A DNA stretch of 64,000 nucleotides, taken from assembly GCA_017646665.1 (NCBI GenBank), contig JAGCMB010000033.1, positions 1 to 64,000 of the forward strand, read 5' to 3'. The notes beneath the pieces were generated by a model. It searched no databases. It saw nothing but the letters and a program-made list of their open reading frames with translations, and was not told where the DNA came from. The translations under genes and the position numbers were made by a program. Source of the stretch: Bacteroidaceae bacterium (lineage in GTDB: Bacteria; Bacteroidota; Bacteroidia; Bacteroidales; Bacteroidaceae). Below are positions 1-64,000 of the stretch, piece by piece (position 1 is the stretch's first letter; every line of letters starts with the position of its first letter).

Positions 1-102
1 AAGCAAGAACTGAAGAAGTACATCCATTACTACAACAATGACAGAATAAAACTGAGACTAAAAGGAAAGAGTCCGGTGCAATACCGAACTCTTTACCAAT
101 AA
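1..102 (+). CDS. IS3-family transposase, C-terminal end (partial)
   Basis: An open frame enters from the left edge and stops with TAA at 100-102, giving 33 residues. It contains a [10 protein letters not shown] segment and an SPVQYR segment, the usual C-terminal end of the DDE integrase (OrfB) of IS3-family elements of the IS150 group, where an 'H-YN--R-----SP--YR' ending is typical. The rest of the element lies outside the window, so it cannot be said whether it is intact. The matching terminal inverted repeat follows directly. Confidence 0.8.
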
Positions 103-117
103 TACTTTTATTAATCC

Positions 118-136
118 GTCCAACTTTTTGGGGTCA
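118..136 (+). repeat. Right terminal inverted repeat of the IS3-family element
   Basis: The stretch GTCCAACTTTTTGGGGTCA lies 15 bases after the transposase stop and ends in CA. Read from the outside it begins TGACCCC, the conserved tip of IS150-group ends. The element therefore ends at about 136, only 25 bases from the stop codon of fmt. The left end is outside the window. A closely similar pair of ends recurs at 44372-44409. Confidence 0.7.
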
Positions 137-161
137 GATCATCGGGGTTACTCCTTTTTAA

Positions 162-1148
162 TTACTTCATACACATTCCATCTATTGAAAAACCACGGAG
201 CAGGTCGGCTACCGGCATACGTTTCTTACCGGCAAGCTGTACTTCGTCAAGTTGGATATATCCACCATCTACAGCAACCTTGATATAGGTCTTACAATCA
301 GTGAGGAGTGTTCCCGCAACCCTGTTGTGCTGTGTATATTCCCTTGTCACAGCATAAACCTTGAGAGCAACAGCCTCATTGTTCTCATTTATGAGTTCAC
401 ACCATGCTGCCGGATATGGCGACATACCGCGCACGAAGTTATATATGCCATCCACGCTACCCTGCCAATTTATGCGGCAAGTATCACGGAAAATCTTTGG
501 CGCAGGGCGTAGCTCACCGGCACTGATTTTATCCTGAGCTACCGCCTCGACATTGCCGCTTACGATAGCCTCGACAGTTCGAAGCACTGTCTCGCCACCC
601 TGAAGCATCAATTTGTCGTGCAGTGTGCCGGCATTGTCACAATCGTCAATGGCAACGACATCGCGGAAGATAATATCGCCGGTATCAATTTCGTGTTTCA
701 GGAAAAAGGTGGTCACACCACTCTCCTTGTCACCATTTATTATAGCCCAATTGATGGGGGCTGCACCACGATATTGTGGCAGCAACGAGGCGTGCAGATT
801 GAATGTTCCCAAACGTGGCATATTCCAGACACTCTCGGGGAGCATACGGAAAGCGACAACAATCTGTAAATCGGCACCCCAGGCACGCAATTCATTCTGA
901 AAAGCCTCATCCTTCAACGATTCAGGCTGTAACACCGGCAATCCCTGCTCCACCGCATACTGCTTTACCGGGCTCATAAGAAGCTGGTTACCACGTTTGT
1001 TTATCATCTTGTCGGGCATTGTAACAACACCAACAATCTCATAGCCACAGCTATCACAAGAGCGTTGCTTCTCGAGCAGACGACGTAGAGGCTCAACCGC
1101 GAAATCGGGTGTACCTAAATATACTATTCTCAAATTCTGCATAATCAA
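162..1148 (-). CDS. fmt: Methionyl-tRNA formyltransferase
   Basis: Protein of 328 aa, full length for the family. It formylates the methionine on initiator tRNA using 10-formyl-tetrahydrofolate in the cytoplasm. The N-terminal Rossmann half starts with an IVYLGTPDFAV strand and contains the signature SLLPQYRGAAPINWA with the preceding NLH (catalytic Asn and His), followed by TGDI; the C-terminal OB-like domain begins near residue 215. The start ATG overlaps the stop of the upstream ClC gene by four bases (ATGA), so the two are translationally coupled. It is the last gene of a minus-strand run, with an IS end immediately downstream. Confidence 0.97.
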   Translation of the reverse strand: MIMQNLRIVYLGTPDFAVEPLRRLLEKQRSCDSCGYEIVGVVTMPDKMINKRGNQLLMSPVKQYAVEQGLPVLQPESLKDEAFQNELRAWGADLQIVVAFRMLPESVWNMPRLGTFNLHASLLPQYRGAAPINWAIINGDKESGVTTFFLKHEIDTGDIIFRDVVAIDDCDNAGTLHDKLMLQGGETVLRTVEAIVSGNVEAVAQDKISAGELRPAPKIFRDTCRINWQGSVDGIYNFVRGMSPYPAAWCELINENNEAVALKVYAVTREYTQHNRVAGTLLTDCKTYIKVAVDGGYIQLDEVQLAGKKRMPVADLLRGFSIDGMCMK

Positions 1149-2938
1149 TCTGATGTAAATTCCAACAATGTATTACGGTAAGCGGTAAATATCGCCGATT
1201 TTGAGATAAAACCGATGTATTCGCCCGTCACATCCTCAACCGGCAAATTCCACGCTCCAGTCTCCTCGAACTTGCGCATCACCACCTCCATTGGCTCTTC
1301 AATGCTCAAGCGTTCGGGAACCTCACGCATGAGTGATGCTACCGAATAGCGGTGATAAAGCTCCTGACGGAACATTATATGCCTTACATCATCGAGATAA
1401 ATAATACCTACAAGATGTCTGGCTGCATTCAAGACAGGGAAAATATTGCGTTTTGTCTTTGCGACAACCGAAGTTAAAGCACCCAAATCCATTTCGGGAC
1501 TGACTGTCATAAAATTCTTCTCAACGACATCGGTCACCTTCAACGTCGTAAGCACAGCGTGGTCTTTATGATGAGTGATTAGTTCGCCACGTTGTGCAAG
1601 ACGCACCGCATATATATTGTTGCTATCAAAGACCCTCACTGTCAGATATGATGACACTGAAACCATCATCAACGGTAGGAACAGGTCGTAACCGCCTGTC
1701 AATTCAGCAATGAGGAAGACACCTGTCAACGGTGCGTGAAAAACGCCCGACATCAGTGCCGCCATTCCAAAGAGAGCAAAGTTCTCTTCAATGACCATAA
1801 CCCCAAACCCGGTCATATTGCACAGACTGGCAAATAGATAACCGGTAACACAACCCAAGAAAAGGCTTGGAGCGAATATACCTCCACAACCACCTGCACA
1901 GTTGGTCACGGTTGATGCAAAAGCCTTGAAAACCACAACAAGGAACATAAACAGCAGCAACAGGTGTGAATGGTCGAAGAAGAGGGATTTTTCAAGAATC
2001 ATCTCCGATGTTTCAGACGAGCCGTCAATCAATTGCTTGATAGTATCATAACCCTCACCATAGAGCGGCGGAAACAGAAAAATCAACACGCTAAGGACAC
2101 TGCCGCCAATCAAAAGCCTTGTATAAGGGCTCTTGAATCTCTTGAAAAATTTTTCTATGCCGACTGTAACCTTTGTAAAATAGAGCGAAACCAGACCACA
2201 TACAATGCCAAGCAATAATACATAAGGAACACGAGCCAAGTCAAAGGCTTCGGACATATTGAACTTGAACATTGTTTCGGTTCCCATCAGAATGTATGAG
2301 AGCGTAGCAGCCGTCACGCTTGATATGAGCAATGGCAACAATGACGACATGGTCAAGTCAATCATCAACACCTCAATCACAAAGGCCAGACCCGTTATAG
2401 GAGCCTTGAAGATTCCCGACACTGCACCGGCAGCACCGCAACCGATGAGCAACAGCATCACCTTCTTCTCCATCTTGAACAGGCTACCAAGATTAGAGCC
2501 TATGGCAGAGCCGGTCATCACAATAGGCGACTCAGCTCCCACTGAACCACCAAAGCCAATGGTTATTCCACTGGCAATCAATGACGACCAGGTGTTATGG
2601 CGACGTATCTTGCCCTTACGGCACGAAATTGCATAAAGAACCTTGGTTACACCGTGGCTGATATCGTCACGCACCACCTTGCGTATGAAAAGGCCTGTTA
2701 TTAAAATACCGATAACGGGATACAGCAAATATAACCAGTTGAACGTGTGAGCATCAAAACCGCCAGTAAGCAGATGCTGGATGAAATGTATCAGATGATG
2801 CAATAGATAGGCAGCAAGCGCAGAGAGCACACCCACAAAAAGGCTAAGCATAAGCACGAACTGCCTATGCGATATATGCTTTTCCCGCCAACTGTTAAAA
2901 CGGTCTATAAGCCCCTGCTCCTGTTTCTTACCCATCAT
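1145..2938 (-). CDS. ClC-family chloride channel/antiporter with C-terminal CBS pair
   Basis: Protein of 597 aa. Residues about 25-430 form the multi-span ClC fold, with the selectivity segments GSVGAESP (131-138, where Glu136 corresponds to the gating glutamate of ClC transporters) and GIFAPSLFLG. Residues about 460-590 contain two CBS domains (TDVVEKNFMTVSP, then VASLMREVPE), which in this family bind adenine nucleotides and modulate transport. It sits in the inner membrane. It overlaps both neighbours by four bases, within Sua5/YrdC-ClC-fmt. Channel versus H+/Cl- exchange cannot be decided from the sequence alone. Confidence 0.93.
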   Translation of the reverse strand: MMGKKQEQGLIDRFNSWREKHISHRQFVLMLSLFVGVLSALAAYLLHHLIHFIQHLLTGGFDAHTFNWLYLLYPVIGILITGLFIRKVVRDDISHGVTKVLYAISCRKGKIRRHNTWSSLIASGITIGFGGSVGAESPIVMTGSAIGSNLGSLFKMEKKVMLLLIGCGAAGAVSGIFKAPITGLAFVIEVLMIDLTMSSLLPLLISSVTAATLSYILMGTETMFKFNMSEAFDLARVPYVLLLGIVCGLVSLYFTKVTVGIEKFFKRFKSPYTRLLIGGSVLSVLIFLFPPLYGEGYDTIKQLIDGSSETSEMILEKSLFFDHSHLLLLFMFLVVVFKAFASTVTNCAGGCGGIFAPSLFLGCVTGYLFASLCNMTGFGVMVIEENFALFGMAALMSGVFHAPLTGVFLIAELTGGYDLFLPLMMVSVSSYLTVRVFDSNNIYAVRLAQRGELITHHKDHAVLTTLKVTDVVEKNFMTVSPEMDLGALTSVVAKTKRNIFPVLNAARHLVGIIYLDDVRHIMFRQELYHRYSVASLMREVPERLSIEEPMEVVMRKFEETGAWNLPVEDVTGEYIGFISKSAIFTAYRNTLLEFTSD

Positions 2939-3507
2939 TGTCTGATTATGGTTACTGTTCCGTTCTCGGTCAACTTTATTATGCTTGATGATTTTGCCTT
3001 GCCCTTTTCGAGCTGCTTGTAATTAACTACGTAGTCAACGGCAGATATAATCTCAGGGCTTATTTCGCTATAATTATTCGGCGTAGGCTCACCACTTATG
3101 TTTGCCGAAGTCGAAACAACGGCTTTCTGGAAACGGTAGCAAAGTTCCTTTGAGAACATCTCAGACGTCACTCTTATTCCCACACTACCATCCTCTGCAA
3201 TGAGATTGGGAGCCAAATTACGTGCTCCGTCGTATATAATTGTCAGTGGTTTGTCACTCAATTCAATCAAGTCCCACGCAACGGCTGGCACATTGCCGAC
3301 ATAGCGTGCAAGACGATCAGCACTATCGACAAGCAGCAGCATCGCTTTACTATCGCAACGTTTCTTTATCTCAAAAACCTTCTTGACAGCATCGGCATTA
3401 GTAGCATCGCAACCAAGCCCCCAAACTGTATCTGTGGGGTAAAGAATGACACCACCCTGGCGCATTACCTCGATACATTTCTTTACTTCATCGGCTATTG
3501 TACCCAT
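2935..3507 (-). CDS. L-threonylcarbamoyladenylate synthase (Sua5/YciO/YrdC family)
   Basis: Protein of 190 aa made of a single YrdC domain. The family makes threonylcarbamoyl-AMP from threonine, bicarbonate and ATP, the first step of t6A37 modification of ANN-decoding tRNAs. Visible signatures are GGVILYPTDTVWGLGCDA, the KKRCDSKAM segment (KR..K nucleotide contact) and STSANISGEP. It lacks the extra C-terminal Sua5 domain, so it is a TsaC-type short form. It lies 12 bases downstream of prfC and overlaps the ClC start. Confidence 0.92.
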   Translation of the reverse strand: MGTIADEVKKCIEVMRQGGVILYPTDTVWGLGCDATNADAVKKVFEIKKRCDSKAMLLLVDSADRLARYVGNVPAVAWDLIELSDKPLTIIYDGARNLAPNLIAEDGSVGIRVTSEMFSKELCYRFQKAVVSTSANISGEPTPNNYSEISPEIISAVDYVVNYKQLEKGKAKSSSIIKLTENGTVTIIRQ

Positions 3508-3519
3508 TTTTGCTTTTTT

Positions 3520-5097
3520 TTAGAATTCGCTGGTAAAGTGGAAACGTATTGACTTGAAATCGTTCTGTGCCATCTGCAATACATATCCGCTGTCGGCCAG
3601 GAAAACATCACGTCCTTCAATGTCCTTTGCCATATACTGATATTTGCGTTTCTTGAATGCCTCAAGTTCTGCAGCGTCGTCGCTCTCAATCCAACAAGCC
3701 TTGTAGAGGCTTACGGGCTCCCATCGGCACTTGGCGTTATACTCGTTCTCAAGACGGTATTGGATTACCTCGAACTGGAGCTGTCCAACTGTACCTATGA
3801 GCTTACGGCCATTATGCTGGTTCACGAACAACTGTGCAACACCCTCGCCCATAAGCTGGTCGATACCCTTTGCAAGCTGTTTTGTCTTCATCGGGTCGGC
3901 ATTCTCAATGTATTTGAACATCTCAGGCGAGAAACTTGGCAAACCTTTGAAATGGAGGATTTCGCCTTCGGTCAAGGTGTCACCAATCTTGAAGTTGCCG
4001 GTATCGGGCAAACCGATGATGTCACCGGGATATGCCTCTTCAATAGTACTTTTGCGTTGCGCCATAAACTGCGTTGGTGACGAGAAGCGGAGCTCCTTAC
4101 CCAAGCGGATGTGACGATATGGGGTATTGCGCACAAACTTGCCTGAACAAATTTTACAGAATGCGACACAAGAACGGTGATTAGGGTCGATATTTGCTGT
4201 TATCTTAAAGATGAAGCCTGTAAATTTAGAATCCTCGGGATTTACAACACGTTCCAAAGCCTGCACCGGACGCGGGCTAGGAGCAATTTTCACAAAACAA
4301 TCGAGCAGTTCCTGAACACCAAAATTGTTAAGGGCAGAACCAAAAAACACCGGTGCTACTTTTGCATCAAGATAGTCCTGGACATTGAATTCAGGATATA
4401 CACCCTCTACAAGTTCCAGGTCGGTACGTAGTTTCAATGCCAAATCCTCACCGATATTCTTATCCAGTTCTTCGCTGTCAATATCAACTTCAACCTTTTC
4501 TGTCACACGCTGTTTGTTGGGAGTGAAGAGGTCCAGTTTTTGCTCATATATATTGTATACACCCTTGAAACGCGCTCCTTGGTCTATTGGCCAACTGAGC
4601 GGACGAACAGCAATCTGCAACTCACTTTCAAGTTCATCGAGCAACTCAAATGGGTCACGTCCTTCGCGGTCCATCTTGTTGACATAGACTATCACAGGTG
4701 TATTACGCATACGACACACCGACATAAGTTTACGTGTCTGTGTTTCCACACCCTTGGCACTGTCAACGACAATAATTACACTGTCAACAGCTGTCAATGT
4801 CCTGAAGGTATCCTCGGCAAAATCCTGGTGACCAGGGGTATCAAGGATATTGATTTTGTATCCGGCATAATCAAACTCCATAACAGATGTTGTCACAGAG
4901 ATACCACGCTGCTTCTCAATCTCCATCCAGTCGGACGTAGCTGTTTTCTTAATCTTGTTTGACTTTACAGCACCGGCAACCTGTATCTGGCCACCGAAAA
5001 GCAACAGTTTTTCGGTAAGTGTTGTCTTACCGGCGTCAGGGTGCGATATAATCGCAAACGTTCTTCTACGTCCAATCTCTTCCTGTATATTACTCAT
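3520..5097 (-). CDS. prfC: Peptide chain release factor 3
   Basis: Protein of 525 aa, normal length for RF3, the translational GTPase that recycles RF1/RF2 after termination. The GTPase domain shows G1 SHPDAGKTT, switch I RGISVT, G3 DTPGHQDF and G4 NKMDRE. Domain II (around 300-390) and the RF3-specific C-terminal domain (about 395-520) follow. It sits between the DUF4924 gene (25 bases upstream) and Sua5/YrdC (12 bases downstream), so it probably belongs to one minus-strand transcript of translation-related genes. Confidence 0.96.
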
Positions 5098-5122
5098 TTG
5101 AATTATGTTTTTCGTGTTTTAA

Positions 5123-5677
5123 TTACTCTTCGCTCTCCAGGTCCAGTTTTCCCTCTTCATCCTCCTTGAAATAGAGCGAGAGCATTGATATGAATTTACC
5201 TATTTCAGCTGTAGCCTTAAGCGTTTCTTCATTTATCACGCGCTTCTGCAGTTTCATCATCCACACCATATAAAGCGCATCGAAACAATTCTCGAGTTCT
5301 GTCTTCTCCCTTCCCTCGCTCTTTGTCCTGAACTCAACGATAAATGGCAGAGCCTTGTAGTAGGCAGCCGAATAGAATGGAACCTTGGGCGACTTCAAAA
5401 GTCGCAGATGAAGGTCGGTGAGATTTATTATAACATTCCTGTTTATCTGCAGGTGCCCATTTTCCTTGACATCCTCCTGGTGCATCATATCAATGAGATT
5501 GGCGTACCATTGCAGAAGTTCGCCCGACTGTTCATCGGGCAAGGCATAAGGTTCTACAATATTTCTTTTCACGTTGTCGAGTGACAATTCATTTGCACGC
5601 AGCAAATCCTCGACTTGCCACATATATAGCAGATACTCCGCTATATTTTTTTTTCGAAGTTCCCTTGAAACAAGCAA
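5123..5677 (-). CDS. DUF4924 family protein
   Basis: About 184 aa with the recognisable DUF4924 opening SRELRKKNIAEYLLYMWQVEDLLRA. The family is restricted to Bacteroidetes and has no known function; the protein is helical and acidic at the C-terminus. The longest frame begins at an ATG at 5746, but that codon lies inside the LysE gene and adds 23 residues unlike the family. A TTG at 5677 gives a protein beginning exactly where the conserved region begins, 13 bases after the LysE stop, so I prefer it. The exact start is uncertain. Confidence 0.75.
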   Translation of the reverse strand: MLVSRELRKKNIAEYLLYMWQVEDLLRANELSLDNVKRNIVEPYALPDEQSGELLQWYANLIDMMHQEDVKENGHLQINRNVIINLTDLHLRLLKSPKVPFYSAAYYKALPFIVEFRTKSEGREKTELENCFDALYMVWMMKLQKRVINEETLKATAEIGKFISMLSLYFKEDEEGKLDLESEE

Positions 5678-5690
5678 AACAAAAAAGATT

Positions 5691-6362
5691 TTAATGTAAC
5701 GACAATGTACCGGTGGCAATGAGCACTGCGCCCACCAATGAGCCAATCATCACAGCACCACCAATCACTCTATTGATTATCCAAATGCCACGCACATCGA
5801 AACGTGTCCTCAACTTGTTCACCACGAATGTAATGAACAGCCACCATAGCATTGCTCCTCCAAAGATAGACAGATAACCGATGAACTGATAGAACATAGG
5901 TTCTTCTATCATTACAAAATTGAACGGAGTGAAAAGCGCAAGGAAAAGCAGGATAATCATCGGATTCGCAAGAGTTATAAAGAATCCGGTTACACCGTTA
6001 CGGAGCAGACTGCTCTTGTTACGGCTGACATTTCTTGTATTACGGACAGGATTGGTGCGGTAAGTATGCAATCCAAATATGAACATTATCACAGCACCGA
6101 TGAGCTGCATCCAATAGATAGTTGTTGGATTACTTATCACGTCATAGAGCAAGCTCAATCCATAACCGGTTATCAACGCATAAAGGATATCGCTCAATGC
6201 AGCACCGACACCTGTTACAAGGCCGTATGCACGACCCTTGTTCAGTGTGCGTTGAATACACAGAACACCTACCGGTCCCATTGGAGCAGAAGCTACTATT
6301 CCAATGACAACACCCTTTACAATTATCTCCAATAAAACAACCTGTGACAACAAATCATTCAT
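5691..6362 (-). CDS. LysE-family amino-acid/metabolite exporter
   Basis: Protein of 223 aa with about six hydrophobic spans. The N-terminus carries the LysE/RhtB signature APMGPVGVLCIQRTLNKG, followed by an AALSDILYALI segment. The family exports amino acids or related small molecules across the inner membrane; the substrate is not predictable. It is the first gene of the minus-strand group leading into DUF4924-prfC. The 118-base region upstream (6363-6480) is AT-rich and separates it from the DUF308 gene. Confidence 0.85.
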   Translation of the reverse strand: MNDLLSQVVLLEIIVKGVVIGIVASAPMGPVGVLCIQRTLNKGRAYGLVTGVGAALSDILYALITGYGLSLLYDVISNPTTIYWMQLIGAVIMFIFGLHTYRTNPVRNTRNVSRNKSSLLRNGVTGFFITLANPMIILLFLALFTPFNFVMIEEPMFYQFIGYLSIFGGAMLWWLFITFVVNKLRTRFDVRGIWIINRVIGGAVMIGSLVGAVLIATGTLSLH

Positions 6363-6480
6363 AATGCAAAGTTGTCATTTTTTTATTGAAAAACATATAT
6401 AATCGTAATATTTTTTTCACAATCATATCAAAAAAATGCCGAATACATCGAAAAAAACTAAAATTCACCAAGAAAATCTT

Positions 6481-7029
6481 TCAAGACCTTTTCACGACAT
6501 CTGTCCCGGGTGTTTCTTTACCCTTTCTCAACTTCAACAATATTATCAAATCCGAGACACCCGAAACAACGGCAGCAATTCCAAACACCACCGACAATGT
6601 TTCCAAAGGCTTGAACGATGATGTAAAAAGCACGACAGATGCAATGACAAGCAAAAGCGGAGCTATATACATCCATATTGGAATAGAACGACGCCTATGC
6701 GCCATAGCAAGCACCGATACTTGGTACACGGCAAACAACAGCAATAACAGCGCAAGGATTTTGACAAACAGAGTTTCAAAACTTGCAGGAGCTGCCATAA
6801 GCCACAAACCAAAGGCCATACTACCCACATCAATGATAGATATGAGAACCTTAGGAAGCATTTCACCCTGAGCACGGGTGATATAAATATTTATTGCAGA
6901 CACCAATGCCGGCAAAAAGAATGCGACACCGACAATACGGATCAACCACCCGACAACACTATCACTACAGAAAATGAGCAAAAGCCCAGTCAGCATTACA
7001 ACTATACTACGTACCAAACCATTAGTCAT
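6481..7029 (-). CDS. DUF308 (HdeD-like) membrane protein
   Basis: About 182 aa with six hydrophobic segments arranged as internal pairs, beginning MTNGLVRSIVVMLTGLLLI, and a basic C-terminal tail. This resembles the DUF308/HdeD group of small membrane proteins; E. coli HdeD is linked to acid resistance, but nothing here supports that role. The frame could start 11 codons earlier at 7062, but the segment before Met12 (CTLNCEY) is not membrane-like, so 7029 is preferred. It stands alone between the PPTase and LysE genes. Confidence 0.65.
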   Translation of the reverse strand: MTNGLVRSIVVMLTGLLLIFCSDSVVGWLIRIVGVAFFLPALVSAINIYITRAQGEMLPKVLISIIDVGSMAFGLWLMAAPASFETLFVKILALLLLLFAVYQVSVLAMAHRRRSIPIWMYIAPLLLVIASVVLFTSSFKPLETLSVVFGIAAVVSGVSDLIILLKLRKGKETPGTDVVKRS

Positions 7030-7103
7030 ATATTCACAATTTAATGTACAACCTAAAGTCAATCACCGGCCTGCCGAGCCATGCGATTCAGCGATTCAGC
7101 GGT

Positions 7104-7736
7104 TCATCTGCGGCACAAGACAACAAGCAGGTCATCCAGCACCAAGAAATCAGCCACAAAGCGTCTGCAACCATAAAAATCAAGACCGACAAGCTCTACC
7201 GGAACTGTTCCACGTTCTCCGGGTTCAAACAATCCAACAGAAATATTATCCTTAAAGTTTCCACCCAGGTCACCAACTATTTTATACAAAGCCTCCTTGG
7301 CACACCAATGGAAAAGTGCAACACTATTCCTTTCACCCAAAGGCACTTTTTCAAGAAGCTCGGCCGGCATATAACGGTCGGCAACATCTGCAACGTTACG
7401 GGACATCAATTCGACATCCACTCCAATTTCCGACACGCGCGAGAACGCCACAACCGCATAGCCTTTTGTATGCGAAATGCTCACATAGCCACAAGCCGCA
7501 TCAAGCATCGGTTTTCCGGCCACATCATACACAATATCCACCCCTTTGCCAAACTGTTGTACCACAATTGCACGCACAGCCAACCATTCGGCACGACGCT
7601 TTCTCGAAGCGAACTTTTCAAGAGCCAACGAAGCACTCGCGGCCGGCACCATTGCCGACAATTCATCAACCGTTTCGGTTATCTTCCACACCCAAACGTC
7701 CGAATCAGCCAATTTATATCGCCCGAGCAGTGGCAT
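7104..7736 (-). CDS. 4'-phosphopantetheinyl transferase superfamily protein
   Basis: Protein of 210 aa. It carries the two metal/CoA-binding motifs of Sfp-type transferases: IGVDVELMSR near residue 115 and FHWCAKEALYKI near 155 (W-x-x-KEA). The family transfers phosphopantetheine from CoA to a serine of acyl- or peptidyl-carrier proteins. Its start codon overlaps the gldE stop (TAATG), so it is co-translated with gldE; ssb-gldE-PPTase is a familiar Bacteroidales order. The carrier protein served is not in the window. Confidence 0.85.
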   Translation of the reverse strand: MPLLGRYKLADSDVWVWKITETVDELSAMVPAASASLALEKFASRKRRAEWLAVRAIVVQQFGKGVDIVYDVAGKPMLDAACGYVSISHTKGYAVVAFSRVSEIGVDVELMSRNVADVADRYMPAELLEKVPLGERNSVALFHWCAKEALYKIVGDLGGNFKDNISVGLFEPGERGTVPVELVGLDFYGCRRFVADFLVLDDLLVVLCRR

Positions 7737-9103
7737 TATTCCTCCTGAGAATCAACAGGCTCAGCCTGATTAGACGGCAATACCGCCTTTATTTTAACAA
7801 TACGGTGTTTATCCTTCTGCACCACCTCAAATGCAACGTCATTACAAACTATAACCTCGTGCAGTTGTGGAAATTCTCCCTTCACCTCAAGAAGCAGGCC
7901 TGCAAGAGTATCCGCTTCGCCCGAGAACTCCTCAAAGCCTTCACTGTCCAGCGACACAATCTTGTAGAAATCGGACAAAGAGGTGCGTCCATCAAAGAGA
8001 TAGGTATTGTCATCAAGCTTCTCGTATGAAGAGTCCGGCTCGTCGAACTCGTCATTTATCTCACCGACAATCTCCTCAATAATATCTTCGAGTGTTATCA
8101 AACCCGACACACCACCAAATTCATCGACAACAACCGCCATATGCACCTTCACAGTCTGGAAATCACACAACAGGTCGTCAATCTTCTTGGTTTCGGGAAC
8201 AAAGAAGGGCTGACGAATAAGCGACTGCCAACGGAAGTTGCCTCCACGGTTCAAATGCGGAATCAAATCCTTTATATATAATATTCCACGGATATCGTCT
8301 TGCGTTTTACCGAAAACCGGTATTCGCGAATAGGCATTCTCTGCCGCGCATTTTAGCACCTCGGAGTATGGGGCACGCATATCAAGCATTACCATATCAA
8401 GTCGCGAAGTCATAATATTCTTGACGGTTTCGTCGCCAAAGCGGATTATCCCCTCAAGCATATTCTTTTGTTCGCCAATTTCTTTTGTGTCAGTTAGTTC
8501 CAACGCCTGTTCAAGTTCATCGACCGAGAGCATACGGTTCTGTTTCGACACTATGCGTTGCGTAAACGCAGTCGAACGCACCAGCATTTTCGAGAATGGC
8601 GACAAGGCTTTTGAAAGAAGATAGAGCGCACCCGAGGTAAAGCGTGCAAACTTGACAACATTGCTCTTTGAATATATCTTAGGCATAACCTCGCCAAAGA
8701 GCAACAGAAGAAATGTCAGCACCACTGTCAACAGCAAGAACTTGAGCCACTCTGCCCCATCGGCAAAATGAAGCACGTCCATAAAGAAGTAGTTGAGCAG
8801 CATAACGACGCCTACATTGACAAAGTCGTTGACAATAAGTATTGTAGCCAACAAACGTTCAGGCTCTTTCAGCAATTCAATAACACGCCTGTCCTTTGCC
8901 GACTTGCTCTCGGCCATTTCATTCAGTTTCTCCCTTGTCAACGAGAAAAAGGCTATTTCAGAACCCGAGGCAAATGCCGAACACAGCAACAGGAATGCTG
9001 CCACACAAGCAGCAACAATAGCACCCACCGAAGGCATTGTAACACTGACATCGGCGGATGAAAACATATAAACCTGTAAGAATACAGTTGTGAATATATC
9101 CAA
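7736..9103 (-). CDS. gldE: Gliding motility-associated protein GldE (CNNM/CBS hemolysin family)
   Basis: Protein of 455 aa. Residues about 25-210 are a DUF21/CNNM membrane domain, about 215-345 hold a CBS pair (TSRLDMVMLD; GVSGLITLEDIIEEIVGEI) and the C-terminal ~85 residues are a CorC/HlyC-type transporter-associated domain. Such proteins are linked to Mg2+/Co2+ efflux; in gliding Bacteroidetes GldE works with GldD. In non-gliding Bacteroidales the gene persists beside ssb, as here. It lies 15 bases downstream of ssb and overlaps the PPTase by one base. Confidence 0.88.
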   Translation of the reverse strand: MDIFTTVFLQVYMFSSADVSVTMPSVGAIVAACVAAFLLLCSAFASGSEIAFFSLTREKLNEMAESKSAKDRRVIELLKEPERLLATILIVNDFVNVGVVMLLNYFFMDVLHFADGAEWLKFLLLTVVLTFLLLLFGEVMPKIYSKSNVVKFARFTSGALYLLSKALSPFSKMLVRSTAFTQRIVSKQNRMLSVDELEQALELTDTKEIGEQKNMLEGIIRFGDETVKNIMTSRLDMVMLDMRAPYSEVLKCAAENAYSRIPVFGKTQDDIRGILYIKDLIPHLNRGGNFRWQSLIRQPFFVPETKKIDDLLCDFQTVKVHMAVVVDEFGGVSGLITLEDIIEEIVGEINDEFDEPDSSYEKLDDNTYLFDGRTSLSDFYKIVSLDSEGFEEFSGEADTLAGLLLEVKGEFPQLHEVIVCNDVAFEVVQKDKHRIVKIKAVLPSNQAEPVDSQEE

Positions 9104-9118
9104 AACTATAAGATTAAA

Positions 9119-9502
9119 TTAAAACGATGTTCCCGGAACCGGACCTTCGGGAGCTGTAGTGCCAGTAGCTCTTGACGAAAGCATATCCATTGTTTCGGCA
9201 AGAATCTCGGTTCTATAACGGCGTATACCGTTCTGGTCTTCATAAGTATTTGTCCTTATCTTGCCCTCGATATATATGCGGTCACCTTTGTGCACATAAC
9301 GCTCGGCCACCTCGGCAAGACCGCCCCACAGAACAACATTATGCCACTCGGTGCGTTCGGGCACTTGAGTACCGTTCTGCAATGTATATGAGCGTTCAGT
9401 TGTTGCCAGAACCAAATTGGCAACTACTACATTACGGTCGAGATGACGAACATCGGGTTCCTTGCCGACATTACCTATTAGAATAACTTTGTTTACAGAC
9501 AT
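9119..9502 (-). CDS. ssb: Single-stranded DNA-binding protein
   Basis: Protein of 127 aa with an OB-fold starting MSVNKVILIGNVGKEPDVR and containing RTEWHNVVLWG and YIEGKIRTNTYEDQNG, all typical SSB segments. The C-terminus is short and ends GPVPGTSF, without the classical acidic DDDIPF tip that recruits partner proteins, so partner recruitment may differ or a second SSB exists elsewhere. It leads the ssb-gldE-PPTase operon and has a good upstream promoter. Confidence 0.93.
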   Translation of the reverse strand: MSVNKVILIGNVGKEPDVRHLDRNVVVANLVLATTERSYTLQNGTQVPERTEWHNVVLWGGLAEVAERYVHKGDRIYIEGKIRTNTYEDQNGIRRYRTEILAETMDMLSSRATGTTAPEGPVPGTSF

Positions 9503-9525
9503 AATACATTTATTATTTTATGTTG

Positions 9526-9557
9526 CAAAAATATAAAAAATACACACCTATTTCAAA
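9526..9557 (-). promoter_or_regulatory. Promoter of the ssb-gldE operon
   Basis: On the minus strand TTTG (9557-9554) is followed after exactly 20 bases by TATTTTTG (9533-9526), matching the Bacteroidetes -33 TTTG / -7 TAnnTTTG pattern. It lies 24 bases upstream of the ssb ATG. Confidence 0.7.
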
Positions 9558-9711
9558 TATTAAGCCCGGTATTTGAGTACACGTGGCAAAAAAAGCGCAA
9601 AAGCACAAAAAAAAGAACAAAACAAAAGGCCAGTTTAACTTATCCAATGCCAAAATATTACGTTTCGCAAAAAAAACATTGTATAAATTTCGGTAAAAGT
9701 AAAAATTGATA

Positions 9712-9719
9712 TATATTTG
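9712..9719 (+). promoter_or_regulatory. -7 box upstream of the HU-type gene
   Basis: TATATTTG is a full match to the Bacteroidetes -7 element and lies 50 bases before the ATG at 9770. A clear -33 TTTG at 19-20 bases is not present; only a TTTCG stands near the right distance. Confidence 0.5.
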
Positions 9720-9769
9720 TAACCCGAAAATTATAAACCAAAGCGTTGAATAATAAAAATCATAGAAAG

Positions 9770-10045
9770 ATGACAAAAGCAGAGATTGTTAATGAGATTG
9801 CAAAGAAGACAGGAATTGAGAAATCAGTGGTTTTGACAACGGTTGAGTCGTTTATGGAAGCAGTAAAGACCTCTTTGGTCAACCAGGAACCAGTTTACCT
9901 TCGTGGTTTCGGTAGCTTCATAATCAAGCACAGAGCAGAGAAGACCGCACGCGATATACATAAGGAAAAGACAATTACTATTCCAGCGCACAACATTCCG
10001 GCCTTCAAGCCCGCAAAGACATTTATGAATGAAGTAAAAAAATAA
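9770..10045 (+). CDS. HU/IHF-family DNA-binding protein
   Basis: Protein of 91 aa, the usual HU size. It begins MTKAEIVNEIAKKTGIEK and contains the RGFGSF turn that precedes the DNA-binding beta-arm and the closing IPAFKPAKTFMNEVK. It is a nucleoid-associated dimer that bends DNA. The frame extends eight codons upstream (9746), but the family start and position relative to the promoter favour 9770. It heads a plus-strand group with the COX24-like mini-gene and rng. Confidence 0.93.
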   Translation: MTKAEIVNEIAKKTGIEKSVVLTTVESFMEAVKTSLVNQEPVYLRGFGSFIIKHRAEKTARDIHKEKTITIPAHNIPAFKPAKTFMNEVKK

Positions 10046-10073
10046 GAGTGATTAATTAATAAAATTTTAACTT

Positions 10074-10163
10074 ATGCCAAGCGGAAAGAAGAAAAAAAGA
10101 CATAAAATGTCTACGCACAAGCGTAAAAAAAGACTGAGAAAGAACAGACATAAGAGCAAGTAA
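10074..10163 (+). CDS. AURKAIP1/COX24-domain mini-protein (29 aa)
   Basis: An ATG at 10074 opens a 29-residue, extremely basic protein (K/R more than half): MPSGKKKKRHKM, then STHKRKKRLRKNRHKSK. Small Bacteroidetes proteins with this KRKKRLRKNRHK core are related to the C-terminal domain of the mitochondrial small-subunit ribosomal protein mS38 (AURKAIP1/COX24), and this position between HU and RNase G is one where I have seen them annotated. Size and charge suggest a ribosome-associated peptide. The assignment rests on motif and context. Confidence 0.75.
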   Translation: MPSGKKKKRHKMSTHKRKKRLRKNRHKSK

Positions 10164-10182
10164 GTAAACGTCTGTCAAAGCA

Positions 10183-10232
10183 CAAAAAACAAACTTGTAA
10201 GGATAGCAAAAGGACCTCAAGTTTGTTTTTTG
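10183..10232 (+). terminator. Hairpin after the HU/COX24 pair
   Basis: A perfect 15-bp inverted repeat (10183-10197 with 10218-10232) has a 20-base loop; the right arm contains a run of six T. It lies between the mini-gene stop and the rng start and probably ends or attenuates the HU transcript. Confidence 0.6.
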
Positions 10233-10298
10233 TTTTAAAGAAACAAGGAAATGCGCTCCGCCTTGAAGTAATGGAGCGCACAAAAAAGCGACAGTATT

Positions 10299-11876
10299 GT
10301 GACAAGTGAACTATTTGTAGATGTTCATTCCCAAGAAGTTTCCATTGCAATCACCGAAGAGAAGCAACTGGTGGAATTTCAGAAGGAAGAACAGACAGAA
10401 ACATTTTCGGTAGGCAATATTTACCACGGGCGCGTAAAGAAAATTATGCCCGGGCTGAACGCCTGCTTTGTTGATGTCGGTTCCGAGAAGGAGGCATTCC
10501 TGCACTATACTGATTTAGGCGCACAATTTTACTCTCTTCAGAAGTATCTGAAACAAATCACAAGCGACCGCAAAAAGAGTTTCCCCATCGCCAAGGCATC
10601 AATAATGCCCGAAAAGAAGAAAGAGGGCAACATCAGCGAAGCCTTGCAGACAGGACAGGAAATTCTAGTACAGATAACCAAAGAACCTATCAACACCAAA
10701 GGTCCAAGGTTGACTTGCGAGCTATCGTTTGCCGGACGCTTTTTGATACTTATACCATTTGAAGACAAGGTATCGGTATCTTCAAAAATCAAGTCCCCCG
10801 AGGAACGCACACGCCTCAAGCAACTGCTACAGAGCATCAAGCCAAAGAACTTTGGCATAATAGTACGCACTGCAGCCGAAGGCAAGAAGGTTGCCGAGCT
10901 TGACGGCGAACTGCGCTCACTAATCAACAATTGGGAGTCACTCGTGGGCAAGGTGCAAAAGAGCACCAAACCACCGACAATGGTGCACGAAGAGTCCGAC
11001 AGGACCCTTGCACTCCTCCGCGACCTATTCAACCCGTCGTACGAAAGCATACACGTCAACGACGTAGAGGTTTACAAGCGTATCAGGGATTACGTTTCGG
11101 TCATTGCACCCGAAAGCGTAAACATAATAAAGCTGTACCGCGGAGAGCTGCCCATTTTCGACCATTTTGGAATAACGAAACAGATAAAATCCTCTTTTGG
11201 AAGAATCGTTTCATTCAAGAGCGGCGCCTACTTGGTCATCGAGCACACCGAAGCATTGCACGTCGTTGATGTAAACAGCGGCAACAGAGCACGCAACAAC
11301 GCAAGCAATCAGGAGGAAAATGCGCTCGAGGTAAACCTTGGAGCCGCCGACGAACTGGCACGCCAGCTACGCCTTCGCGATATGGGAGGTATCATTGTGG
11401 TCGACTTCATTGACATGGACAAAGCCGAGAACCGCCAGAAGCTCTATGAGAGAATGACGGAGAATATGAGCCGTGACAGAGCAAAGCACAATATCCTGCC
11501 ACTGAGCAAGTTCGGTCTGATGCAGATAACACGTCAGAGAGTCCGCCCTGCGACATCGATGCAGGTTGAAGAATGTTGTCCCGTATGCCACGGTAAAGGC
11601 AAAATACAGCCATCGGTACTGTTTACCGACACACTTGAGAGTAAAATAGAAACCCTGGTGAAGACCATCGGTATCAAGCGATTTAAATTGTATGTGCATC
11701 CATTTGTAAATGCCTACATCAAGAAAGGATTCATATCACTCTACCGTAAATGGCAGATGAAATACGGATTCGGAATCAGCGTCGTACCCGACCAGAAACT
11801 GGCATATCTTGAATACCATTTCCACGACAGGAATGGCAACGAAATAGATATGAAGGAAACGACAGACATCAAGTAA
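10299..11876 (+). CDS. rng: Ribonuclease E/G family protein (RNase G type)
   Basis: Protein of 525 aa, RNase G length without the long scaffold tail of RNase E. It has an S1 domain near residues 35-130 (GNIYHGRVKKIMPGLNACFVDVG), the DNase I-like catalytic core with VVDVNSGN and VVDFIDM (the Asp pair coordinating Mg2+), and the zinc-link CCPVCHGKGK near 425. The start is GTG at 10299, giving the usual MTSELFVDV opening; no better ATG exists. It processes rRNA and decays mRNA. It lies just behind HU and the COX24-like gene. Confidence 0.95.
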   Translation: MTSELFVDVHSQEVSIAITEEKQLVEFQKEEQTETFSVGNIYHGRVKKIMPGLNACFVDVGSEKEAFLHYTDLGAQFYSLQKYLKQITSDRKKSFPIAKASIMPEKKKEGNISEALQTGQEILVQITKEPINTKGPRLTCELSFAGRFLILIPFEDKVSVSSKIKSPEERTRLKQLLQSIKPKNFGIIVRTAAEGKKVAELDGELRSLINNWESLVGKVQKSTKPPTMVHEESDRTLALLRDLFNPSYESIHVNDVEVYKRIRDYVSVIAPESVNIIKLYRGELPIFDHFGITKQIKSSFGRIVSFKSGAYLVIEHTEALHVVDVNSGNRARNNASNQEENALEVNLGAADELARQLRLRDMGGIIVVDFIDMDKAENRQKLYERMTENMSRDRAKHNILPLSKFGLMQITRQRVRPATSMQVEECCPVCHGKGKIQPSVLFTDTLESKIETLVKTIGIKRFKLYVHPFVNAYIKKGFISLYRKWQMKYGFGISVVPDQKLAYLEYHFHDRNGNEIDMKETTDIK

Positions 11877-11914
11877 TTGAGACAAGGACACAAGAGGCTC
11901 ACCCAGCCTCTTCA

Positions 11915-11952
11915 CGAGCAATCTCCCTGCCGGTTGGCAGGGAGATTGCTCG
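11915..11952 (+). terminator. Strong hairpin after rng
   Basis: A perfect 17-bp stem (11915-11931 with 11936-11952) with a GGTT loop lies 39 bases past the rng stop, followed by TTTATGGG. The stem is strong but the T-run short, so it may be a terminator or an mRNA-stabilising 3' end. Confidence 0.65.
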
Positions 11953-12003
11953 TTTATGGGAACTGCAATAGATTGCTGAAGTCCAAAAAACATTTGCAAA
12001 TTG

Positions 12004-12033
12004 TTGTTATTCCGTTTTTAAGTATTATCTTCG
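12004..12033 (+). promoter_or_regulatory. Promoter of the methylmalonyl-CoA operon
   Basis: TTG (12004-12006), a 19-base spacer, then TATCTTCG (12026-12033), the TTCG variant of the -7 element. It lies 65 bases before the epimerase ATG. Confidence 0.6.
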
Positions 12034-12097
12034 CATTAGCGAGAAACAGGAAAGCACCAATGGGTGTGTCATAAATGAACAATACAAACATCGCATT

Positions 12098-12502
12098 ATG
12101 AAAATTTCCAAAATAGAGCATTTGGGCATTGCCGTAAAAAGCATTGAAGAGGCATTGCCATATTACGAACAGGTTTTAGGCTTCAAATGCTACAACATCG
12201 AGACAGTCGAAGAGCAGAAGGTGCGCACTGCGTTCCTGAAAGTCGGTGACACAAAAATAGAACTTCTTGAAGCGACATCGCCCGATAGTACAATAGCAAA
12301 ATTCATTGAAAACCGTGGCGAAGGAATACATCACATAGCCTACAAGGTAGAAGATGGTGTTGCCAAAGCCCTGGCCGAATGTGAGCAAAAGGAGATACGC
12401 ACCATTGACAAGACACCAAGAAAGGGAGCCGAGGGACTGCACATAGCATTCCTGCACCCGAAATCGACACAAGGTGTGCTTACCGAACTTTGTGAGGAGT
12501 AA
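12098..12502 (+). CDS. mce: Methylmalonyl-CoA epimerase
   Basis: Protein of 134 aa with a glyoxalase/vicinal-oxygen-chelate fold. It begins [18 protein letters not shown] (first metal His in EHLGIAV) and carries [11 protein letters not shown] (second metal His), the hallmark of epimerases converting (R)- to (S)-methylmalonyl-CoA. It is the first gene of the operon; in Bacteroidales this cluster runs the succinate/propionate branch of fermentation. The carboxylase gene follows 34 bases later. Confidence 0.94.
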
Positions 12503-12536
12503 TACAAGAAACACATACAATATTAAACAATATATT

Positions 12537-14090
12537 ATGAGCAAGCAATTTGAAAAAATCAAAGAGCTGGTAGCCCTGCGCGCCAAAGCGCGTCTTGGTG
12601 GCGGAGAAAAAGCTATTGAAAAACAGCACGAACGCGGAAAATACACAGCACGCGAACGTATAGATATGTTACTCGACAAAGGCAGCTTTGAAGAGATGGA
12701 TATGTTTGTCACCCATAGATGTACCAACTTTGGCCAGGAGAAAAAACAGTATCTTGGCGACGGTGTGGTTGTCGGTAGTGGAACAATAGAAGGACGACTC
12801 GTCTACATATTCGCACAAGACTTCACCGTGACAGGTGGTTCGCTGAGCGAAACGATGGCACAGAAGATATGCAAGGTTATGGATATGGCCATGAAGGTTG
12901 GCGCACCTGTAATTGGCATCAATGACAGTGGTGGTGCACGCATACAGGAAGGCATCAATGCCCTTGCCGGCTATGCCGAGATTTTCCAGCGCAACATTAT
13001 GGCATCGGGTGTGGTTCCTCAGATTTCGGGAATTTTCGGCCCCTGCGCAGGTGGCGCGGTCTATTCTCCAGCCCTGACAGACTTCACCATCATGATGGAA
13101 GGCACAGCATATATGTTCCTCACCGGTCCCAAGGTTGTAAAGACCGTACTCGGCGAGGTTGTCACTCAAGAGGAGCTTGGCGGCGCAAGCGTGCACGCAA
13201 GCAAATCGGGAGTAACGCACTTTACAGCACAGACCGAGGAAGAGGGCTTGGCTCTTATCCGTAAATTGATGAGCTACATACCGCAGAACAACATGGAGAG
13301 CGTTCCCGAAGTACCATGTACCGACCCTATCAACCGTACAAGTGATGTACTGAACACAATAATCCCCGACAATCCAAACCAAGCATACGATATGTACCGC
13401 GTAATTGCCGAAATTGTCGACAACGGCGAATTCCTTGAAGTGCATCGCGACTACGCACAAAACATCATTGTCGGTTTCGCAAGGATGAACGGCAAGTCCG
13501 TGGGTATAGTAGCCAACCAGCCCTGCAAATATGCAGGAGTGCTCGACTGCAACTCATCGCGCAAGGGTGCACGCTTCGTACGATTCTGCGACGCATTCAA
13601 CATCCCACTTGTAACCCTCGTTGACGTTCCGGGATTCCTGCCTGGCACAGCACAGGAATACAATGCAGTAATCCTGCACGGAGCAAAGCTTCTCTATGCA
13701 TACGGAGAGGCCACTGTACCAAAAGTAACCGTAACACTACGCAAATCATACGGAGGTTCGCACATCGTCATGGCCTGCAAACAGTTGCGCGCCGACCTCA
13801 ATTATGCTTGGCCAAGTGCCGAGATTCCCGTTATGGGTGCAGCAGGAGCAGCCGAAGTCCTGTATGCAAAGGAGGCAAAGGAGGCCGAAGACCCCAAGGC
13901 ATTCATCGCAGAGAAGGAGGCCGAATACAACCGTCTGTTTGCCAACCCCTATCAGGCAGCGAAATATGGTTATATCGACGATGTCATTGAGCCACGCAAC
14001 ACACGTTTCCGTGTGATACGCGCCCTTGCACAGCTCGAGAGCAAGCGTCAGGATTTGCCAAAGAAGAAACACGGAAATATTCCTCTATAA
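12537..14090 (+). CDS. Acyl-CoA carboxyltransferase subunit (methylmalonyl-CoA decarboxylase alpha / propionyl-CoA carboxylase beta)
   Basis: Protein of 517 aa, typical length. Both carboxyltransferase halves are present: the N-terminal half with [27 protein letters not shown] and [12 protein letters not shown], and the C-terminal half with [13 protein letters not shown] and [11 protein letters not shown]. The frame is open from 12474, inside the epimerase, but the family start [15 protein letters not shown] is at 12537. It moves a carboxyl group between biotin and acyl-CoA. The small delta-like gene and the biotin carrier follow; neither a membrane beta subunit nor a biotin carboxylase is adjacent, so direction (carboxylase or decarboxylase) is open. 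Confidence 0.93.
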
Positions 14091-14101
14091 AAACTCTCAT
14101 T

Positions 14102-14248
14102 ATGGAAAACAACAAGATTGACGGCGCAGTGATAGCAGCCATATCAATGGCTCTGTCAGCATATATGGGCGACAACGTCCACGACAACGAGAGCGGTGTG
14201 CTCACCATAACATACACAAACAAACATTGGAATAACCTAAACAAATAA
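14102..14248 (+). CDS. Short OadG/delta-like protein lacking the membrane anchor (48 aa)
   Basis: An ATG at 14102 opens a 48-residue frame ending TAA at 14246-14248, 11 bases after the carboxyltransferase stop and 4 before the biotin carrier. The core IDGAVIAAISMALSAY, then VHDNESGVLTI and a final HWNN, matches the C-terminal tail of Bacteroidales OadG-type delta subunits as I know them. The N-terminal transmembrane helix that normally anchors delta subunits is absent. Tight spacing on both sides supports translation. Likely a reduced subunit of the neighbouring complex; this is inference. Confidence 0.65.
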   Translation: MENNKIDGAVIAAISMALSAYMGDNVHDNESGVLTITYTNKHWNNLNK

Positions 14249-14252
14249 ATCG

Positions 14253-14693
14253 ATGAAAGAGTATAAATATACAATAGAGGGCAACAAATACAATGTTACC
14301 ATAAATGAAGTTTGCGACACAGTTGCAAAGGTAACAGTCAATGGCACAGAGTACACTGTCGAGTGGGAAAAGCCTGTTGAGGAAAAACCCGTTATAAAAG
14401 TCCAGCCGGCAGCAGCACCTGCACCGGCAGCAAAACCGGCACCGGCAGCAAAACCGGCCACAGCCGCAGCACCGGTAGGCGGTTACAGTATCAAGACTCC
14501 GCTGCCAGGCGTAATAATTGACGTAAAAGTAAATGTCGGCGACACTGTTGCAAAAGGCCAGACAGTAGTAGTACTCGAAGCTATGAAGATGGAGAACAAC
14601 ATCAACACCGACCGCGATGGAAAAGTCATTGCCGTACAGGTAGCAAAGGGCGACACCGTAGCCGACGGCGCAGTACTTGTGGTGCTTGAGTAA
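14253..14693 (+). CDS. Biotin/lipoyl carrier protein (decarboxylase gamma / BCCP-like)
   Basis: Protein of 146 aa. The N-terminal ~45 residues are a small beta domain; residues about 50-75 are an Ala-Pro rich flexible linker with near-perfect repeats of PAPAAK; the C-terminal ~75 residues are a biotinyl domain with EAMKMENNI, whose lysine is the biotinylation site. It shuttles CO2 on biotin to the carboxyltransferase two genes upstream. In Bacteroides-type operons a membrane Na+-pumping beta subunit usually follows; here a terminator follows instead. Confidence 0.92.
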   Translation: MKEYKYTIEGNKYNVTINEVCDTVAKVTVNGTEYTVEWEKPVEEKPVIKVQPAAAPAPAAKPAPAAKPATAAAPVGGYSIKTPLPGVIIDVKVNVGDTVAKGQTVVVLEAMKMENNINTDRDGKVIAVQVAKGDTVADGAVLVVLE

Positions 14694-14711
14694 TCATACA
14701 GACACGACAAT

Positions 14712-14750
14712 AAACAGACGAGGGCAACCAACGGTTGCCCTCGTCTGTTT
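14712..14750. terminator. Bidirectional terminator between the biotin carrier and panD genes
   Basis: An 18-bp perfect stem (14712-14729 with 14733-14750) with a 3-base loop, AAA on the left and TTT on the right. It lies between convergent genes and can serve both strands. Confidence 0.8.
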
Positions 14751-14767
14751 ATAAGAACATATAAATA

Positions 14768-15112
14768 TTATATTCTATTGTGTCTATCCGGTATCACGAC
14801 CTTTGGCTTGAACACGGCAGCCTCCTCGGGTGTCATTGTAGCATACGCCATGATAATGGCCACATCACCCGGCTGGAACTTATGCGCAGCTGCACCGTTC
14901 AGGCAAATGACGCCCGAGCCACGCTCACCCTTGATTGTATATGTAACAATGCGCTCACCATTACTGTTATTCACAACGTGAACCTGTTCACCCTCGAGCA
15001 ACCCTACAGCATCCATCAGAGCTTCATCGATAGTAATGCTTCCCATATAATGAAGATTAGCTTCTGTAACAGTAGCACAATGGATTTTGGATTTTAGCAT
15101 CTGAAGCAACAT
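14768..15112 (-). CDS. panD: Aspartate 1-decarboxylase
   Basis: Protein of 114 aa. It decarboxylates aspartate to beta-alanine for pantothenate. The self-cleavage site is visible as MGSITID: cleavage between Gly24 and Ser25 creates the pyruvoyl cofactor. [20 protein letters not shown] is the conserved C-terminal signature. It starts one base after the panC stop, so the two enzymes that make and use beta-alanine are co-translated. Confidence 0.96.
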
Positions 15113-15113
15113 T

Positions 15114-15965
15114 TTACTTTACCTCCTTATATTTTATATTGTCAATCAATCTTATCTTACCGCAGAACAGCGCGATACACCCCACGACATAGTCGCTGTC
15201 GCCCCACTCCTCTATCTGTTGCAATGTATTACCGTCTACAATCTGATAATACTCCAATTCAAGTCCGGGAGTATCGTTTATCATATCCTCAACAAAAGCC
15301 TTTGTCGCCGCAAGGGTGTTGACCTTTGCAAAGTCGGCACTTGCAAAAAGAGTGCTTGATAGCGTCAATGCACGCTCACGCTCATCATCGGTAAGCAAGG
15401 TGTTACGGCTACTCATAGCCAGACCATCCTCTTCGCGCACAATGGGACACCCGACAATCTCAATATCAAAAGCGAGCTGGCGCACCATCTCACGTATAAT
15501 CGCAAGCTGTTGAAAATCCTTCTCGCCAAAATAGGCCTTATGAGGCTCTACGGCATAGAAAAGTTTACTCACAATCTGTGCAACTCCGTTAAAATGGCCA
15601 GGACGGCAAGCACCCTCCATCACAGTGTCGAGCGGAGCAAAAGAGAACTGGCGAGTATCTTCTGTGGGATACATCTCCTCAACAGTCGGAGCAAAAACCA
15701 CCGATGCTCCCACCTTCTCGAGCAAGGCACAATCAGCATCAAGAGTACGGGGATAGTTCTTAAGGTCATTCTTATCATTAAACTGAGTAGGATTAACAAA
15801 GACACTGACTACTGTAACATCATTCTCACCCACTGAACGTTCAACAAGAGAAGCGTGTCCATTGTGCAACGCTCCCATAGTAGGAACAAAACCAATAGTT
15901 TCCCCTTTTGTGCGAAAATCATCAAGAAGACTTTTCAACTCCTTTATAGTACTTACAACCTTCAT
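15114..15965 (-). CDS. panC: Pantoate--beta-alanine ligase
   Basis: Protein of 283 aa. It joins pantoate and beta-alanine with ATP. The signature [15 protein letters not shown] holds the HxGH nucleotide motif; [10 protein letters not shown], the [11 protein letters not shown] segment and AMSSRN (KMSKS-like position) are present. It is the first gene of the panC-panD pair; the AT-rich 289-base region 15966-16254 separates it from the divergent glgA gene. Confidence 0.97.
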
Positions 15966-16190
15966 TTCTCAATGAATTTTTGATATCTGACACCTGTTTT
16001 CATTTGCGACTGCAAAGTAACAAACAAATAAGCATAAAAAGAAATAATAAAATAAAAATATTCCACCCCGGCTACAACAATTAGAAACATTCCGGGTGCC
16101 ATCACAAACATCCGCCATTATAATTCATAGACAAAACGGCATAAATCAGTTACTATTTGTCACAAAAACCATTAAAACAGAGTTTTAATC

Positions 16191-16221
16191 TTGCCTGTTT
16201 GGCATTTTTTTTGTAATTTTG
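16191..16221 (+). promoter_or_regulatory. Promoter of glgA
   Basis: TTG (16191-16193), a 20-base spacer and TAATTTTG (16214-16221) match the Bacteroidetes consensus; the ATG is 33 bases further on. Confidence 0.6.
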
Positions 16222-16254
16222 CAATGTACGAACTACACTCGTGATTGATTAAAG

Positions 16255-17064
16255 ATGAAAGCAAACAAGATTTTATTTATTTCTCAGGAAATCACACCAT
16301 TTGTACCTGAATCACCAATGGCTACCATTGGTCGCAACTTGCCACAGGCCACACAGGACTTAGGTAAGGAAATCAGGATTTTCACACCCAAATGGGGTAA
16401 CATAAACGAAAGACGTAATCAGTTGCACGAAGTAATACGTCTGTCAGGAATGAACCTTATCATCAACGACACCGACCACCCGCTTATCATAAAGGTCGCA
16501 TCGTTGCAGGCAGCACGTATGCAGGTATATTTCATTGACAACGATGACTACTTCCACAACAGACTAATGACAAGTGACAGCGACGGCAATGACTATTGTG
16601 ACAATGACGAGCGAGCTATTTTCTTTGCGCGCGGTGTTCTTGAAACAGTAAAGAAATTACGTTGGTGCCCCGAAGTCATACACTGCCACGGTTGGATTTC
16701 GGCACTGGTACCATTGTATATAAAGAGCATATACAAGGAAGAGCCATCATTCCGCGATTCCAAGATTGTCATTTCGCTCTACGACGAGAATTTCAAGACC
16801 AATTTCCCCGACAATTTCCCTGAAAAGATTTTCAACAACGACTTACAGGAGGATTTGACCGGAGAAATCAAAGCCCCAATTTCATACACAGAGCTTGCAA
16901 AATTGGCTATCAGACACTGCGACGGTGTGATAGTAAACGGCGATAACATACCTCAGGAAATCATTGATTACGCAGAATCGCTTGGCAAACCAATACAGCC
17001 ACGATGCGGCGAAGAGATGTATGCAACAGCCTGCAACGACTTCTATGACAAAGTTATGGGATAA
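16255..17064 (+). CDS. glgA: Glycogen/starch synthase, GT5 catalytic domain only (short form)
   Basis: Protein of 269 aa. It begins KILFISQEITPFVPESPMATIGRNLPQ, equivalent to the ADP-glucose-binding start of glycogen synthases (K-x-G-G loop region), and has VIHCHGWISALVP, the HxxDW-like helix of GT5. It covers only the N-terminal Rossmann half; the C-terminal half with the E-x7-E donor site found in ~480-aa GlgA proteins is missing and does not appear downstream. Short GlgA proteins of this size are common in Bacteroidales, so it is not a recent truncation. Whether it is active alone is unclear. Confidence 0.85.
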   Translation: MKANKILFISQEITPFVPESPMATIGRNLPQATQDLGKEIRIFTPKWGNINERRNQLHEVIRLSGMNLIINDTDHPLIIKVASLQAARMQVYFIDNDDYFHNRLMTSDSDGNDYCDNDERAIFFARGVLETVKKLRWCPEVIHCHGWISALVPLYIKSIYKEEPSFRDSKIVISLYDENFKTNFPDNFPEKIFNNDLQEDLTGEIKAPISYTELAKLAIRHCDGVIVNGDNIPQEIIDYAESLGKPIQPRCGEEMYATACNDFYDKVMG

Positions 17065-17073
17065 CAACACACC

Positions 17074-17105
17074 ATCAAGCAATGCCACAAAAGGTGTTGC
17101 TTGAT
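17074..17105 (+). terminator. Hairpin between glgA and the DUF4270 gene
   Basis: Arms 17074-17086 and 17093-17105 pair over 13 positions including two G-T wobbles, with a 6-base loop, just past the glgA stop. No long T-run follows, so termination may be partial. Confidence 0.5.
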
Positions 17106-17155
17106 TAATAAATGCACCTCACGTTAACCTTTATTTGTAATCCTTAACAAGAAAT

Positions 17156-18568
17156 ATGAAAAAACTGACATACATATTATCGGCAATATTCACACTGCTC
17201 ACATTTGTACAGTGCGACGACAATACAGAGTCTGTCGGCAGCAGCATCATCCCCGAAAAGGACATAATCACAGCCGAGACAAAGACCTTCAATGCCACCA
17301 GCAAGACAATAATGGCAAACGACTCCATTCTTGCAAACACCAACGAGGTATATCTTGGACGTTACACCGATGAAGAGTCAGGAACTGTTTTTACATCAGA
17401 TTTCATCACACAATTCGGCTGCAACGAAGACTATGGCTTCCCCGAAGGCGGTGTAGTAGGCGACTCTGCCACATACACCAAACTACGCCTCTACTTTGAG
17501 GAATTCTATGGTGACTCACTCAATTCAATGCAATGCGAAGTCTATGAACTCGACTACACACTTGAGGAGGGAACACCATATTACACCAATCTCACCCCGG
17601 AGCAGTTCTACAACCCTGACGATGAGCCTTTGGCAAAAAAGACATACAACGTCGTGGACTACACTCTCCACGATACAATCCTCAATGGTGACAACTATTC
17701 AAGACATATCGAGATTACTTTGCCAAACCGCATCGGTAACAATTTCATAAGCAAATATTACGAAAAGGACAGCGAAGGGAACCACATCGGTAAGGAGTAT
17801 TTCGCAAATTCAGAGGTCTTCATCAAGGAAATCTTCAAAGGACTATATGTAAAGTGTACACAAGGTGACGGAACAGTTCTCAAAATCTACCGTGCACGTC
17901 TTGACATTGGCTTCAAGCATTATATAGAGAGCAGTTCGGGCCAGAAAGACTCCATACAGGCACTATCTGCACCATTCTATTCAGGAAAAGAGGTTTTACA
18001 GGTCAACAACTTCGACAACGACGACCTCACACCGCTTGCAAACGAACAGGTGCACACATATTTGAAGACACCGGCCGGCCTGTACACCGAGGTAACTTTG
18101 CCAATCACTGAAATTGTAGAAAATTGCGATACAATCAACTCGGCAAAGATAACCTTCACACGCTACAACGAAACAGCAGGCTATACAAGAACTCCACACA
18201 AAACACTGCTGATGGTTAGAAAGTGCGATATGTACAAATTCTTCTTGAAGAATAAAATTGCAGACAACAAGACATCATATATAACAAGTTTTGCATCCAG
18301 CACAAACGAATACACATTCAGCAACGTTGCCAGCCTTATCAAGGTATGTTATAAGGAGTACATGGATGGTACTGCCAGCAACAGCAATTGGGAAGCTGAA
18401 AACCCTGACTGGAACAAGATTGTCCTCATTCCTGTGAGCACGACATCCGATTCAAACGGCACATTAGTAAAGATAAGCCACGACATCAGCATAAGCAGCA
18501 TACGCCTGCGTGGTGGAACGCAGCACAATATTCCAATCGAAATCATAACAAGTAAATTCAACGATTGA
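17156..18568 (+). CDS. DUF4270 domain-containing lipoprotein
   Basis: Protein of 470 aa. A signal peptide ends in the lipobox FVQC, so Cys20 becomes lipidated; the mature protein begins DDNTESVGSSIIPE, the usual start of DUF4270 proteins. The rest is beta-rich with no catalytic motif recognised. The family occurs in Bacteroidetes, often behind glgA, but its function is not established; an envelope location is expected from the lipid anchor. Confidence 0.85.
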   Translation: MKKLTYILSAIFTLLTFVQCDDNTESVGSSIIPEKDIITAETKTFNATSKTIMANDSILANTNEVYLGRYTDEESGTVFTSDFITQFGCNEDYGFPEGGVVGDSATYTKLRLYFEEFYGDSLNSMQCEVYELDYTLEEGTPYYTNLTPEQFYNPDDEPLAKKTYNVVDYTLHDTILNGDNYSRHIEITLPNRIGNNFISKYYEKDSEGNHIGKEYFANSEVFIKEIFKGLYVKCTQGDGTVLKIYRARLDIGFKHYIESSSGQKDSIQALSAPFYSGKEVLQVNNFDNDDLTPLANEQVHTYLKTPAGLYTEVTLPITEIVENCDTINSAKITFTRYNETAGYTRTPHKTLLMVRKCDMYKFFLKNKIADNKTSYITSFASSTNEYTFSNVASLIKVCYKEYMDGTASNSNWEAENPDWNKIVLIPVSTTSDSNGTLVKISHDISISSIRLRGGTQHNIPIEIITSKFND

Positions 18569-18576
18569 TTATAAAC

Positions 18577-18607
18577 AAAAATGGCGGCTCAAGCCGCCAT
18601 TTTTGTT
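18577..18607 (+). terminator. Terminator after the DUF4270 gene
   Basis: Stem of nine bases (18581-18589 with 18592-18600), extended by AAAA/TTTT on the outside, followed by TTTTTGTTTT. It lies 12 bases past the stop codon. Confidence 0.85.
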
Positions 18608-18635
18608 TTATCATTACGTGATATATCAATATAAA

Positions 18636-18675
18636 AAAAATCATCGGCGGAACAACTGTTCTGCCGATGATTTTT
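18636..18675 (-). terminator. Terminator after the GH57-like gene
   Basis: Arms 18636-18653 and 18658-18675 pair almost completely (one wobble pair) with a 4-base loop; on the minus strand the stem is followed by a long T-run (plus-strand A-run 18633-18640). It ends the minus-strand glycogen operon. Confidence 0.85.
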
Positions 18676-18692
18676 GATAAGTATCAAGTCTA

Positions 18693-20078
18693 TTATTCTG
18701 CCTTTGGCTTTCTAACACACTTTCTCTTTGGTTTCTCCTCAGCAACAGGCTCTTCTGCAACAGCTGCTTTCTTTGCTGCTTTCTTCTCCTTTGCTGCAAG
18801 TTTGGTCTTCAACTGCTCAACCTCGGCCTCGAGCTGAATGATTTCAACCTCCTGGTTGTCAATCATCTGCTGCAATGCACCAAGCTCCTCATTGTCCATA
18901 TCGGGATATTGTGCACGCACACGAGCAAGGAAGTCACCCAAGATATTCATATAGTTAGTGAACGCATCGTATGGCGATTCATAGATACAACGTTCTGTGA
19001 TAATACCATTCTGCTTTGTAGTCATAAAACGAAGGTTCTCGGCAGCCTGCAGATAGTCGAAATCCTGCTTCAACTTCTTATCGTCGGTGAGCATAATACG
19101 CTCTGCCACACTATATAGCTTGCTGAAAGCCTCACGCTGCAAAGTATTACCCAACCAAGAACTTGCGTCGCGCTCCTCGTCCATCCAAGAGAGTGGATAT
19201 GGTACTTCGAGTGGACCAACAGACTTGTGGTTGTCGATAACCTCTGACGGTGTAGAGAATGTTATGCCTTTATCGGCTGCACAAGCAGGCAATGCCTTGA
19301 GGAAGTCAAGGATATGCGACTCCAATGGCTGAGCCATACCGATAGCAGAAAGGTTCATGAAGATGTTGATAACCTTCTCCTCCTCGGGGAACTGTGAAAT
19401 CCAATCGATATATGTTTCAGCGAACAAAGGATACTCGCTCCACTCAGGGTTAGAGAAACGCAATGAAATATCGTCAGATAGCTTATAGTCACGAAGCAAC
19501 AACTTCAAGTTTGAAGCCAACGCGCAGTTGTAGACAAAGTGTGGGCTCTTCCAAGCGAGGATGTGCTTTGCACCCTCTGACAACATACCCTTGAAGCCCA
19601 TCTGTGATGCCATCTCACCGATTTCGTCAGAATAGATAAGACCAGAATTACGCAATACTTTTGGTTTTTTACCAAAAAGCTCCTTAATCTTGCGGTTCTG
19701 ACGCATAACCTCTTCCATAAATACCTCTTTCGATGCCAATGAAGAGAGACCGTGTGAGTAAGGCTCGCAAAGGAATTCGCAGCAACCGGTCTTGTTGATT
19801 TCGTGCAACAACTCAATAACCTGTGGAGCATACAACTCAAGCATCTCAAGACCAACACCCGATACAGAGAAAGCAACCTTAAAAGCACCGTTACTCTCAC
19901 GTATCATCTCAAGCATTGTCTGCAATGCCGGAACATAAGATTTCTCGGCAAGCTCCATTGTCATACTCTCGTTAGCATAATCATCATAGTAGTAGTGGTC
20001 ACTACCTATATCGAAGAAACGATAGCGTTTCAACTGTCTGATTTGATGCAATTCGAAATAGAAACAAATTGTTTTCAT
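18693..20078 (-). CDS. GH57 alpha-amylase-like protein, probable pseudoenzyme
   Basis: Protein of 461 aa with the GH57 beta/alpha barrel: CFYFELHQIRQ at the N-terminus, CCEFLCEPYSHGLSSL (100-114), VLRNSGLIYSDEIG (141-154) and INIFMNLSAIGMAQ (237-250). In active GH57 amylases the third motif reads RNTEL with the nucleophile Glu, and the fourth reads FMDYETFGEH with the acid/base Asp. Here those places hold Gly146 and Asn242, so both catalytic residues appear lost. The last ~70 residues are a coiled coil plus a Lys-rich tail. It is the last gene of a debranching enzyme-GT4-GH57 operon. A structural or regulatory role in glycogen metabolism is possible but unproven. Confidence 0.85.
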   Translation of the reverse strand: MKTICFYFELHQIRQLKRYRFFDIGSDHYYYDDYANESMTMELAEKSYVPALQTMLEMIRESNGAFKVAFSVSGVGLEMLELYAPQVIELLHEINKTGCCEFLCEPYSHGLSSLASKEVFMEEVMRQNRKIKELFGKKPKVLRNSGLIYSDEIGEMASQMGFKGMLSEGAKHILAWKSPHFVYNCALASNLKLLLRDYKLSDDISLRFSNPEWSEYPLFAETYIDWISQFPEEEKVINIFMNLSAIGMAQPLESHILDFLKALPACAADKGITFSTPSEVIDNHKSVGPLEVPYPLSWMDEERDASSWLGNTLQREAFSKLYSVAERIMLTDDKKLKQDFDYLQAAENLRFMTTKQNGIITERCIYESPYDAFTNYMNILGDFLARVRAQYPDMDNEELGALQQMIDNQEVEIIQLEAEVEQLKTKLAAKEKKAAKKAAVAEEPVAEEKPKRKCVRKPKAE

Positions 20079-20100
20079 ATTATTTCTTTGATTTTAATTA

Positions 20101-21363
20101 TTACCAACCCAATACTTTTTCATACATTCTTCTCAGCTTCAACGCCACATCTTCCCAAGTGATGCTGTCAACCTCCTTGCGTCCCTCTACCTTCAGATAT
20201 TCATAGAGCGACTCGTTGTTGCATATTGAATAGATGGCATCGGCCATAGCGTTTATATCCCAATAATCGGTCTTGATACACTTGTCAAGAATCTCGGCAC
20301 AACCCGACTGTTTAGAGATTATAGTAGGAACGTCGCACTGCATAGCCTCGAGCGGAGAAATACCGAACGGTTCACTAACCGATGGCATAATATACACATC
20401 ACTGGCTTTGAGGCACTCATACACCTGACGACCACGCATAAAACCGGGGAAGTGGAATCTATCGGAGATACCGCGTTGTGCCACAAGACGTATCATATCG
20501 TTCATCATATCACCGCTACCGGCCATACAGAAACGGATATTTTTTGTCTTTTTCAGCACCTGTGCAGCTGCCTCAACAAAGTATTCCGGACCCTTCTGCA
20601 TTGTAATACGTCCAAGGAATGTAACCACCTTCTCGTTTGGAATCTTCTTTGGCACGATGTCAAGAATTTCCTGCTCAAGCGGAGTAACGGCATTGTGCAA
20701 TGTCGATACCTTGCTTGGGTGCTGATGATACTTGTGAATGACAGTCTGGCGTGTGAGCTCACTCACGCAGAAGATGTGGTCGGCATTGTCCATACCATTC
20801 TTCTCAATTGCATACACAGTAGGGTTCACATTACCACGACTACGGTCAAAGTCGGTAGCGTGCACGTGAATCACAAGTTTCTTACCTGATACCTGCTTTG
20901 CGTGTATGCCGGCAGGATAGGTCAACCAGTCGTGCGAGTGAATAATATCAAACTCTTCTGTACGTGCAACTACACCTGCAATTATCGAGTAGTTATTGAT
21001 CTCGTCGTGAAGATTGTCGGGATAACCGCCTGCAAACTCCATACAACCGAGGTCATTGGTGTGCATATAGCTAAAATCGCTATATATGTGTTCCCTGTAG
21101 CGGTAATACTCCTCGGGAGTCATCACCTTACCGATGCGGGCATCGACATAGTCCCTATTGACATCCTTCCACACTATGGGCACAGAGTTCATTGCCACAA
21201 TCCTCAGGAAGCTGTTGTCTTCATCGCCGTATGGTTTGGGAATACAGAACTTAATCTCGACATCGCCCTGCTGGACGAAACCCTTTGTAAGTCCATAGCT
21301 TGCCGTACCGAGTCCACCCGAAATATGAGGGGGGAACTCCCAACCGAACATTAATACTTTCAT
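20101..21363 (-). CDS. GT4 glycosyltransferase (glycogen-synthase-like)
   Basis: Protein of 420 aa with a complete GT-B fold. It starts VLMFGWEFPPHISGGLGTA (GGLG loop), has FDIIHSHDWLTYPAG, and its C-terminal half carries VVTFLGRITMQKGPEYF and SEPFGISPLEAM, the E-x7-E donor motif. By position between the debranching enzyme and the GH57 protein it probably extends alpha-glucan or makes a glycogen-related sugar chain. It starts five bases after the debranching enzyme stop. The exact donor (ADP-Glc or UDP-Glc) cannot be read from the sequence. Confidence 0.88.
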   Translation of the reverse strand: MKVLMFGWEFPPHISGGLGTASYGLTKGFVQQGDVEIKFCIPKPYGDEDNSFLRIVAMNSVPIVWKDVNRDYVDARIGKVMTPEEYYRYREHIYSDFSYMHTNDLGCMEFAGGYPDNLHDEINNYSIIAGVVARTEEFDIIHSHDWLTYPAGIHAKQVSGKKLVIHVHATDFDRSRGNVNPTVYAIEKNGMDNADHIFCVSELTRQTVIHKYHQHPSKVSTLHNAVTPLEQEILDIVPKKIPNEKVVTFLGRITMQKGPEYFVEAAAQVLKKTKNIRFCMAGSGDMMNDMIRLVAQRGISDRFHFPGFMRGRQVYECLKASDVYIMPSVSEPFGISPLEAMQCDVPTIISKQSGCAEILDKCIKTDYWDINAMADAIYSICNNESLYEYLKVEGRKEVDSITWEDVALKLRRMYEKVLGW

Positions 21364-21368
21364 ATATA

Positions 21369-23321
21369 TTATCCCTCCATTTTAGATTCGTACTGTTTTA
21401 GTATCTGGCTTGTTCTGAGGATTGCGGCCACGTTCATAGCGAAAGCCACCGCACCACGTCCTTTGAAAGGCGGGTTACCATCGAACACCTCGGGTATTGA
21501 ACCGATACAGTGCTGAACAATCTCATCCTCGTATCCAATCATCTGACGTTGGACAAAAGAAACGCCGCTCAACTTGTATATCTTGAGGTAAGCCTCGTAG
21601 TAGAAACCACCGAGCCAAGGCCAAGCAGTACCCTGATGATATGCATAATCACGCTGTATCTGAGGGCCTACATAGTTAGGATTGTAACCTACACTCTTTG
21701 GTGAGAGCGAGCGCAATCCGCGAGGAGTGAGAAGCTCCTTTGTTACAGTGTCAAGGACTTTCTTCTTCTGCTTTGAGTCAAGTGGCGAGTGGTCGAGCGC
21801 AACGGCAAAAATCATATTCGGACGAACACTCCAGTCAACATAGTCACCATCGACATAGTCATACAAATAGCCATATTCATTGACAAACACATCAACAAAA
21901 GCCTTGCCCGAGAGCGCGATAAGACGAACAAGCGAATTCTGTACATCGACATTGTTCATCAGCACAGCCATCTCCTCAATGAACTTCAAGGCATTATACC
22001 ACAAAGCATTGATTTCCACAACATAGCCAGTGCGCTGAACAACAGGACGGCCGTTCGCTGTAGAGTTCATCCAAGTCACCGCCTTGTCGCGACCGTTTGT
22101 AGCGAGCAAGCCATTCTGGGCAACACGCAAGTTGCTATGTTTGTTGTTACGGACATAGTCGTATATACGCATCAACAAATCGCCATACTTGTCGCGACAA
22201 GCCTCGATGCTGCACTCCTTGGCATACTGTTGGAGAGCCCATACACACCACAAGAGTACATCGGGATGTTCCATCTCATATATCTTGCAATCACTTACCT
22301 TGCCATTGATAAAATCATTGATGGCTATGGTAGCGGTCTTCATTACCCTTTCAAACTCATCAACGTGTCCTTGCGAGAGTGTAAGACCGGGAAGTGACAC
22401 AAAGAGGTCACGTGCACGGCACTTGAACCAAGGATAACCTGCGAGGATATATGTATGCTCGCCCTGTACGTTGAAGAACTGGTTTCCGGCACACTGCATA
22501 CAGTGCATGAAGTTATCACGTGGGTCACGGATTGCCTCTTCGTGCTCAAACGCAGCCTTCATTGTGCGTGATGTCATTGGAGATACACCGCCCGAGAAGA
22601 CAATGCTCTCACCGGCTTTCATCTTGACCTCGAAATAACCAGGAACGTACAGATCCTCGTTAAAGTCGTAGCCGCGCTCAAGTTCTTTTACATACTCAAT
22701 TCCACGATACCAATCGGGCTGGTAGACAAATTCATTCTTCTTGTTGAGCTGCATATAGAGGTTAGGGTAATCGGCATACATCTTCATACTGATACCATTC
22801 TCAACCTCCTTGTAGCTACGGTCGGCAATGTTGTTCTCGTGTGTATATTCACGAACACTGCGGAACGCACAGAACGGGCGCAGACGCAATGTAACAGCAG
22901 TGTTTGCCTTCAACAAGGTGTAACGAATAAGAATTCTGTTCTCGTGATGCACAAAGGCTTTCTCTTTTTTAAGCCAAACACCACCCACATTATATATTGT
23001 GGTTGGTACTCGCTCCCAGGCGAACTCACGGATATACTTGTTGCCGCGTGGAGCGAAATTGTCGGCATTGTACTTGTGCAGGCCAAGATTGAACTCTGCA
23101 CCGTGCAAAACAACAGTTTCATCAAGCGACGACAACAGCACGTGGTTTTCATCGTCGAGTTCGGGGATTGGAACAACCAACAATCCGTGGTACTTACGGG
23201 TATTACAGTCGACAATTGTCGAGCAATGGTATGCACCCGAGCGGTTTGTTCTCAAAATCTCCTTCTGCAACGACTCCTCCAAGTTCGTCATCAGCGTTTT
23301 TTCGAATCGCAAATAACTCAT
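21369..23321 (-). CDS. Glycogen debranching enzyme, amylo-alpha-1,6-glucosidase (GH133)
   Basis: Protein of 650 aa. The N-terminal domain (about 1-270) matches the bacterial GDE N-terminal module, with NRSGAYHCSTIVDCNTRKYHGLL and TTIYNVGGVW; the C-terminal (alpha/alpha)6 domain (about 290-645) includes PWFKCRARDLFVSLPGL, the VDWSVRPNMIFAVAL region and AYHQGTAWPWLGG, all typical of GDE_C. It removes alpha-1,6 branches of glycogen. It is the first gene of the three-gene minus-strand operon and has a good promoter. Confidence 0.94.
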   Translation of the reverse strand: MSYLRFEKTLMTNLEESLQKEILRTNRSGAYHCSTIVDCNTRKYHGLLVVPIPELDDENHVLLSSLDETVVLHGAEFNLGLHKYNADNFAPRGNKYIREFAWERVPTTIYNVGGVWLKKEKAFVHHENRILIRYTLLKANTAVTLRLRPFCAFRSVREYTHENNIADRSYKEVENGISMKMYADYPNLYMQLNKKNEFVYQPDWYRGIEYVKELERGYDFNEDLYVPGYFEVKMKAGESIVFSGGVSPMTSRTMKAAFEHEEAIRDPRDNFMHCMQCAGNQFFNVQGEHTYILAGYPWFKCRARDLFVSLPGLTLSQGHVDEFERVMKTATIAINDFINGKVSDCKIYEMEHPDVLLWCVWALQQYAKECSIEACRDKYGDLLMRIYDYVRNNKHSNLRVAQNGLLATNGRDKAVTWMNSTANGRPVVQRTGYVVEINALWYNALKFIEEMAVLMNNVDVQNSLVRLIALSGKAFVDVFVNEYGYLYDYVDGDYVDWSVRPNMIFAVALDHSPLDSKQKKKVLDTVTKELLTPRGLRSLSPKSVGYNPNYVGPQIQRDYAYHQGTAWPWLGGFYYEAYLKIYKLSGVSFVQRQMIGYEDEIVQHCIGSIPEVFDGNPPFKGRGAVAFAMNVAAILRTSQILKQYESKMEG

Positions 23322-23366
23322 CTCGTACTATTTATATGATTATAACTAAATTTCTTATCACACCCC

Positions 23367-23397
23367 CAAATATAAGTATTATTAAATTCAGTTACAA
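23367..23397 (-). promoter_or_regulatory. Promoter of the debranching enzyme-GT4-GH57 operon
   Basis: On the minus strand TTG (23397-23395), a 20-base spacer and TATATTTG (23374-23367), 45 bases upstream of the ATG at 23321. Confidence 0.7.
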
Positions 23398-23509
23398 GTT
23401 GAAAGAGGGTTTTTTAATAAAAAACATAAAAAAATGCAAAAAGGCTTACAAATACCCATAAAAATAGCCAAAAAGCAATGGCAGATACCTTGAAATCAGA
23501 TGAGCGCAT

Positions 23510-23536
23510 AAAAAAACCTCCGCAATTTTGCGGAGG
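23510..23536 (-). terminator. Terminator after kdsA
   Basis: Nine-bp GC-rich stem (23517-23525 with 23528-23536); on the minus strand it is followed by seven T (plus-strand A-run 23510-23516). It lies 22 bases beyond the kdsA stop. Confidence 0.9.
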
Positions 23537-23558
23537 CAATATGATGGAAAAAGCTCGT

Positions 23559-24362
23559 TTATCTCACGGCTTCTCTAACCCTTATGAGTTTATCGAGCAG
23601 ACCTTCAAGCAGGTCAAGACGAAGCATATTGGCACCATCACTCTTTGCGACAGCCGGATTCTCGTGAGTTTCAATAAATAAGCCATCAGCACCAACAGCA
23701 ATGGCCGCCTTTGCAATCGTTTCTATCATTTCGGGCATACCGCCTGTAACACCGGCTGTCTGATTAGGTTGCTGCAACGAATGTGTTATGTCCATCACCA
23801 CCGGATATCCGAATTTTCGCATCTGTGGAATACCCCGGAAATCAACCACCAGATCCTGATAGCCGAATGTCGTTCCGCGCTCTGTAAGCATCACGTTTCC
23901 TGCGCCACCTTCTGAAACCACCTTCTCGGCAGCGTATTTCATAGCTTCGGGCGAAAGGAACTGACCTTTCTTGATATTTACAATACGTCCGGTCTTTGCA
24001 GCAGCCGTCAGCAAATCGGTCTGTCGGCAAAGGAATGCCGGAATCTGCAATATATCAACATATTCGGCAGCCATCTCAGCCTCCTCGGCCGAATGGATAT
24101 CCGTCACGACAGGAATATTGAATGTTTCGCGCACGCGGCGCAACACACGCAAAGCGTTCTCATCACCGATACCGGTAAACGAATCAAGACGGGAGCGATT
24201 GGCCTTGCGGTATGAACCCTTGAAAACATAAGGAATATTTCTTTCCGATGTCAAGGAAACAACACGTTCAGCAATTCTCATCGCCATATCCTCACCCTCA
24301 ATGACACAAGGGCCGGCAAGCAAGAAAAAATTCTCGGTAGATGTCAAATCTCTTATTGTCAT
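23559..24362 (-). CDS. kdsA: 3-deoxy-8-phosphooctulonate (KDO-8-phosphate) synthase
   Basis: Protein of 267 aa, family length. It condenses phosphoenolpyruvate with arabinose-5-phosphate to make KDO-8-P for lipopolysaccharide. Visible segments are LLAGPCVIEGEDMA, GSYRKANRSRLDSF, PVVTDIHSAEEA, IPAFLCRQTDLL and DITHSLQQPN. It lies last in miaA-lipid kinase-kdsA and overlaps the kinase by four bases. Confidence 0.96.
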   Translation of the reverse strand: MTIRDLTSTENFFLLAGPCVIEGEDMAMRIAERVVSLTSERNIPYVFKGSYRKANRSRLDSFTGIGDENALRVLRRVRETFNIPVVTDIHSAEEAEMAAEYVDILQIPAFLCRQTDLLTAAAKTGRIVNIKKGQFLSPEAMKYAAEKVVSEGGAGNVMLTERGTTFGYQDLVVDFRGIPQMRKFGYPVVMDITHSLQQPNQTAGVTGGMPEMIETIAKAAIAVGADGLFIETHENPAVAKSDGANMLRLDLLEGLLDKLIRVREAVR

Positions 24363-25309
24363 AACCGTTTCTTTATTTTAGTTGGTATTATTAAATTCAA
24401 TTTTTCAGGTTCCACAGTCACCAGCAACGGGAATGTGGGAGCAAAAGGACGGCCGTCAATTCCAAGGCCGGCACCACCTACTGACTCTATCTCAATCTCG
24501 GTGGTTCTAAAAGGTTCTACCAGCTCAAAATTAAGGATGCGTCGCCGGGTCACCATCTGCAGCCCCTTCAACACGCCGAGGAACGGCGACATCCTTATCG
24601 CAGACACGTCCATCCAACCATTATAGGGAACCGCACTCGGTGTCATTCCGTAGCCTGTGGAATTTCCTATACATAGCATCATAAACTTCCTGTCCACAAG
24701 TTGATTGTTGAGTCTGAACTTCATATTGAAATTCTGCCTACGAAACAACAGGTGCAACAATGCCCTGAAGCGATATATAATCTTTGCAAAGATAGTACTT
24801 TTTTTATTGGCGAGGGCAACAATATTCGCCGACAAACCGACATTGAGGACATTGATAAAATAGCGTTTTACTTCAACACCGTCCTTATAATAACAACAGC
24901 AGCCCACGTCGACCTTGCGGACACGCCCTGCAATGATACTATCCACCGCCATCTTATAATCCTTGAACGACAGTCCCCAATATGATGCAAAATCGTTTTC
25001 AATTCCGTTGGGAACAATGCCAAGAGCAACCTCGTTTGCTCTACCCGATGCCAACAGTCCATTCAAAGCATCTTGCAGAGCACCATCGCCACCGATAACA
25101 ACGACAGTATCAAAGCCATTATTTGCATATTTGAGTGCCTGACATTCCACATCATTGGCCGAGCCTGCGCAAAAGAAGTCATACGCGACCTCCTTTTCTG
25201 CAAGATATTCGCTGATTTCCTTCCAGCGCCCCATTGGCCTGGTTGCACCAATCTTTGGAGAATATATTATTCCCCAACGACGCCTATTTCTATTTCTGGC
25301 CTCACTCAT
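24359..25309 (-). CDS. Diacylglycerol kinase-family lipid kinase (YegS/DgkB-like)
   Basis: Protein of 316 aa. It has the catalytic GGDGALQDALNGL loop near residue 75 and GIVPNGIENDFA, as in YegS/DgkB kinases that phosphorylate diacylglycerol or other lipids at the membrane face. The C-terminal beta-sandwich (about 140-310) ends with GIDGRPF. The GTGNDFA motif common in the family reads NGIENDFA here. It overlaps miaA by eight bases and kdsA by four. The lipid substrate is not predictable. Confidence 0.85.
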   Translation of the reverse strand: MSEARNRNRRRWGIIYSPKIGATRPMGRWKEISEYLAEKEVAYDFFCAGSANDVECQALKYANNGFDTVVVIGGDGALQDALNGLLASGRANEVALGIVPNGIENDFASYWGLSFKDYKMAVDSIIAGRVRKVDVGCCCYYKDGVEVKRYFINVLNVGLSANIVALANKKSTIFAKIIYRFRALLHLLFRRQNFNMKFRLNNQLVDRKFMMLCIGNSTGYGMTPSAVPYNGWMDVSAIRMSPFLGVLKGLQMVTRRRILNFELVEPFRTTEIEIESVGGAGLGIDGRPFAPTFPLLVTVEPEKLNLIIPTKIKKRL

Positions 25310-26243
25310 ACATCATTGTTTTTATCTGCTCCACCATCTCATCAACAGAGCGGGAGGCATCAATCCAATGTATCTGCACTCCACGTTTCTCCATACCGCG
25401 GAACCAAGTCATTTGTCGTTTGGCAAACTGATGGATTGCAATCTCCAGCCCACTCACCATTTCGTCATACCCCATCTTGCCGGTAAGGTATAGTGTCAGA
25501 TACTTATATTCCAAACCATAATATATCAACTGCTCAGGTTCGAGCCCACTATCAAGCAAACGCCTAACCTCTTCAACCATTCCGCAATCAAGGCGTTCAC
25601 GCAGACGACGGCTAATCCTTTCACGACGCACCTCTCTATCAACCTGCACGCCTATCGTCAAAGCATTTATCTGCGGAAAATATCTCTCCTCAACAGGACA
25701 AGTCCTATAATACTCCTCAATCTCAATAGCCCGTATTGCACGTTTCTTGTTATCGGTGTCGGTATTGTTATGCAACTGCTTGTATGTAGCCAACAGAGCT
25801 GTGAGTTCTTCAAGAGTTTTTTCCTCAAGGGCAGCACGCAAAGCCGGATTCTCGGGTACCGGCAAAAGGCGATACCCTTTCAGCACAGATTCCACATAAA
25901 GTCCACTGCCACCGCACATAATAGGGAAACCGCCACGATGCCTTATATCCTCATAGGATTGTAGAAAGTCGCGTTGAAATTCAAAGAGATTGTACTTTTC
26001 ACCGGCATCGACAATATCAAGCAGATGCGATGGAACAGTGACGCCATCACAGGTATATTCGGCTATATCCTTTCCGGTACCTATATCCATACCGCGATAG
26101 ACCTGTCGACTGTCGGCACTGATTATTTCCGCACCGGGAACAGCCAAAGCCAGTTTCACCGCCAAAGAGGTCTTGCCACAAGCAGTTGGCCCCACAACCG
26201 ACACTAAATCATATTTCTCCTTGCGTTCCTGCATCTGCAACAA
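25302..26243 (-). CDS. miaA: tRNA dimethylallyltransferase
   Basis: Protein of 313 aa. It isopentenylates A37 of tRNAs reading UNN codons. The P-loop GPTACGKTSLAVKLA, the ISADSRQVYRGMDIGTGK segment, GGSGLYV and the C-terminal QMTWFRG are all present. A second Met three codons in (Met4) is an alternative start. First gene of the miaA-lipid kinase-kdsA unit, with a promoter 20-50 bases upstream. Confidence 0.96.
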   Translation of the reverse strand: MLQMQERKEKYDLVSVVGPTACGKTSLAVKLALAVPGAEIISADSRQVYRGMDIGTGKDIAEYTCDGVTVPSHLLDIVDAGEKYNLFEFQRDFLQSYEDIRHRGGFPIMCGGSGLYVESVLKGYRLLPVPENPALRAALEEKTLEELTALLATYKQLHNNTDTDNKKRAIRAIEIEEYYRTCPVEERYFPQINALTIGVQVDREVRRERISRRLRERLDCGMVEEVRRLLDSGLEPEQLIYYGLEYKYLTLYLTGKMGYDEMVSGLEIAIHQFAKRQMTWFRGMEKRGVQIHWIDASRSVDEMVEQIKTMMYE

Positions 26244-26261
26244 ACAAATCGTTATAGAGTG

Positions 26262-26293
26262 CGAAGTTAATGCAAGTTAACGGCAATAGCAAA
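26262..26293 (-). promoter_or_regulatory. Promoter of miaA operon
   Basis: On the minus strand TTTG (26293-26290), a 20-base spacer and TAACTTCG (26269-26262), the TTCG form of the -7 element, 19 bases before the miaA ATG. Confidence 0.65.
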
Positions 26294-26355
26294 AGATGGA
26301 GAGTTTTTTTATCCACAACATACCCACACACGCGCGTACCTTAAATAATACAGCA

Positions 26356-26381
26356 GGAGGGTGGTTCAAGAACCACCCTCC
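26356..26381 (-). terminator. Terminator after the GH85 gene
   Basis: Perfect 11-bp GC-rich stem (26356-26366 with 26371-26381) and CAAG loop, 57 bases beyond the GH85 stop; no long T-run follows on the minus strand. Confidence 0.65.
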
Positions 26382-26437
26382 ATATCTCTTTTATAAGTAA
26401 ATGAATAAAAAGACTATACTATTCGCTTTTCAGTCAT

Positions 26438-29400
26438 TTACTTCTTTATTTTGAATGAGCGCACTGCTACACCCTCCTTCATAATCACCACTACATATAC
26501 ACCAGGCTCAGCCGATGCAAGCGAAATCTCGCGGAGTTCACCTGCACGAACTTCAAAGGCATCGTTTGCAACCAACTTGCCATCGGCAGCAAATACAGCA
26601 ACCTCAAACAAGCCATCCTCGGCAAACAGCACATTGGCTGTACCCTCGAAAGGTTTCGGATAAACCATATAACCGGCCTCGGCATTTACATCCTCAATAG
26701 AGGTTACAACCATATAGTCGGTGATGGTCTTTGTTGCAGAGCCCCAAGAGTTGGTAGCAACAACTGTGATTGGAAACTTGCCGTCGCCGCTGTTGTATGT
26801 TGCACTTGCAGTTGTATCTGTCGAAGCGTTCACACGTGCGCCCTCAATCATCCACTTCGTAGACTCATAATTAACAGGATAACTACCTGTGAGCATTGGC
26901 ACACCTGGAGCTGTAATCAATTGGTTCTGCTTGTAGTCTGTAGTAAAGCCGTTCTCTTCCTTGCCGGTTGTCATATAACCGCCGGGAACAGCAGCTGCAT
27001 TCTGACCCTTATTGGGGAAGTAGATATTTCCCTCGCCATCGGTCATTGTCTCCTCGAATGTGAAGTAGCCCTCAAGGTTTGTTGGAGCGGTTGCATAACC
27101 TCTCATCGCACGCTTGACCTCATCGGCTGTGAGCGCCTTGCTCCATATCTGCACCTCATCTACCCAACCTGTCAAGCTTGCAAGGTTAGTCATTGAACCG
27201 CCCACATAGAACTTGGCACCACGCCAGTTCTTTGGACCTGCACCGCGTGATGTTCCGTTTGCAATCTCCTTACCGTTAAGATATAGTGTCAGATTTCGAC
27301 CCGACTTCACTGCACAAACGTGATACCATACACCCGGCATAAGGCTATATCCGTTAGAGAGAATATCGACATCATTATTATGCTCATAGTTGCCGGTTCC
27401 TGCAGGAGGAGCATCAGCACAGAGCGACAACTCGTTCTCGGCATTGTCGCGGCCGATATTGTTGTTCTTGGCATAGCCGGCAGGACGGATGGCAGTCCAC
27501 ATCTCACCCCATACATTCTCGGTCCAGGTATTGTTATAGTTACGGTTAACCTTTGTCATAAGCAAAGTACCCAAAGATGCGTGCTCAAACTTCTCTACCT
27601 TGAACCAAAGAGCAAATGATGTATTATTATATTCGTTCATCACTGCAGCATCAACCGTAAACTGGTATGGCTCGTACATATGCAATGATCTTGAAACGCT
27701 ACAAGGAGCACCGTCATACTCAGTACCTGTTGCTATATCGGCAGTAAAATTCACCTCCTGGTCGGGGCCGGAAACTTCGGTGACATCGGATGCGATATCA
27801 TTAATCTGTGGAAGACGACCGGTCTCCTCGGGAGTAACAAGGATAAGTGAACGGTTTGTAAGTACAGTTCCGCCGGTTTTCACCTTGACATCATAGCTGC
27901 CCACACTTGGCAACGATGTTGTAAAGGTAAGTACACCGCTTTCTGACTGAGCCACTCTCTGGTCTGTGAGCGCATCATAGATTGCGAATGTAGCTGTTGC
28001 GTGGTTAGGATCCTCGAAACCGATAGTAAACTCCTCGCCCGGCTTGATAATCGCCTTGTCGACAGTGAGGGTTTCAATCATTGTCAAAGGCTCCTGAATC
28101 TCCTGGCTCCACACAATGTCACTCATTGCACGGCCATCCTTACCCACGGCACGCACACCAATCTGCAACTTGTCAACTTTTGGAATCAAGGTTGCATCAA
28201 CAACGTATGCAGCCCAAGAAGTGGTTGTTGTAAGCAGAGTCTCCTGACCCTCCTGCTTTACATATATTTCATAGTACCAAGCACCAACCTCCTCGTTGTA
28301 TACAGGGCAGCCATCATACTCGGCAGGACGTGTAGCAGGTGTAGGCATTGACCACACAAGCTTTATGTCGGCACGGTTGTAGTAGCGTTTCATCACCTCA
28401 GCGTGAGTGATTGTAGGAGTCTGTGGCTGCTCATTGAAGCTTGCAGGAACGAAAGCGAACTCACCAAGAAGAACCTCGTATGCAGCGTTGGTATCCTTTA
28501 CCGAGAGACCAACACAACCAATTACATCACCGGCAGCAAGACCGACCTCGGAAGCCTTGATTACAACCTCGTTCCACTCACCGGCCTTGATATCACCTGC
28601 AACAGGGATATATACAAAGTTGTTCTCGCCATTCTCTTTCGCAACCATCAGTTCAAGATTAGTTGCAGCACTCTTTGGTTTGAATACAAGGCGGAACTCA
28701 TCGTCTGCAGCCTCAACATTCCACTTTGTTGCAAAGAGGCGAACATCAGAACGCTGTGTAGCGCCGTGAATTTTCAAGCAAGAACCTGCGAACCAAGCGT
28801 CGTCGTAGCAGAAGTCGAGGTTTACAGCATCGGCAGGCACTGTCTTGCCGTCACCATTGTCAACCCACCAACGCCAGGTCGGGAGCAAATCCTGCATACC
28901 ATAGTTGTACCACTTGTGATTCCAGGTTGTAACACCCTCCTTGTTGAAGAAACGGCCGTTACCCAAGTTGAAGCGTGTCACAAAAGGAAGTTCGTCAAGT
29001 GTAGAACGCTCTATGACAGCTGTTGCATAACCGTGCCAATCCTTGAGGGCACTATAAGATGAAGTCACATTGGCATCGGTCAACCCGGGCATATTGAGCA
29101 CATTGCGGTTACCGCCCGAGAAGAGCATCTCCTGCTTCTTCTGGTACTCGTTCTGCACAGCATAGTCGCTCTGACCACCCTCGGTTGAAGAGATGTAAAG
29201 AGCATTACGGTCGTGGGCACCCCAAACGACAACGCTCACAGGCTGACGCATCAAAGCAGTCCAACCCGCATTGCCGTTCTTTCCGTAGCCACGGCCCTGC
29301 ATATCAAAGCCGGCGTATACGTCAAATGTAGAACGGCCAAGATTCTTTGCAGTCTGGGCGCTCTCGGCCAAACCACCCTCGGTCCAGTTGTAGTTAAGGA

Positions 29401-30244
29401 AGTAGACATCTGTTACAGGCTGGTCGGTAGATGTATGGTGGAACCAGTTCTGGTTGTTGCTGTTCAGTTTACAGCCGTTGTCGCTCAAACTACCGTTATT
29501 GGTAACGAAGGCATACCAATCCACGTGGAAAGGATGGTTCAGTTCCTTGGCAATCTTGTGACACTCGGCAAGGAAAGGAATGAAGCGGTTGTACACCTGT
29601 AATCCCCAATAACCCTCGGGGTTGAAGCAGAGACCATCGATACCATAGTATTTGAGGAACTGGATGAGCTTACGAGAATACTTGTACTTGTCGCCGTATG
29701 AGTTGCTACCTGTTGCAGCCAAGTCATAGAGAGTCTTTCCCGGCTCACTGGTATTGTTCACCGCAGTACCCCAGTCAATGAAGTAGGTACAACCGGTCTT
29801 TACACCGTTCTTGTGCGCAACATCGTTGAACGCACCGGGCACACGCCAAAAACCGTTTGTCCAGTTCGAGTGGATGTCGACATACTGCCACATGTTGAAG
29901 TTGTCGCCATCGAAATTGTAACGTGGCAGAGCACCCCACTTCTTTGTCATCTCACCGGTGGGAGCCATCCAGCAGAAGTTCTTGTTGTTCTCGTCGTTGA
30001 GAGCATCGTTTGCCTGGTCGCCCGGACGGAAACGGTTTTTCAAGGGTACACGTGAAATCCAGAAATTCTCGTCGACGTAGCTTGCATCGCCGTTCCACGG
30101 TTTGCCAGGTTCCCATTTGCTAAGGGCAGTCACGATGTTGTCGGGTGTGCCATTATCCACGTACATAGCGTGTGTAGGCACACTCTGAGCCATTGCTCCT
30201 ATCGAAAAAAGCGCAACAGCTACGGATAGTAAATGTCTTTTCAT
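26438..30244 (-). CDS. Secreted multidomain endo-beta-N-acetylglucosaminidase (GH85)
   Basis: Protein of 1268 aa with a cleavable signal peptide (about 1-20, ending AMAQ). Residues about 45-420 form a GH85 barrel: the catalytic pair is in YYGIDGLCFNPEGYWG, with Asn208 orienting the acetamido group and Glu210 as acid/base. GH85 enzymes cut the chitobiose core of N-glycans. Beta-sandwich modules follow (about 450-800), then a LamG/concanavalin-like domain (about 850-1090), an Ig/PKD-like segment and a short C-terminal sorting tail ending RSFKIKK, used by Bacteroidetes for export to the surface. It stands alone, with no SusC/D partner. A TATATTCG -7 box lies at 30287-30294 (minus). Confidence 0.9.
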   Translation of the reverse strand: MKRHLLSVAVALFSIGAMAQSVPTHAMYVDNGTPDNIVTALSKWEPGKPWNGDASYVDENFWISRVPLKNRFRPGDQANDALNDENNKNFCWMAPTGEMTKKWGALPRYNFDGDNFNMWQYVDIHSNWTNGFWRVPGAFNDVAHKNGVKTGCTYFIDWGTAVNNTSEPGKTLYDLAATGSNSYGDKYKYSRKLIQFLKYYGIDGLCFNPEGYWGLQVYNRFIPFLAECHKIAKELNHPFHVDWYAFVTNNGSLSDNGCKLNSNNQNWFHHTSTDQPVTDVYFLNYNWTEGGLAESAQTAKNLGRSTFDVYAGFDMQGRGYGKNGNAGWTALMRQPVSVVVWGAHDRNALYISSTEGGQSDYAVQNEYQKKQEMLFSGGNRNVLNMPGLTDANVTSSYSALKDWHGYATAVIERSTLDELPFVTRFNLGNGRFFNKEGVTTWNHKWYNYGMQDLLPTWRWWVDNGDGKTVPADAVNLDFCYDDAWFAGSCLKIHGATQRSDVRLFATKWNVEAADDEFRLVFKPKSAATNLELMVAKENGENNFVYIPVAGDIKAGEWNEVVIKASEVGLAAGDVIGCVGLSVKDTNAAYEVLLGEFAFVPASFNEQPQTPTITHAEVMKRYYNRADIKLVWSMPTPATRPAEYDGCPVYNEEVGAWYYEIYVKQEGQETLLTTTTSWAAYVVDATLIPKVDKLQIGVRAVGKDGRAMSDIVWSQEIQEPLTMIETLTVDKAIIKPGEEFTIGFEDPNHATATFAIYDALTDQRVAQSESGVLTFTTSLPSVGSYDVKVKTGGTVLTNRSLILVTPEETGRLPQINDIASDVTEVSGPDQEVNFTADIATGTEYDGAPCSVSRSLHMYEPYQFTVDAAVMNEYNNTSFALWFKVEKFEHASLGTLLMTKVNRNYNNTWTENVWGEMWTAIRPAGYAKNNNIGRDNAENELSLCADAPPAGTGNYEHNNDVDILSNGYSLMPGVWYHVCAVKSGRNLTLYLNGKEIANGTSRGAGPKNWRGAKFYVGGSMTNLASLTGWVDEVQIWSKALTADEVKRAMRGYATAPTNLEGYFTFEETMTDGEGNIYFPNKGQNAAAVPGGYMTTGKEENGFTTDYKQNQLITAPGVPMLTGSYPVNYESTKWMIEGARVNASTDTTASATYNSGDGKFPITVVATNSWGSATKTITDYMVVTSIEDVNAEAGYMVYPKPFEGTANVLFAEDGLFEVAVFAADGKLVANDAFEVRAGELREISLASAEPGVYVVVIMKEGVAVRSFKIKK

Positions 30245-30469
30245 ATTAAGGTATATTTAAATGAGTTCAAATTCTAAAGAACAATGCGAATATACGATAT
30301 TTTTGTTATAAAAATACTTTTTTCACAAATTATGTTACAAAAAGGCTGTACAATGCAAAGCAAAAGAAACACGTCTTTTGTAATATAATGGTTAAAAAAT
30401 ACAAAAAGATATGCCATAAATGTACTATTTACCTAACTTAGCAGTTAAATAAAAAAACACCGCAAAAGA

Positions 30470-31135
30470 ATGTATGAATCACTTTTACGCCTACCTTATT
30501 TTCAAGGTATGAGCAAGGACGATATAACAGCAATCCTAGGCAAGGTAACTTTCGATTTCAAACGATATGGCGACGGCGATGTCATTTTCCGTAAAGGAGA
30601 AAAATGCGACAAATTCATAATCCTTATACAAGGAAGGCTCTCAAGTTTTGCCAATGCACCGGACAGGACATATTCCATAACCGAAGAACTTTTTGCCCCA
30701 ACACCAATAGAGGCCCATTCCACATTCGGTTACGACACCAAGTACCAAAGAGATTACATAGCAAAAGACAACTGCACAATACTGTTGATAGACAAGCAAC
30801 ATCTTTTTGGCGAATTGTCCAAGCATAGCATTTTCACAATAAATCTACTGAACATCATCTGCCGCAGGACGCAACTGATTGAGCAGAATATATGGAATTA
30901 CAACAGTACCAACCTGGCCGGACGAATTACCCAATTCATTGCTGCGCGCTGCGAAACACAAAAGGGCGAAAAGCATATATCCATTAAAATGGAACGCCTG
31001 GCCACACTCCTGTGCGAAACAAGACTAAACATTTCAAAAGCCCTCAACGAGATGCAGGACGCAGGCCACCTCACGCTTCACCGTGGCGGCATAACACTGC
31101 ACGCTATAGAGAAAACGCTCAAGGAATTTGAGTAG
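30470..31135 (+). CDS. Crp/Fnr-family transcriptional regulator
   Basis: Protein of 221 aa. Residues about 20-130 form the cyclic-nucleotide-binding-like barrel (YGDGDVIFRKGEKCDKFIILIQG), followed by a dimer helix and a Crp-type winged helix (ERLATLLCETRLNISKALNEMQDAG, about 170-200). The Arg/Glu pair that binds cAMP phosphate in Crp is not evident, as is usual for Bacteroidetes members, whose ligand is often unknown. It is a single gene; the divergent GH85 gene shares its 225-base upstream region, so it could regulate GH85, but this is inference. Confidence 0.88.
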   Translation: MYESLLRLPYFQGMSKDDITAILGKVTFDFKRYGDGDVIFRKGEKCDKFIILIQGRLSSFANAPDRTYSITEELFAPTPIEAHSTFGYDTKYQRDYIAKDNCTILLIDKQHLFGELSKHSIFTINLLNIICRRTQLIEQNIWNYNSTNLAGRITQFIAARCETQKGEKHISIKMERLATLLCETRLNISKALNEMQDAGHLTLHRGGITLHAIEKTLKEFE

Positions 31136-31211
31136 AAGCGGGCTAACACTTGCATAAGGCGATAAAATCAGCTGCCATTTGACAAGGCAGATAAAAAAAT
31201 GCAAAAAAATC

Positions 31212-31243
31212 TTTGGTTCAAAAAAATAAACGCACTATCTTTG
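31212..31243 (+). promoter_or_regulatory. Promoter of tRNA-Arg
   Basis: TTTG (31212-31215), a 20-base spacer and TATCTTTG (31236-31243): a perfect match to the Bacteroidetes consensus, 39 bases before the tRNA. Confidence 0.85.
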
Positions 31244-31282
31244 CAAACGCAAATGAGCAAACGCTCTATTTGTACATAGGTA

Positions 31283-31353
<71 letters not shown>

Positions 31354-31356
<3 letters not shown>

Positions 31357-31399
31357 CAAAAAGAGGAAAAATCGAATCGATTTTTCCTCTTTTTGTGAT
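31354..31399 (+). terminator. Terminator of tRNA-Arg
   Basis: A 22-bp perfect inverted repeat (about 31354-31375 with 31377-31398) made of GGAAAAATCGA and its complement, whose left arm begins inside the tRNA 3' end; a TTTTT segment lies in the right arm. Confidence 0.75.
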
Positions 31400-31574
31400 T
31401 ATATAGTTTGCTCGCTCTCTAGCATATACCTATATAAAAAAACAATAACCCTGAAGTATGCTTTTCAGCAGGGACAGCAGGGTCTTACGGCACAAAGATA
31501 AGAACAAGTTTGAAATAAACAAAGAGATATTACTACTTTTATTTATTCCATACTCAAATTAACCTTTTTAGCAT

Positions 31575-31582
31575 TATCTTTG
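31575..31582 (+). promoter_or_regulatory. -7 box upstream of the Abi gene (decides its start)
   Basis: TATCTTTG is a full -7 match. Transcription should begin near 31589, which makes the ATG at 31580 unusable and supports the ATG at 31613. No convincing -33 TTTG is at the right distance. Confidence 0.55.
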
Positions 31583-31612
31583 TCATCGTTAAGAACATCA
31601 GGAACAGCAATA

Positions 31613-32272
31613 ATGAAATACGAAGAATTAGTATCTATATTATCACAAGCACGAATAGGCAAATATTTTCGTGTTGCAAAAGGTAATAAACAAAGGACTT
31701 TACAACTATATCATCATAACCTTAAGTTAAGCCAACGTTTATTCGGTGTTATTGGAATGTTTGAAATAGCACTGCGAAATGCAATACACAATCACTATTC
31801 ACAACAATTCAATGACAAAGATTGGATAGTAAACTCAACTGCACCCGGAAAGCTGCTCGCGTATGATGCTAAAGAAATTGCAGAAGCACAGAATGAATAC
31901 ATCAAAAAAGGCATATACAGTGCAGACAAGATGGTTGCCACCTTTAATTTTGGATTTTGGACTTACCTCTTCACAAAAAACAATTATAGGATAGGCGGTA
32001 AAACGCTATTGCAGATATTCCCAAATAAGAAAAAAGGATTAACGCAGAAAGAGGTATATAATGACCTATGTGCCATACGAGAACTGCGTAACCGTATAGC
32101 ACATCACGAGCCAATCTGTTTTGACAAATCGAAGAATTTAAGTACTCAATATATTGTTAAGCACTATGATTTAATCAAAACATATTTCAACTATATGGGA
32201 TATGATGCAGACAAACTGCTGAAAATAGTAGAAAAGCCTGATAGTGTAATTAAAGAGATAAATACGCTGTGA
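31613..32272 (+). CDS. Abi-family protein (Abi_2/HEPN-like)
   Basis: About 219 aa. It begins MKYEELVSILSQARIGKYF and contains LYHHNLKLSQRLFGVIGMFEIALRNAIH near residue 50 and RELRNRIAHHEPI near 165. The R-N-R-I-A-H-H element matches the R-x4-6-H active site of HEPN ribonucleases, a fold to which Abi-like abortive-infection proteins have been linked. A phage-defence RNase role is plausible but unproven; no antitoxin gene is visible beside it. The gene is AT-rich compared with the flanking chromosome and lies between the two tRNA 3'-end repeats. Confidence 0.8.
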   Translation: MKYEELVSILSQARIGKYFRVAKGNKQRTLQLYHHNLKLSQRLFGVIGMFEIALRNAIHNHYSQQFNDKDWIVNSTAPGKLLAYDAKEIAEAQNEYIKKGIYSADKMVATFNFGFWTYLFTKNNYRIGGKTLLQIFPNKKKGLTQKEVYNDLCAIRELRNRIAHHEPICFDKSKNLSTQYIVKHYDLIKTYFNYMGYDADKLLKIVEKPDSVIKEINTL

Positions 32273-32318
32273 TTTTCTCTGTAATTGAACTTTATAAAAA
32301 CGATAATAAGCTTGGATT

Positions 32319-33422
32319 ATGAAAGAAAAGAATGGACGTTTACTTTCACTTGATGTTCTGCGTGGCTTTGATATGTCCTTTATAATGGGCGGTGAGGTTG
32401 TGCTCATTTGCCTTGCATCACTTTTCCCAAATCTTAAATTTCTTGGTGAGCAGATGGGGCACTCGCAGTGGGATGGTTTTACTTTCTATGACCTGATTTT
32501 CCCTTTGTTCCTTTTTCTTGCGGGTATTTCGTTTCCTTTTTCAATGTCTAAGCAGTTGTCACTTGGTAAGTCCAAGAGTGCTATTTCTTTGAAAGTGTTG
32601 AAACGTGGTCTGGTACTTGTATTGCTGGGTGTGGTGTATAATGGATTGTTGCAGTTCGATTTTGAAACGCTACGCTATGCGAGTGTACTTGGGCGAATTG
32701 GCCTTGCTTGGATGTTTGCATCATTGCTATATATATGGTTGAAGCGTAAGTGGCTGATGTTGCTTTCTGCTATAATTCTGCTTGGGTATTGGGCTTTACT
32801 TGCATTGGTGTTGGCACCTGATGCACCGGAAGGGGCTTCATCTTTCTCTATGGAGGGCAGTTTTATTGGTTATATTGACCGTTGCCTGTTGCCCGGTACT
32901 TTGCATAATGGAATACACGACCCTGAAGGTTTACTCTCTACCTTGCCAGCGATTGTAACAGCATTATTGGGCATTTTTACAGGTGAATTTGTGCGTTCAA
33001 AGAGTGTATCAAGTGAATACAAAAAGGTTGCGGTGATGTTTGGCGTATCAGTTGTATTGCTTGCAATCGGTTATATTTGGAATATCGTACTTCCAATAAA
33101 CAAGAATCTCTGGAACAGTTCTTTTGTATGCTGTACCGCAGGTTGGTCTTTGTTGCTTTTCGCACTTTTTTATCTTGTGGTGGATGTTGTTGGATGTCGC
33201 AAGTGGGCTTTCGCTTTTCGTGTGATAGGAATGAACTCTATAACAATATATCTTGCACAGCAGTTTATTGACTTTTCAAAACCTGTCAATACCTTGTTCG
33301 GTGGAATACTAAAATTCCTGCCTGAGGATTATTATACGCTTGGCTGGTGGTGTTGCTATATGCTTGTTTGTTGGTGCCTTCTTTATTTTCTTTATAGAAA
33401 TAAAGTCTTCCTAAAAGTCTGA
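32319..33422 (+). CDS. DUF5009/heparan-alpha-glucosaminide acetyltransferase-like membrane protein (copy A)
   Basis: Protein of 367 aa with about ten hydrophobic spans. The opening GRLLSLDVLRGFDM and FYDLIFPLFLFLAGISFPFS are signatures of the family related to lysosomal HGSNAT, which moves acetyl groups across a membrane to glucosamine. Bacterial members often sit near polysaccharide-degradation genes; the substrate is unknown. The gene is conspicuously T-rich at third codon positions, unlike neighbouring chromosomal genes, and lies inside the 2.4-kb segment bracketed by tRNA repeats. A paralogue in opposite orientation lies at 33880-35001. Confidence 0.85.
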   Translation: MKEKNGRLLSLDVLRGFDMSFIMGGEVVLICLASLFPNLKFLGEQMGHSQWDGFTFYDLIFPLFLFLAGISFPFSMSKQLSLGKSKSAISLKVLKRGLVLVLLGVVYNGLLQFDFETLRYASVLGRIGLAWMFASLLYIWLKRKWLMLLSAIILLGYWALLALVLAPDAPEGASSFSMEGSFIGYIDRCLLPGTLHNGIHDPEGLLSTLPAIVTALLGIFTGEFVRSKSVSSEYKKVAVMFGVSVVLLAIGYIWNIVLPINKNLWNSSFVCCTAGWSLLLFALFYLVVDVVGCRKWAFAFRVIGMNSITIYLAQQFIDFSKPVNTLFGGILKFLPEDYYTLGWWCCYMLVCWCLLYFLYRNKVFLKV

Positions 33423-33451
33423 TGTAAGAACAATTAAATCTGTTTGTTGAT

Positions 33452-33483
33452 TTTGTATGAACAGATATATTTTCTTACCTTTG
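33452..33483 (+). promoter_or_regulatory. Orphan promoter without a downstream gene
   Basis: TTTG (33452-33455), exactly 20 bases, TACCTTTG (33476-33483) is a perfect consensus promoter on the plus strand. Only a 17-codon frame (ATG at 33499) follows before the terminator at 33748-33789, so the transcript of about 300 nt would be essentially noncoding. The 457 bases between the two DUF5009 genes (33423-33879) hold nothing else recognisable besides the tRNA-end copy. Confidence 0.6.
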
Positions 33484-33734
33484 TCTAACAAACAAACGAT
33501 GCGTACTTTAATATGCGTACTTTGTATTAAAAGCATTGCAATAAGAAACTAAAAATAACGAGATAAAATAAGGACAACAGAGGTAGCAAAACAAGCGAAG
33601 AAAAAAGAGAAATCCCACTCAAAATCTGTTTTTTAGCATATCAGAAGGCCGAAATGCCGAAAGCAAGCAACAATACAGAAGTGATAAGGTTTATTTACAA
33701 AACCGCGTAAATCCCAACGGAATCACTTTTGATT

Positions 33735-33749
33735 GCTTCGGAATCACAA
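33735..33749 (+). repeat. attR-like copy of the tRNA-Arg 3' end
   Basis: An exact 15-base copy of the tRNA-Arg 3' end (GCTTCGGAATCACAA). A shorter second copy of the acceptor end, CGGAATCAC, lies just before it at 33718-33726. No D or anticodon arm precedes them, so this is not a tRNA gene. It is followed by a hairpin of the same build as the tRNA-Arg terminator. Confidence 0.55.
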
Positions 33750-33789
33750 CGACGGGAAAAATCAAAAGATTTTTCCCGTCGTTCTTTTT
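33748..33789 (+). terminator. Strong terminator after the tRNA 3'-end copy
   Basis: A perfect 16-bp stem (33748-33763 with 33768-33783), AAAA loop, then CTTTTT. It shares the GGGAAAAATC/GATTTTTCCC design with the tRNA-Arg terminator. Confidence 0.8.
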
Positions 33790-33879
33790 GGCTAAAGGCG
33801 CTATAACACGCTGTCAATTTGAAGCTGATAACGATTTTCAGAATAGCATAACACCGGCTTTCGCTTTTTAGCAAATCCT

Positions 33880-35001
33880 TTATACCTTCAAGAACAGTTT
33901 TGCCTTATACATCATCTTTAATATAAAGAACAGAATAACACTGTTACAAAAAGTCAAGAGCACCGGATACCAATTATCAAGATATTGTGCCATACCGTGA
34001 AACAAAGAATCTGCAATACTACGAAAATCCACTATTTCGCCTAACAGATATGCGGAAATTGCATTACAGCCGAAGAGCAGCAGCCAACCCCACCCTTCGG
34101 TGTGTTGTCTGACATCAATCCACCAATAGAACAATGCCAACAACAGATAACACCATCCGGCACTATAAAGCGTAAAACTGGCACTCCAGATACGTTTCAC
34201 AATTGGTTGCCATACACCGGCAAGCATACCGGCAACAAGCAACGCCACTCCGAAGAACAACAGATTACGTGCTGTTGCCACACGGTTGTTGTTTCCATTC
34301 TTTGTAATATATCCGGCAAGACTACCCAAAGCGACCGTGCAACAGAATGTAATACTACTCCATATCCAAGTATAATCATACCAACCGGCAAACTGCACAT
34401 TTCCATCGGCAGCGACAACACTTCCATCACGGAAACGCCCAAGTACTGTCTTATCCAACACGGCAGCAAAGTTACCCTGCGCACTCCAATCGCCACTCCA
34501 ATGCATTGGAATAGAATATACAATCAACAACATCATTATACATAACAGCTGTTGTTTGGGTTTCATATACAGCACCATTGGCACCGTCAACAAATAACCT
34601 ACGGCTATTGCTTGTAGCGTATTGCTGTAAATATACACCCTATCAGGATTCAGTGCTAGGATATTACCCTGCACCACCATACCAAGCATAAAGAGCAGAA
34701 CGAAGCGTATAAGCACACGTGTCCACACTTTGATATTGCCGTTCTGCGTCCTGTATTTCGGCAACGAGTAAGGCATTGTAACTCCCGACATAAAAAGGAA
34801 CAGTGGCATCACCAAATCCCACAATCTCATTCCCTCCCACTCTGCGTGGTCGAACTGATAGAGAAGCGTATCATTGAGTGCCTCACAGTTCAACTCTACA
34901 AGCACTGGACGCAAGACCGGTTGCAGAGCAACAAGCAGAAAGAGGTCTAATCCACGCAACACATCGAGCGACAGCAATCGTTTATTATCATTCATTGTCA
35001 A
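33880..35001 (-). CDS. DUF5009/heparan-alpha-glucosaminide acetyltransferase-like membrane protein (copy B)
   Basis: Protein of 373 aa, about ten transmembrane spans. It opens RLLSLDVLRGLDLFLLVAL and has LWDLVMPLFLFMSGVTMPYS, aligning with copy A at 32319-33422. Near the C-terminus both end KMMYKAKLFLKV / YRNKVFLKV. It is oriented against copy A with the tRNA-end copy between them. It may acetylate sugars released by the neighbouring exported glycosidases; this is inference from family context. Confidence 0.85.
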   Translation of the reverse strand: MTMNDNKRLLSLDVLRGLDLFLLVALQPVLRPVLVELNCEALNDTLLYQFDHAEWEGMRLWDLVMPLFLFMSGVTMPYSLPKYRTQNGNIKVWTRVLIRFVLLFMLGMVVQGNILALNPDRVYIYSNTLQAIAVGYLLTVPMVLYMKPKQQLLCIMMLLIVYSIPMHWSGDWSAQGNFAAVLDKTVLGRFRDGSVVAADGNVQFAGWYDYTWIWSSITFCCTVALGSLAGYITKNGNNNRVATARNLLFFGVALLVAGMLAGVWQPIVKRIWSASFTLYSAGWCYLLLALFYWWIDVRQHTEGWGWLLLFGCNAISAYLLGEIVDFRSIADSLFHGMAQYLDNWYPVLLTFCNSVILFFILKMMYKAKLFLKV

Positions 35002-35020
35002 TTATGTTTTTATATGCAAT

Positions 35021-35043
35021 CAGCACGCGCCCGGCGCGTGCTG
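35021..35043 (-). promoter_or_regulatory. GC-rich hairpin in the leader of DUF5009 copy B
   Basis: A perfect 10-bp stem (CAGCACGCGC with GCGCGTGCTG, 3-base loop) lies 20 bases before the start codon of the minus-strand gene. It may act in the 5' untranslated region or terminate upstream read-through; no T-run follows. Confidence 0.45.
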
Positions 35044-35138
35044 ACTTATTGTTGGCATATCCTTTTGGACAGAAGAACAAGATTGTTGTCCGTGTTCCAC
35101 AATATGGAACTTATGTCCTTATGTCTAAAATTTATATT

Positions 35139-35167
35139 TGCAGGGGTGGAAACAGGCCACCCCTGCA
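35139..35167 (-). terminator. Terminator after the GH-D-like giant protein
   Basis: A perfect 11-bp stem (35139-35149 with 35157-35167) with a 7-base loop, 11 bases beyond the stop codon. No T-run follows on the minus strand. Confidence 0.6.
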
Positions 35168-35177
35168 TTATGCAGTT

Positions 35178-38100
35178 TTACTTAACAAACACCTTTTTAC
35201 CGTCTATAACGTAAACGCCTGGAGCTGTAATCTGCTCAAGTTTGCGTCCGGTGAGGTCATATATAGCTTTAACGTTTCCGTTTTCACCTTTTATATCCTC
35301 AATACCTGTTACGTTTGTGACAGTAAGAAGAACGTCGATTATCTGACCACCGTTCTCTTTGAAATCGCCAAACTTGTTGTCTGCATCACCCTGTGGGTCA
35401 ATGTTACACCAGTCTTGTTTGAAACGAAGACGATAAACGCCGGCCTCAGCAGGAGCTGTAAACGAAGGAATTGATGGCTTATTGCGGTTATTACCACTGA
35501 TTGACTGACCAACACTGTTCCAGCCACTCTCGTCGCTTGAAGAGTTGTTGTTGTAGAAACTGTATGCTACAAGGTCACCGGCAGGAGCATAGTTGCTACC
35601 CTCTTCAATAGAAGCTGTGAAGCCGTCACCCTCCTTGTCAATAAACACAAAGAAGTGTACCCAAGAGCCTGCAGCATCAACAGAAGGTGTAACTGTTTCG
35701 CCCGGAGCAACAACAAAGTAAACAGGCTCCTCAACACTTGCAAGGTTCACGTAGTCGAGACCTTTGTCTGTTGCAGTAAGCTCGTAGCTTGATGCACCGT
35801 GGAACTCACTTGAAAGGCCGATACTGTTTATATTACGGTCGTTACGTGTCTTGTTACCGATGTTACGTGGCTCGTAAACATCGAACTCCTCAACAGTGAT
35901 TGCAACCTCAGCGCTAAACGCGTCGCCAATGGCCGCACCAACAACAACACCCTCGGGGATAACGATTGTGTACTCGCCCGGAGTTGTAATCTCGTTGTCA
36001 AGTGTCAAAGTCAAAACCTTGCCCTCAACTGCGCAAGTCGCTGTTGCTACAACAACATTCTCAGCATCTCTCAACTCAATTGTTGCAGCAGCGTTCTCAA
36101 CAGCAACAACCTCCTTGTTGAGTGTAAGCTCAATGGTCTTGAGTGAATAAACATCCTCGCTTGGAGAAACTGACTTCACAACAATAGCCTCGGGAGCAGT
36201 GATAGTGAATGCAAGCTCGCCAGAGAAAGGCTTATCGTCGCTTGCACGTGTGATAAGACCCTCGGGGATAACCAATGTATACTCGCCGGGAGTAGAAACT
36301 TTCTGTGACAATGTAACAGTCAGTTCAGCACCGTTTACAACATAGTTAGAAATGCCGCTTGCAACGCTGTTGCCCTGCTTGAACTTCATGAACTTGCTCA
36401 TCTCGTATGGGTTGAACTCACCCTCTGCCTCGCTATTGAAAGTAATCTTGATTGTTTCAATAGCCTCAGCCTTCTTTGGAGAGTAGTCAACTACCTCAAA
36501 AGGAACCTGTGAAGGATCGCTGTTCACACCGTCGAATGCAAACAAACTGCTACCCGGCAATGTAACTGTAAGCTGCTGGTCGATATCGATTGCAGTACCC
36601 TCAGTGAGACCCTGCAATGCATCCTGTACATTGAATGACTTGTTAAGGATGATAGCACCCTTGATGTTTGCAGGGATTTCCAATGCCTCACGCAATGTAA
36701 ATGTAAATGTCTGTGCATTGTTTGCACCGTTGCGGAGAGCAAGTGTAGCCTTCGCACCGTTCCATGAAGCCCAACCGTAAACCTGCTGCTGGCTACCAGT
36801 CCAAGGATTGCCACCTACCCAGTGAGCATCGGGCAATACATCGGCATTCTTCTTCTGCCATGCAACACACTCAGCGAGGTCGGCCCAAAGCTTGCCATCG
36901 CCAACAGTGTTCATCAACTCATAGTCGGCATAAAGCTCAACCATACCCGAGCCGCAAACAAATGCAGCGCGCAACTCGCGGAGAGCAGGCTCATACTGCA
37001 TATTCTTTGAAACGGCACCGAACTTTGTAAAAATGAAACCGTGAGTCATCAAAGTGTTGATAGGGCACATTGGTGAGTTTGTCACGTAGTTCTGATAAAC
37101 AAGACGGTCGCGGTAAGTAATCCACTTCTCGCGGTCGATAGAGTTGTTGCCGGCTTCGCCGTAGTCACCCTCCTGACGCCATGTAGCATCCGAAATCTGA
37201 TACCAGAATGGTGAAGCCCAAGTACCTACTGTTGTGTTGAAGAATATATCCTCGCGCATGTGCTCACGTACATACTGCTCAAGACGGATAATACCCTCGG
37301 CATTCTCGTTACCTGTATCACCTGCATCGGGGCCTACAGCTGAGAACTGGCCTGAAATACCATCATACTTGAAGAAGAGATAGCTGTCACTGCCTGGCTG
37401 ATAACCGGGGACACCATCCTGCTGGCATACAAGGTTATTTGCAGCGTCAAGATATGTCTGATAATAAGCAGGGTTAGAGAGCTGCATGCCACCCTTGCCG
37501 TTCCAGTAAGCACGGCGATAGTTACCGCTCTGACCATAACCGCCTACAGGGCCCAGCCAAGCACCGATACCGGCACCCATCTCCTTGGCCTTGACAGCAA
37601 TGTCACGCATCTCGTTAGGGAATCCTTTATGGAATGTCCATGTACCATAGTTATCCCAACCGTCATCAATTACAAAGGCAACAATACCCTCGCCATACTT
37701 GTCGTAGTAGTTCGTCTTCCACTGATTAATAACATTGAGCACCTGAGCCGCAGTGAAGTTTGTGTGCTCCTGACCGGGAGCCGCGTTGTTGCGGTCAATG
37801 TTCAGCTCGTACCAGCTGTTATAGTGTGGGAATGTTCTCCAGGGCACTGCACGCTCACGCTCGCTGTATGCAAGGAACGAACGACGCTTTTGTGTCTCGC
37901 GGATATTCTCCTTGCCCTCAGTACCATCCTGTGCAATAAGACCTACAACAGCAGCCACCTTCCAGGTTTCACCGGCCGCAAGTGTTGTGTTACGGCTCCA
38001 GCGACCCTGAATACCGACAACAGCTGTGTTAACAACAACACCGGCCTTGGCCTCGTAAATCTTCACGGTCATCTCACTTGTAGCATCGATGCTCTCAGTC

Positions 38101-39815
38101 TTGTTCTCAACGAACACGCGCACCTGGAATGTACCGTCGTATGGAGCAGTGAATGTGAATGTATTGTCACTGTGCTGACCGCCCGAGTAACCGCTGTGGT
38201 AGTCGCTTGCAGCGATGTTGTTCTCGGCATCCAACAAATCGGCACCACCGAAGTTCAAACGGTGGTTACCGCTTGTGTACTTCACCTCAATCTCAACCTT
38301 CTGGTTCTTCTTGAGTGTAACATTTGTCATATTGTAAGCAAGCACATTAGGATAGTTTGCACCTGTAGCCTCAATAACGCGGTTAGGAAGGTCGTTCTGC
38401 GCAACCTGTGTCCAAGAAGATGCTGTCAAAGAAGCACTCTTTGTATCCTTCAGGTTCCATACGTCCTCGTCGCCTGTAGCACCACCTACAGTGTTATATG
38501 CAGTCGGTGTCTCAAGACCTGCGAAAATCTTATTGCTTACGATTGTAGCACCACGTGTGTTGCCCACAACCTTTGGAGTAGAACCGGCAGCTTTTGTGTC
38601 GACATTGTAAATCATTGGAATGATATTGTACATGTCAACTGCATCAACGCCCGTGAGCTCCATCTCAGTGCGCAGATAGTGGCTGCCGTCGCGCAATACT
38701 GCACGCCAAACAATGGCAATCTTTGTGCCCTTGTATGTATACTCATAGTTTGCAACAAGCTGAACACCATTGTAGTGCTGTGCACCACCGATGGCTGTTG
38801 CATTACCTGTGAGTGTCTCTGTCTTCACGTCAACGAGTGTCATTGCCGAAGCAGGAACATTATCACCGTTACCAAATGCCACTGTGAAAGGCTCTGTGCC
38901 GGCTACCAAATTCATGGCATCGCAACCAGCAAAATAAAGAGCCTCGCCCACCTTCATGAAACCGGCAGCAAGCACCTTGTTGCTGAGTACATAAACGCCA
39001 TTGTCCTCTGAAATATTCGCAACACCCACATTATCCTGCTGTTTTGGATAAACCCAAGCATTCTCATACTTCTCAACTGCGGGGAGAACAGGCAATGTAG
39101 CCACGTTAACAGTAATAGTATTGTTTACATCATCTACCGATACAACGGCAAACTTACCCTCGGGAGCCGATACCGTGATAGCACCCTTGTCAACCGAACC
39201 CTCTACGGTGATTGTAGAACCATTGGCATACTCCTTGCCGCCAATCTCCAATGTAACATCCTCGGGAACATTGATTGTATAAATACGCTCAACAATAACT
39301 TCCTCTGTCACAATATAACGGCTACCGGCATCAGCAGAACCGCTATCCTGCCAAAGACCAAGAGCAATACCTGCGTTTGCACCGGCACCCTGATACCAGT
39401 TAAGATACTTGTCCTTTGAACCAGATGTTGTAACAGGAGAAATTTCGTAATTTTCGCCCGAATAGTTATTCACAATGAAATAGGTATCATTGACCTTTGT
39501 ATCGGAAAGTTTTACAAAACCCTTGCCATTTGAATAGCCCGAAGCCTTGTCATAGGTCAACCACTTTTTTGCGCTGTGACTGTAAATGTGGAAAGCATTG
39601 CTTTGACCATCTACAGCATAGAAAGCAAAAAGTCCAATAACATCGGTGGCAGGAGCCGTCTCGGGACCGAGATAGACATTATTGCCACTCATCATAGTGT
39701 AGACATGCTCCGGCTTGCCGTTTGAAGGCAATGTTGTCGAAGCAGTCACCTTGTCGGCATAGGCCTGTGTCGAAAGACACAATGCAGCCAACACTAAGGA
39801 GAATAATTTCTTCAT
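35178..39815 (-). CDS. Secreted clan GH-D (GH36/GH27-like) alpha-galactosidase-type giant protein
   Basis: Protein of 1545 aa with a signal peptide (about 1-20, ending AYA). Residues 35-170 form a beta-trefoil-like module. The catalytic barrel lies around 640-1010: GIVAFVIDDGW (710-720), then LFFKYD with the probable nucleophile Asp818, and DATWRQEGDYG where R880-x3-D884 matches the R-x3-D acid/base motif of clan GH-D. A large beta-sandwich domain (250-640) precedes it. Two Ig-like domains (about 1130-1310), a GEVED-like module (about 1320-1500) and a sorting tail (GRKLEQITAPGVYVIDGKKVFVK region) follow. Alpha-galactosidase or alpha-N-acetylgalactosaminidase activity is likely; the family number is uncertain. 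Confidence 0.75.
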   Translation of the reverse strand: MKKLFSLVLAALCLSTQAYADKVTASTTLPSNGKPEHVYTMMSGNNVYLGPETAPATDVIGLFAFYAVDGQSNAFHIYSHSAKKWLTYDKASGYSNGKGFVKLSDTKVNDTYFIVNNYSGENYEISPVTTSGSKDKYLNWYQGAGANAGIALGLWQDSGSADAGSRYIVTEEVIVERIYTINVPEDVTLEIGGKEYANGSTITVEGSVDKGAITVSAPEGKFAVVSVDDVNNTITVNVATLPVLPAVEKYENAWVYPKQQDNVGVANISEDNGVYVLSNKVLAAGFMKVGEALYFAGCDAMNLVAGTEPFTVAFGNGDNVPASAMTLVDVKTETLTGNATAIGGAQHYNGVQLVANYEYTYKGTKIAIVWRAVLRDGSHYLRTEMELTGVDAVDMYNIIPMIYNVDTKAAGSTPKVVGNTRGATIVSNKIFAGLETPTAYNTVGGATGDEDVWNLKDTKSASLTASSWTQVAQNDLPNRVIEATGANYPNVLAYNMTNVTLKKNQKVEIEVKYTSGNHRLNFGGADLLDAENNIAASDYHSGYSGGQHSDNTFTFTAPYDGTFQVRVFVENKTESIDATSEMTVKIYEAKAGVVVNTAVVGIQGRWSRNTTLAAGETWKVAAVVGLIAQDGTEGKENIRETQKRRSFLAYSERERAVPWRTFPHYNSWYELNIDRNNAAPGQEHTNFTAAQVLNVINQWKTNYYDKYGEGIVAFVIDDGWDNYGTWTFHKGFPNEMRDIAVKAKEMGAGIGAWLGPVGGYGQSGNYRRAYWNGKGGMQLSNPAYYQTYLDAANNLVCQQDGVPGYQPGSDSYLFFKYDGISGQFSAVGPDAGDTGNENAEGIIRLEQYVREHMREDIFFNTTVGTWASPFWYQISDATWRQEGDYGEAGNNSIDREKWITYRDRLVYQNYVTNSPMCPINTLMTHGFIFTKFGAVSKNMQYEPALRELRAAFVCGSGMVELYADYELMNTVGDGKLWADLAECVAWQKKNADVLPDAHWVGGNPWTGSQQQVYGWASWNGAKATLALRNGANNAQTFTFTLREALEIPANIKGAIILNKSFNVQDALQGLTEGTAIDIDQQLTVTLPGSSLFAFDGVNSDPSQVPFEVVDYSPKKAEAIETIKITFNSEAEGEFNPYEMSKFMKFKQGNSVASGISNYVVNGAELTVTLSQKVSTPGEYTLVIPEGLITRASDDKPFSGELAFTITAPEAIVVKSVSPSEDVYSLKTIELTLNKEVVAVENAAATIELRDAENVVVATATCAVEGKVLTLTLDNEITTPGEYTIVIPEGVVVGAAIGDAFSAEVAITVEEFDVYEPRNIGNKTRNDRNINSIGLSSEFHGASSYELTATDKGLDYVNLASVEEPVYFVVAPGETVTPSVDAAGSWVHFFVFIDKEGDGFTASIEEGSNYAPAGDLVAYSFYNNNSSSDESGWNSVGQSISGNNRNKPSIPSFTAPAEAGVYRLRFKQDWCNIDPQGDADNKFGDFKENGGQIIDVLLTVTNVTGIEDIKGENGNVKAIYDLTGRKLEQITAPGVYVIDGKKVFVK

Positions 39816-39864
39816 AAACTTTAATTAAGGTTAGTATAAATTTAAAAAATCATTCAAACACACA

Positions 39865-39888
39865 AGGCTGTGCTTTTTAGCACAGCCT
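39865..39888 (-). terminator. Hairpin after the 55-aa peptide gene
   Basis: Perfect 9-bp stem (39865-39873 with 39880-39888), 6-base loop, between the small peptide gene and the giant GH-D gene, probably separating their transcripts. Confidence 0.6.
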
Positions 39889-39935
39889 CATTACATAATA
39901 AACTTATATAATGAAAATTCACTATATTCCTTTGA

Positions 39936-40103
39936 TTACTCACCCCAAAGATTACCCCATTGACCGCGGTGACCGCCACCGAGCTGACCACCGTTTGAGG
40001 TATCTACCGAAGTGTTACCGTCCAACTTAACCGAAGCGGCAAGCATTGACTCTGCCTCTACGTTTACCTCTGTTGCAAAAGGTGAGATATAACTCTTTCT
40101 CAT
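39936..40103 (-). CDS. Small 55-aa protein with C-terminal HRGQWGNLWGE
   Basis: The frame opens at 40142, but the likely start is the Met at 40103, giving MRKSYISPFATEV, the usual opening (M-K/R-K-x-Y-I-x-P) of a widespread class of small unannotated Bacteroidales proteins. The middle is Ser/Thr/Asn rich, then GGQLGGGHRGQWGNLWGE with a Gly-rich stretch followed by aromatic residues. No signal peptide or known domain is seen. Similar small proteins occur near secreted proteins and transporters; the layout (conserved leader-like N-terminus, Gly-rich variable end) resembles a precursor peptide, though no modifying enzyme is adjacent. Confidence 0.6.
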   Translation of the reverse strand: MRKSYISPFATEVNVEAESMLAASVKLDGNTSVDTSNGGQLGGGHRGQWGNLWGE

Positions 40104-40300
40104 ATATTCTGTTATTTTCTTTTTAGTGTTATGTTTTTTCAATGGCGGACGAACCGCCCTCGCTTTCCTATTTTCTAATAAGTGAGATAAAAAGGTTCAA
40201 ATACAAGGCTTGCGACGCCGGTTAAACCGCAGTTTACTTTTGCGTAAATGAGGATTTAGACGGCAAGCGTAACGCAGTAGTTGGCCTTTTTAATCACTTA

Positions 40301-42466
40301 TTACTTTACAAGAACTTTTTTGCCACCTACAATGTAGATACCGGGAGCTGTAATCTCCTCTACACGGCGGCCTGTGAGGTCGTAAACAGTTTTCACATTT
40401 CCGTTTTCCGTTTTCACCTCTTCGATGCCTGTTGTACCCTCACCGAAACGGAAACTGTAAGAAGCAGCGTTCATTCCGGCAGTCTTTGGCAAATATGCCT
40501 TATGGCTGTTGTTCAACCAAGAACTACCGCCTTGCTGGTTCTTTGTTGCTGTATAGAATCCTACTACATTTTCTGCGTTAACACCAAGTACATAAGCATC
40601 TTCTGCGATATATGTTGCAGAAGTTGTGCCCTCAAGCACGCTTGTTGCAGTAGCAGCAGTTGTTGTAATTGCAAGGTCGTGTAAACCAGCACCAACTAAA
40701 ACAACACCTGTGTTTGCTGGAATAACAGTCAAAGACTCTTCGCTTAATGTAGCCCACTCGCCGTTGATTGTTACTGTGTGAGCAGTAACACCTGCAGGAA
40801 CCTCTACTGATACAGGAGCATAGAATGTTGCATAACCGGCTGCAGTAACTGTTACAGGGAGTTCTGTTACAGGCTCAAGGTTGAAGCAATAACCATTAGC
40901 GTCAGTTATCGAAGTACCAGCAGCATCGGTATAATTAGATTGATTTACATATAAGTAACGGTTACCATTGTCAAAACTGATATTGTATGCACCAAGCAAC
41001 CCATTTGTAGCAACACGGAAGCCAATCTTTGAACCGGCAGTCTGAACACCGTTGTAACCAAGCATATTGTTAGCGTCCTTTACGAGATAATGACCCGAAG
41101 CGTATGACACCAACTGATTACCATCGAAATAGAAGATTGTGCTGGCATCAGCATTTGCCGCGAAAGCAGCACGAGTAGTCTTGCCGGCAACCGTTGTATT
41201 TGTAGATGTCAAATAAGGAGCATCATCGTTCCATCCTGCAACAGCCTTTATACGGTAATAGTTTCCAGCAACAGGCATATTGAGTGAACACAAAGCGATT
41301 GTTTCATTTATGAATTCAATATATGCTTCAATACTAGCCACTTCCGTATCAGGAGTAATGCTATTATAGAATCCCTTTGCACTGCCGAAAAGACTCTCCA
41401 CTTCAGCTTCTGTGTAACCGCCACAAGAGTATTCTCCGACACCATCACCAATTGTGATTGCCGCAAGCAAAGCCTCTGCCTGTGCTATTTTCTCGGCAAG
41501 AGCTGCTTTTGCAGCTTCGTTTGTTTCTGTAGTAACTTCAATTCCATAGACATTGAATTCGGCACAGTTTGCAGCATTTGCAGCAGCATTGCCGCTCCAA
41601 TTACCACGAGTACCACTTTCTGCAACGAGAGCAACATAACGTCCTGCAACAGGTGTTTCCAAATTAATCAAATGGTTTACACCCTGACCATATACGAATG
41701 TTCCGCTAGCAGCCAATGTAGCATTATCATAGTTGCCGTTCATAGCGCTGTTGCTAACATAAAGTTTGTAATTCAAGATATTACCATTTGAATTTGTATT
41801 ATCAAAACGAGAAACATAATCAAAAGAGTAAACTGTGTATGATTTTGTCATATCAAACTCAATCCAGTGAGGATATGTTTCTGCATAAACTGTATGCCAG
41901 AATGTGCTATTGCTACCATCGATGGCATTTGTAGCCTGTCCTGGGTCGCCGCTTGTTTCCTGTGATGATGCTGTAACGCCCCAATCGGCGCGTGAAATAA
42001 GAACCGGCTGTTCTTCCATAACAACCTCTATAAATCCCCAAAGACGCTCAATATCAAGCCAAGAACTTGATTCGTGTACAATACCATCGGTATTATTGTT
42101 GTACATCCAGTTATTACCAGATTTGATTGCATACTTTCCTTCGTTATTAGCCTGATTACCGGTGTTAACAAGCTCTACTGTAATTTCGGTTGCGCCATAG
42201 CCGAATTTACCATTAGTGTAGCCAAGATATTTTCCTGTTGAAACAGCCTTAAAACCATTTGCTGTTTTTTCAAACACTGCAGCATCGGCTTCATTTGCTG
42301 ACACAGCTACACTACCCGAGGCGTTTGTGTTAGCAGTCACCCAAGGATAATATTGGCTATCACCCTTAATTTTGTAATATTTGCCGGTCACCGGCTGCAC
42401 AAATGTCTGCGCCATTGCGCCCAAAGCAAGGAATAATGATGCGATAAATAAAGTAAATTTTCTCAT
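40301..42466 (-). CDS. Secreted protein with discoidin (F5/8 type C) domain and sorting tail
   Basis: Protein of 721 aa with a signal peptide (about 1-19, GAMAQ). Residues about 25-140 and 395-540 are two YYKIK/YYRIK-type beta-trefoil-like modules; about 155-305 is a discoidin/CBM32-like domain (WGVTASSQET, ATNAIDGSNSTFWHT, GRYVALVAES), usually sugar-binding; about 310-390 is a short helical segment (FIVAR-like); about 540-670 is the beta domain GYATFYAPVSVEVPAGV common to exported Bacteroidales proteins; the tail ends GIYIVGGKKVLVK. No catalytic domain is recognised, so it is probably a surface glycan-binding protein. The tail closely resembles that of the adjacent GH-D protein. Confidence 0.8.
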   Translation of the reverse strand: MRKFTLFIASLFLALGAMAQTFVQPVTGKYYKIKGDSQYYPWVTANTNASGSVAVSANEADAAVFEKTANGFKAVSTGKYLGYTNGKFGYGATEITVELVNTGNQANNEGKYAIKSGNNWMYNNNTDGIVHESSSWLDIERLWGFIEVVMEEQPVLISRADWGVTASSQETSGDPGQATNAIDGSNSTFWHTVYAETYPHWIEFDMTKSYTVYSFDYVSRFDNTNSNGNILNYKLYVSNSAMNGNYDNATLAASGTFVYGQGVNHLINLETPVAGRYVALVAESGTRGNWSGNAAANAANCAEFNVYGIEVTTETNEAAKAALAEKIAQAEALLAAITIGDGVGEYSCGGYTEAEVESLFGSAKGFYNSITPDTEVASIEAYIEFINETIALCSLNMPVAGNYYRIKAVAGWNDDAPYLTSTNTTVAGKTTRAAFAANADASTIFYFDGNQLVSYASGHYLVKDANNMLGYNGVQTAGSKIGFRVATNGLLGAYNISFDNGNRYLYVNQSNYTDAAGTSITDANGYCFNLEPVTELPVTVTAAGYATFYAPVSVEVPAGVTAHTVTINGEWATLSEESLTVIPANTGVVLVGAGLHDLAITTTAATATSVLEGTTSATYIAEDAYVLGVNAENVVGFYTATKNQQGGSSWLNNSHKAYLPKTAGMNAASYSFRFGEGTTGIEEVKTENGNVKTVYDLTGRRVEEITAPGIYIVGGKKVLVK

Positions 42467-42557
42467 AAATAATTAGTATAAGTTACATAATAAAAAATCC
42501 AAACAAAACCTCGTTCAATCTAGTTATAGTTTATAAAACTACACTTCATACAGACAC

Positions 42558-42745
42558 AAAAAAACGTGGACAATCTTACTTTATCCACTGATGAGGTCTT
42601 GGCGTTACCTGGAAGATAGATAAGCAAGTTGCCCACGCTGTATACAGCGCGGACATCAACTTTGCTACTAATCTTCCTATTGATTTAACCGCCAAGTTTG
42701 ACAGGACAAAAATCCCGCCGGGGCAAAATGCCCCCATCAGTAAGA
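42558..42745 (-). ncRNA. Candidate structured noncoding RNA (unassigned family)
   Basis: The 514-base gap 42467-42980 contains nested inverted repeats that fold into one RNA. Outer stem 42587-42593 with 42735-42741; small hairpins 42720-42734 and 42702-42717; long arm built from 42598-42604/42690-42696, 42611-42617/42671-42677, 42623-42631/42657-42666 and terminal hairpin 42636-42649. Two pairs are G-U only if read on the minus strand (A-C on plus), which favours minus. On that strand a short hairpin (42566-42570/42584-42588) followed by seven T forms a terminator, and TAGCTTTA (42756-42749) could be a weak -7 box just before the outer stem. Length and rod shape recall 6S RNA, but I cannot assign a family. 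Confidence 0.5.
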
Positions 42746-42980
42746 TAGTAAAGCTAATGCGCTATTTTTTTAATATGTCATAACCCCATAGTGAGGTTAC
42801 ATCGGCAAAAATAAATATTTTTTTGAAAAAATATATAGAAAAAACAAAAAAAACAGAGTCACGGGGGAATAATATGCCCAACAAGGAGGAGTGCGACAGC
42901 TATATGTAACAATTTGCATTATTCACTATTTATTTGTACTTTAGTGGCTGAAATCGTCAAGACATTAACCTTATTATATT
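42746..42980. other. AT-rich intergenic stretch before fabG
   Basis: Very AT-rich, with long A and T runs around 42810-42860. It must hold the fabG promoter, but the closest match to a -7 box (TTTATTTG near 42925) deviates at one key base. No gene is seen. Confidence 0.5.
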
Positions 42981-43727
42981 ATGAAACTACTTGAAGGAAA
43001 GACCGCACTGGTTACAGGCGCAACACGAGGCATAGGCCGCGCCATTGCTGTAAGATTCGCACAGGAAGGCGCAAACATCGCCTTTACATACCGCCAGATA
43101 AACAGCAACGCCGAGGAATTGACAAAAGAGATTGTGTCACTTGGGGTCAAGTGCAAAGGCTATGCAGCCGATGCGGCCGACTTTGCAGCAACAGAGGCTG
43201 TCGTCAAGGATGTTGTTGCTGATTTTGGACGCATTGACATTCTTGTAAACAACGCTGGAATAACAAAGGATGGTCTTATTCTGCGAATGACCGAGGAGCA
43301 GTGGGACACCGTAATAACCACCAACCTGAAATCGGCATTCAATTTCACACGCGCTGTTGTTCCCGTCATGGCAAAGCAACGCATTGGCAGTATTATCAAT
43401 ATGTCGTCTGTTGTTGGCGAAAACGGCAACGCCGGACAGTGCAACTATTCGGCATCAAAGGCCGGACTTATAGGTTTTGCAAAATCAATAGCCAAAGAGA
43501 TGGGCCCACGAGGCATCAGGTCGAACTGCATAGCTCCCGGCTTCATTGTAACCGATATGACATCGGCAATCCCCGAGGAGATGCGTAACGAATGGGCAAA
43601 GACCATTCCTTTACGTCGCGCCGGCACTCCTGAGGATGTTGCCAACGTGGCCCTGTTCCTTGCCAGCGATATGTCGGCATACGTCAGCGGACAGGTAATC
43701 AACTGCTGCGGTGCCATGAGTTGTTAA
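42981..43727 (+). CDS. fabG: 3-oxoacyl-[acyl-carrier-protein] reductase
   Basis: Protein of 248 aa, a short-chain dehydrogenase with the NADPH motif TGATRGIGRAIA, NNAGITKDGL, active-site Ser in INMSSVVG, and YSASKAG (Tyr-x3-Lys). It reduces beta-ketoacyl-ACP in fatty acid synthesis. Single gene with its own terminator. FabG versus another short-chain dehydrogenase is judged by length and the KDGLILRM segment; conserved features favour FabG. Confidence 0.93.
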   Translation: MKLLEGKTALVTGATRGIGRAIAVRFAQEGANIAFTYRQINSNAEELTKEIVSLGVKCKGYAADAADFAATEAVVKDVVADFGRIDILVNNAGITKDGLILRMTEEQWDTVITTNLKSAFNFTRAVVPVMAKQRIGSIINMSSVVGENGNAGQCNYSASKAGLIGFAKSIAKEMGPRGIRSNCIAPGFIVTDMTSAIPEEMRNEWAKTIPLRRAGTPEDVANVALFLASDMSAYVSGQVINCCGAMSC

Positions 43728-43750
43728 CGTAACAGACAATAGAAACAAAC

Positions 43751-43785
43751 AAAATGGGTGAATGTTGCAACATTCACCCATTTTT
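43751..43785 (+). terminator. Terminator after fabG
   Basis: A long perfect palindrome (about 43752-43767 with 43768-43783, ATGGGTGAATGTTG and complement) followed by TTTTTA. Confidence 0.9.
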
Positions 43786-44038
43786 ATTCCATCATAAGAA
43801 CAAAAGCGATACCACAGCTGTTATTTACAACAGAAAACACGCCACAAAACATATATATATTTATATAGGCACTAAATAAATTCCAACATTTTTCACCATT
43901 CCCGAAAAGATATTTACCTCTATTACAATAAGTTGTAGAAATATAATCACACAAAAATGTTTGAAACAAAAACTCAACACCTTACTTTTGCACAAATTCT
44001 ATAGGATAAAAAGGACAAACGCTACACTCTAAACAAAT
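43786..44038. other. AT-rich intergenic region before the HTH gene
   Basis: Together with the fabG terminator this fills the 311 bases between fabG and the HTH gene. Apart from the promoter at 43960-43990 no gene, repeat or RNA structure is seen. Confidence 0.6.
43960..43990 (+). promoter_or_regulatory. Promoter of the small HTH gene
   Basis: TTTG (43960-43963), a 19-base spacer and TACTTTTG (43983-43990), full consensus, 48 bases before the ATG. Confidence 0.7.
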
Positions 44039-44254
44039 ATGGTTCATATTGGAAATATCATAAAAAAGCAGTTTGATAATCAAGGATGTTCTGTTTCTTG
44101 GTTTGCAAAACAACTGTGCTGTGATAGAACAAATATTTACAGCATTTTCAAGCGTGAAAGCATTGACACAGCACTGCTCGAAAAGATATCAATCATTTTG
44201 AATCACGACTTTTTCAAGTATTACAGCGAAAATATCAACATCGGCGAGAAATAA
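44039..44254 (+). CDS. Small helix-turn-helix (XRE-like) protein
   Basis: Protein of 71 aa. It has VHIGNIIKKQFDNQGCSVSWFAKQLCCDRTNIYSIFKRESIDTALLEKIS, a four-to-five helix XRE/Cro-like DNA-binding fold with the turn at AKQLCCDRTNIYSI, and ends HDFFKYYSENI. It consists only of the DNA-binding domain. Similar single-domain proteins are common in Bacteroides and Prevotella; their targets are unknown. Monocistronic, with its own promoter and a large hairpin downstream. Confidence 0.8.
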   Translation: MVHIGNIIKKQFDNQGCSVSWFAKQLCCDRTNIYSIFKRESIDTALLEKISIILNHDFFKYYSENINIGEK

Positions 44255-44345
44255 TGAATTGCAATATAAGAAGCAAGGTGAGCTGTTCATTCACCGCCTT
44301 GCTTTGAGGAAAACGGTAATCTCTGCCCGTTTTCCTCTTTTTATA

Positions 44346-44426
44346 AATATTAAAAGCCTTCGCGTATGAAGTGAACCCCAAAAGTTTTTTGTCTAACTTT
44401 TGGGGTTCACTTCGGCTTTTAATATT
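44346..44426. repeat. Compound hairpin: IS3-type IR-IR relic nested in a terminator-like stem
   Basis: The outer arms 44346-44358 and 44414-44426 are perfect 13-bp complements (AATATTAAAAGCC/GGCTTTTAATATT). Inside is a perfect 19-bp stem, 44368-44386 with 44395-44413, loop 8 bases, with a 9-base bulge on the left only. The inner 44372-44409 begins TGAACCCC and ends GGGGTTCA, and its right half differs little from the IS end at 118-136. It reads as two IS3-family ends fused without an element between them. Lying between convergent HTH and groEL genes, it probably now terminates both strands. Confidence 0.65.
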
Positions 44427-44448
44427 ATAGAATGTATTGGGGTATAGA

Positions 44449-46107
<1,659 letters not shown>

Positions 46108-46110
46108 TTA

Positions 46111-46383
46111 TTAACCTAATATCGCAAGCACGTCGCTCTGACGCATAATGAGATACTTTTCGCCTTCAAATTCAACCTCTGTACCGGCATACTTGCCATA
46201 GAGAACCTGGTCACCTACTGTAATCACCATCTCCTCGTCTTTAGTTCCGTTACCAACGGCAACAACCTTGCCTTGAAGTGGTTTTTCTTTTGCTGTGTCG
46301 GGGATGATAATACCACCGATTGTCTTCTCTTCTGCAGGCTGAGGCAAAATGAGCACTCTGTCTGCCAATGGTTTAATGTTCAT
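46111..46383 (-). CDS. groS: Co-chaperonin GroES
   Basis: Protein of 90 aa. [34 protein letters not shown] includes the mobile loop (GGIIIPD) that binds Gro[23 protein letters not shown] is the C-terminal signature. First gene of groES-groEL. Confidence 0.97.
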
Positions 46384-46480
46384 AAGTCTTATTATTTTTA
46401 TTACAATTTTTATTCAAAAGCGCAAGAAAATATGCGCACATTATTAATATAACTAAAAGCGTGCCAAAATGTTCACAACG

Positions 46481-46488
46481 CAAATATA
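46481..46488 (-). promoter_or_regulatory. -7 box of the groES-groEL operon
   Basis: On the minus strand TATATTTG, a full -7 match, 98 bases before the groES ATG. A TTTG lies only 12 bases upstream of it, too close for the usual spacing. No CIRCE-type inverted repeat is seen in the leader. Confidence 0.5.
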
Positions 46489-46561
46489 CCGCAAAAATGA
46501 CAAAGAAGGCATTTACGCAAGAATGAAATTATGACAATTTGGCAGAAGAAAAACTGTCACA

Positions 46562-47515
46562 TCAGGCATTCATAACAAGCCAGGTAGTATATGCGACATA
46601 TCCTGCAACAAGCAGAGCTCCCTCGAAACGGGTTATCACAGCCTTACCGCCGAAACGGGTAACAATATATATGAGCAACGACGATGCCAAAAGCACATAA
46701 TAGTCGACACAACTAAAGCCATTAAGGCTTATTGGAGTAATTGTCGCACTCACGCCCAGAATAAAGAATATATTCAGGATATTACTGCCGAGCACATTGC
46801 CAAGAGCTATACCCACATTCCCCTTGCGAGCAGCATTCACTGACACGGCAAGCTCGGGGAGCGAGCTACCGGCAGACACAATTGTTATACCGATAACAGC
46901 CTCGGAAAGACCAAGGGCACGCGCAACCTCGGTAGCACCGTCCACAAAAACATTACCACCAAAAATCAAAGCGGCAAGACCTGCCACGATAAAAAGTATG
47001 ACCTTTGCAACAGGAAGAACCTCGCCGGCCTCTTCGTTGCCGTCTTCGTTACTTATAGAAAATGTATATCGCACAAAAACAGCCAAGAAACAGAGCAGCA
47101 GCATACCGCCATAGCGTGTTACCATCTCGCCGGGAGCTCCGCCTACAAGCATGCTCCCCGAAACGAGCAACAACACAAGCGAAGCCAGAAGATTGAACGG
47201 TATCTCACGTGTCAGCATCTTGGCATTGAACCTGATGGGGGCAATGAGAGCTGCCACGCCAAGAATAAACATTCCATTGAAAATATTACTGCCTATCACA
47301 TTTCCCAAAGCGATGCCCGAACTGCCCTTGATTGCCGAGCTTGTACTGATAACAAGTTCGGGCAATGACGTGCCAATGGCAACGATTGTCAAACCGATGA
47401 GCAATTCGCTCATATTAAAACGACGCGCAAGAGCCGAAGCTCCTTTTGTGAGCCAATCGGCACCTAAAATCACGAGTACAATACCCGCCACAAAACTTAA
47501 TATAGACAATAACAT
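46562..47515 (-). CDS. Calcium/sodium antiporter (CaCA family, YrbG-like)
   Basis: Protein of 317 aa with about ten membrane spans in two inverted repeats. Each repeat has the ion-binding alpha motif: AIGTSLPELVIS with GNVIGSNIFN in the first and SAGSSLPELAVS with GNVLGSNILN in the second. It exchanges Na+ (or H+) for Ca2+ at the inner membrane. Single gene. Confidence 0.92.
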   Translation of the reverse strand: MLLSILSFVAGIVLVILGADWLTKGASALARRFNMSELLIGLTIVAIGTSLPELVISTSSAIKGSSGIALGNVIGSNIFNGMFILGVAALIAPIRFNAKMLTREIPFNLLASLVLLLVSGSMLVGGAPGEMVTRYGGMLLLCFLAVFVRYTFSISNEDGNEEAGEVLPVAKVILFIVAGLAALIFGGNVFVDGATEVARALGLSEAVIGITIVSAGSSLPELAVSVNAARKGNVGIALGNVLGSNILNIFFILGVSATITPISLNGFSCVDYYVLLASSLLIYIVTRFGGKAVITRFEGALLVAGYVAYTTWLVMNA

Positions 47516-47602
47516 TTTCTTTCACTTATTTAATTGATGCGCGAAGATAATAAAAATGACATAGTTGCGAAACAGAGACGAAACAGTTTTTATTGTAAAA
47601 AT

Positions 47603-47633
47603 TTTGCTCATCGCCCAAAAACCATTACCTTCG
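47603..47633 (+). promoter_or_regulatory. Promoter of the thiamine-uptake operon
   Basis: TTTG (47603-47606), a 19-base spacer and TACCTTCG (47626-47633), the TTCG -7 form. Transcription would start about 10 bases before the TPP aptamer. Confidence 0.75.
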
Positions 47634-47650
47634 CGACAGATTTCAATTAA

Positions 47651-47737
47651 GGGGTGCCTAAACTTGTCTGCATTTGCGGTACAGAGGCTGAGATCATACC
47701 CAAGAACCTGATCCGGGTAATGCCGGCGTAGGAAGAG
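47651..47737 (+). ncRNA. TPP riboswitch (THI element)
   Basis: It shows the conserved aptamer elements in order: GGGGTGCC, GCTGAGATCATACCC, AAGAACCTGATCCGGGTAATGC (split here as GAACCTGAT and CCGGGTAAT), and GCCGGCGTAGG. These are the pyrimidine-sensing and pyrophosphate-sensing halves of the TPP aptamer. It controls the downstream receptor, PnuT and pyrophosphokinase genes. A terminator-like hairpin at 47918-47968 is the probable expression platform. Confidence 0.95.
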
Positions 47738-47917
47738 GAACAAAAAGCGGAAAACTTGTGCAAGCGAGCGAAAACCAAGTTTACTTGAGTTTTTACAACG
47801 AGCGCAGCCAAGTTTCAAGCAAACGAAGTGTGGTTAAAGCGTGAAAGTGAAAACTCGTGTCCTAATATGCAAGATTTAACCTTTCACATTTAGCCTTTCA
47901 CTTTTCAGTTCAAGGAA
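47738..47917 (+). other. Long leader between TPP aptamer and terminator
   Basis: About 180 bases of untranslated leader. It contains degenerate purine-rich repeats (GCGAGCGAAAAC-like) and paired GTGAAAGTGAAAAC / CTTTCACTTTTC segments (about 47840-47905) that can form a further hairpin and possibly an antiterminator. No reading frame of note. Confidence 0.45.
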
Positions 47918-47968
47918 AAATCCCCATTTTCCGTTTAACCACGGAGTTTGGAGGATTTATTTTTTTTG
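47918..47968 (+). terminator. Probable riboswitch-controlled terminator
   Basis: AAATCCCC (47918-47925) pairs with GGAGGATTT (47950-47958, one bulged A), with an inner CCGT/ACGG stem (47931-47934/47941-47944), followed by ATTTTTTTT. It lies 30 bases before the receptor ATG. Confidence 0.65.
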
Positions 47969-47998
47969 CCTCCTGCTCCATAAAAAATTGAAAATCGA

Positions 47999-50230
47999 AT
48001 GAAAAAAAGAACATTGCGCTGCTGTATGACAATGGCAGCACTACCCTCTTTTCTTTTAGCACAAGAGGCCGTGAGTGACAGTCTGCAAACCAATTTGCAG
48101 GAGGTGGAGATAACCGCGACACGTGCGACAGAGCAGACGCCCATCGCGCACACAAACATCAGCAAGGAGCAGTTATCGAAGATGAACACAGGCATTGACT
48201 TCCCCTATCTTGTTGCAACAACACCAAGCGTGGTAACAACAAGTGATGCCGGAACAGGAATTGGATACACCAGCCTACGTATACGTGGAACAGATGGCAC
48301 ACGCATCAACGTAACAGCAAACGGAATACCCATAAACGATGCCGAGAGCCACAATGTCTTTTGGGTGAATATGCCCGACATTGCCTCGTCGGTAAAAGAC
48401 ATCCAAATTCAGCGCGGTGCAGGAACATCAACCAACGGCGCGGGCTCTTTTGGTGCAAGCATAAACCTAAAAACAGATAAGTTCAATACACATCCGTATG
48501 CAAATTTAAGTGGCTCATACGGTTCGTTCAACACCTACAAAGCAACCATAGGGGCAGGCACCGGCATACTGCACGACCATTGGGCTTTAGATATGCGCCT
48601 CTCAAGCATCGGCAGCGACGGATATATCGAGCGTGCGTCCACCAAACTACAATCATTCTATCTGCAAGGAGCATACTACGGTGAGAACACAAGCATACGG
48701 TTAATTGCATTTGGTGGCACAGAGCAGACATATCACGCGTGGAACTATGCAAGCAAAGAGGAGATGGAGCTATACGGCCGCCGTTACAACAGTTGCGGAT
48801 ATATGTTTACCGACAGTACCGGCACTGCACATTACTACGACGGACAGACAGACAACTACACACAGTTGAACACCCAACTGCTCATAGACCATAGTTTTAC
48901 CGAGGAGTTAAAACTAAACATTGGCCTGCATTACACCAAGGGCGACGGCTACTACCAAGAATACAAGAGCAACCGCAAATTTAAGGAATACGCTCTGCCA
49001 ACATATTTCGCAGACAACAAAGAGATAAAAAAAAGTGACCTTATACGTAAAAAGGCTATGGACAACCATTTTGGCGGTGCCGTTTTTGCTGTTACATACA
49101 AGAACGACAAGGTGACAGCTATTGCCGGAGGTGGAGCAAACAGATATTACGGCGACCACTTTGGGCAGGTGCTATGGGTAAAGAATTACATCGGTGACCT
49201 ATTGCCTGACCACGAATATTACCGAAACAACGGAACAAAGGACGATATCAACATATATCTGCGAAGCGACTATCGCCCGATAGATTGCGTAAATATTTAC
49301 GCCGACCTGCAATACCGTCACATAGGCTACCGCATAAATGGAGATAATGACAAATGGAACGACGCGACAGACAGCAACCAACAGCTCGCCATAAAAGAGT
49401 ATTTCAACTTTTTCAATCCCAAAGCGGGTGTTTCGTGGTTGCTGAACAGCAACAACAGACTCTATGCATCTGTGGGTATGGCACATAAAGAACCCACACG
49501 CAACAACTACACCGACGGCAAGCTACACGAGCAACCCACTGCAGAGCGTCTGATTGACTACGAATTAGGCTATACTTTCAACAGCAAGCGTTTCTATGCC
49601 GGAGCAAACATCTACTTTATGGACTACAAAGACCAACTGGTACTTACCGGAGAACTGAACGAAATTGGCGAGCCCCTTGCAGCCAACATCCCCGACAGCT
49701 ACCGTGCAGGCATTGAGCTCACCGCCGGAGTAAAATTAGCCTGTGGCTTTGGATGGAACGCAAACGCCACATTCAGCCACAATAGGATAAAGAATTTCAC
49801 CGAAGTACTATACGATGACAACACATACGAAAAATGGGAGATACACCACAGCGATACGCCCCTTGCTTTCTCGCCCGCCATTATTGCAAACAACTCCTTT
49901 TCATACGAGTGGAGAGGTCTTGAGGCTGAATTGCAATCGCAATATGTGAGCAAACAGTATATGAGCAATTATGGTATTGAATCGCACACACTCGACGCCT
50001 ATTTCGTCACCAATCTGCGCCTTGCATACTCATTCAAATTCAAGGGAGTGAAAAAAATTACCGTTGGGGCTACCATATATAACCTTTTCAATGAAGAGTA
50101 TGAGAACAACGGATATGCCGGCAGCGGTTACTACACCGACAGCGAGGGCAACCGCCACCGCTATGACTATGCCGGATACGCCGCGCAGGCAGGTATTAAT
50201 GCAATAGGACACGTGACAGTAGAACTTTAA
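47999..50230 (+). CDS. TonB-dependent outer-membrane receptor, thiamine-linked
   Basis: Protein of 743 aa. After a signal peptide (about 1-22) comes a TonB-box/plug region (LQEVEITATR; SLRIRGTDGTRINVTANGIPIND; QRGAGTSTNGAGSFGASINL) and a 22-strand barrel to the C-terminus (GINAIGHVTVEL). It has no SusC-type N-terminal carboxypeptidase-like domain. Control by the TPP riboswitch and the following PnuT and pyrophosphokinase genes indicate thiamine or a precursor as substrate, energised by TonB. Functional assignment is by context. Confidence 0.88.
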   Translation: MKKRTLRCCMTMAALPSFLLAQEAVSDSLQTNLQEVEITATRATEQTPIAHTNISKEQLSKMNTGIDFPYLVATTPSVVTTSDAGTGIGYTSLRIRGTDGTRINVTANGIPINDAESHNVFWVNMPDIASSVKDIQIQRGAGTSTNGAGSFGASINLKTDKFNTHPYANLSGSYGSFNTYKATIGAGTGILHDHWALDMRLSSIGSDGYIERASTKLQSFYLQGAYYGENTSIRLIAFGGTEQTYHAWNYASKEEMELYGRRYNSCGYMFTDSTGTAHYYDGQTDNYTQLNTQLLIDHSFTEELKLNIGLHYTKGDGYYQEYKSNRKFKEYALPTYFADNKEIKKSDLIRKKAMDNHFGGAVFAVTYKNDKVTAIAGGGANRYYGDHFGQVLWVKNYIGDLLPDHEYYRNNGTKDDINIYLRSDYRPIDCVNIYADLQYRHIGYRINGDNDKWNDATDSNQQLAIKEYFNFFNPKAGVSWLLNSNNRLYASVGMAHKEPTRNNYTDGKLHEQPTAERLIDYELGYTFNSKRFYAGANIYFMDYKDQLVLTGELNEIGEPLAANIPDSYRAGIELTAGVKLACGFGWNANATFSHNRIKNFTEVLYDDNTYEKWEIHHSDTPLAFSPAIIANNSFSYEWRGLEAELQSQYVSKQYMSNYGIESHTLDAYFVTNLRLAYSFKFKGVKKITVGATIYNLFNEEYENNGYAGSGYYTDSEGNRHRYDYAGYAAQAGINAIGHVTVEL

Positions 50231-50234
50231 AAAA

Positions 50235-50819
50235 ATGGATATGTTTCTTGAGATTTTAGGAGTTATAACCGGAGTAATATACCTGTGGCTTGAGTATAGA
50301 GCAAGTATATACCTATGGATTGCAGGTATTATAATGCCTGCAATATATCTGTTTGTCTACTACAACGCAGGGCTGTATGCCGATTTAGGGATAAACATCT
50401 ACTATCTTGTGATTGCGATATACGGATGGATTGCGTGGAAAACGGGGTTCACACTTTTCGGGAACAAAAAGGCAAAGCGTGAGCTACAAATAAGCCACAC
50501 CCCACATAGCGTATGGGCAAAAGTAGCTGTGGCATATATTGCGGCACAACTGCTCATTGCTTTTGTACTCATAAACTACACCGACAGCACCGTTCCCTGG
50601 AGCGACTCCTTCACCACCGCTCTGAGTATCGTGGGAATGTGGATGCTTGCACGCAAATACATTGAGCAGTGGTGGGTGTGGTGTGTTGTCGACGTGGCAA
50701 GCAGTGCGCTGTATATATACAAAGGGTTATATTTCACTGCTGCACTATATGCAGTTTATGCAATTATAGCTATCTTTGGATACTTCAAATGGAAAAAAAT
50801 GATGCAGAATGAAAGATGA
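50235..50819 (+). CDS. pnuT: PnuC/PnuT-family vitamin transporter (thiamine)
   Basis: Protein of 194 aa with about seven membrane spans. LGVITGVIYLWLEYRASIYLWIAGI and NIYYLVIAIYGWIAWK match the PnuC fold (Trp/Tyr-rich vitamin site). PnuC proteins import nicotinamide riboside; versions beside TPP riboswitches (PnuT) import thiamine by facilitated diffusion, trapped by phosphorylation. It starts four bases after the receptor stop and overlaps the pyrophosphokinase gene by 11 bases. Confidence 0.88.
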   Translation: MDMFLEILGVITGVIYLWLEYRASIYLWIAGIIMPAIYLFVYYNAGLYADLGINIYYLVIAIYGWIAWKTGFTLFGNKKAKRELQISHTPHSVWAKVAVAYIAAQLLIAFVLINYTDSTVPWSDSFTTALSIVGMWMLARKYIEQWWVWCVVDVASSALYIYKGLYFTAALYAVYAIIAIFGYFKWKKMMQNER

Positions 50820-51426
50820 TGTTTTTGATGCCGTAATAGTTGCCGGAGGCGAATTTCCAACAACCAAGCAACCTTTGAAAATTTTGCAGAACACATCGTT
50901 TGTAGTATGTTGCGACGGTGCTGCCGACCATTACATCGCCACAGGACGTATCCCCGATGCCATTGTGGGCGACGGCGACTCCATAAGCGCAGAAAACCGT
51001 GAAAAATTCGCGCACATACTACACATAATGGGTGAACAAGACACCAACGACCAGACAAAGGCTGTGCGTTATCTTATTGAAAGAGGCAAACGCAGGATTG
51101 CAATTGTTGGCGCAACAGGAAAACGCGAAGACCACACGATAGGCAATATCAGCCTACTCATAGAATATGCACGTGAGGGATGCTTTGTTCGTTCTTTTAC
51201 CGATTATGGTGTATTCATTCCCTGCAACGGAACGACGACACACCAATGTCACAAAGGACAACAGGTGTCCATATTCGGCATAACCGCGAAGGAGTTGAGT
51301 GCTGAGGGACTCCGCTACCCCATTTACGACTTCAACAATTGGTGGCAAGGAACACTCAACGAGTGCACCGACAACGAGTTTACGATAAATGCCAAAGGAG
51401 AATATCTTCTATTCCTGAACTACTAG
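50809..51426 (+). CDS. Thiamine pyrophosphokinase
   Basis: Protein of 205 aa. It transfers pyrophosphate from ATP to thiamine to give TPP. Visible are FVVCCDGAADHYIATGRIPDAIVGDGDSI, EQDTNDQTKAVRYL and VGATGKREDHTIGNISLL, the substrate and metal motifs of the family. It lies last in the operon receptor-PnuT-kinase, so the cell imports thiamine and traps it as TPP, the ligand of the riboswitch. Confidence 0.93.
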   Translation: MKDDVFDAVIVAGGEFPTTKQPLKILQNTSFVVCCDGAADHYIATGRIPDAIVGDGDSISAENREKFAHILHIMGEQDTNDQTKAVRYLIERGKRRIAIVGATGKREDHTIGNISLLIEYAREGCFVRSFTDYGVFIPCNGTTTHQCHKGQQVSIFGITAKELSAEGLRYPIYDFNNWWQGTLNECTDNEFTINAKGEYLLFLNY

Positions 51427-51433
51427 AACTGAT

Positions 51434-51477
51434 ACAACAAACGGTATCCGACCTTAAGGTAGGATACCGTTTGCTGT
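51434..51477. terminator. Hairpin between convergent thiamine and GH123-GH33 genes
   Basis: A 20-bp stem (51434-51453 with 51458-51477, two mismatched positions) with TTAA loop, 8 bases after the pyrophosphokinase stop. No T-run on either side; acts probably on both strands. Confidence 0.65.
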
Positions 51478-51496
51478 ACAAGTCAATGGCGATGGT

Positions 51497-54400
51497 TTAT
51501 TTAACCAACATCTTCACTCCGTTTACAATATAAAATCCGGCATTATTAATCTCGTTTACACGGCGACCTGCAAGGTCGAAAATCCCCAGGTTCTCGGTTT
51601 CAGGTTCTATCACACCCTCAATTCCAGTTTCCACATCAATAACATCTATGCGAAAAAGATTACTGTAACTGGAGCTGTAGCCTTCGGAGCCCGTCCAAGC
51701 ATCAAAGGCACCTGATGTCAAAATAATGATTGAGCCATCTGAATTATTCGCTCTTTTAGAAACAATGTAATATCTGTCGGCAACAGAACCTTGATTGATA
51801 TTCCAATCGCAATATGTCGCATTGTACGCAGCCAATGTTCCGCTGTTGTTATTATAGCCATAGTTGCCTCCGGCACGCCAAATCATATACAATTGTTTCT
51901 TTTCATTAAAAAAACTGTATTTCCCACTGGCCTCCTTTTTGCAAAGAAACTGAGCCGAAGCACCTATTTCCTCGGCTGTCGAACTGCTGACATCAAGGAC
52001 ATTGCTGTCATTGATAAAAAGCACGCGCTCTGCACCCGACTGCTGAACATTGGTAAAAGTGAGAGTTTTGCCGTCCCACTTATCGGCAGGCTTAAAAGCC
52101 GCAAAAACCGCATAGACAGCATCGAGTTCTACCGGTGTCGGGGTTTTGCTCAAATCGGCAAGTGCTGTTGCAAGAAGAGCCCTGTCATCGTCCGACATAT
52201 TGATTTCATCTGCCATCGCATTGAAATACTCACGCACAAAAGCACGCTGGTCAACATCGCGCTTCACGCTATACGCACCACCGGTAATATATTCCAAATC
52301 GTATGCCACGTAGATATTGTCAAAACCGTCGAAGTTATGCTGTCCTGCGCCTGTGGGAAAACTGGTTGACACAGGATTATCGCGTCTACCAAAACCTGTC
52401 AAAGTTTCTTCATAGATAAAACCTATCTTATCATCGGCCTGCAAATCCATAGAACTGTATGCCGAGGAGGTGTTGCTTACCTGAAAGAAGCCGTTCCAAT
52501 CATTTGCAAAATTTGCTACGGTATTCAGGTCGGTCAGGTCGGTCAATTCCTTATAGAAGATACCTACATTGGTGCGGCCGCCGCCAGTAGGCAATGACTG
52601 CAGGGCAAGATACATCTCCTTGCCGTCGCTGTTGCGCTGCACAGGAACAACAAGAATCTCGCCGTTGGTTGAATTGCCACCGGGAGTGAGACCAGAACCT
52701 GCAAAAGTACTCTTTACATCGGTGCTCCAAGTGCCCTCGCCTGTGAGAGTGTTGCTATATGTATAAATATTGTATATGCGGCCACCACCTACACGGCTCG
52801 AGAGAATTACACGACCATCGGGCATCTCCTCGCACTTTGGCTCGTCGCCACCGGGGGCTGGGAGTGCATTGGCACCGCCAAGAGCGTGCCAAGTCTTACC
52901 GAAGTCATCGGAGTAGATGACGCGGTTACCATTGGGGCGTGCACACATAGCTGCATACAAACGGTAATATTTATCCTTCTTCACTATACGGCTCTGGAAC
53001 ACCTTGCCACCACCGACAAATGCCGACTGTATTGGATTACCGGCATCGAAAAGGCTGTAAATATCCTCGGTTACATTGATTGGCTCTTCCCAACTCTCGC
53101 CATTATCCTTGCTGAGGATTGTGGCAATCATATTAGGATTCTGTCGTGTTGTATTGCCGTTACCATAAACTGTACAGCCGGCAACAGCAATAATCAGTAC
53201 CTCGTCACTTGTGCGGTCGGCAACAATAGCAGGGTCACCAAAAGCAGTATCAAAATAGTTTACAGTGGCCGATGTGCGACCTGTACCAACTGCCACATCA
53301 ATCATGTCACTCCAAGTCTTGCCATGATCATCACTGACACGGCAAACGACATCCACCTGCCCGTAACCGGGGTCTGTACCGCAGACAAGACGCGCTGCAG
53401 CTGTTATCAAACGGCCATTGCTTGCTGTTGTGATACCGGGAATACGATATGGGGGAATAACGCCGTCGCCTTTACTGGTATTGTAGAGGTCCTGCTTGAC
53501 AGGAGTAGCAAGAGCCTGCACGTTTGTAACCTTGATAGTATTGCCCTCGACATTCACATCGGCACCCTTCAGCACGTTGCCAACAATGCCTACCGACAAA
53601 TCGGCAGCATTGATACTTGATGCGGTGATGAAGAAACCGCCATTGAAGGCTTTCTCACCCGTAGCGCTGTTGATGACATATACGTCGGCATTATCCTCGA
53701 CAACAACATCATATATGTTCATATTCTCGATGTTCACCGATTCTACACGCCACAGATTGTCATCAGCGGTAGCAGGACCCGATGCCCAAGTAGTGAGATG
53801 CTCGATACCGCCTACCATATAACTGGAATTATTGTTGGAACAGTTTAATGCAGCATCGAAGTAGTAGTAGCTGACGCCACCATATTCGTATGTATTGGCA
53901 ATACCAAGTTGGCTATATGAACCCAACAAAGTAGCATTTGCGCCACCTGCGACAATGGGATTTCCGTCACCGTTCTTGATGCCTATCTTACCACCGCCAA
54001 GTGAAGTGATGTGCCAAATACCATTGTTGGTGGTTACTTTTGTGTCCGACTGCAGGGTGAAACGATTACCGTTACCGGTGTGGGTTGCATCGTTGTAAAG
54101 GTGCTCCTTGCGTGCAGTAGCCTTGCTGATAAGATGATAATATCCGGTTGCAATAGTAGCAGGCTCGGGCACCTCAACCTCAAGACCGTTAAGGAACGCC
54201 TCAAGGTCATCAACTAAAGTGGCACAATCTTCGCCTGCAACAGAACCTATAAAGCGGCCCAACAGAGTGTTGAGTTTATAGAGTTTGTCGGGATTATCGC
54301 TATACTCCTCAAGAAGTATCTGGATTTTCTCATACTGGTGGATACCCTCGATAAGACGCTCAAAGCGTACACTTGAACGGTTGCCGGGATAGTAACAGTA

Positions 54401-56503
54401 TGTATCGCCCGAACCGAACTTGCGGTAGCGGCTATCGGTCAATGGGTCCTCGTCCCAATTCATCCAAGACCAGTGCAGATAACCATCGAGATTCATCTTT
54501 GCTGCATAGATTGGCAGATAGGCAGCCTCGGCTGGATATGAGTTTGTATAGATATTAGGCTCGCTGTTCGCACAACTGGTGTAGAATGTAGTTATGCGGT
54601 TCTTTGACTTGCGGTCGGCAAGCTGAGCCGCGGTGATATAGTGCTCCTGACCGAGCTGAACGCACTTGTCGTGGAGGATATCGCAGAGCGAACTGTGATA
54701 GTTGCCCGCAAGAGCCATCTTGAAGCCAAGGGCATTTGCAATTTCGTATGCTTTGAGCATTGCTGCCTCACCGCGCTCATCGACCGCGATGACTGTCTTC
54801 TCGAACCAGCCCTTCTGTTGCAAGTGAGCCTTGAAGGCTGTGAGGAAGTTTGTCCACAGTTCACGATACTCTGTTGATGAGTATGTTGTGGTGAGGTTCT
54901 TATAGCTGTTTGAAGCCTCGTCGAAATAACGGAAGCTCATATCCCACGGCAACATACTGAAACAGTTTATTTGCTTGTTGATGCCATACTCGGCACACAA
55001 TTCAACATATTTATCGAAGACAGTATAGTCATACTCCCAAGTGCCGTTACTCTTCTTTGTCGTCTGCACCATCGGGTCAAAGAGGTCGTGTGTCTGCTCG
55101 CCCCAAGGTTCATAGAAGAGAATTGCGCTCACTACACGCTGACCGGCACGGCCAAGGGCTGCAAGATATGGGCGCAGAGCCTCAAGGTGCTCGTCGCTCC
55201 AGCGCTCTACCTGATAGTAACGGCTAACGGCGTATGGCTGCTGCCAAAAGTCGAGGTGGAATTTCTGCTCGGCAACAGTGGGCAAAGAGTGAGAGTTTAC
55301 GTTAATTGTAAGTGCAAGGCTCTTTACTACATAGCCGTCTGCATCGACAACCTCAAGGGCCGTTGTGTATTCGCCAGCCTCAATGTCGCGTGGCACTTCG
55401 ACGGTACACCACACGGGGCGTGTCTCCATCGCAGGAACAGCGTGTGGCTTGTCCTGGTCAATTACATCAGCAACAAGCCAAGTAGGCATTGTCATAGAGT
55501 TGTTTCCACAAGAGGTGAAATCGTCAGTGATGACATAATTCACAAAACGTGCCTCGGCACTGTTGATGCCAGTCGCCTTGCCGCCCTTCTGCCATTCTGT
55601 CATACGCACTGAAAGCGTATCCTGGTTGCTCTTGCTATATAGGACTGCCTGAATGTTGGCACGTTCGCCCTTCCAAGCATGGATTGTAGCAGCGTCTTTC
55701 TGCGTCACCTGTGGAACTTCGTGCAGTTTGTAGTGCACGTCGCGCGAAGCCCAGGTTGCATTAAGGCCATTTGGCAATGCATTCCACGCAGCCTCATCGG
55801 GCATTGTGCCCACGCGTGGCTCGGCATAAGTGTCTATTGGATATTTATCCTCGGTAACCTCATCGGCTTTTCCGTTGATTCTGAGTGTTACATCAATGAT
55901 TGAACCGCCATCGCTGATGAAGTTTGCATAATTTCCCGATGGGTCAATGCAATTCCACATTATCGCGTAGCGCATACGGTATATTGAACCGTCTTCAAGT
56001 CCTTCGGGAACACGGAACGAACCCGGTGCGAGAACATTGCCGCTGCTCTGATATATGCTTGCACTGTTCCAGCCTGTATCGCCATTGCCAGTCTTGCTGT
56101 AGAGCGACCAGCACATGAGTTCGTTGCCCTCGCCCTTGGTAAATGGACCATCGCCCTCAAGGTTGACCTCGAACTGCTTGCTGTTGTCCCAATCGACAAA
56201 TACATAGCCATGCATCCACGCACCGTTGATTGCAATGAGAGGAGTGACAGTCTCGCCGCTCTTTACATCAAAGACAGTGGATGTCTTGTCGAAATATGCT
56301 GCACAGCCGGGAGCCGAAGCTATGTTGCTGAGCTGCTGTTGTGGACTTTGTGTACCCATGATACCCACAGTCTTTGGATAATGGGCTACGTGAGTCACAT
56401 TCACATCGGCACCGTATTTGACATAATAGTCGCTTTGCGCCTGCGCACCAGCACAGAAGAGCACTGCGGTAAATGCCGAAAGAAGAATTAATTTAAGTTT
56501 CAT
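51497..56503 (-). CDS. Secreted GH123-GH33 fusion: beta-N-acetylgalactosaminidase plus sialidase
   Basis: Protein of 1668 aa, signal peptide 1-22 (GAQAQ). Residues 25-210: GEVED-like module. About 225-770: DUF4091/GH123 domain, with the adjacent acid pair Asp575-Glu576 in TVIAVDERGE, as in GH123 beta-GalNAcases that use substrate-assisted catalysis. About 785-925: beta-trefoil-like module (YYHLISKA). About 1003-1375: GH33 sialidase with PYRIPGI (Arg1020), Asp boxes SDDHGKTW (1057), SKDNGESW (1131) and SDDFGKTW (1198), DEPKCEEMPDGR with the Glu, and later Arg and Tyr. About 1440-1620: another trefoil-like module. The sorting tail ends GFYIVNGVKMLVK. The pairing suits sialylated GalNAc-bearing glycans. 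Confidence 0.88.
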   Translation of the reverse strand: MKLKLILLSAFTAVLFCAGAQAQSDYYVKYGADVNVTHVAHYPKTVGIMGTQSPQQQLSNIASAPGCAAYFDKTSTVFDVKSGETVTPLIAINGAWMHGYVFVDWDNSKQFEVNLEGDGPFTKGEGNELMCWSLYSKTGNGDTGWNSASIYQSSGNVLAPGSFRVPEGLEDGSIYRMRYAIMWNCIDPSGNYANFISDGGSIIDVTLRINGKADEVTEDKYPIDTYAEPRVGTMPDEAAWNALPNGLNATWASRDVHYKLHEVPQVTQKDAATIHAWKGERANIQAVLYSKSNQDTLSVRMTEWQKGGKATGINSAEARFVNYVITDDFTSCGNNSMTMPTWLVADVIDQDKPHAVPAMETRPVWCTVEVPRDIEAGEYTTALEVVDADGYVVKSLALTINVNSHSLPTVAEQKFHLDFWQQPYAVSRYYQVERWSDEHLEALRPYLAALGRAGQRVVSAILFYEPWGEQTHDLFDPMVQTTKKSNGTWEYDYTVFDKYVELCAEYGINKQINCFSMLPWDMSFRYFDEASNSYKNLTTTYSSTEYRELWTNFLTAFKAHLQQKGWFEKTVIAVDERGEAAMLKAYEIANALGFKMALAGNYHSSLCDILHDKCVQLGQEHYITAAQLADRKSKNRITTFYTSCANSEPNIYTNSYPAEAAYLPIYAAKMNLDGYLHWSWMNWDEDPLTDSRYRKFGSGDTYCYYPGNRSSVRFERLIEGIHQYEKIQILLEEYSDNPDKLYKLNTLLGRFIGSVAGEDCATLVDDLEAFLNGLEVEVPEPATIATGYYHLISKATARKEHLYNDATHTGNGNRFTLQSDTKVTTNNGIWHITSLGGGKIGIKNGDGNPIVAGGANATLLGSYSQLGIANTYEYGGVSYYYFDAALNCSNNNSSYMVGGIEHLTTWASGPATADDNLWRVESVNIENMNIYDVVVEDNADVYVINSATGEKAFNGGFFITASSINAADLSVGIVGNVLKGADVNVEGNTIKVTNVQALATPVKQDLYNTSKGDGVIPPYRIPGITTASNGRLITAAARLVCGTDPGYGQVDVVCRVSDDHGKTWSDMIDVAVGTGRTSATVNYFDTAFGDPAIVADRTSDEVLIIAVAGCTVYGNGNTTRQNPNMIATILSKDNGESWEEPINVTEDIYSLFDAGNPIQSAFVGGGKVFQSRIVKKDKYYRLYAAMCARPNGNRVIYSDDFGKTWHALGGANALPAPGGDEPKCEEMPDGRVILSSRVGGGRIYNIYTYSNTLTGEGTWSTDVKSTFAGSGLTPGGNSTNGEILVVPVQRNSDGKEMYLALQSLPTGGGRTNVGIFYKELTDLTDLNTVANFANDWNGFFQVSNTSSAYSSMDLQADDKIGFIYEETLTGFGRRDNPVSTSFPTGAGQHNFDGFDNIYVAYDLEYITGGAYSVKRDVDQRAFVREYFNAMADEINMSDDDRALLATALADLSKTPTPVELDAVYAVFAAFKPADKWDGKTLTFTNVQQSGAERVLFINDSNVLDVSSSTAEEIGASAQFLCKKEASGKYSFFNEKKQLYMIWRAGGNYGYNNNSGTLAAYNATYCDWNINQGSVADRYYIVSKRANNSDGSIIILTSGAFDAWTGSEGYSSSYSNLFRIDVIDVETGIEGVIEPETENLGIFDLAGRRVNEINNAGFYIVNGVKMLVK

Positions 56504-56651
56504 AAGTTTATGTTTAATGTTATATTTCAGACACTGATAATATTATGCAAAATAAATAAAAATATCAACAGAAAGCAACTAAAGGCGGGTCTCTTTTTAT
56601 CAAGCAAGAACAAGAAAAGACGACACATTTACAACCAACAAAATAACAATA

Positions 56652-58301
56652 TCAAACATAAAAAGCAGTACTGTTACTTTCGAGCGTCACCGGCTCCTTG
56701 CCTACCGGATGGATGAATGAAATGCGCGATGCGTGAAGCATTAGCCTTTCGCCAGGCGTTCCATAAAGAGCATCGCCTACAATGGGACAGTCAAGACCAC
56801 CACTATGCGCTGCGTGGACACGCAACTGATGGGTGCGACCGGTAACAGGTTCAAAACATACAACAGCACACCTGCGACCATTGTACAAAAGCGTATCGAC
56901 GACCTTGTAACGCGTCACAGCCGATTTACCGGCGGTATAATCGACCTTTTGTCGGGGGCGGTTTTCATAATCGGCAGCAAGTGGCAGTTCAATGACACCT
57001 TCGTTGCGTTGCGGTATGCCGTCAAGCATTGCAATATACTGTTTTTCGACCTTGCGCTCTGCAAAAAGCCGCTGCATCTCTTTATATACCTCCATTGATT
57101 TTGCAGCCACAAGCAACCCAGATGTTGCCATATCAAGACGATGTACCACAAAGAGTTCATTACTATGCAGATACTCGTCGCGCAGCCATTGTTGCACGGA
57201 CATTCCGCCCATTATCCCAGGCACGGAAAGCACGCCCGATGGCTTGTCGACAACAATAATATGTTCATCCTCAAAAACTATGTCTATATTACCGATATCA
57301 CCCCCTCTTTCTAGTGCGTTCTCCTCAACATCAAGCCCTTGAAGCATAAAGCCAAGAATGGGCTCACACTTGCTCTTGCACGCGCCATAGTAACAACCGT
57401 CACGGCGCACCTCGCCCTGTGGCGATGCCCCAACCCAGAATTCGGCTATGGCAACCGGAGCAAAAGAGTTCATATAGGCATACTGCAACAGTTTCGGAGC
57501 GGCACACTCTCCTGCTCCACCCGGAGGAACAATTCCTGAATATTCCGAAAAAATGGCAAGCAAGCTCTTCTCCTGCCCATTGGCATTAAGCACTTTGAAT
57601 TGTTCAAAAAGCCAGCGTTGCAGTGCTGCTGAACGCTGCTTGCGCTCCTCTTTCATTGCCACAACGGAGTTTTTCAATGGAACAACAACCGCCTCACATT
57701 CAGCAATCCGATGTTGCCATTTTGCCGTAGCACGCTTCAATTCGGCCTTCTGGAACTGGCTTTCCCTTACAAGAGCAGCCTCAACATCGGGTGTCAGGCC
57801 GCCAACAGCACGCATAGCATCACGTTTTTGCTTACTGTTGTGCATATCATCACGCATCGCCGTGAGTTGTGACGCCATTTCACGTTTCAAATCCTCGACA
57901 GCGGCAATGGCTTTAACATATTCATCGGAACATTCAGCCTCCTTTATTTTACGGTTCAAGGCCGAAATACCGTTCTCTTCACGTTTGAAGTATCCATCGG
58001 GAGATTGCAAATCGAATATAGGCGGCACAAAGCCATCGACATTGTTGCGACCTGCAAGCAGCCCCGAAAAAGCCGAAAGATAACCTATTGTACCATCGCC
58101 ATCGCGCACAATAAGAACACCGAACATTTTACCCTGTGCCGCATCATCGGCCAACGGCTTTTCGCGAGACAGCATATCGCGTACTTCATCTGCCGCCATA
58201 GTGCAAAGGGTGTGGGGCGAATAGTAAAAAGGGTTGTTGAAGCGCTGTGGCACTTCAACAACCGATATATCTGATTTGAAACGGTGGAGCAATGTCATCA
58301 A
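56652..58301 (-). CDS. RluA-family pseudouridine synthase with long N-terminal region
   Basis: Protein of 549 aa, about twice a basic RluA. The C-terminal ~220 residues are the synthase: DIVFEDEHIIVVDKPSGVLSVPG, the catalytic HRLDMATSGLLVAAK (Asp), and GRTHQLRVHAAH. The first ~330 residues include a predicted coiled coil (about 110-215, rich in Glu/Lys/Gln) and Cys-containing YYGACKSKCEP; no known domain is recognised there, though long-form RluA proteins are familiar in Bacteroidales. It modifies uridines in rRNA or tRNA. Its start overlaps the GH110 stop by four bases, an unrelated function. Confidence 0.88.
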   Translation of the reverse strand: MMTLLHRFKSDISVVEVPQRFNNPFYYSPHTLCTMAADEVRDMLSREKPLADDAAQGKMFGVLIVRDGDGTIGYLSAFSGLLAGRNNVDGFVPPIFDLQSPDGYFKREENGISALNRKIKEAECSDEYVKAIAAVEDLKREMASQLTAMRDDMHNSKQKRDAMRAVGGLTPDVEAALVRESQFQKAELKRATAKWQHRIAECEAVVVPLKNSVVAMKEERKQRSAALQRWLFEQFKVLNANGQEKSLLAIFSEYSGIVPPGGAGECAAPKLLQYAYMNSFAPVAIAEFWVGASPQGEVRRDGCYYGACKSKCEPILGFMLQGLDVEENALERGGDIGNIDIVFEDEHIIVVDKPSGVLSVPGIMGGMSVQQWLRDEYLHSNELFVVHRLDMATSGLLVAAKSMEVYKEMQRLFAERKVEKQYIAMLDGIPQRNEGVIELPLAADYENRPRQKVDYTAGKSAVTRYKVVDTLLYNGRRCAVVCFEPVTGRTHQLRVHAAHSGGLDCPIVGDALYGTPGERLMLHASRISFIHPVGKEPVTLESNSTAFYV

Positions 58302-60178
58302 TAACGGTACATTACATCCTTCTGTTCATCAAAGCCATTGCTGAACTCATTGTCCTCAATGGTCACGTTTGTCACCTTTTCGAGCAAGAAACGGTGTTTA
58401 TTCCAGTGGAACGGCGCAAAGTCATTGTTCTGCACCACCTTGTTGCCACGGAAGACAAGGCCGTCGAGCGATTTTGCATAGACAATAGGAGCGTCGAAAG
58501 TTTCAAAAACATTATTCTCTATTACAACACCCTTGCCGTCACCACCGTGGAAATATTTTGTTTGCGATGCAAGGTCGGGTATTTCAGGGTAGATAGAAAT
58601 TATACCGTTTGTAAACTGGAACATACTTGTGAGAGCATTGACAAAGCGGTTGTTGCGAATAACCACATCGCGGCATGCACCTGTCTCGAACCAACCGTTA
58701 CAGTCGCCACAAAGCAGGATTGCGGTGCCGGACGTGTGGTCAAAGAGATTATTCTCTACGAGTGTCTTCTTAGGTGTGCTGAACAATGCACCACGAGCAC
58801 GATTGTTGCGTATTGTATTGCCGGCAAAATAGACCTCGGGAGTCCATTCAAGGTTCTCAATGCCATATAATCCATTGGCAATGTCGACAGGTAGCGGCTT
58901 CTTAAAACGGATTATAAACTCCTTAGTGCCGTCGAGTTGGAAATTCAATTCAAAATCGGGAGACATACAACCATCAGCTATTTCCTTGTTATAAGGTTTA
59001 ATTTCCTCAACCTCATTACCACCAACAACCTCCATTGTAGATGACTGTACGAACTGCACGCTGTCGCCCGCGCCACCCCAGTAGAAGCCATAGGCTTGAC
59101 CATGCATGTAGCGGCCAACCAAAGTATTGTCATCAATGCGCTCGACAACACGCAGATAGGTGCCGTGAACATTGATGGCATCGTCCATCATACCCTCATA
59201 AAAGCCATTCACTGAGGTTATCTTTCCCTTGCAACCCGAGAAATGTGTGGCATCGGCCTGTGTGGTAAAATATCGGTCACTACCTTCTTCCAGTTTCACA
59301 TTAAAGCCATCGAGCGTAATGTTCTCACAAACTTGCGCAAGCAGACCCATACCCTCGGCATAATATACATCACAGTTCTTCAACAGCGTGTTCTTATTCT
59401 GTGAAAGGAAGATTCCGGGTGTAGGACGGGCGTATGAGCGCATTGCAATGACACTGCCGGGCACAAGACGCACATCGTTCCATGGAGCACGGATTACACG
59501 CGGCGCAATCTCCTCGACACCCGATGTGCCGACACCGATGTCGCTCGTGGTGTATATAATGTGTTTTGTATCACCTTCAAAGGCAATACCCCAACAGGGA
59601 ACAAACTCCCAGTTGCTGCCATAGACCACAAGACGGCCGTTGTCGATACGGTAGTTCACGTATGGTGCAATGCGGTATGTTATATAGCCGCCGGCATTCT
59701 CAAGCACCTCGACCTGGGTAATCTGTGGCACACGGGTATCGACAGCTATTCCTTTCAGCGTACAATTTTCGCAGTCGACCATAGCCACCGGCAACATACG
59801 ACCATTCATCATAAAGTTAGCATATTCGCTACCGCTATGCGTGGGACGGCTTTTGAGGGTGAAATTTTTCATACCCTCAAGCGCAATTGCCACACGCTTG
59901 GGGTTGTCCTGGTCGTGGTTGCTTACATAATATTCACGCACAAGAGCACTGTCGGGATAAAAATCGTATTCACCGCTGTCAATCAACAGTTCGGCAGGAA
60001 TTTCGCCTTTACATTCAGCCTTAATGGTCTCAAAAGCCAATGCGAACTCCTGTGTCATATCCTCTCCGGTACCGGGTACAATACCGAAATCAGAACCATA
60101 ATAGCATTTCGTGCCGTTTCCACAAGAAAACAAAGTGAACATCAATGCCATTCCAAATAAGATGCGTGCCTTTTTCAT
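58298..60178 (-). CDS. GH110 alpha-1,3-galactosidase lipoprotein
   Basis: Protein of 626 aa. The signal peptide ends in the lipobox LFSC (Cys19), so it is lipid-anchored, unlike the sorting-tail enzymes elsewhere in the window. The body is a right-handed beta-helix with repeated N-x-F/V-x-x-N turns and the signature EGMMDDAINVHGTYLRV. GH110 enzymes (GlaA/GlaB) remove terminal alpha-1,3-galactose, such as blood group B and linear B structures. Length matches known GlaB proteins. Upstream lies a TATCTTCG -7 box. It is overlapped by the RluA gene downstream. Confidence 0.88.
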   Translation of the reverse strand: MKKARILFGMALMFTLFSCGNGTKCYYGSDFGIVPGTGEDMTQEFALAFETIKAECKGEIPAELLIDSGEYDFYPDSALVREYYVSNHDQDNPKRVAIALEGMKNFTLKSRPTHSGSEYANFMMNGRMLPVAMVDCENCTLKGIAVDTRVPQITQVEVLENAGGYITYRIAPYVNYRIDNGRLVVYGSNWEFVPCWGIAFEGDTKHIIYTTSDIGVGTSGVEEIAPRVIRAPWNDVRLVPGSVIAMRSYARPTPGIFLSQNKNTLLKNCDVYYAEGMGLLAQVCENITLDGFNVKLEEGSDRYFTTQADATHFSGCKGKITSVNGFYEGMMDDAINVHGTYLRVVERIDDNTLVGRYMHGQAYGFYWGGAGDSVQFVQSSTMEVVGGNEVEEIKPYNKEIADGCMSPDFELNFQLDGTKEFIIRFKKPLPVDIANGLYGIENLEWTPEVYFAGNTIRNNRARGALFSTPKKTLVENNLFDHTSGTAILLCGDCNGWFETGACRDVVIRNNRFVNALTSMFQFTNGIISIYPEIPDLASQTKYFHGGDGKGVVIENNVFETFDAPIVYAKSLDGLVFRGNKVVQNNDFAPFHWNKHRFLLEKVTNVTIEDNEFSNGFDEQKDVMYRY

Positions 60179-60196
60179 AAATTAAAACATTTTCCG

Positions 60197-60204
60197 CGAA
60201 GATA
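60197..60204 (-). promoter_or_regulatory. -7 box of the GH110-RluA pair
   Basis: On the minus strand TATCTTCG, 19 bases before the GH110 ATG. No clear -33 TTTG is seen. Just upstream, 60222-60229 and 60244-60251 form an 8-bp inverted repeat (ATTGGCAG/CTGCCAAT), a possible operator. Confidence 0.5.
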
Positions 60205-60352
60205 GCTTTTTTCAGTCTAAAATTGGCAGATTTTAATGAAAAACTGCCAATATCTGCAAATACTCGCCTTTTGGCACACTTTTTGCAAGAAGACAAGTGA
60301 AAAATATCAAATTTATTCCTCTATATATACAAGGAGTTTGGCAAATTATCAC

Positions 60353-60360
60353 TATCTTTG
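60353..60360 (+). promoter_or_regulatory. -7 box of secA
   Basis: TATCTTTG, full -7 match, 83 bases before the secA start at 60444. A TTTG lies 12 bases upstream, closer than the usual 19-20. Confidence 0.55.
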
Positions 60361-60443
60361 CATTTAATTGCGGATACAGGACAACGCTTTTGCCTGTCCA
60401 TCTTGAACATCTGCATTGAATGAAGAATAAAAAAATACAATAT

Positions 60444-63400
60444 ATGGGTTTTAACGAATTTATCAGTAAAATTTTCGGTAACAAGGCAAGCCGCGATATG
60501 CGTGAAATTCAGCCTTGGGTAGAAAAAGTAAAGGCAGCGTATCCTGCAATATCGGCATTGGACAATGACGGTTTGCGCGCAGCATCACAATCATTAAAAG
60601 AGAAAATACAGAACACAGTAACCGGCGAGCGTGCCAGAATTACAGAACTGAAGGCAAGCATCGAGAATACCGAGCTTGAAAAGAGAGAATCGATTTTCGC
60701 TCAGATAGACAAACTCGAGAAGGAGGTTCTTGAAAAGCTCGACAAGGCTCTTGACGAGGCTTTGCCAGAGGCTTTCGCCATTGTCAAGGACAGCGCACGC
60801 CGTTTCACAGAGAACGAAGAAGTTGTTGTTACAGCCAACGACTTCGACCGCGAACTTGCATCACAGTTCGATTTTGTGACAATCGATGGCGACAAGGCTA
60901 TTTACCGCAACCACTGGCAGGCCGGCGGCAACGACACTGTATGGAATATGATACACTACGACGTGCAGTTGTTCGGTGGCGTTGTATTGCACAAGGGCAA
61001 AATCGCCGAGATGGCAACCGGTGAAGGAAAGACACTTGTTGCAACACTTCCTGTATTCTTGAATGCACTCACCGGCAATGGTGTTCACGTGGTAACAGTG
61101 AACGATTACCTTGCCAAGCGTGACTCGGAGTGGATGGGACCGCTTTATATGTTCCACGGCTTAAGCGTGGACTGCATTGACAAACACCGCCCCAATTCAG
61201 AGGAGCGTCGCAAGGCATATATGGCCGACATCACATTTGGTACAAACAACGAGTTCGGTTTCGACTATCTGCGCGACAATATGGCAACACAGCCAAGCGA
61301 CCTTGTACAGCGTATGCACAACTACGCCATTGTCGACGAGGTAGACTCCGTGCTCATTGACGACGCACGTACGCCACTCATCATCTCGGGTCCTGTTCCA
61401 CGCAACGCCGACCAGATGTTCGAGGAGTACCGTCCATTGGTAGAGCGTCTTGTTGAAGCACAGAAGAAGCTTGCGACACAGTTCCTGGCCGAGGCAAGAA
61501 CAAAAATATATTCAGACAACAAAGAGGAGGTGAACGAAGGATACCTATCGTTGTTCCGCAGCCACAAGGCTCTCCCCAAGAACAAAGCTCTCATCAAACT
61601 GCTCAGCGAGCCGGGAGTAAAGACCGGTATGCTCAAGACAGAGGAGATATATCTGGAGCAGAACAACAAACGTATGCCAGAGGCTGTCGAGCCCCTCTAC
61701 TTTGTAATTGACGAGAAGCATAACACAGCCGACCTCACAGATAAGGGTATTGAACTTATCACCGGCAACCTGACAGACCAGAACTTCTTCGTACTCCCCG
61801 ATATTGCATCGGAACTTTCACTGCTTGAAAATGACAATACATTGTCAAATGAGGAGAAGGTTGCAAAGAAGGAGGAGATGCTCACCAACTACTCCATCAA
61901 ATCGGAACGCATACACACTATAAACCAGCTGCTCAAGGCATACACAATGTTCGACCGCGATGTTGAATATGTGGTATCCGAGGACGGACAGGTGAAGATT
62001 GTCGACGAGCAGACCGGACGTATAATGGAAGGACGCCGCTATTCAGACGGTTTACACCAGGCCATCGAAGCCAAAGAGCGAGTGAAGGTTGAGGCTGCGA
62101 CACAGACATTTGCAACCATCACACTACAGAACTACTTCCGTATGTACCACAAGCTGTCAGGTATGACCGGTACAGCCGAAACAGAGGCAGGCGAATTTTG
62201 GGATATCTACAAGCTCGATGTGGTGGTTATTCCAACCAACCGCCCTATCGCGCGCAAGGATATGAACGACCGCATCTACAAGACAAAACGCGAGAAATAC
62301 AACGCTGTAATCGACGAGGTAGACAAGCTTGTCAAAGCAGGTCGTCCGGTTCTTGTCGGTACAACATCGGTTGAAATATCAGAGTTGTTGAGCCGTCTGC
62401 TCACTATGCGCAAGATTCCTCACAACGTGCTCAACGCCAAACTTCACCAGAAGGAGGCTGACATTGTTGCAAAAGCCGGTCTATCGGGCACAGTAACCAT
62501 TGCCACCAATATGGCCGGTCGTGGTACCGACATCAAGCTAAGCAAAGAGGTGCGCGATGCAGGTGGTTTGGCCATCATTGGTACAGAGCGCCACGAATCG
62601 CGTCGTGTAGACCGCCAGTTGCGTGGTCGCGCCGGACGTCAGGGCGACCCGGGTTCTTCGGTATTCTTTGTATCACTCGAGGATAACCTTATGCGTCTGT
62701 TCGGTTCTGAGCGTATCTCAAGAACACTTGACCGCCTCGGTTTCAAGGATGGCGAGATGATTGAACACTCGATGATTTCAAAATCAATTGAACGTGCACA
62801 GAAGAAGGTTGAGGAGAACAACTTCGGCATCCGCAAGCGACTGCTAGAGTATGACGATGTCATGAACAAACAGCGTAATGTAGTGTACACAAAACGTCGC
62901 CACGCTTTGATTGGAGAGCGCATCGGTATGGATATTGTAAATATGCTATGGGACCGTTGCTGCAACATCGCCGAGAACTATACATTTGAGGACGCGAAGA
63001 TGGAAACTCTGCGACAGTTCTCGATTGAGTTGCCTATTACCGACGAGGTAAAATTCGCCAAGATGGAGCCAGAGCAGAAGGCCGAAGCAATATTCGAGGT
63101 TGCAATGGCAACATTCAAGCAGCGCACAGAGCGTATGGCCGAGATTGCATTGCCATTCATCAACTTTGTATACAAAGAGCATCCCGAAATGCACGACAAG
63201 AACATCTACATCCCTGTCACAGACGGACGCCACGTTTATCAGATTCCTGTAAACGTAAAGGCCGCCTACGAGTCACAGGGCAAAGAGGTTATCAAGTGCT
63301 TCGAGAAGTCTATCCTGCTCCACACAATCGACAATGCTTGGAAGGAGAATTTGCGCGACCTCGACGAGTTGAAGCACTCGGTACAGAACGCAAGCTACGA

Positions 63401-63758
63401 ACAGAAAGACCCACTCTTGATTTTCAAGCTTGAGTCGGTTACACTATTCGACAGCATGGTTGGCAAAATCAACGACCAGACAGCAGCAATACTGATGAGA
63501 GGCCAGATTCCGGTACAAGAGAAGGAGCAAAAAAACGTAAAGGTTGCTCCCGAACAAAACCGAAACAGACCCCAACAGAAGTATAACGAGTCAAAGGTTG
63601 ACCTCAACGACCCCAACCAGCAGGCTGCAGCTCAGCGCGACACACGCGAAAACGCAAAACGAGAGCCTGTTAGAGTTGAAAAGACCGTAGGTCGCAACGA
63701 TCCTTGTCCTTGTGGTAGCGGAAAAAAATTCAAGAACTGCCACGGCAAGAACATCTAA
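60444..63758 (+). CDS. secA: Preprotein translocase ATPase SecA
   Basis: Protein of 1104 aa from the Met at 60444 ([19 protein letters not shown]); the frame is open eight codons further upstream. Walker A reads [10 protein letters not shown], Walker [15 protein letters not shown], and [14 protein letters not shown] lies in the second helicase domain. Extra segments around residues 60-130 and 320-420 make it longer than E. coli SecA (901 aa), as is common in Bacteroidetes. The C-terminus carries [15 protein letters not shown], the zinc/SecB-binding motif. It drives Sec export, which all secreted enzymes in the window need before outer-membrane sorting. Confidence 0.97.
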
Positions 63759-63803
63759 AAGCTTGATATAATTTTATAGTGGTTTCCTAAAACAAATAAG
63801 GAT

Positions 63804-64000
63804 ATGTCATTAAGCAGAGAAACACAAGAGAAACTGCAGAGCGCCATTACCAAGATGGCCAACAAATACATTTCTGCAGAGGAGAGTAAGGTTACCGATT
63901 TTCACATCAGAGTAAATGGAGAAAATGGAGAACTCACCATCCTAGACGATGATGACAACACCCTCGCGCGCGTACATATTAAAGAATGGGAGGGTGAGCA
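63804..64000 (+). CDS. Hypothetical protein (partial, runs off the right edge)
   Basis: An ATG at 63804, 45 bases after the secA stop, opens a frame to the window edge (65 codons). It begins MSLSRETQEKLQSAITKMANKYI and has an acidic LDDDDN turn; helical at first, then beta. I do not recognise the family. Context suggests cotranscription with secA. Confidence 0.6.
   Translation, partial: MSLSRETQEKLQSAITKMANKYISAEESKVTDFHIRVNGENGELTILDDDDNTLARVHIKEWEGE

Follow-up and report, generated by a model that had tools for sequence, protein, structure and literature searches.

A GH123–GH33 fusion protein of a Bacteroidaceae genus, a likely bifunctional exo-glycosidase for Sda/GM2-type glycans

The closest described counterpart of the protein analysed here is SiaBb3 of Bifidobacterium bifidum JCM 1254, a single secreted polypeptide of 1753 aa in which a GH123 domain (residues 281–757) precedes a GH33-type domain (1229–1607), the same order as in the present protein (J Biol Chem, December 2025; PMC12856340). 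As reported there, SiaBb3 acts on GM2 and on the Sda glycans of mucin, releasing Neu5Ac first and GalNAc second: in the presence of detergent the wild type converts GM2 to lactosylceramide, a GH123-dead mutant converts GM2 to GA2, and a GH33-dead mutant releases neither sugar from germ-free mouse mucin (PMC12856340). A second counterpart, Allo_01388 of Allobaculum mucolyticum (1765 aa), is listed with GH123, GH33, and a signal peptide, as here, by an in silico annotation of 2021 (PMC8409761, Table 1). Its species belongs to another phylum than the genome analysed here. Both the GH123–GH33 architecture and its action on Sda have been published, for SiaBb3 by experiment and for Allo_01388 by annotation, and the protein described below is a further member of a known enzyme type and does not define a new one. 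Searches of the open-access literature found no Bacteroidota GH123–GH33 member, and a Bacteroidota clade is what this analysis adds to the known enzymes.

The window, 64,000 nucleotides of contig JAGCMB010000033.1 from a Bacteroidaceae bacterium (GCA_017646665.1), encodes a GH123–GH33 bifunctional candidate of 1668 aa at 51497–56503 on the minus strand, in one uninterrupted frame of 1668 codons plus stop; the strand call was made in this analysis, the preliminary description of the locus having given none. That description proposed a single polypeptide joining the two enzymes, and both domains are indeed matched within the one frame (Pfam, NCBIfam, PDB); its residue numbers and motif counts (VDER at 574–577, YRIP at 1019–1022, three Asp boxes) are also correct. 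A chance match is excluded by the domain E-values and by full-length relatives at 69–89% identity in same-genus genomes. The N-terminus, judged by eye, resembles a signal peptide (residues 1–22; 56438–56503, this and all following features of the protein being on the minus strand), with a possible cut between AQA and Q, and leads into an N-terminal accessory region (residues 22–220; 55844–56440) with a weak GEVED-like match at 100–193 that lies under the cut-off.

The DUF4091 half was assigned to GH123 in the preliminary description, and the Pfam domain search agrees: GH123_cat (PF13320) matches residues 420–730 (54314–55246) with an E-value of 1e-96 and 324.6 bits, far over the cut-off of 23.1, and Glyco_hydro_123_N_2 matches residues 251–386 (55346–55753; E 2.1e-35). 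In the PDB sequence search, chain 5l7r matches residues 238–740 (E 2e-128). The VDER motif, with the proposed catalytic pair Asp575–Glu576 (54776–54781), aligns with MDER, the DER motif of the solved GH123 chains 5l7r and 5fqe, which we take to be BvGH123 and CpNga123, respectively; the Asp and the Glu are each kept in 49/49 aligned rows (P0001 and L087 included). The likeness to these two enzymes consists in the GH123 module with its DER motif; unlike the window protein, the matched chains have no sialidase domain. Structural work on GH123 gives the Asp and Glu roles in the reverse of the wording used for SiaBb3. In the SiaBb3 paper, the Asp is the proton donor and the Glu the stabiliser of the intermediate (PMC12856340).

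The sialidase half (GH33-type region, residues 1001–1475; 52079–53503) has a PDB-matched core at 997–1371, where chain 10qf (“exo-alpha-sialidase”) aligns with an E-value of 1.1e-67. A sialidase profile of 12 relatives matches 10qf (E 1.9e-80), 8feb (4e-23), and 1eur (4e-17). In Pfam, BNR at 1196–1207 is over its cut-off (30.5 vs. 27), whereas BNR_2 at 1042–1253 is under its own (28.9 vs. 31.4), which indicates a divergent sialidase half. NeuramTDE0471 (NCBIfam) matches residues 984–1372 with an E-value of 2.3e-80 but reaches only 270.8 bits vs. an equivalog cut-off of 900; thus, the sialidase half is a relative of NeuramTDE0471 rather than that equivalog. It aligns over the core with both the NeuramTDE0471 neuraminidases and 10qf, although it stays below the equivalog cut-off of the former, and the matched chain of the latter has no GH123 domain.

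All the motifs named in the preliminary description (RIP motif, three Asp boxes, catalytic Glu) were found, together with the presumed Arg triad, Asp, and Tyr/Glu pair of GH33. YRIP with Arg1020 lies at 53438–53449, and the Asp boxes are SDDHGKTW (1057–1064; 53312–53335), SKDNGESW (1131–1138; 53090–53113), and SDDFGKTW (1198–1205; 52889–52912). Arg1020, Glu1221, Arg1237, and Tyr1349 meet the Arg, Glu, Arg, and Tyr of solved chains in five alignments. Glu1226 was considered as the catalytic Glu and dropped; because it has no Glu counterpart in the 8feb alignment, Glu1221 (52841–52843), which aligns with a Glu in 10qf and 8feb, is taken for the catalytic residue. From the spacing in known sialidases, Asp1044 (53372–53374) is presumably the acid/base, Tyr1349 (52457–52459, in an AYS motif) presumably the nucleophile, and Glu1221 presumably its partner. 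R1020, D1044, E1221, and R1237 are kept in 49/49 rows (P0001 and L087 included); Y1349 is found in 47/49 and E1365 in 46/49, the remaining rows being cut by contig ends, and R1310 in 47/49, with one row contig-cut and one carrying Leu (L087).

By its published positions, SiaBb3 shares the D–E catalytic pair and three complete Asp boxes with the window protein (PMC12856340). The distance from Glu to Tyr is 128 residues in both (E1430–Y1558 in SiaBb3, E1221–Y1349 here), a likeness of spacing only, and a second Tyr follows after 16 residues in SiaBb3 (Y1558–Y1574) and 15 here; the distance from the upstream Tyr to the Glu is 189 in SiaBb3 (Y1241–E1430, the identity of Y1241 being presumptive) vs. 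202 (Y1019–E1221). The halves of the two proteins may be only analogous. A pattern combining the SiaBb3 reverse primer with its sortase motif had no match in the bacterial contig collection, and its forward-primer 18-mer matched five stretches in viral contigs, none of which has a tblastn match to either domain.

Between the two catalytic regions lies a spacer module (“LINK,” residues 784–1000; 53504–54154) without a Pfam family. Among 46 fused relatives (from the best 80 of 242), LINK was detected in 35 and undetected in 11, and the spacer ranges from 7 to 230 aa; it is 225 aa in the window protein vs. 472 aa in SiaBb3, by the printed domain limits of the latter. A range of 7–230 aa favors tethering and co-secretion over rigid channelling, and, given this range within one clade, a rigid-channel model was set aside; the two halves are probably independent catalysts joined by a variable spacer. 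Downstream of the sialidase are a C-terminal accessory region (residues 1490–1622; 51638–52036) and a tail (1625–1668; 51500–51631) that resembles 16 other places in the genome and is a possible type IX sorting signal. No sorting-tail family matched the protein at E-values up to 0.1 (Pfam, NCBIfam); the GH85 protein of the window has a Por_Secre_tail match slightly under the cut-off (26.1 vs. 27). The genome encodes the type IX secretion protein SprA: in a profile search for the SprA_N component alone, it scored 654 bits, with matches in 0/14 controls. From these features, we infer that the protein is secreted, possibly via a type IX system; SiaBb3 has a Gram-positive sortase anchor instead of such a tail.

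The preliminary description suggested a search for the same architecture in other proteins, and fused ORFs were found in the same genus as well as in other genera. Both catalytic domains are encoded in one ORF in 24/44 same-genus genomes (the window's own included, some cut by contig ends); additionally, G005, G033, and G037 have pieces at contig ends, G011 has two overlapping ORFs, G040 has a form without GH33, and 15/44 have no match counted as an orthologue. In samples of the family (349 genomes) and order (393 genomes), searched at E ≤ 1e-130 with at most two candidates scored per genome, further fused orthologues come from genera g30 (G170, G222), g11 (G286, G336), and g16 (G290), as well as from a different family (f29, genus g58; G506, G739). 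In a phylum sample of 395 genomes (E ≤ 1e-30, at most two candidates scored per genome), 14 had a match, 13 of these being GH123 alone, and the fusion was seen in the window's own genome only. A scan of a contig collection, in which the best 80 of 242 relatives gave 68 loci and more distant members were possibly missed, yielded 46 loci with both domains in one ORF. According to record titles, 31 of these 46 are from ruminant cecum, colon, or rectum (raw counts, unweighted for sampling effort per site, and including two loci from one MAG), two are from rumen, and 13 have another site or none; among the 13 are one from horse feces and two with horse-derived names. The Sda-degrading enzyme type recently characterised in SiaBb3 is thereby extended to Bacteroidota and to bacteria of the ruminant and horse gut.

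Trees were built by a quick method with SH-aLRT support only (GH123, 98 rows; GH33, 82 rows). In the GH123 tree, 48/49 fused rows fall within one group of 57 rows, and in the GH33 tree 47/48 fall within one group of 65, each with a support of 100. L087 is the row left out in both, a 1326-aa open frame from the same GTDB family as the window genome; it has the same two enzymes in the same order but lies outside the fused clade, and its canonical GH33 half exceeds the cut-offs of BNR_2 and BNR_3 and is only 27% identical, whereas that of the window protein is below the BNR_2 cut-off. From this placement and the canonical GH33, L087 is apparently a second GH123–GH33 fusion.

GH33 and GH123 genes are same-strand neighbors at L071 and L106. 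In both trees the L071 pair sits next to the fused group but outside it (joining forks of 86 and 95, the latter including L078), which fits a partnership that predates the fusion, although the gene order is reversed. An origin by simple read-through was unsupported, as the GH33 gene comes first at L071 and L106 while GH123 is N-terminal in the fusions. Among 19 non-fused loci inspected within L071–L090, both genes are present at L071 alone; no partner gene was found near the other 18, several contigs being short. L107 has GH123 without a partner gene, L176 has the two genes side by side on opposite strands, and G131 and G224, of the same genus as the L106 genome, have similar GH123 genes.

Pairing is not obligatory, since L137, L142, and L143 have the N-terminal region, GH123, the spacer, and a sorting-like tail without GH33. 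These, and stand-alone GH33 genes nested inside the fused group (e.g., L168, L171, L177), point to later separation or exchange. The two trees require 11 and 13 changes between the fused and solo labels, of which starred branches force 9 and 10; several of the rows scored as solo are fusions truncated at a contig end or broken by a frameshift, and others represent genuine losses or distinct genes. L154 carries the label Alistipes yet is close to the clade of the window protein, a possible binning error. Pairwise identities of the two halves are correlated (Spearman 0.865 over 48 rows, L087 having been excluded beforehand; 0/999 permutations as high). At L146, the nearest relatives differ between the two halves, a possible sign that halves are occasionally swapped. 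Such natural variants, with or without the spacer, N- or C-terminal modules, or GH33, could show whether joining aids catalysis or only delivery.

Purifying selection on GH123 and GH33 exceeds that on the spacer in four of the five comparisons made and hardly differs among the three parts in the fifth. In three comparisons with P0001, dN/dS is 0.032–0.064 for GH123, 0.033–0.054 for GH33, and 0.117–0.176 for the spacer; L122/L138 agrees (0.009, 0.025, and 0.139), and L124/L141 shows hardly any difference (0.036, 0.057, and 0.064). In most of these comparisons dS is high. It is extremely improbable that either half serves for binding without catalysis or that the fusion is an assembly artefact: multi-domain proteins can retain dead domains and the relatives are draft MAGs, but catalytic positions are kept in the aligned rows, the same join recurs in 24/44 same-genus genomes, and both halves are under purifying selection.

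The domains, the conserved catalytic positions, the joint inheritance of the halves, and the purifying selection on both are directly supported by these data. For function, we favor as the likely reading a bifunctional exo-glycosidase, secreted or anchored at the surface, of a Bacteroidaceae-like gut genus, with substrate and order taken by analogy from SiaBb3. The GH33 half would take α2,3-linked Neu5Ac or Neu5Gc off GalNAcβ1-4(Siaα2-3)Gal termini, as in Sda on colonic mucin and in gangliosides (GM2); the GH123 half would then cleave the exposed β1,4-GalNAc by substrate-assisted hydrolysis via Asp575–Glu576; and the variable spacer would keep the tethered halves together, so that both steps could occur at the same place, sialic acid first. 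This type of substrate exists in the ruminant gut: both NeuAc- and NeuGc-bearing Sda gangliosides have been assigned in the intestine of moose and fallow deer, and bovine small intestine is reported to contain GM2 (PMC4515253). Elsewhere, the two GH33 sialidases of Akkermansia act on Sda (PMC11790493), and GM2 was hydrolysed by a metagenomic clone carrying genes of GH33, GH20, and GH2 (PMC7531118). In the reverse order, GH123 would act with sialic acid still present and the sialidase second, as in mammalian lysosomes. This order has a parallel in the Akkermansia GH20 enzyme Amuc_1924, which is able to remove GalNAc while the Sda epitope is still intact (PMC11790493). However, this was the one enzyme of five GA2-active Akkermansia β-HexNAcases that accepted Sda (PMC11790493), and the GH123 of SiaBb3 and NgaP are active on GA2 and inactive on GM2 (PMC12856340), which makes a GalNAc-first route very unlikely.

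Another reading has a general sialidase joined to a GH123 for some other β-GalNAc glycan (GA2, Gb4), the halves serving different glycans and the fusion merely saving a secretion signal. In keeping with it, the SiaBb3 sialidase also cleaves non-Sda glycans and turns over 6′-sialyllactose ~20-fold faster than 3′-sialyllactose (PMC12856340), GA2 and Gb4 are substrates of other GH123 enzymes (PMC12856340, PMC7531118), a gut GH123 was active on aGM2 and tGb4 (PMC7531118), sialidases of the same genome are joined to unrelated partner domains, and spacer length is unconstrained. Nevertheless, GH123 and GH33 were joined apparently twice in the Bacteroidota sample and are reported together in two other genera, and Sda/GM2-type termini bear both sugars on one galactose; we consider the different-glycans reading rather unlikely. 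A shared task of the two halves is supported by the apparent second fusion together with the two same-strand gene pairs, but the lack of a partner gene near 18 of the 19 non-fused loci inspected within L071–L090 speaks against it. The Sda/GM2 substrate proposed in the preliminary description is thus, by the SiaBb3 precedent, the best-supported reading, although its wording of a tool dedicated to this epitope is perhaps too restrictive for the sialidase half in view of the breadth and 6′-sialyllactose preference of SiaBb3; that half might act on sialylated glycans of any kind.

More tentatively, the joining of GH123 to GH33 may have arisen several times over in separate events, two or more of them in Bacteroidota and others in Bifidobacterium and in Allobaculum mucolyticum, a member of the Bacillota, with GH123 always first. 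The fusion might then be a genomic signature of Sda-mucin feeders, including those of the ruminant hindgut, in a genus with several sialidase combinations (with GH123, GH20, and C10 peptidase, and with GDSL esterase in relatives), each perhaps matched to one sialylated structure. The fusion could serve as a sequence marker for users of Sda-capped mucin.

The gene is flanked by a pseudouridine synthase gene (56652–58301), beyond which is a GLAA-B (GH110-type) protein (58298–60178, minus strand); a GH85 endo-hexosaminidase with a LamG domain (26438–30244, minus strand) lies further away, and the GH85 and GLAA-B proteins are further host-glycan enzymes within the window. On the other side, the ORF list, inspected by eye, has two small plus-strand ORFs and a TonB-receptor-like protein (47999–50230), beside which no SusD-like gene was recognised. 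Elsewhere in the same genome, L009 (contig C13, 2683–7656, minus strand) is a 1657-aa ORF with GH20 β-hexosaminidase domains, the catalytic match at 151–256 covering positions 1–112 of a 348-position profile, and a sialidase related to that of the window; GH20–sialidase relatives of L009 comprise 1886 aa at same-genus L110 (8864–14521) and 2168 aa at L129 (1222–7725), the latter adjoining a GH123–GH33 gene. L010 (contig C9, 600–10022, minus strand) is a 3140-aa ORF with a C10 (streptopain-type) cysteine peptidase, a Spi-type inhibitor domain, a sialidase region, repeat domains, and the spacer module found in the window protein. A GDSL-type esterase and a sialidase region share one ORF adjoining a GH123–GH33 gene at L128 (1081–8187) and L153 (9450–14324); in B. 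bifidum, the sialidase SiaBb1 is likewise described as carrying an esterase domain (PMC7232152). At L195 (1432–4578, minus strand), in a same-family genome, NAGLU α-N-acetylglucosaminidase domains and GH123 share one ORF. At L106 (1824–6733), genes for a glucosamine-6-phosphate isomerase-like protein, a sialidase, and GH123 are consecutive on one strand, and the isomerase-like product could feed amino sugars freed by the sialidase and GH123 into metabolism.
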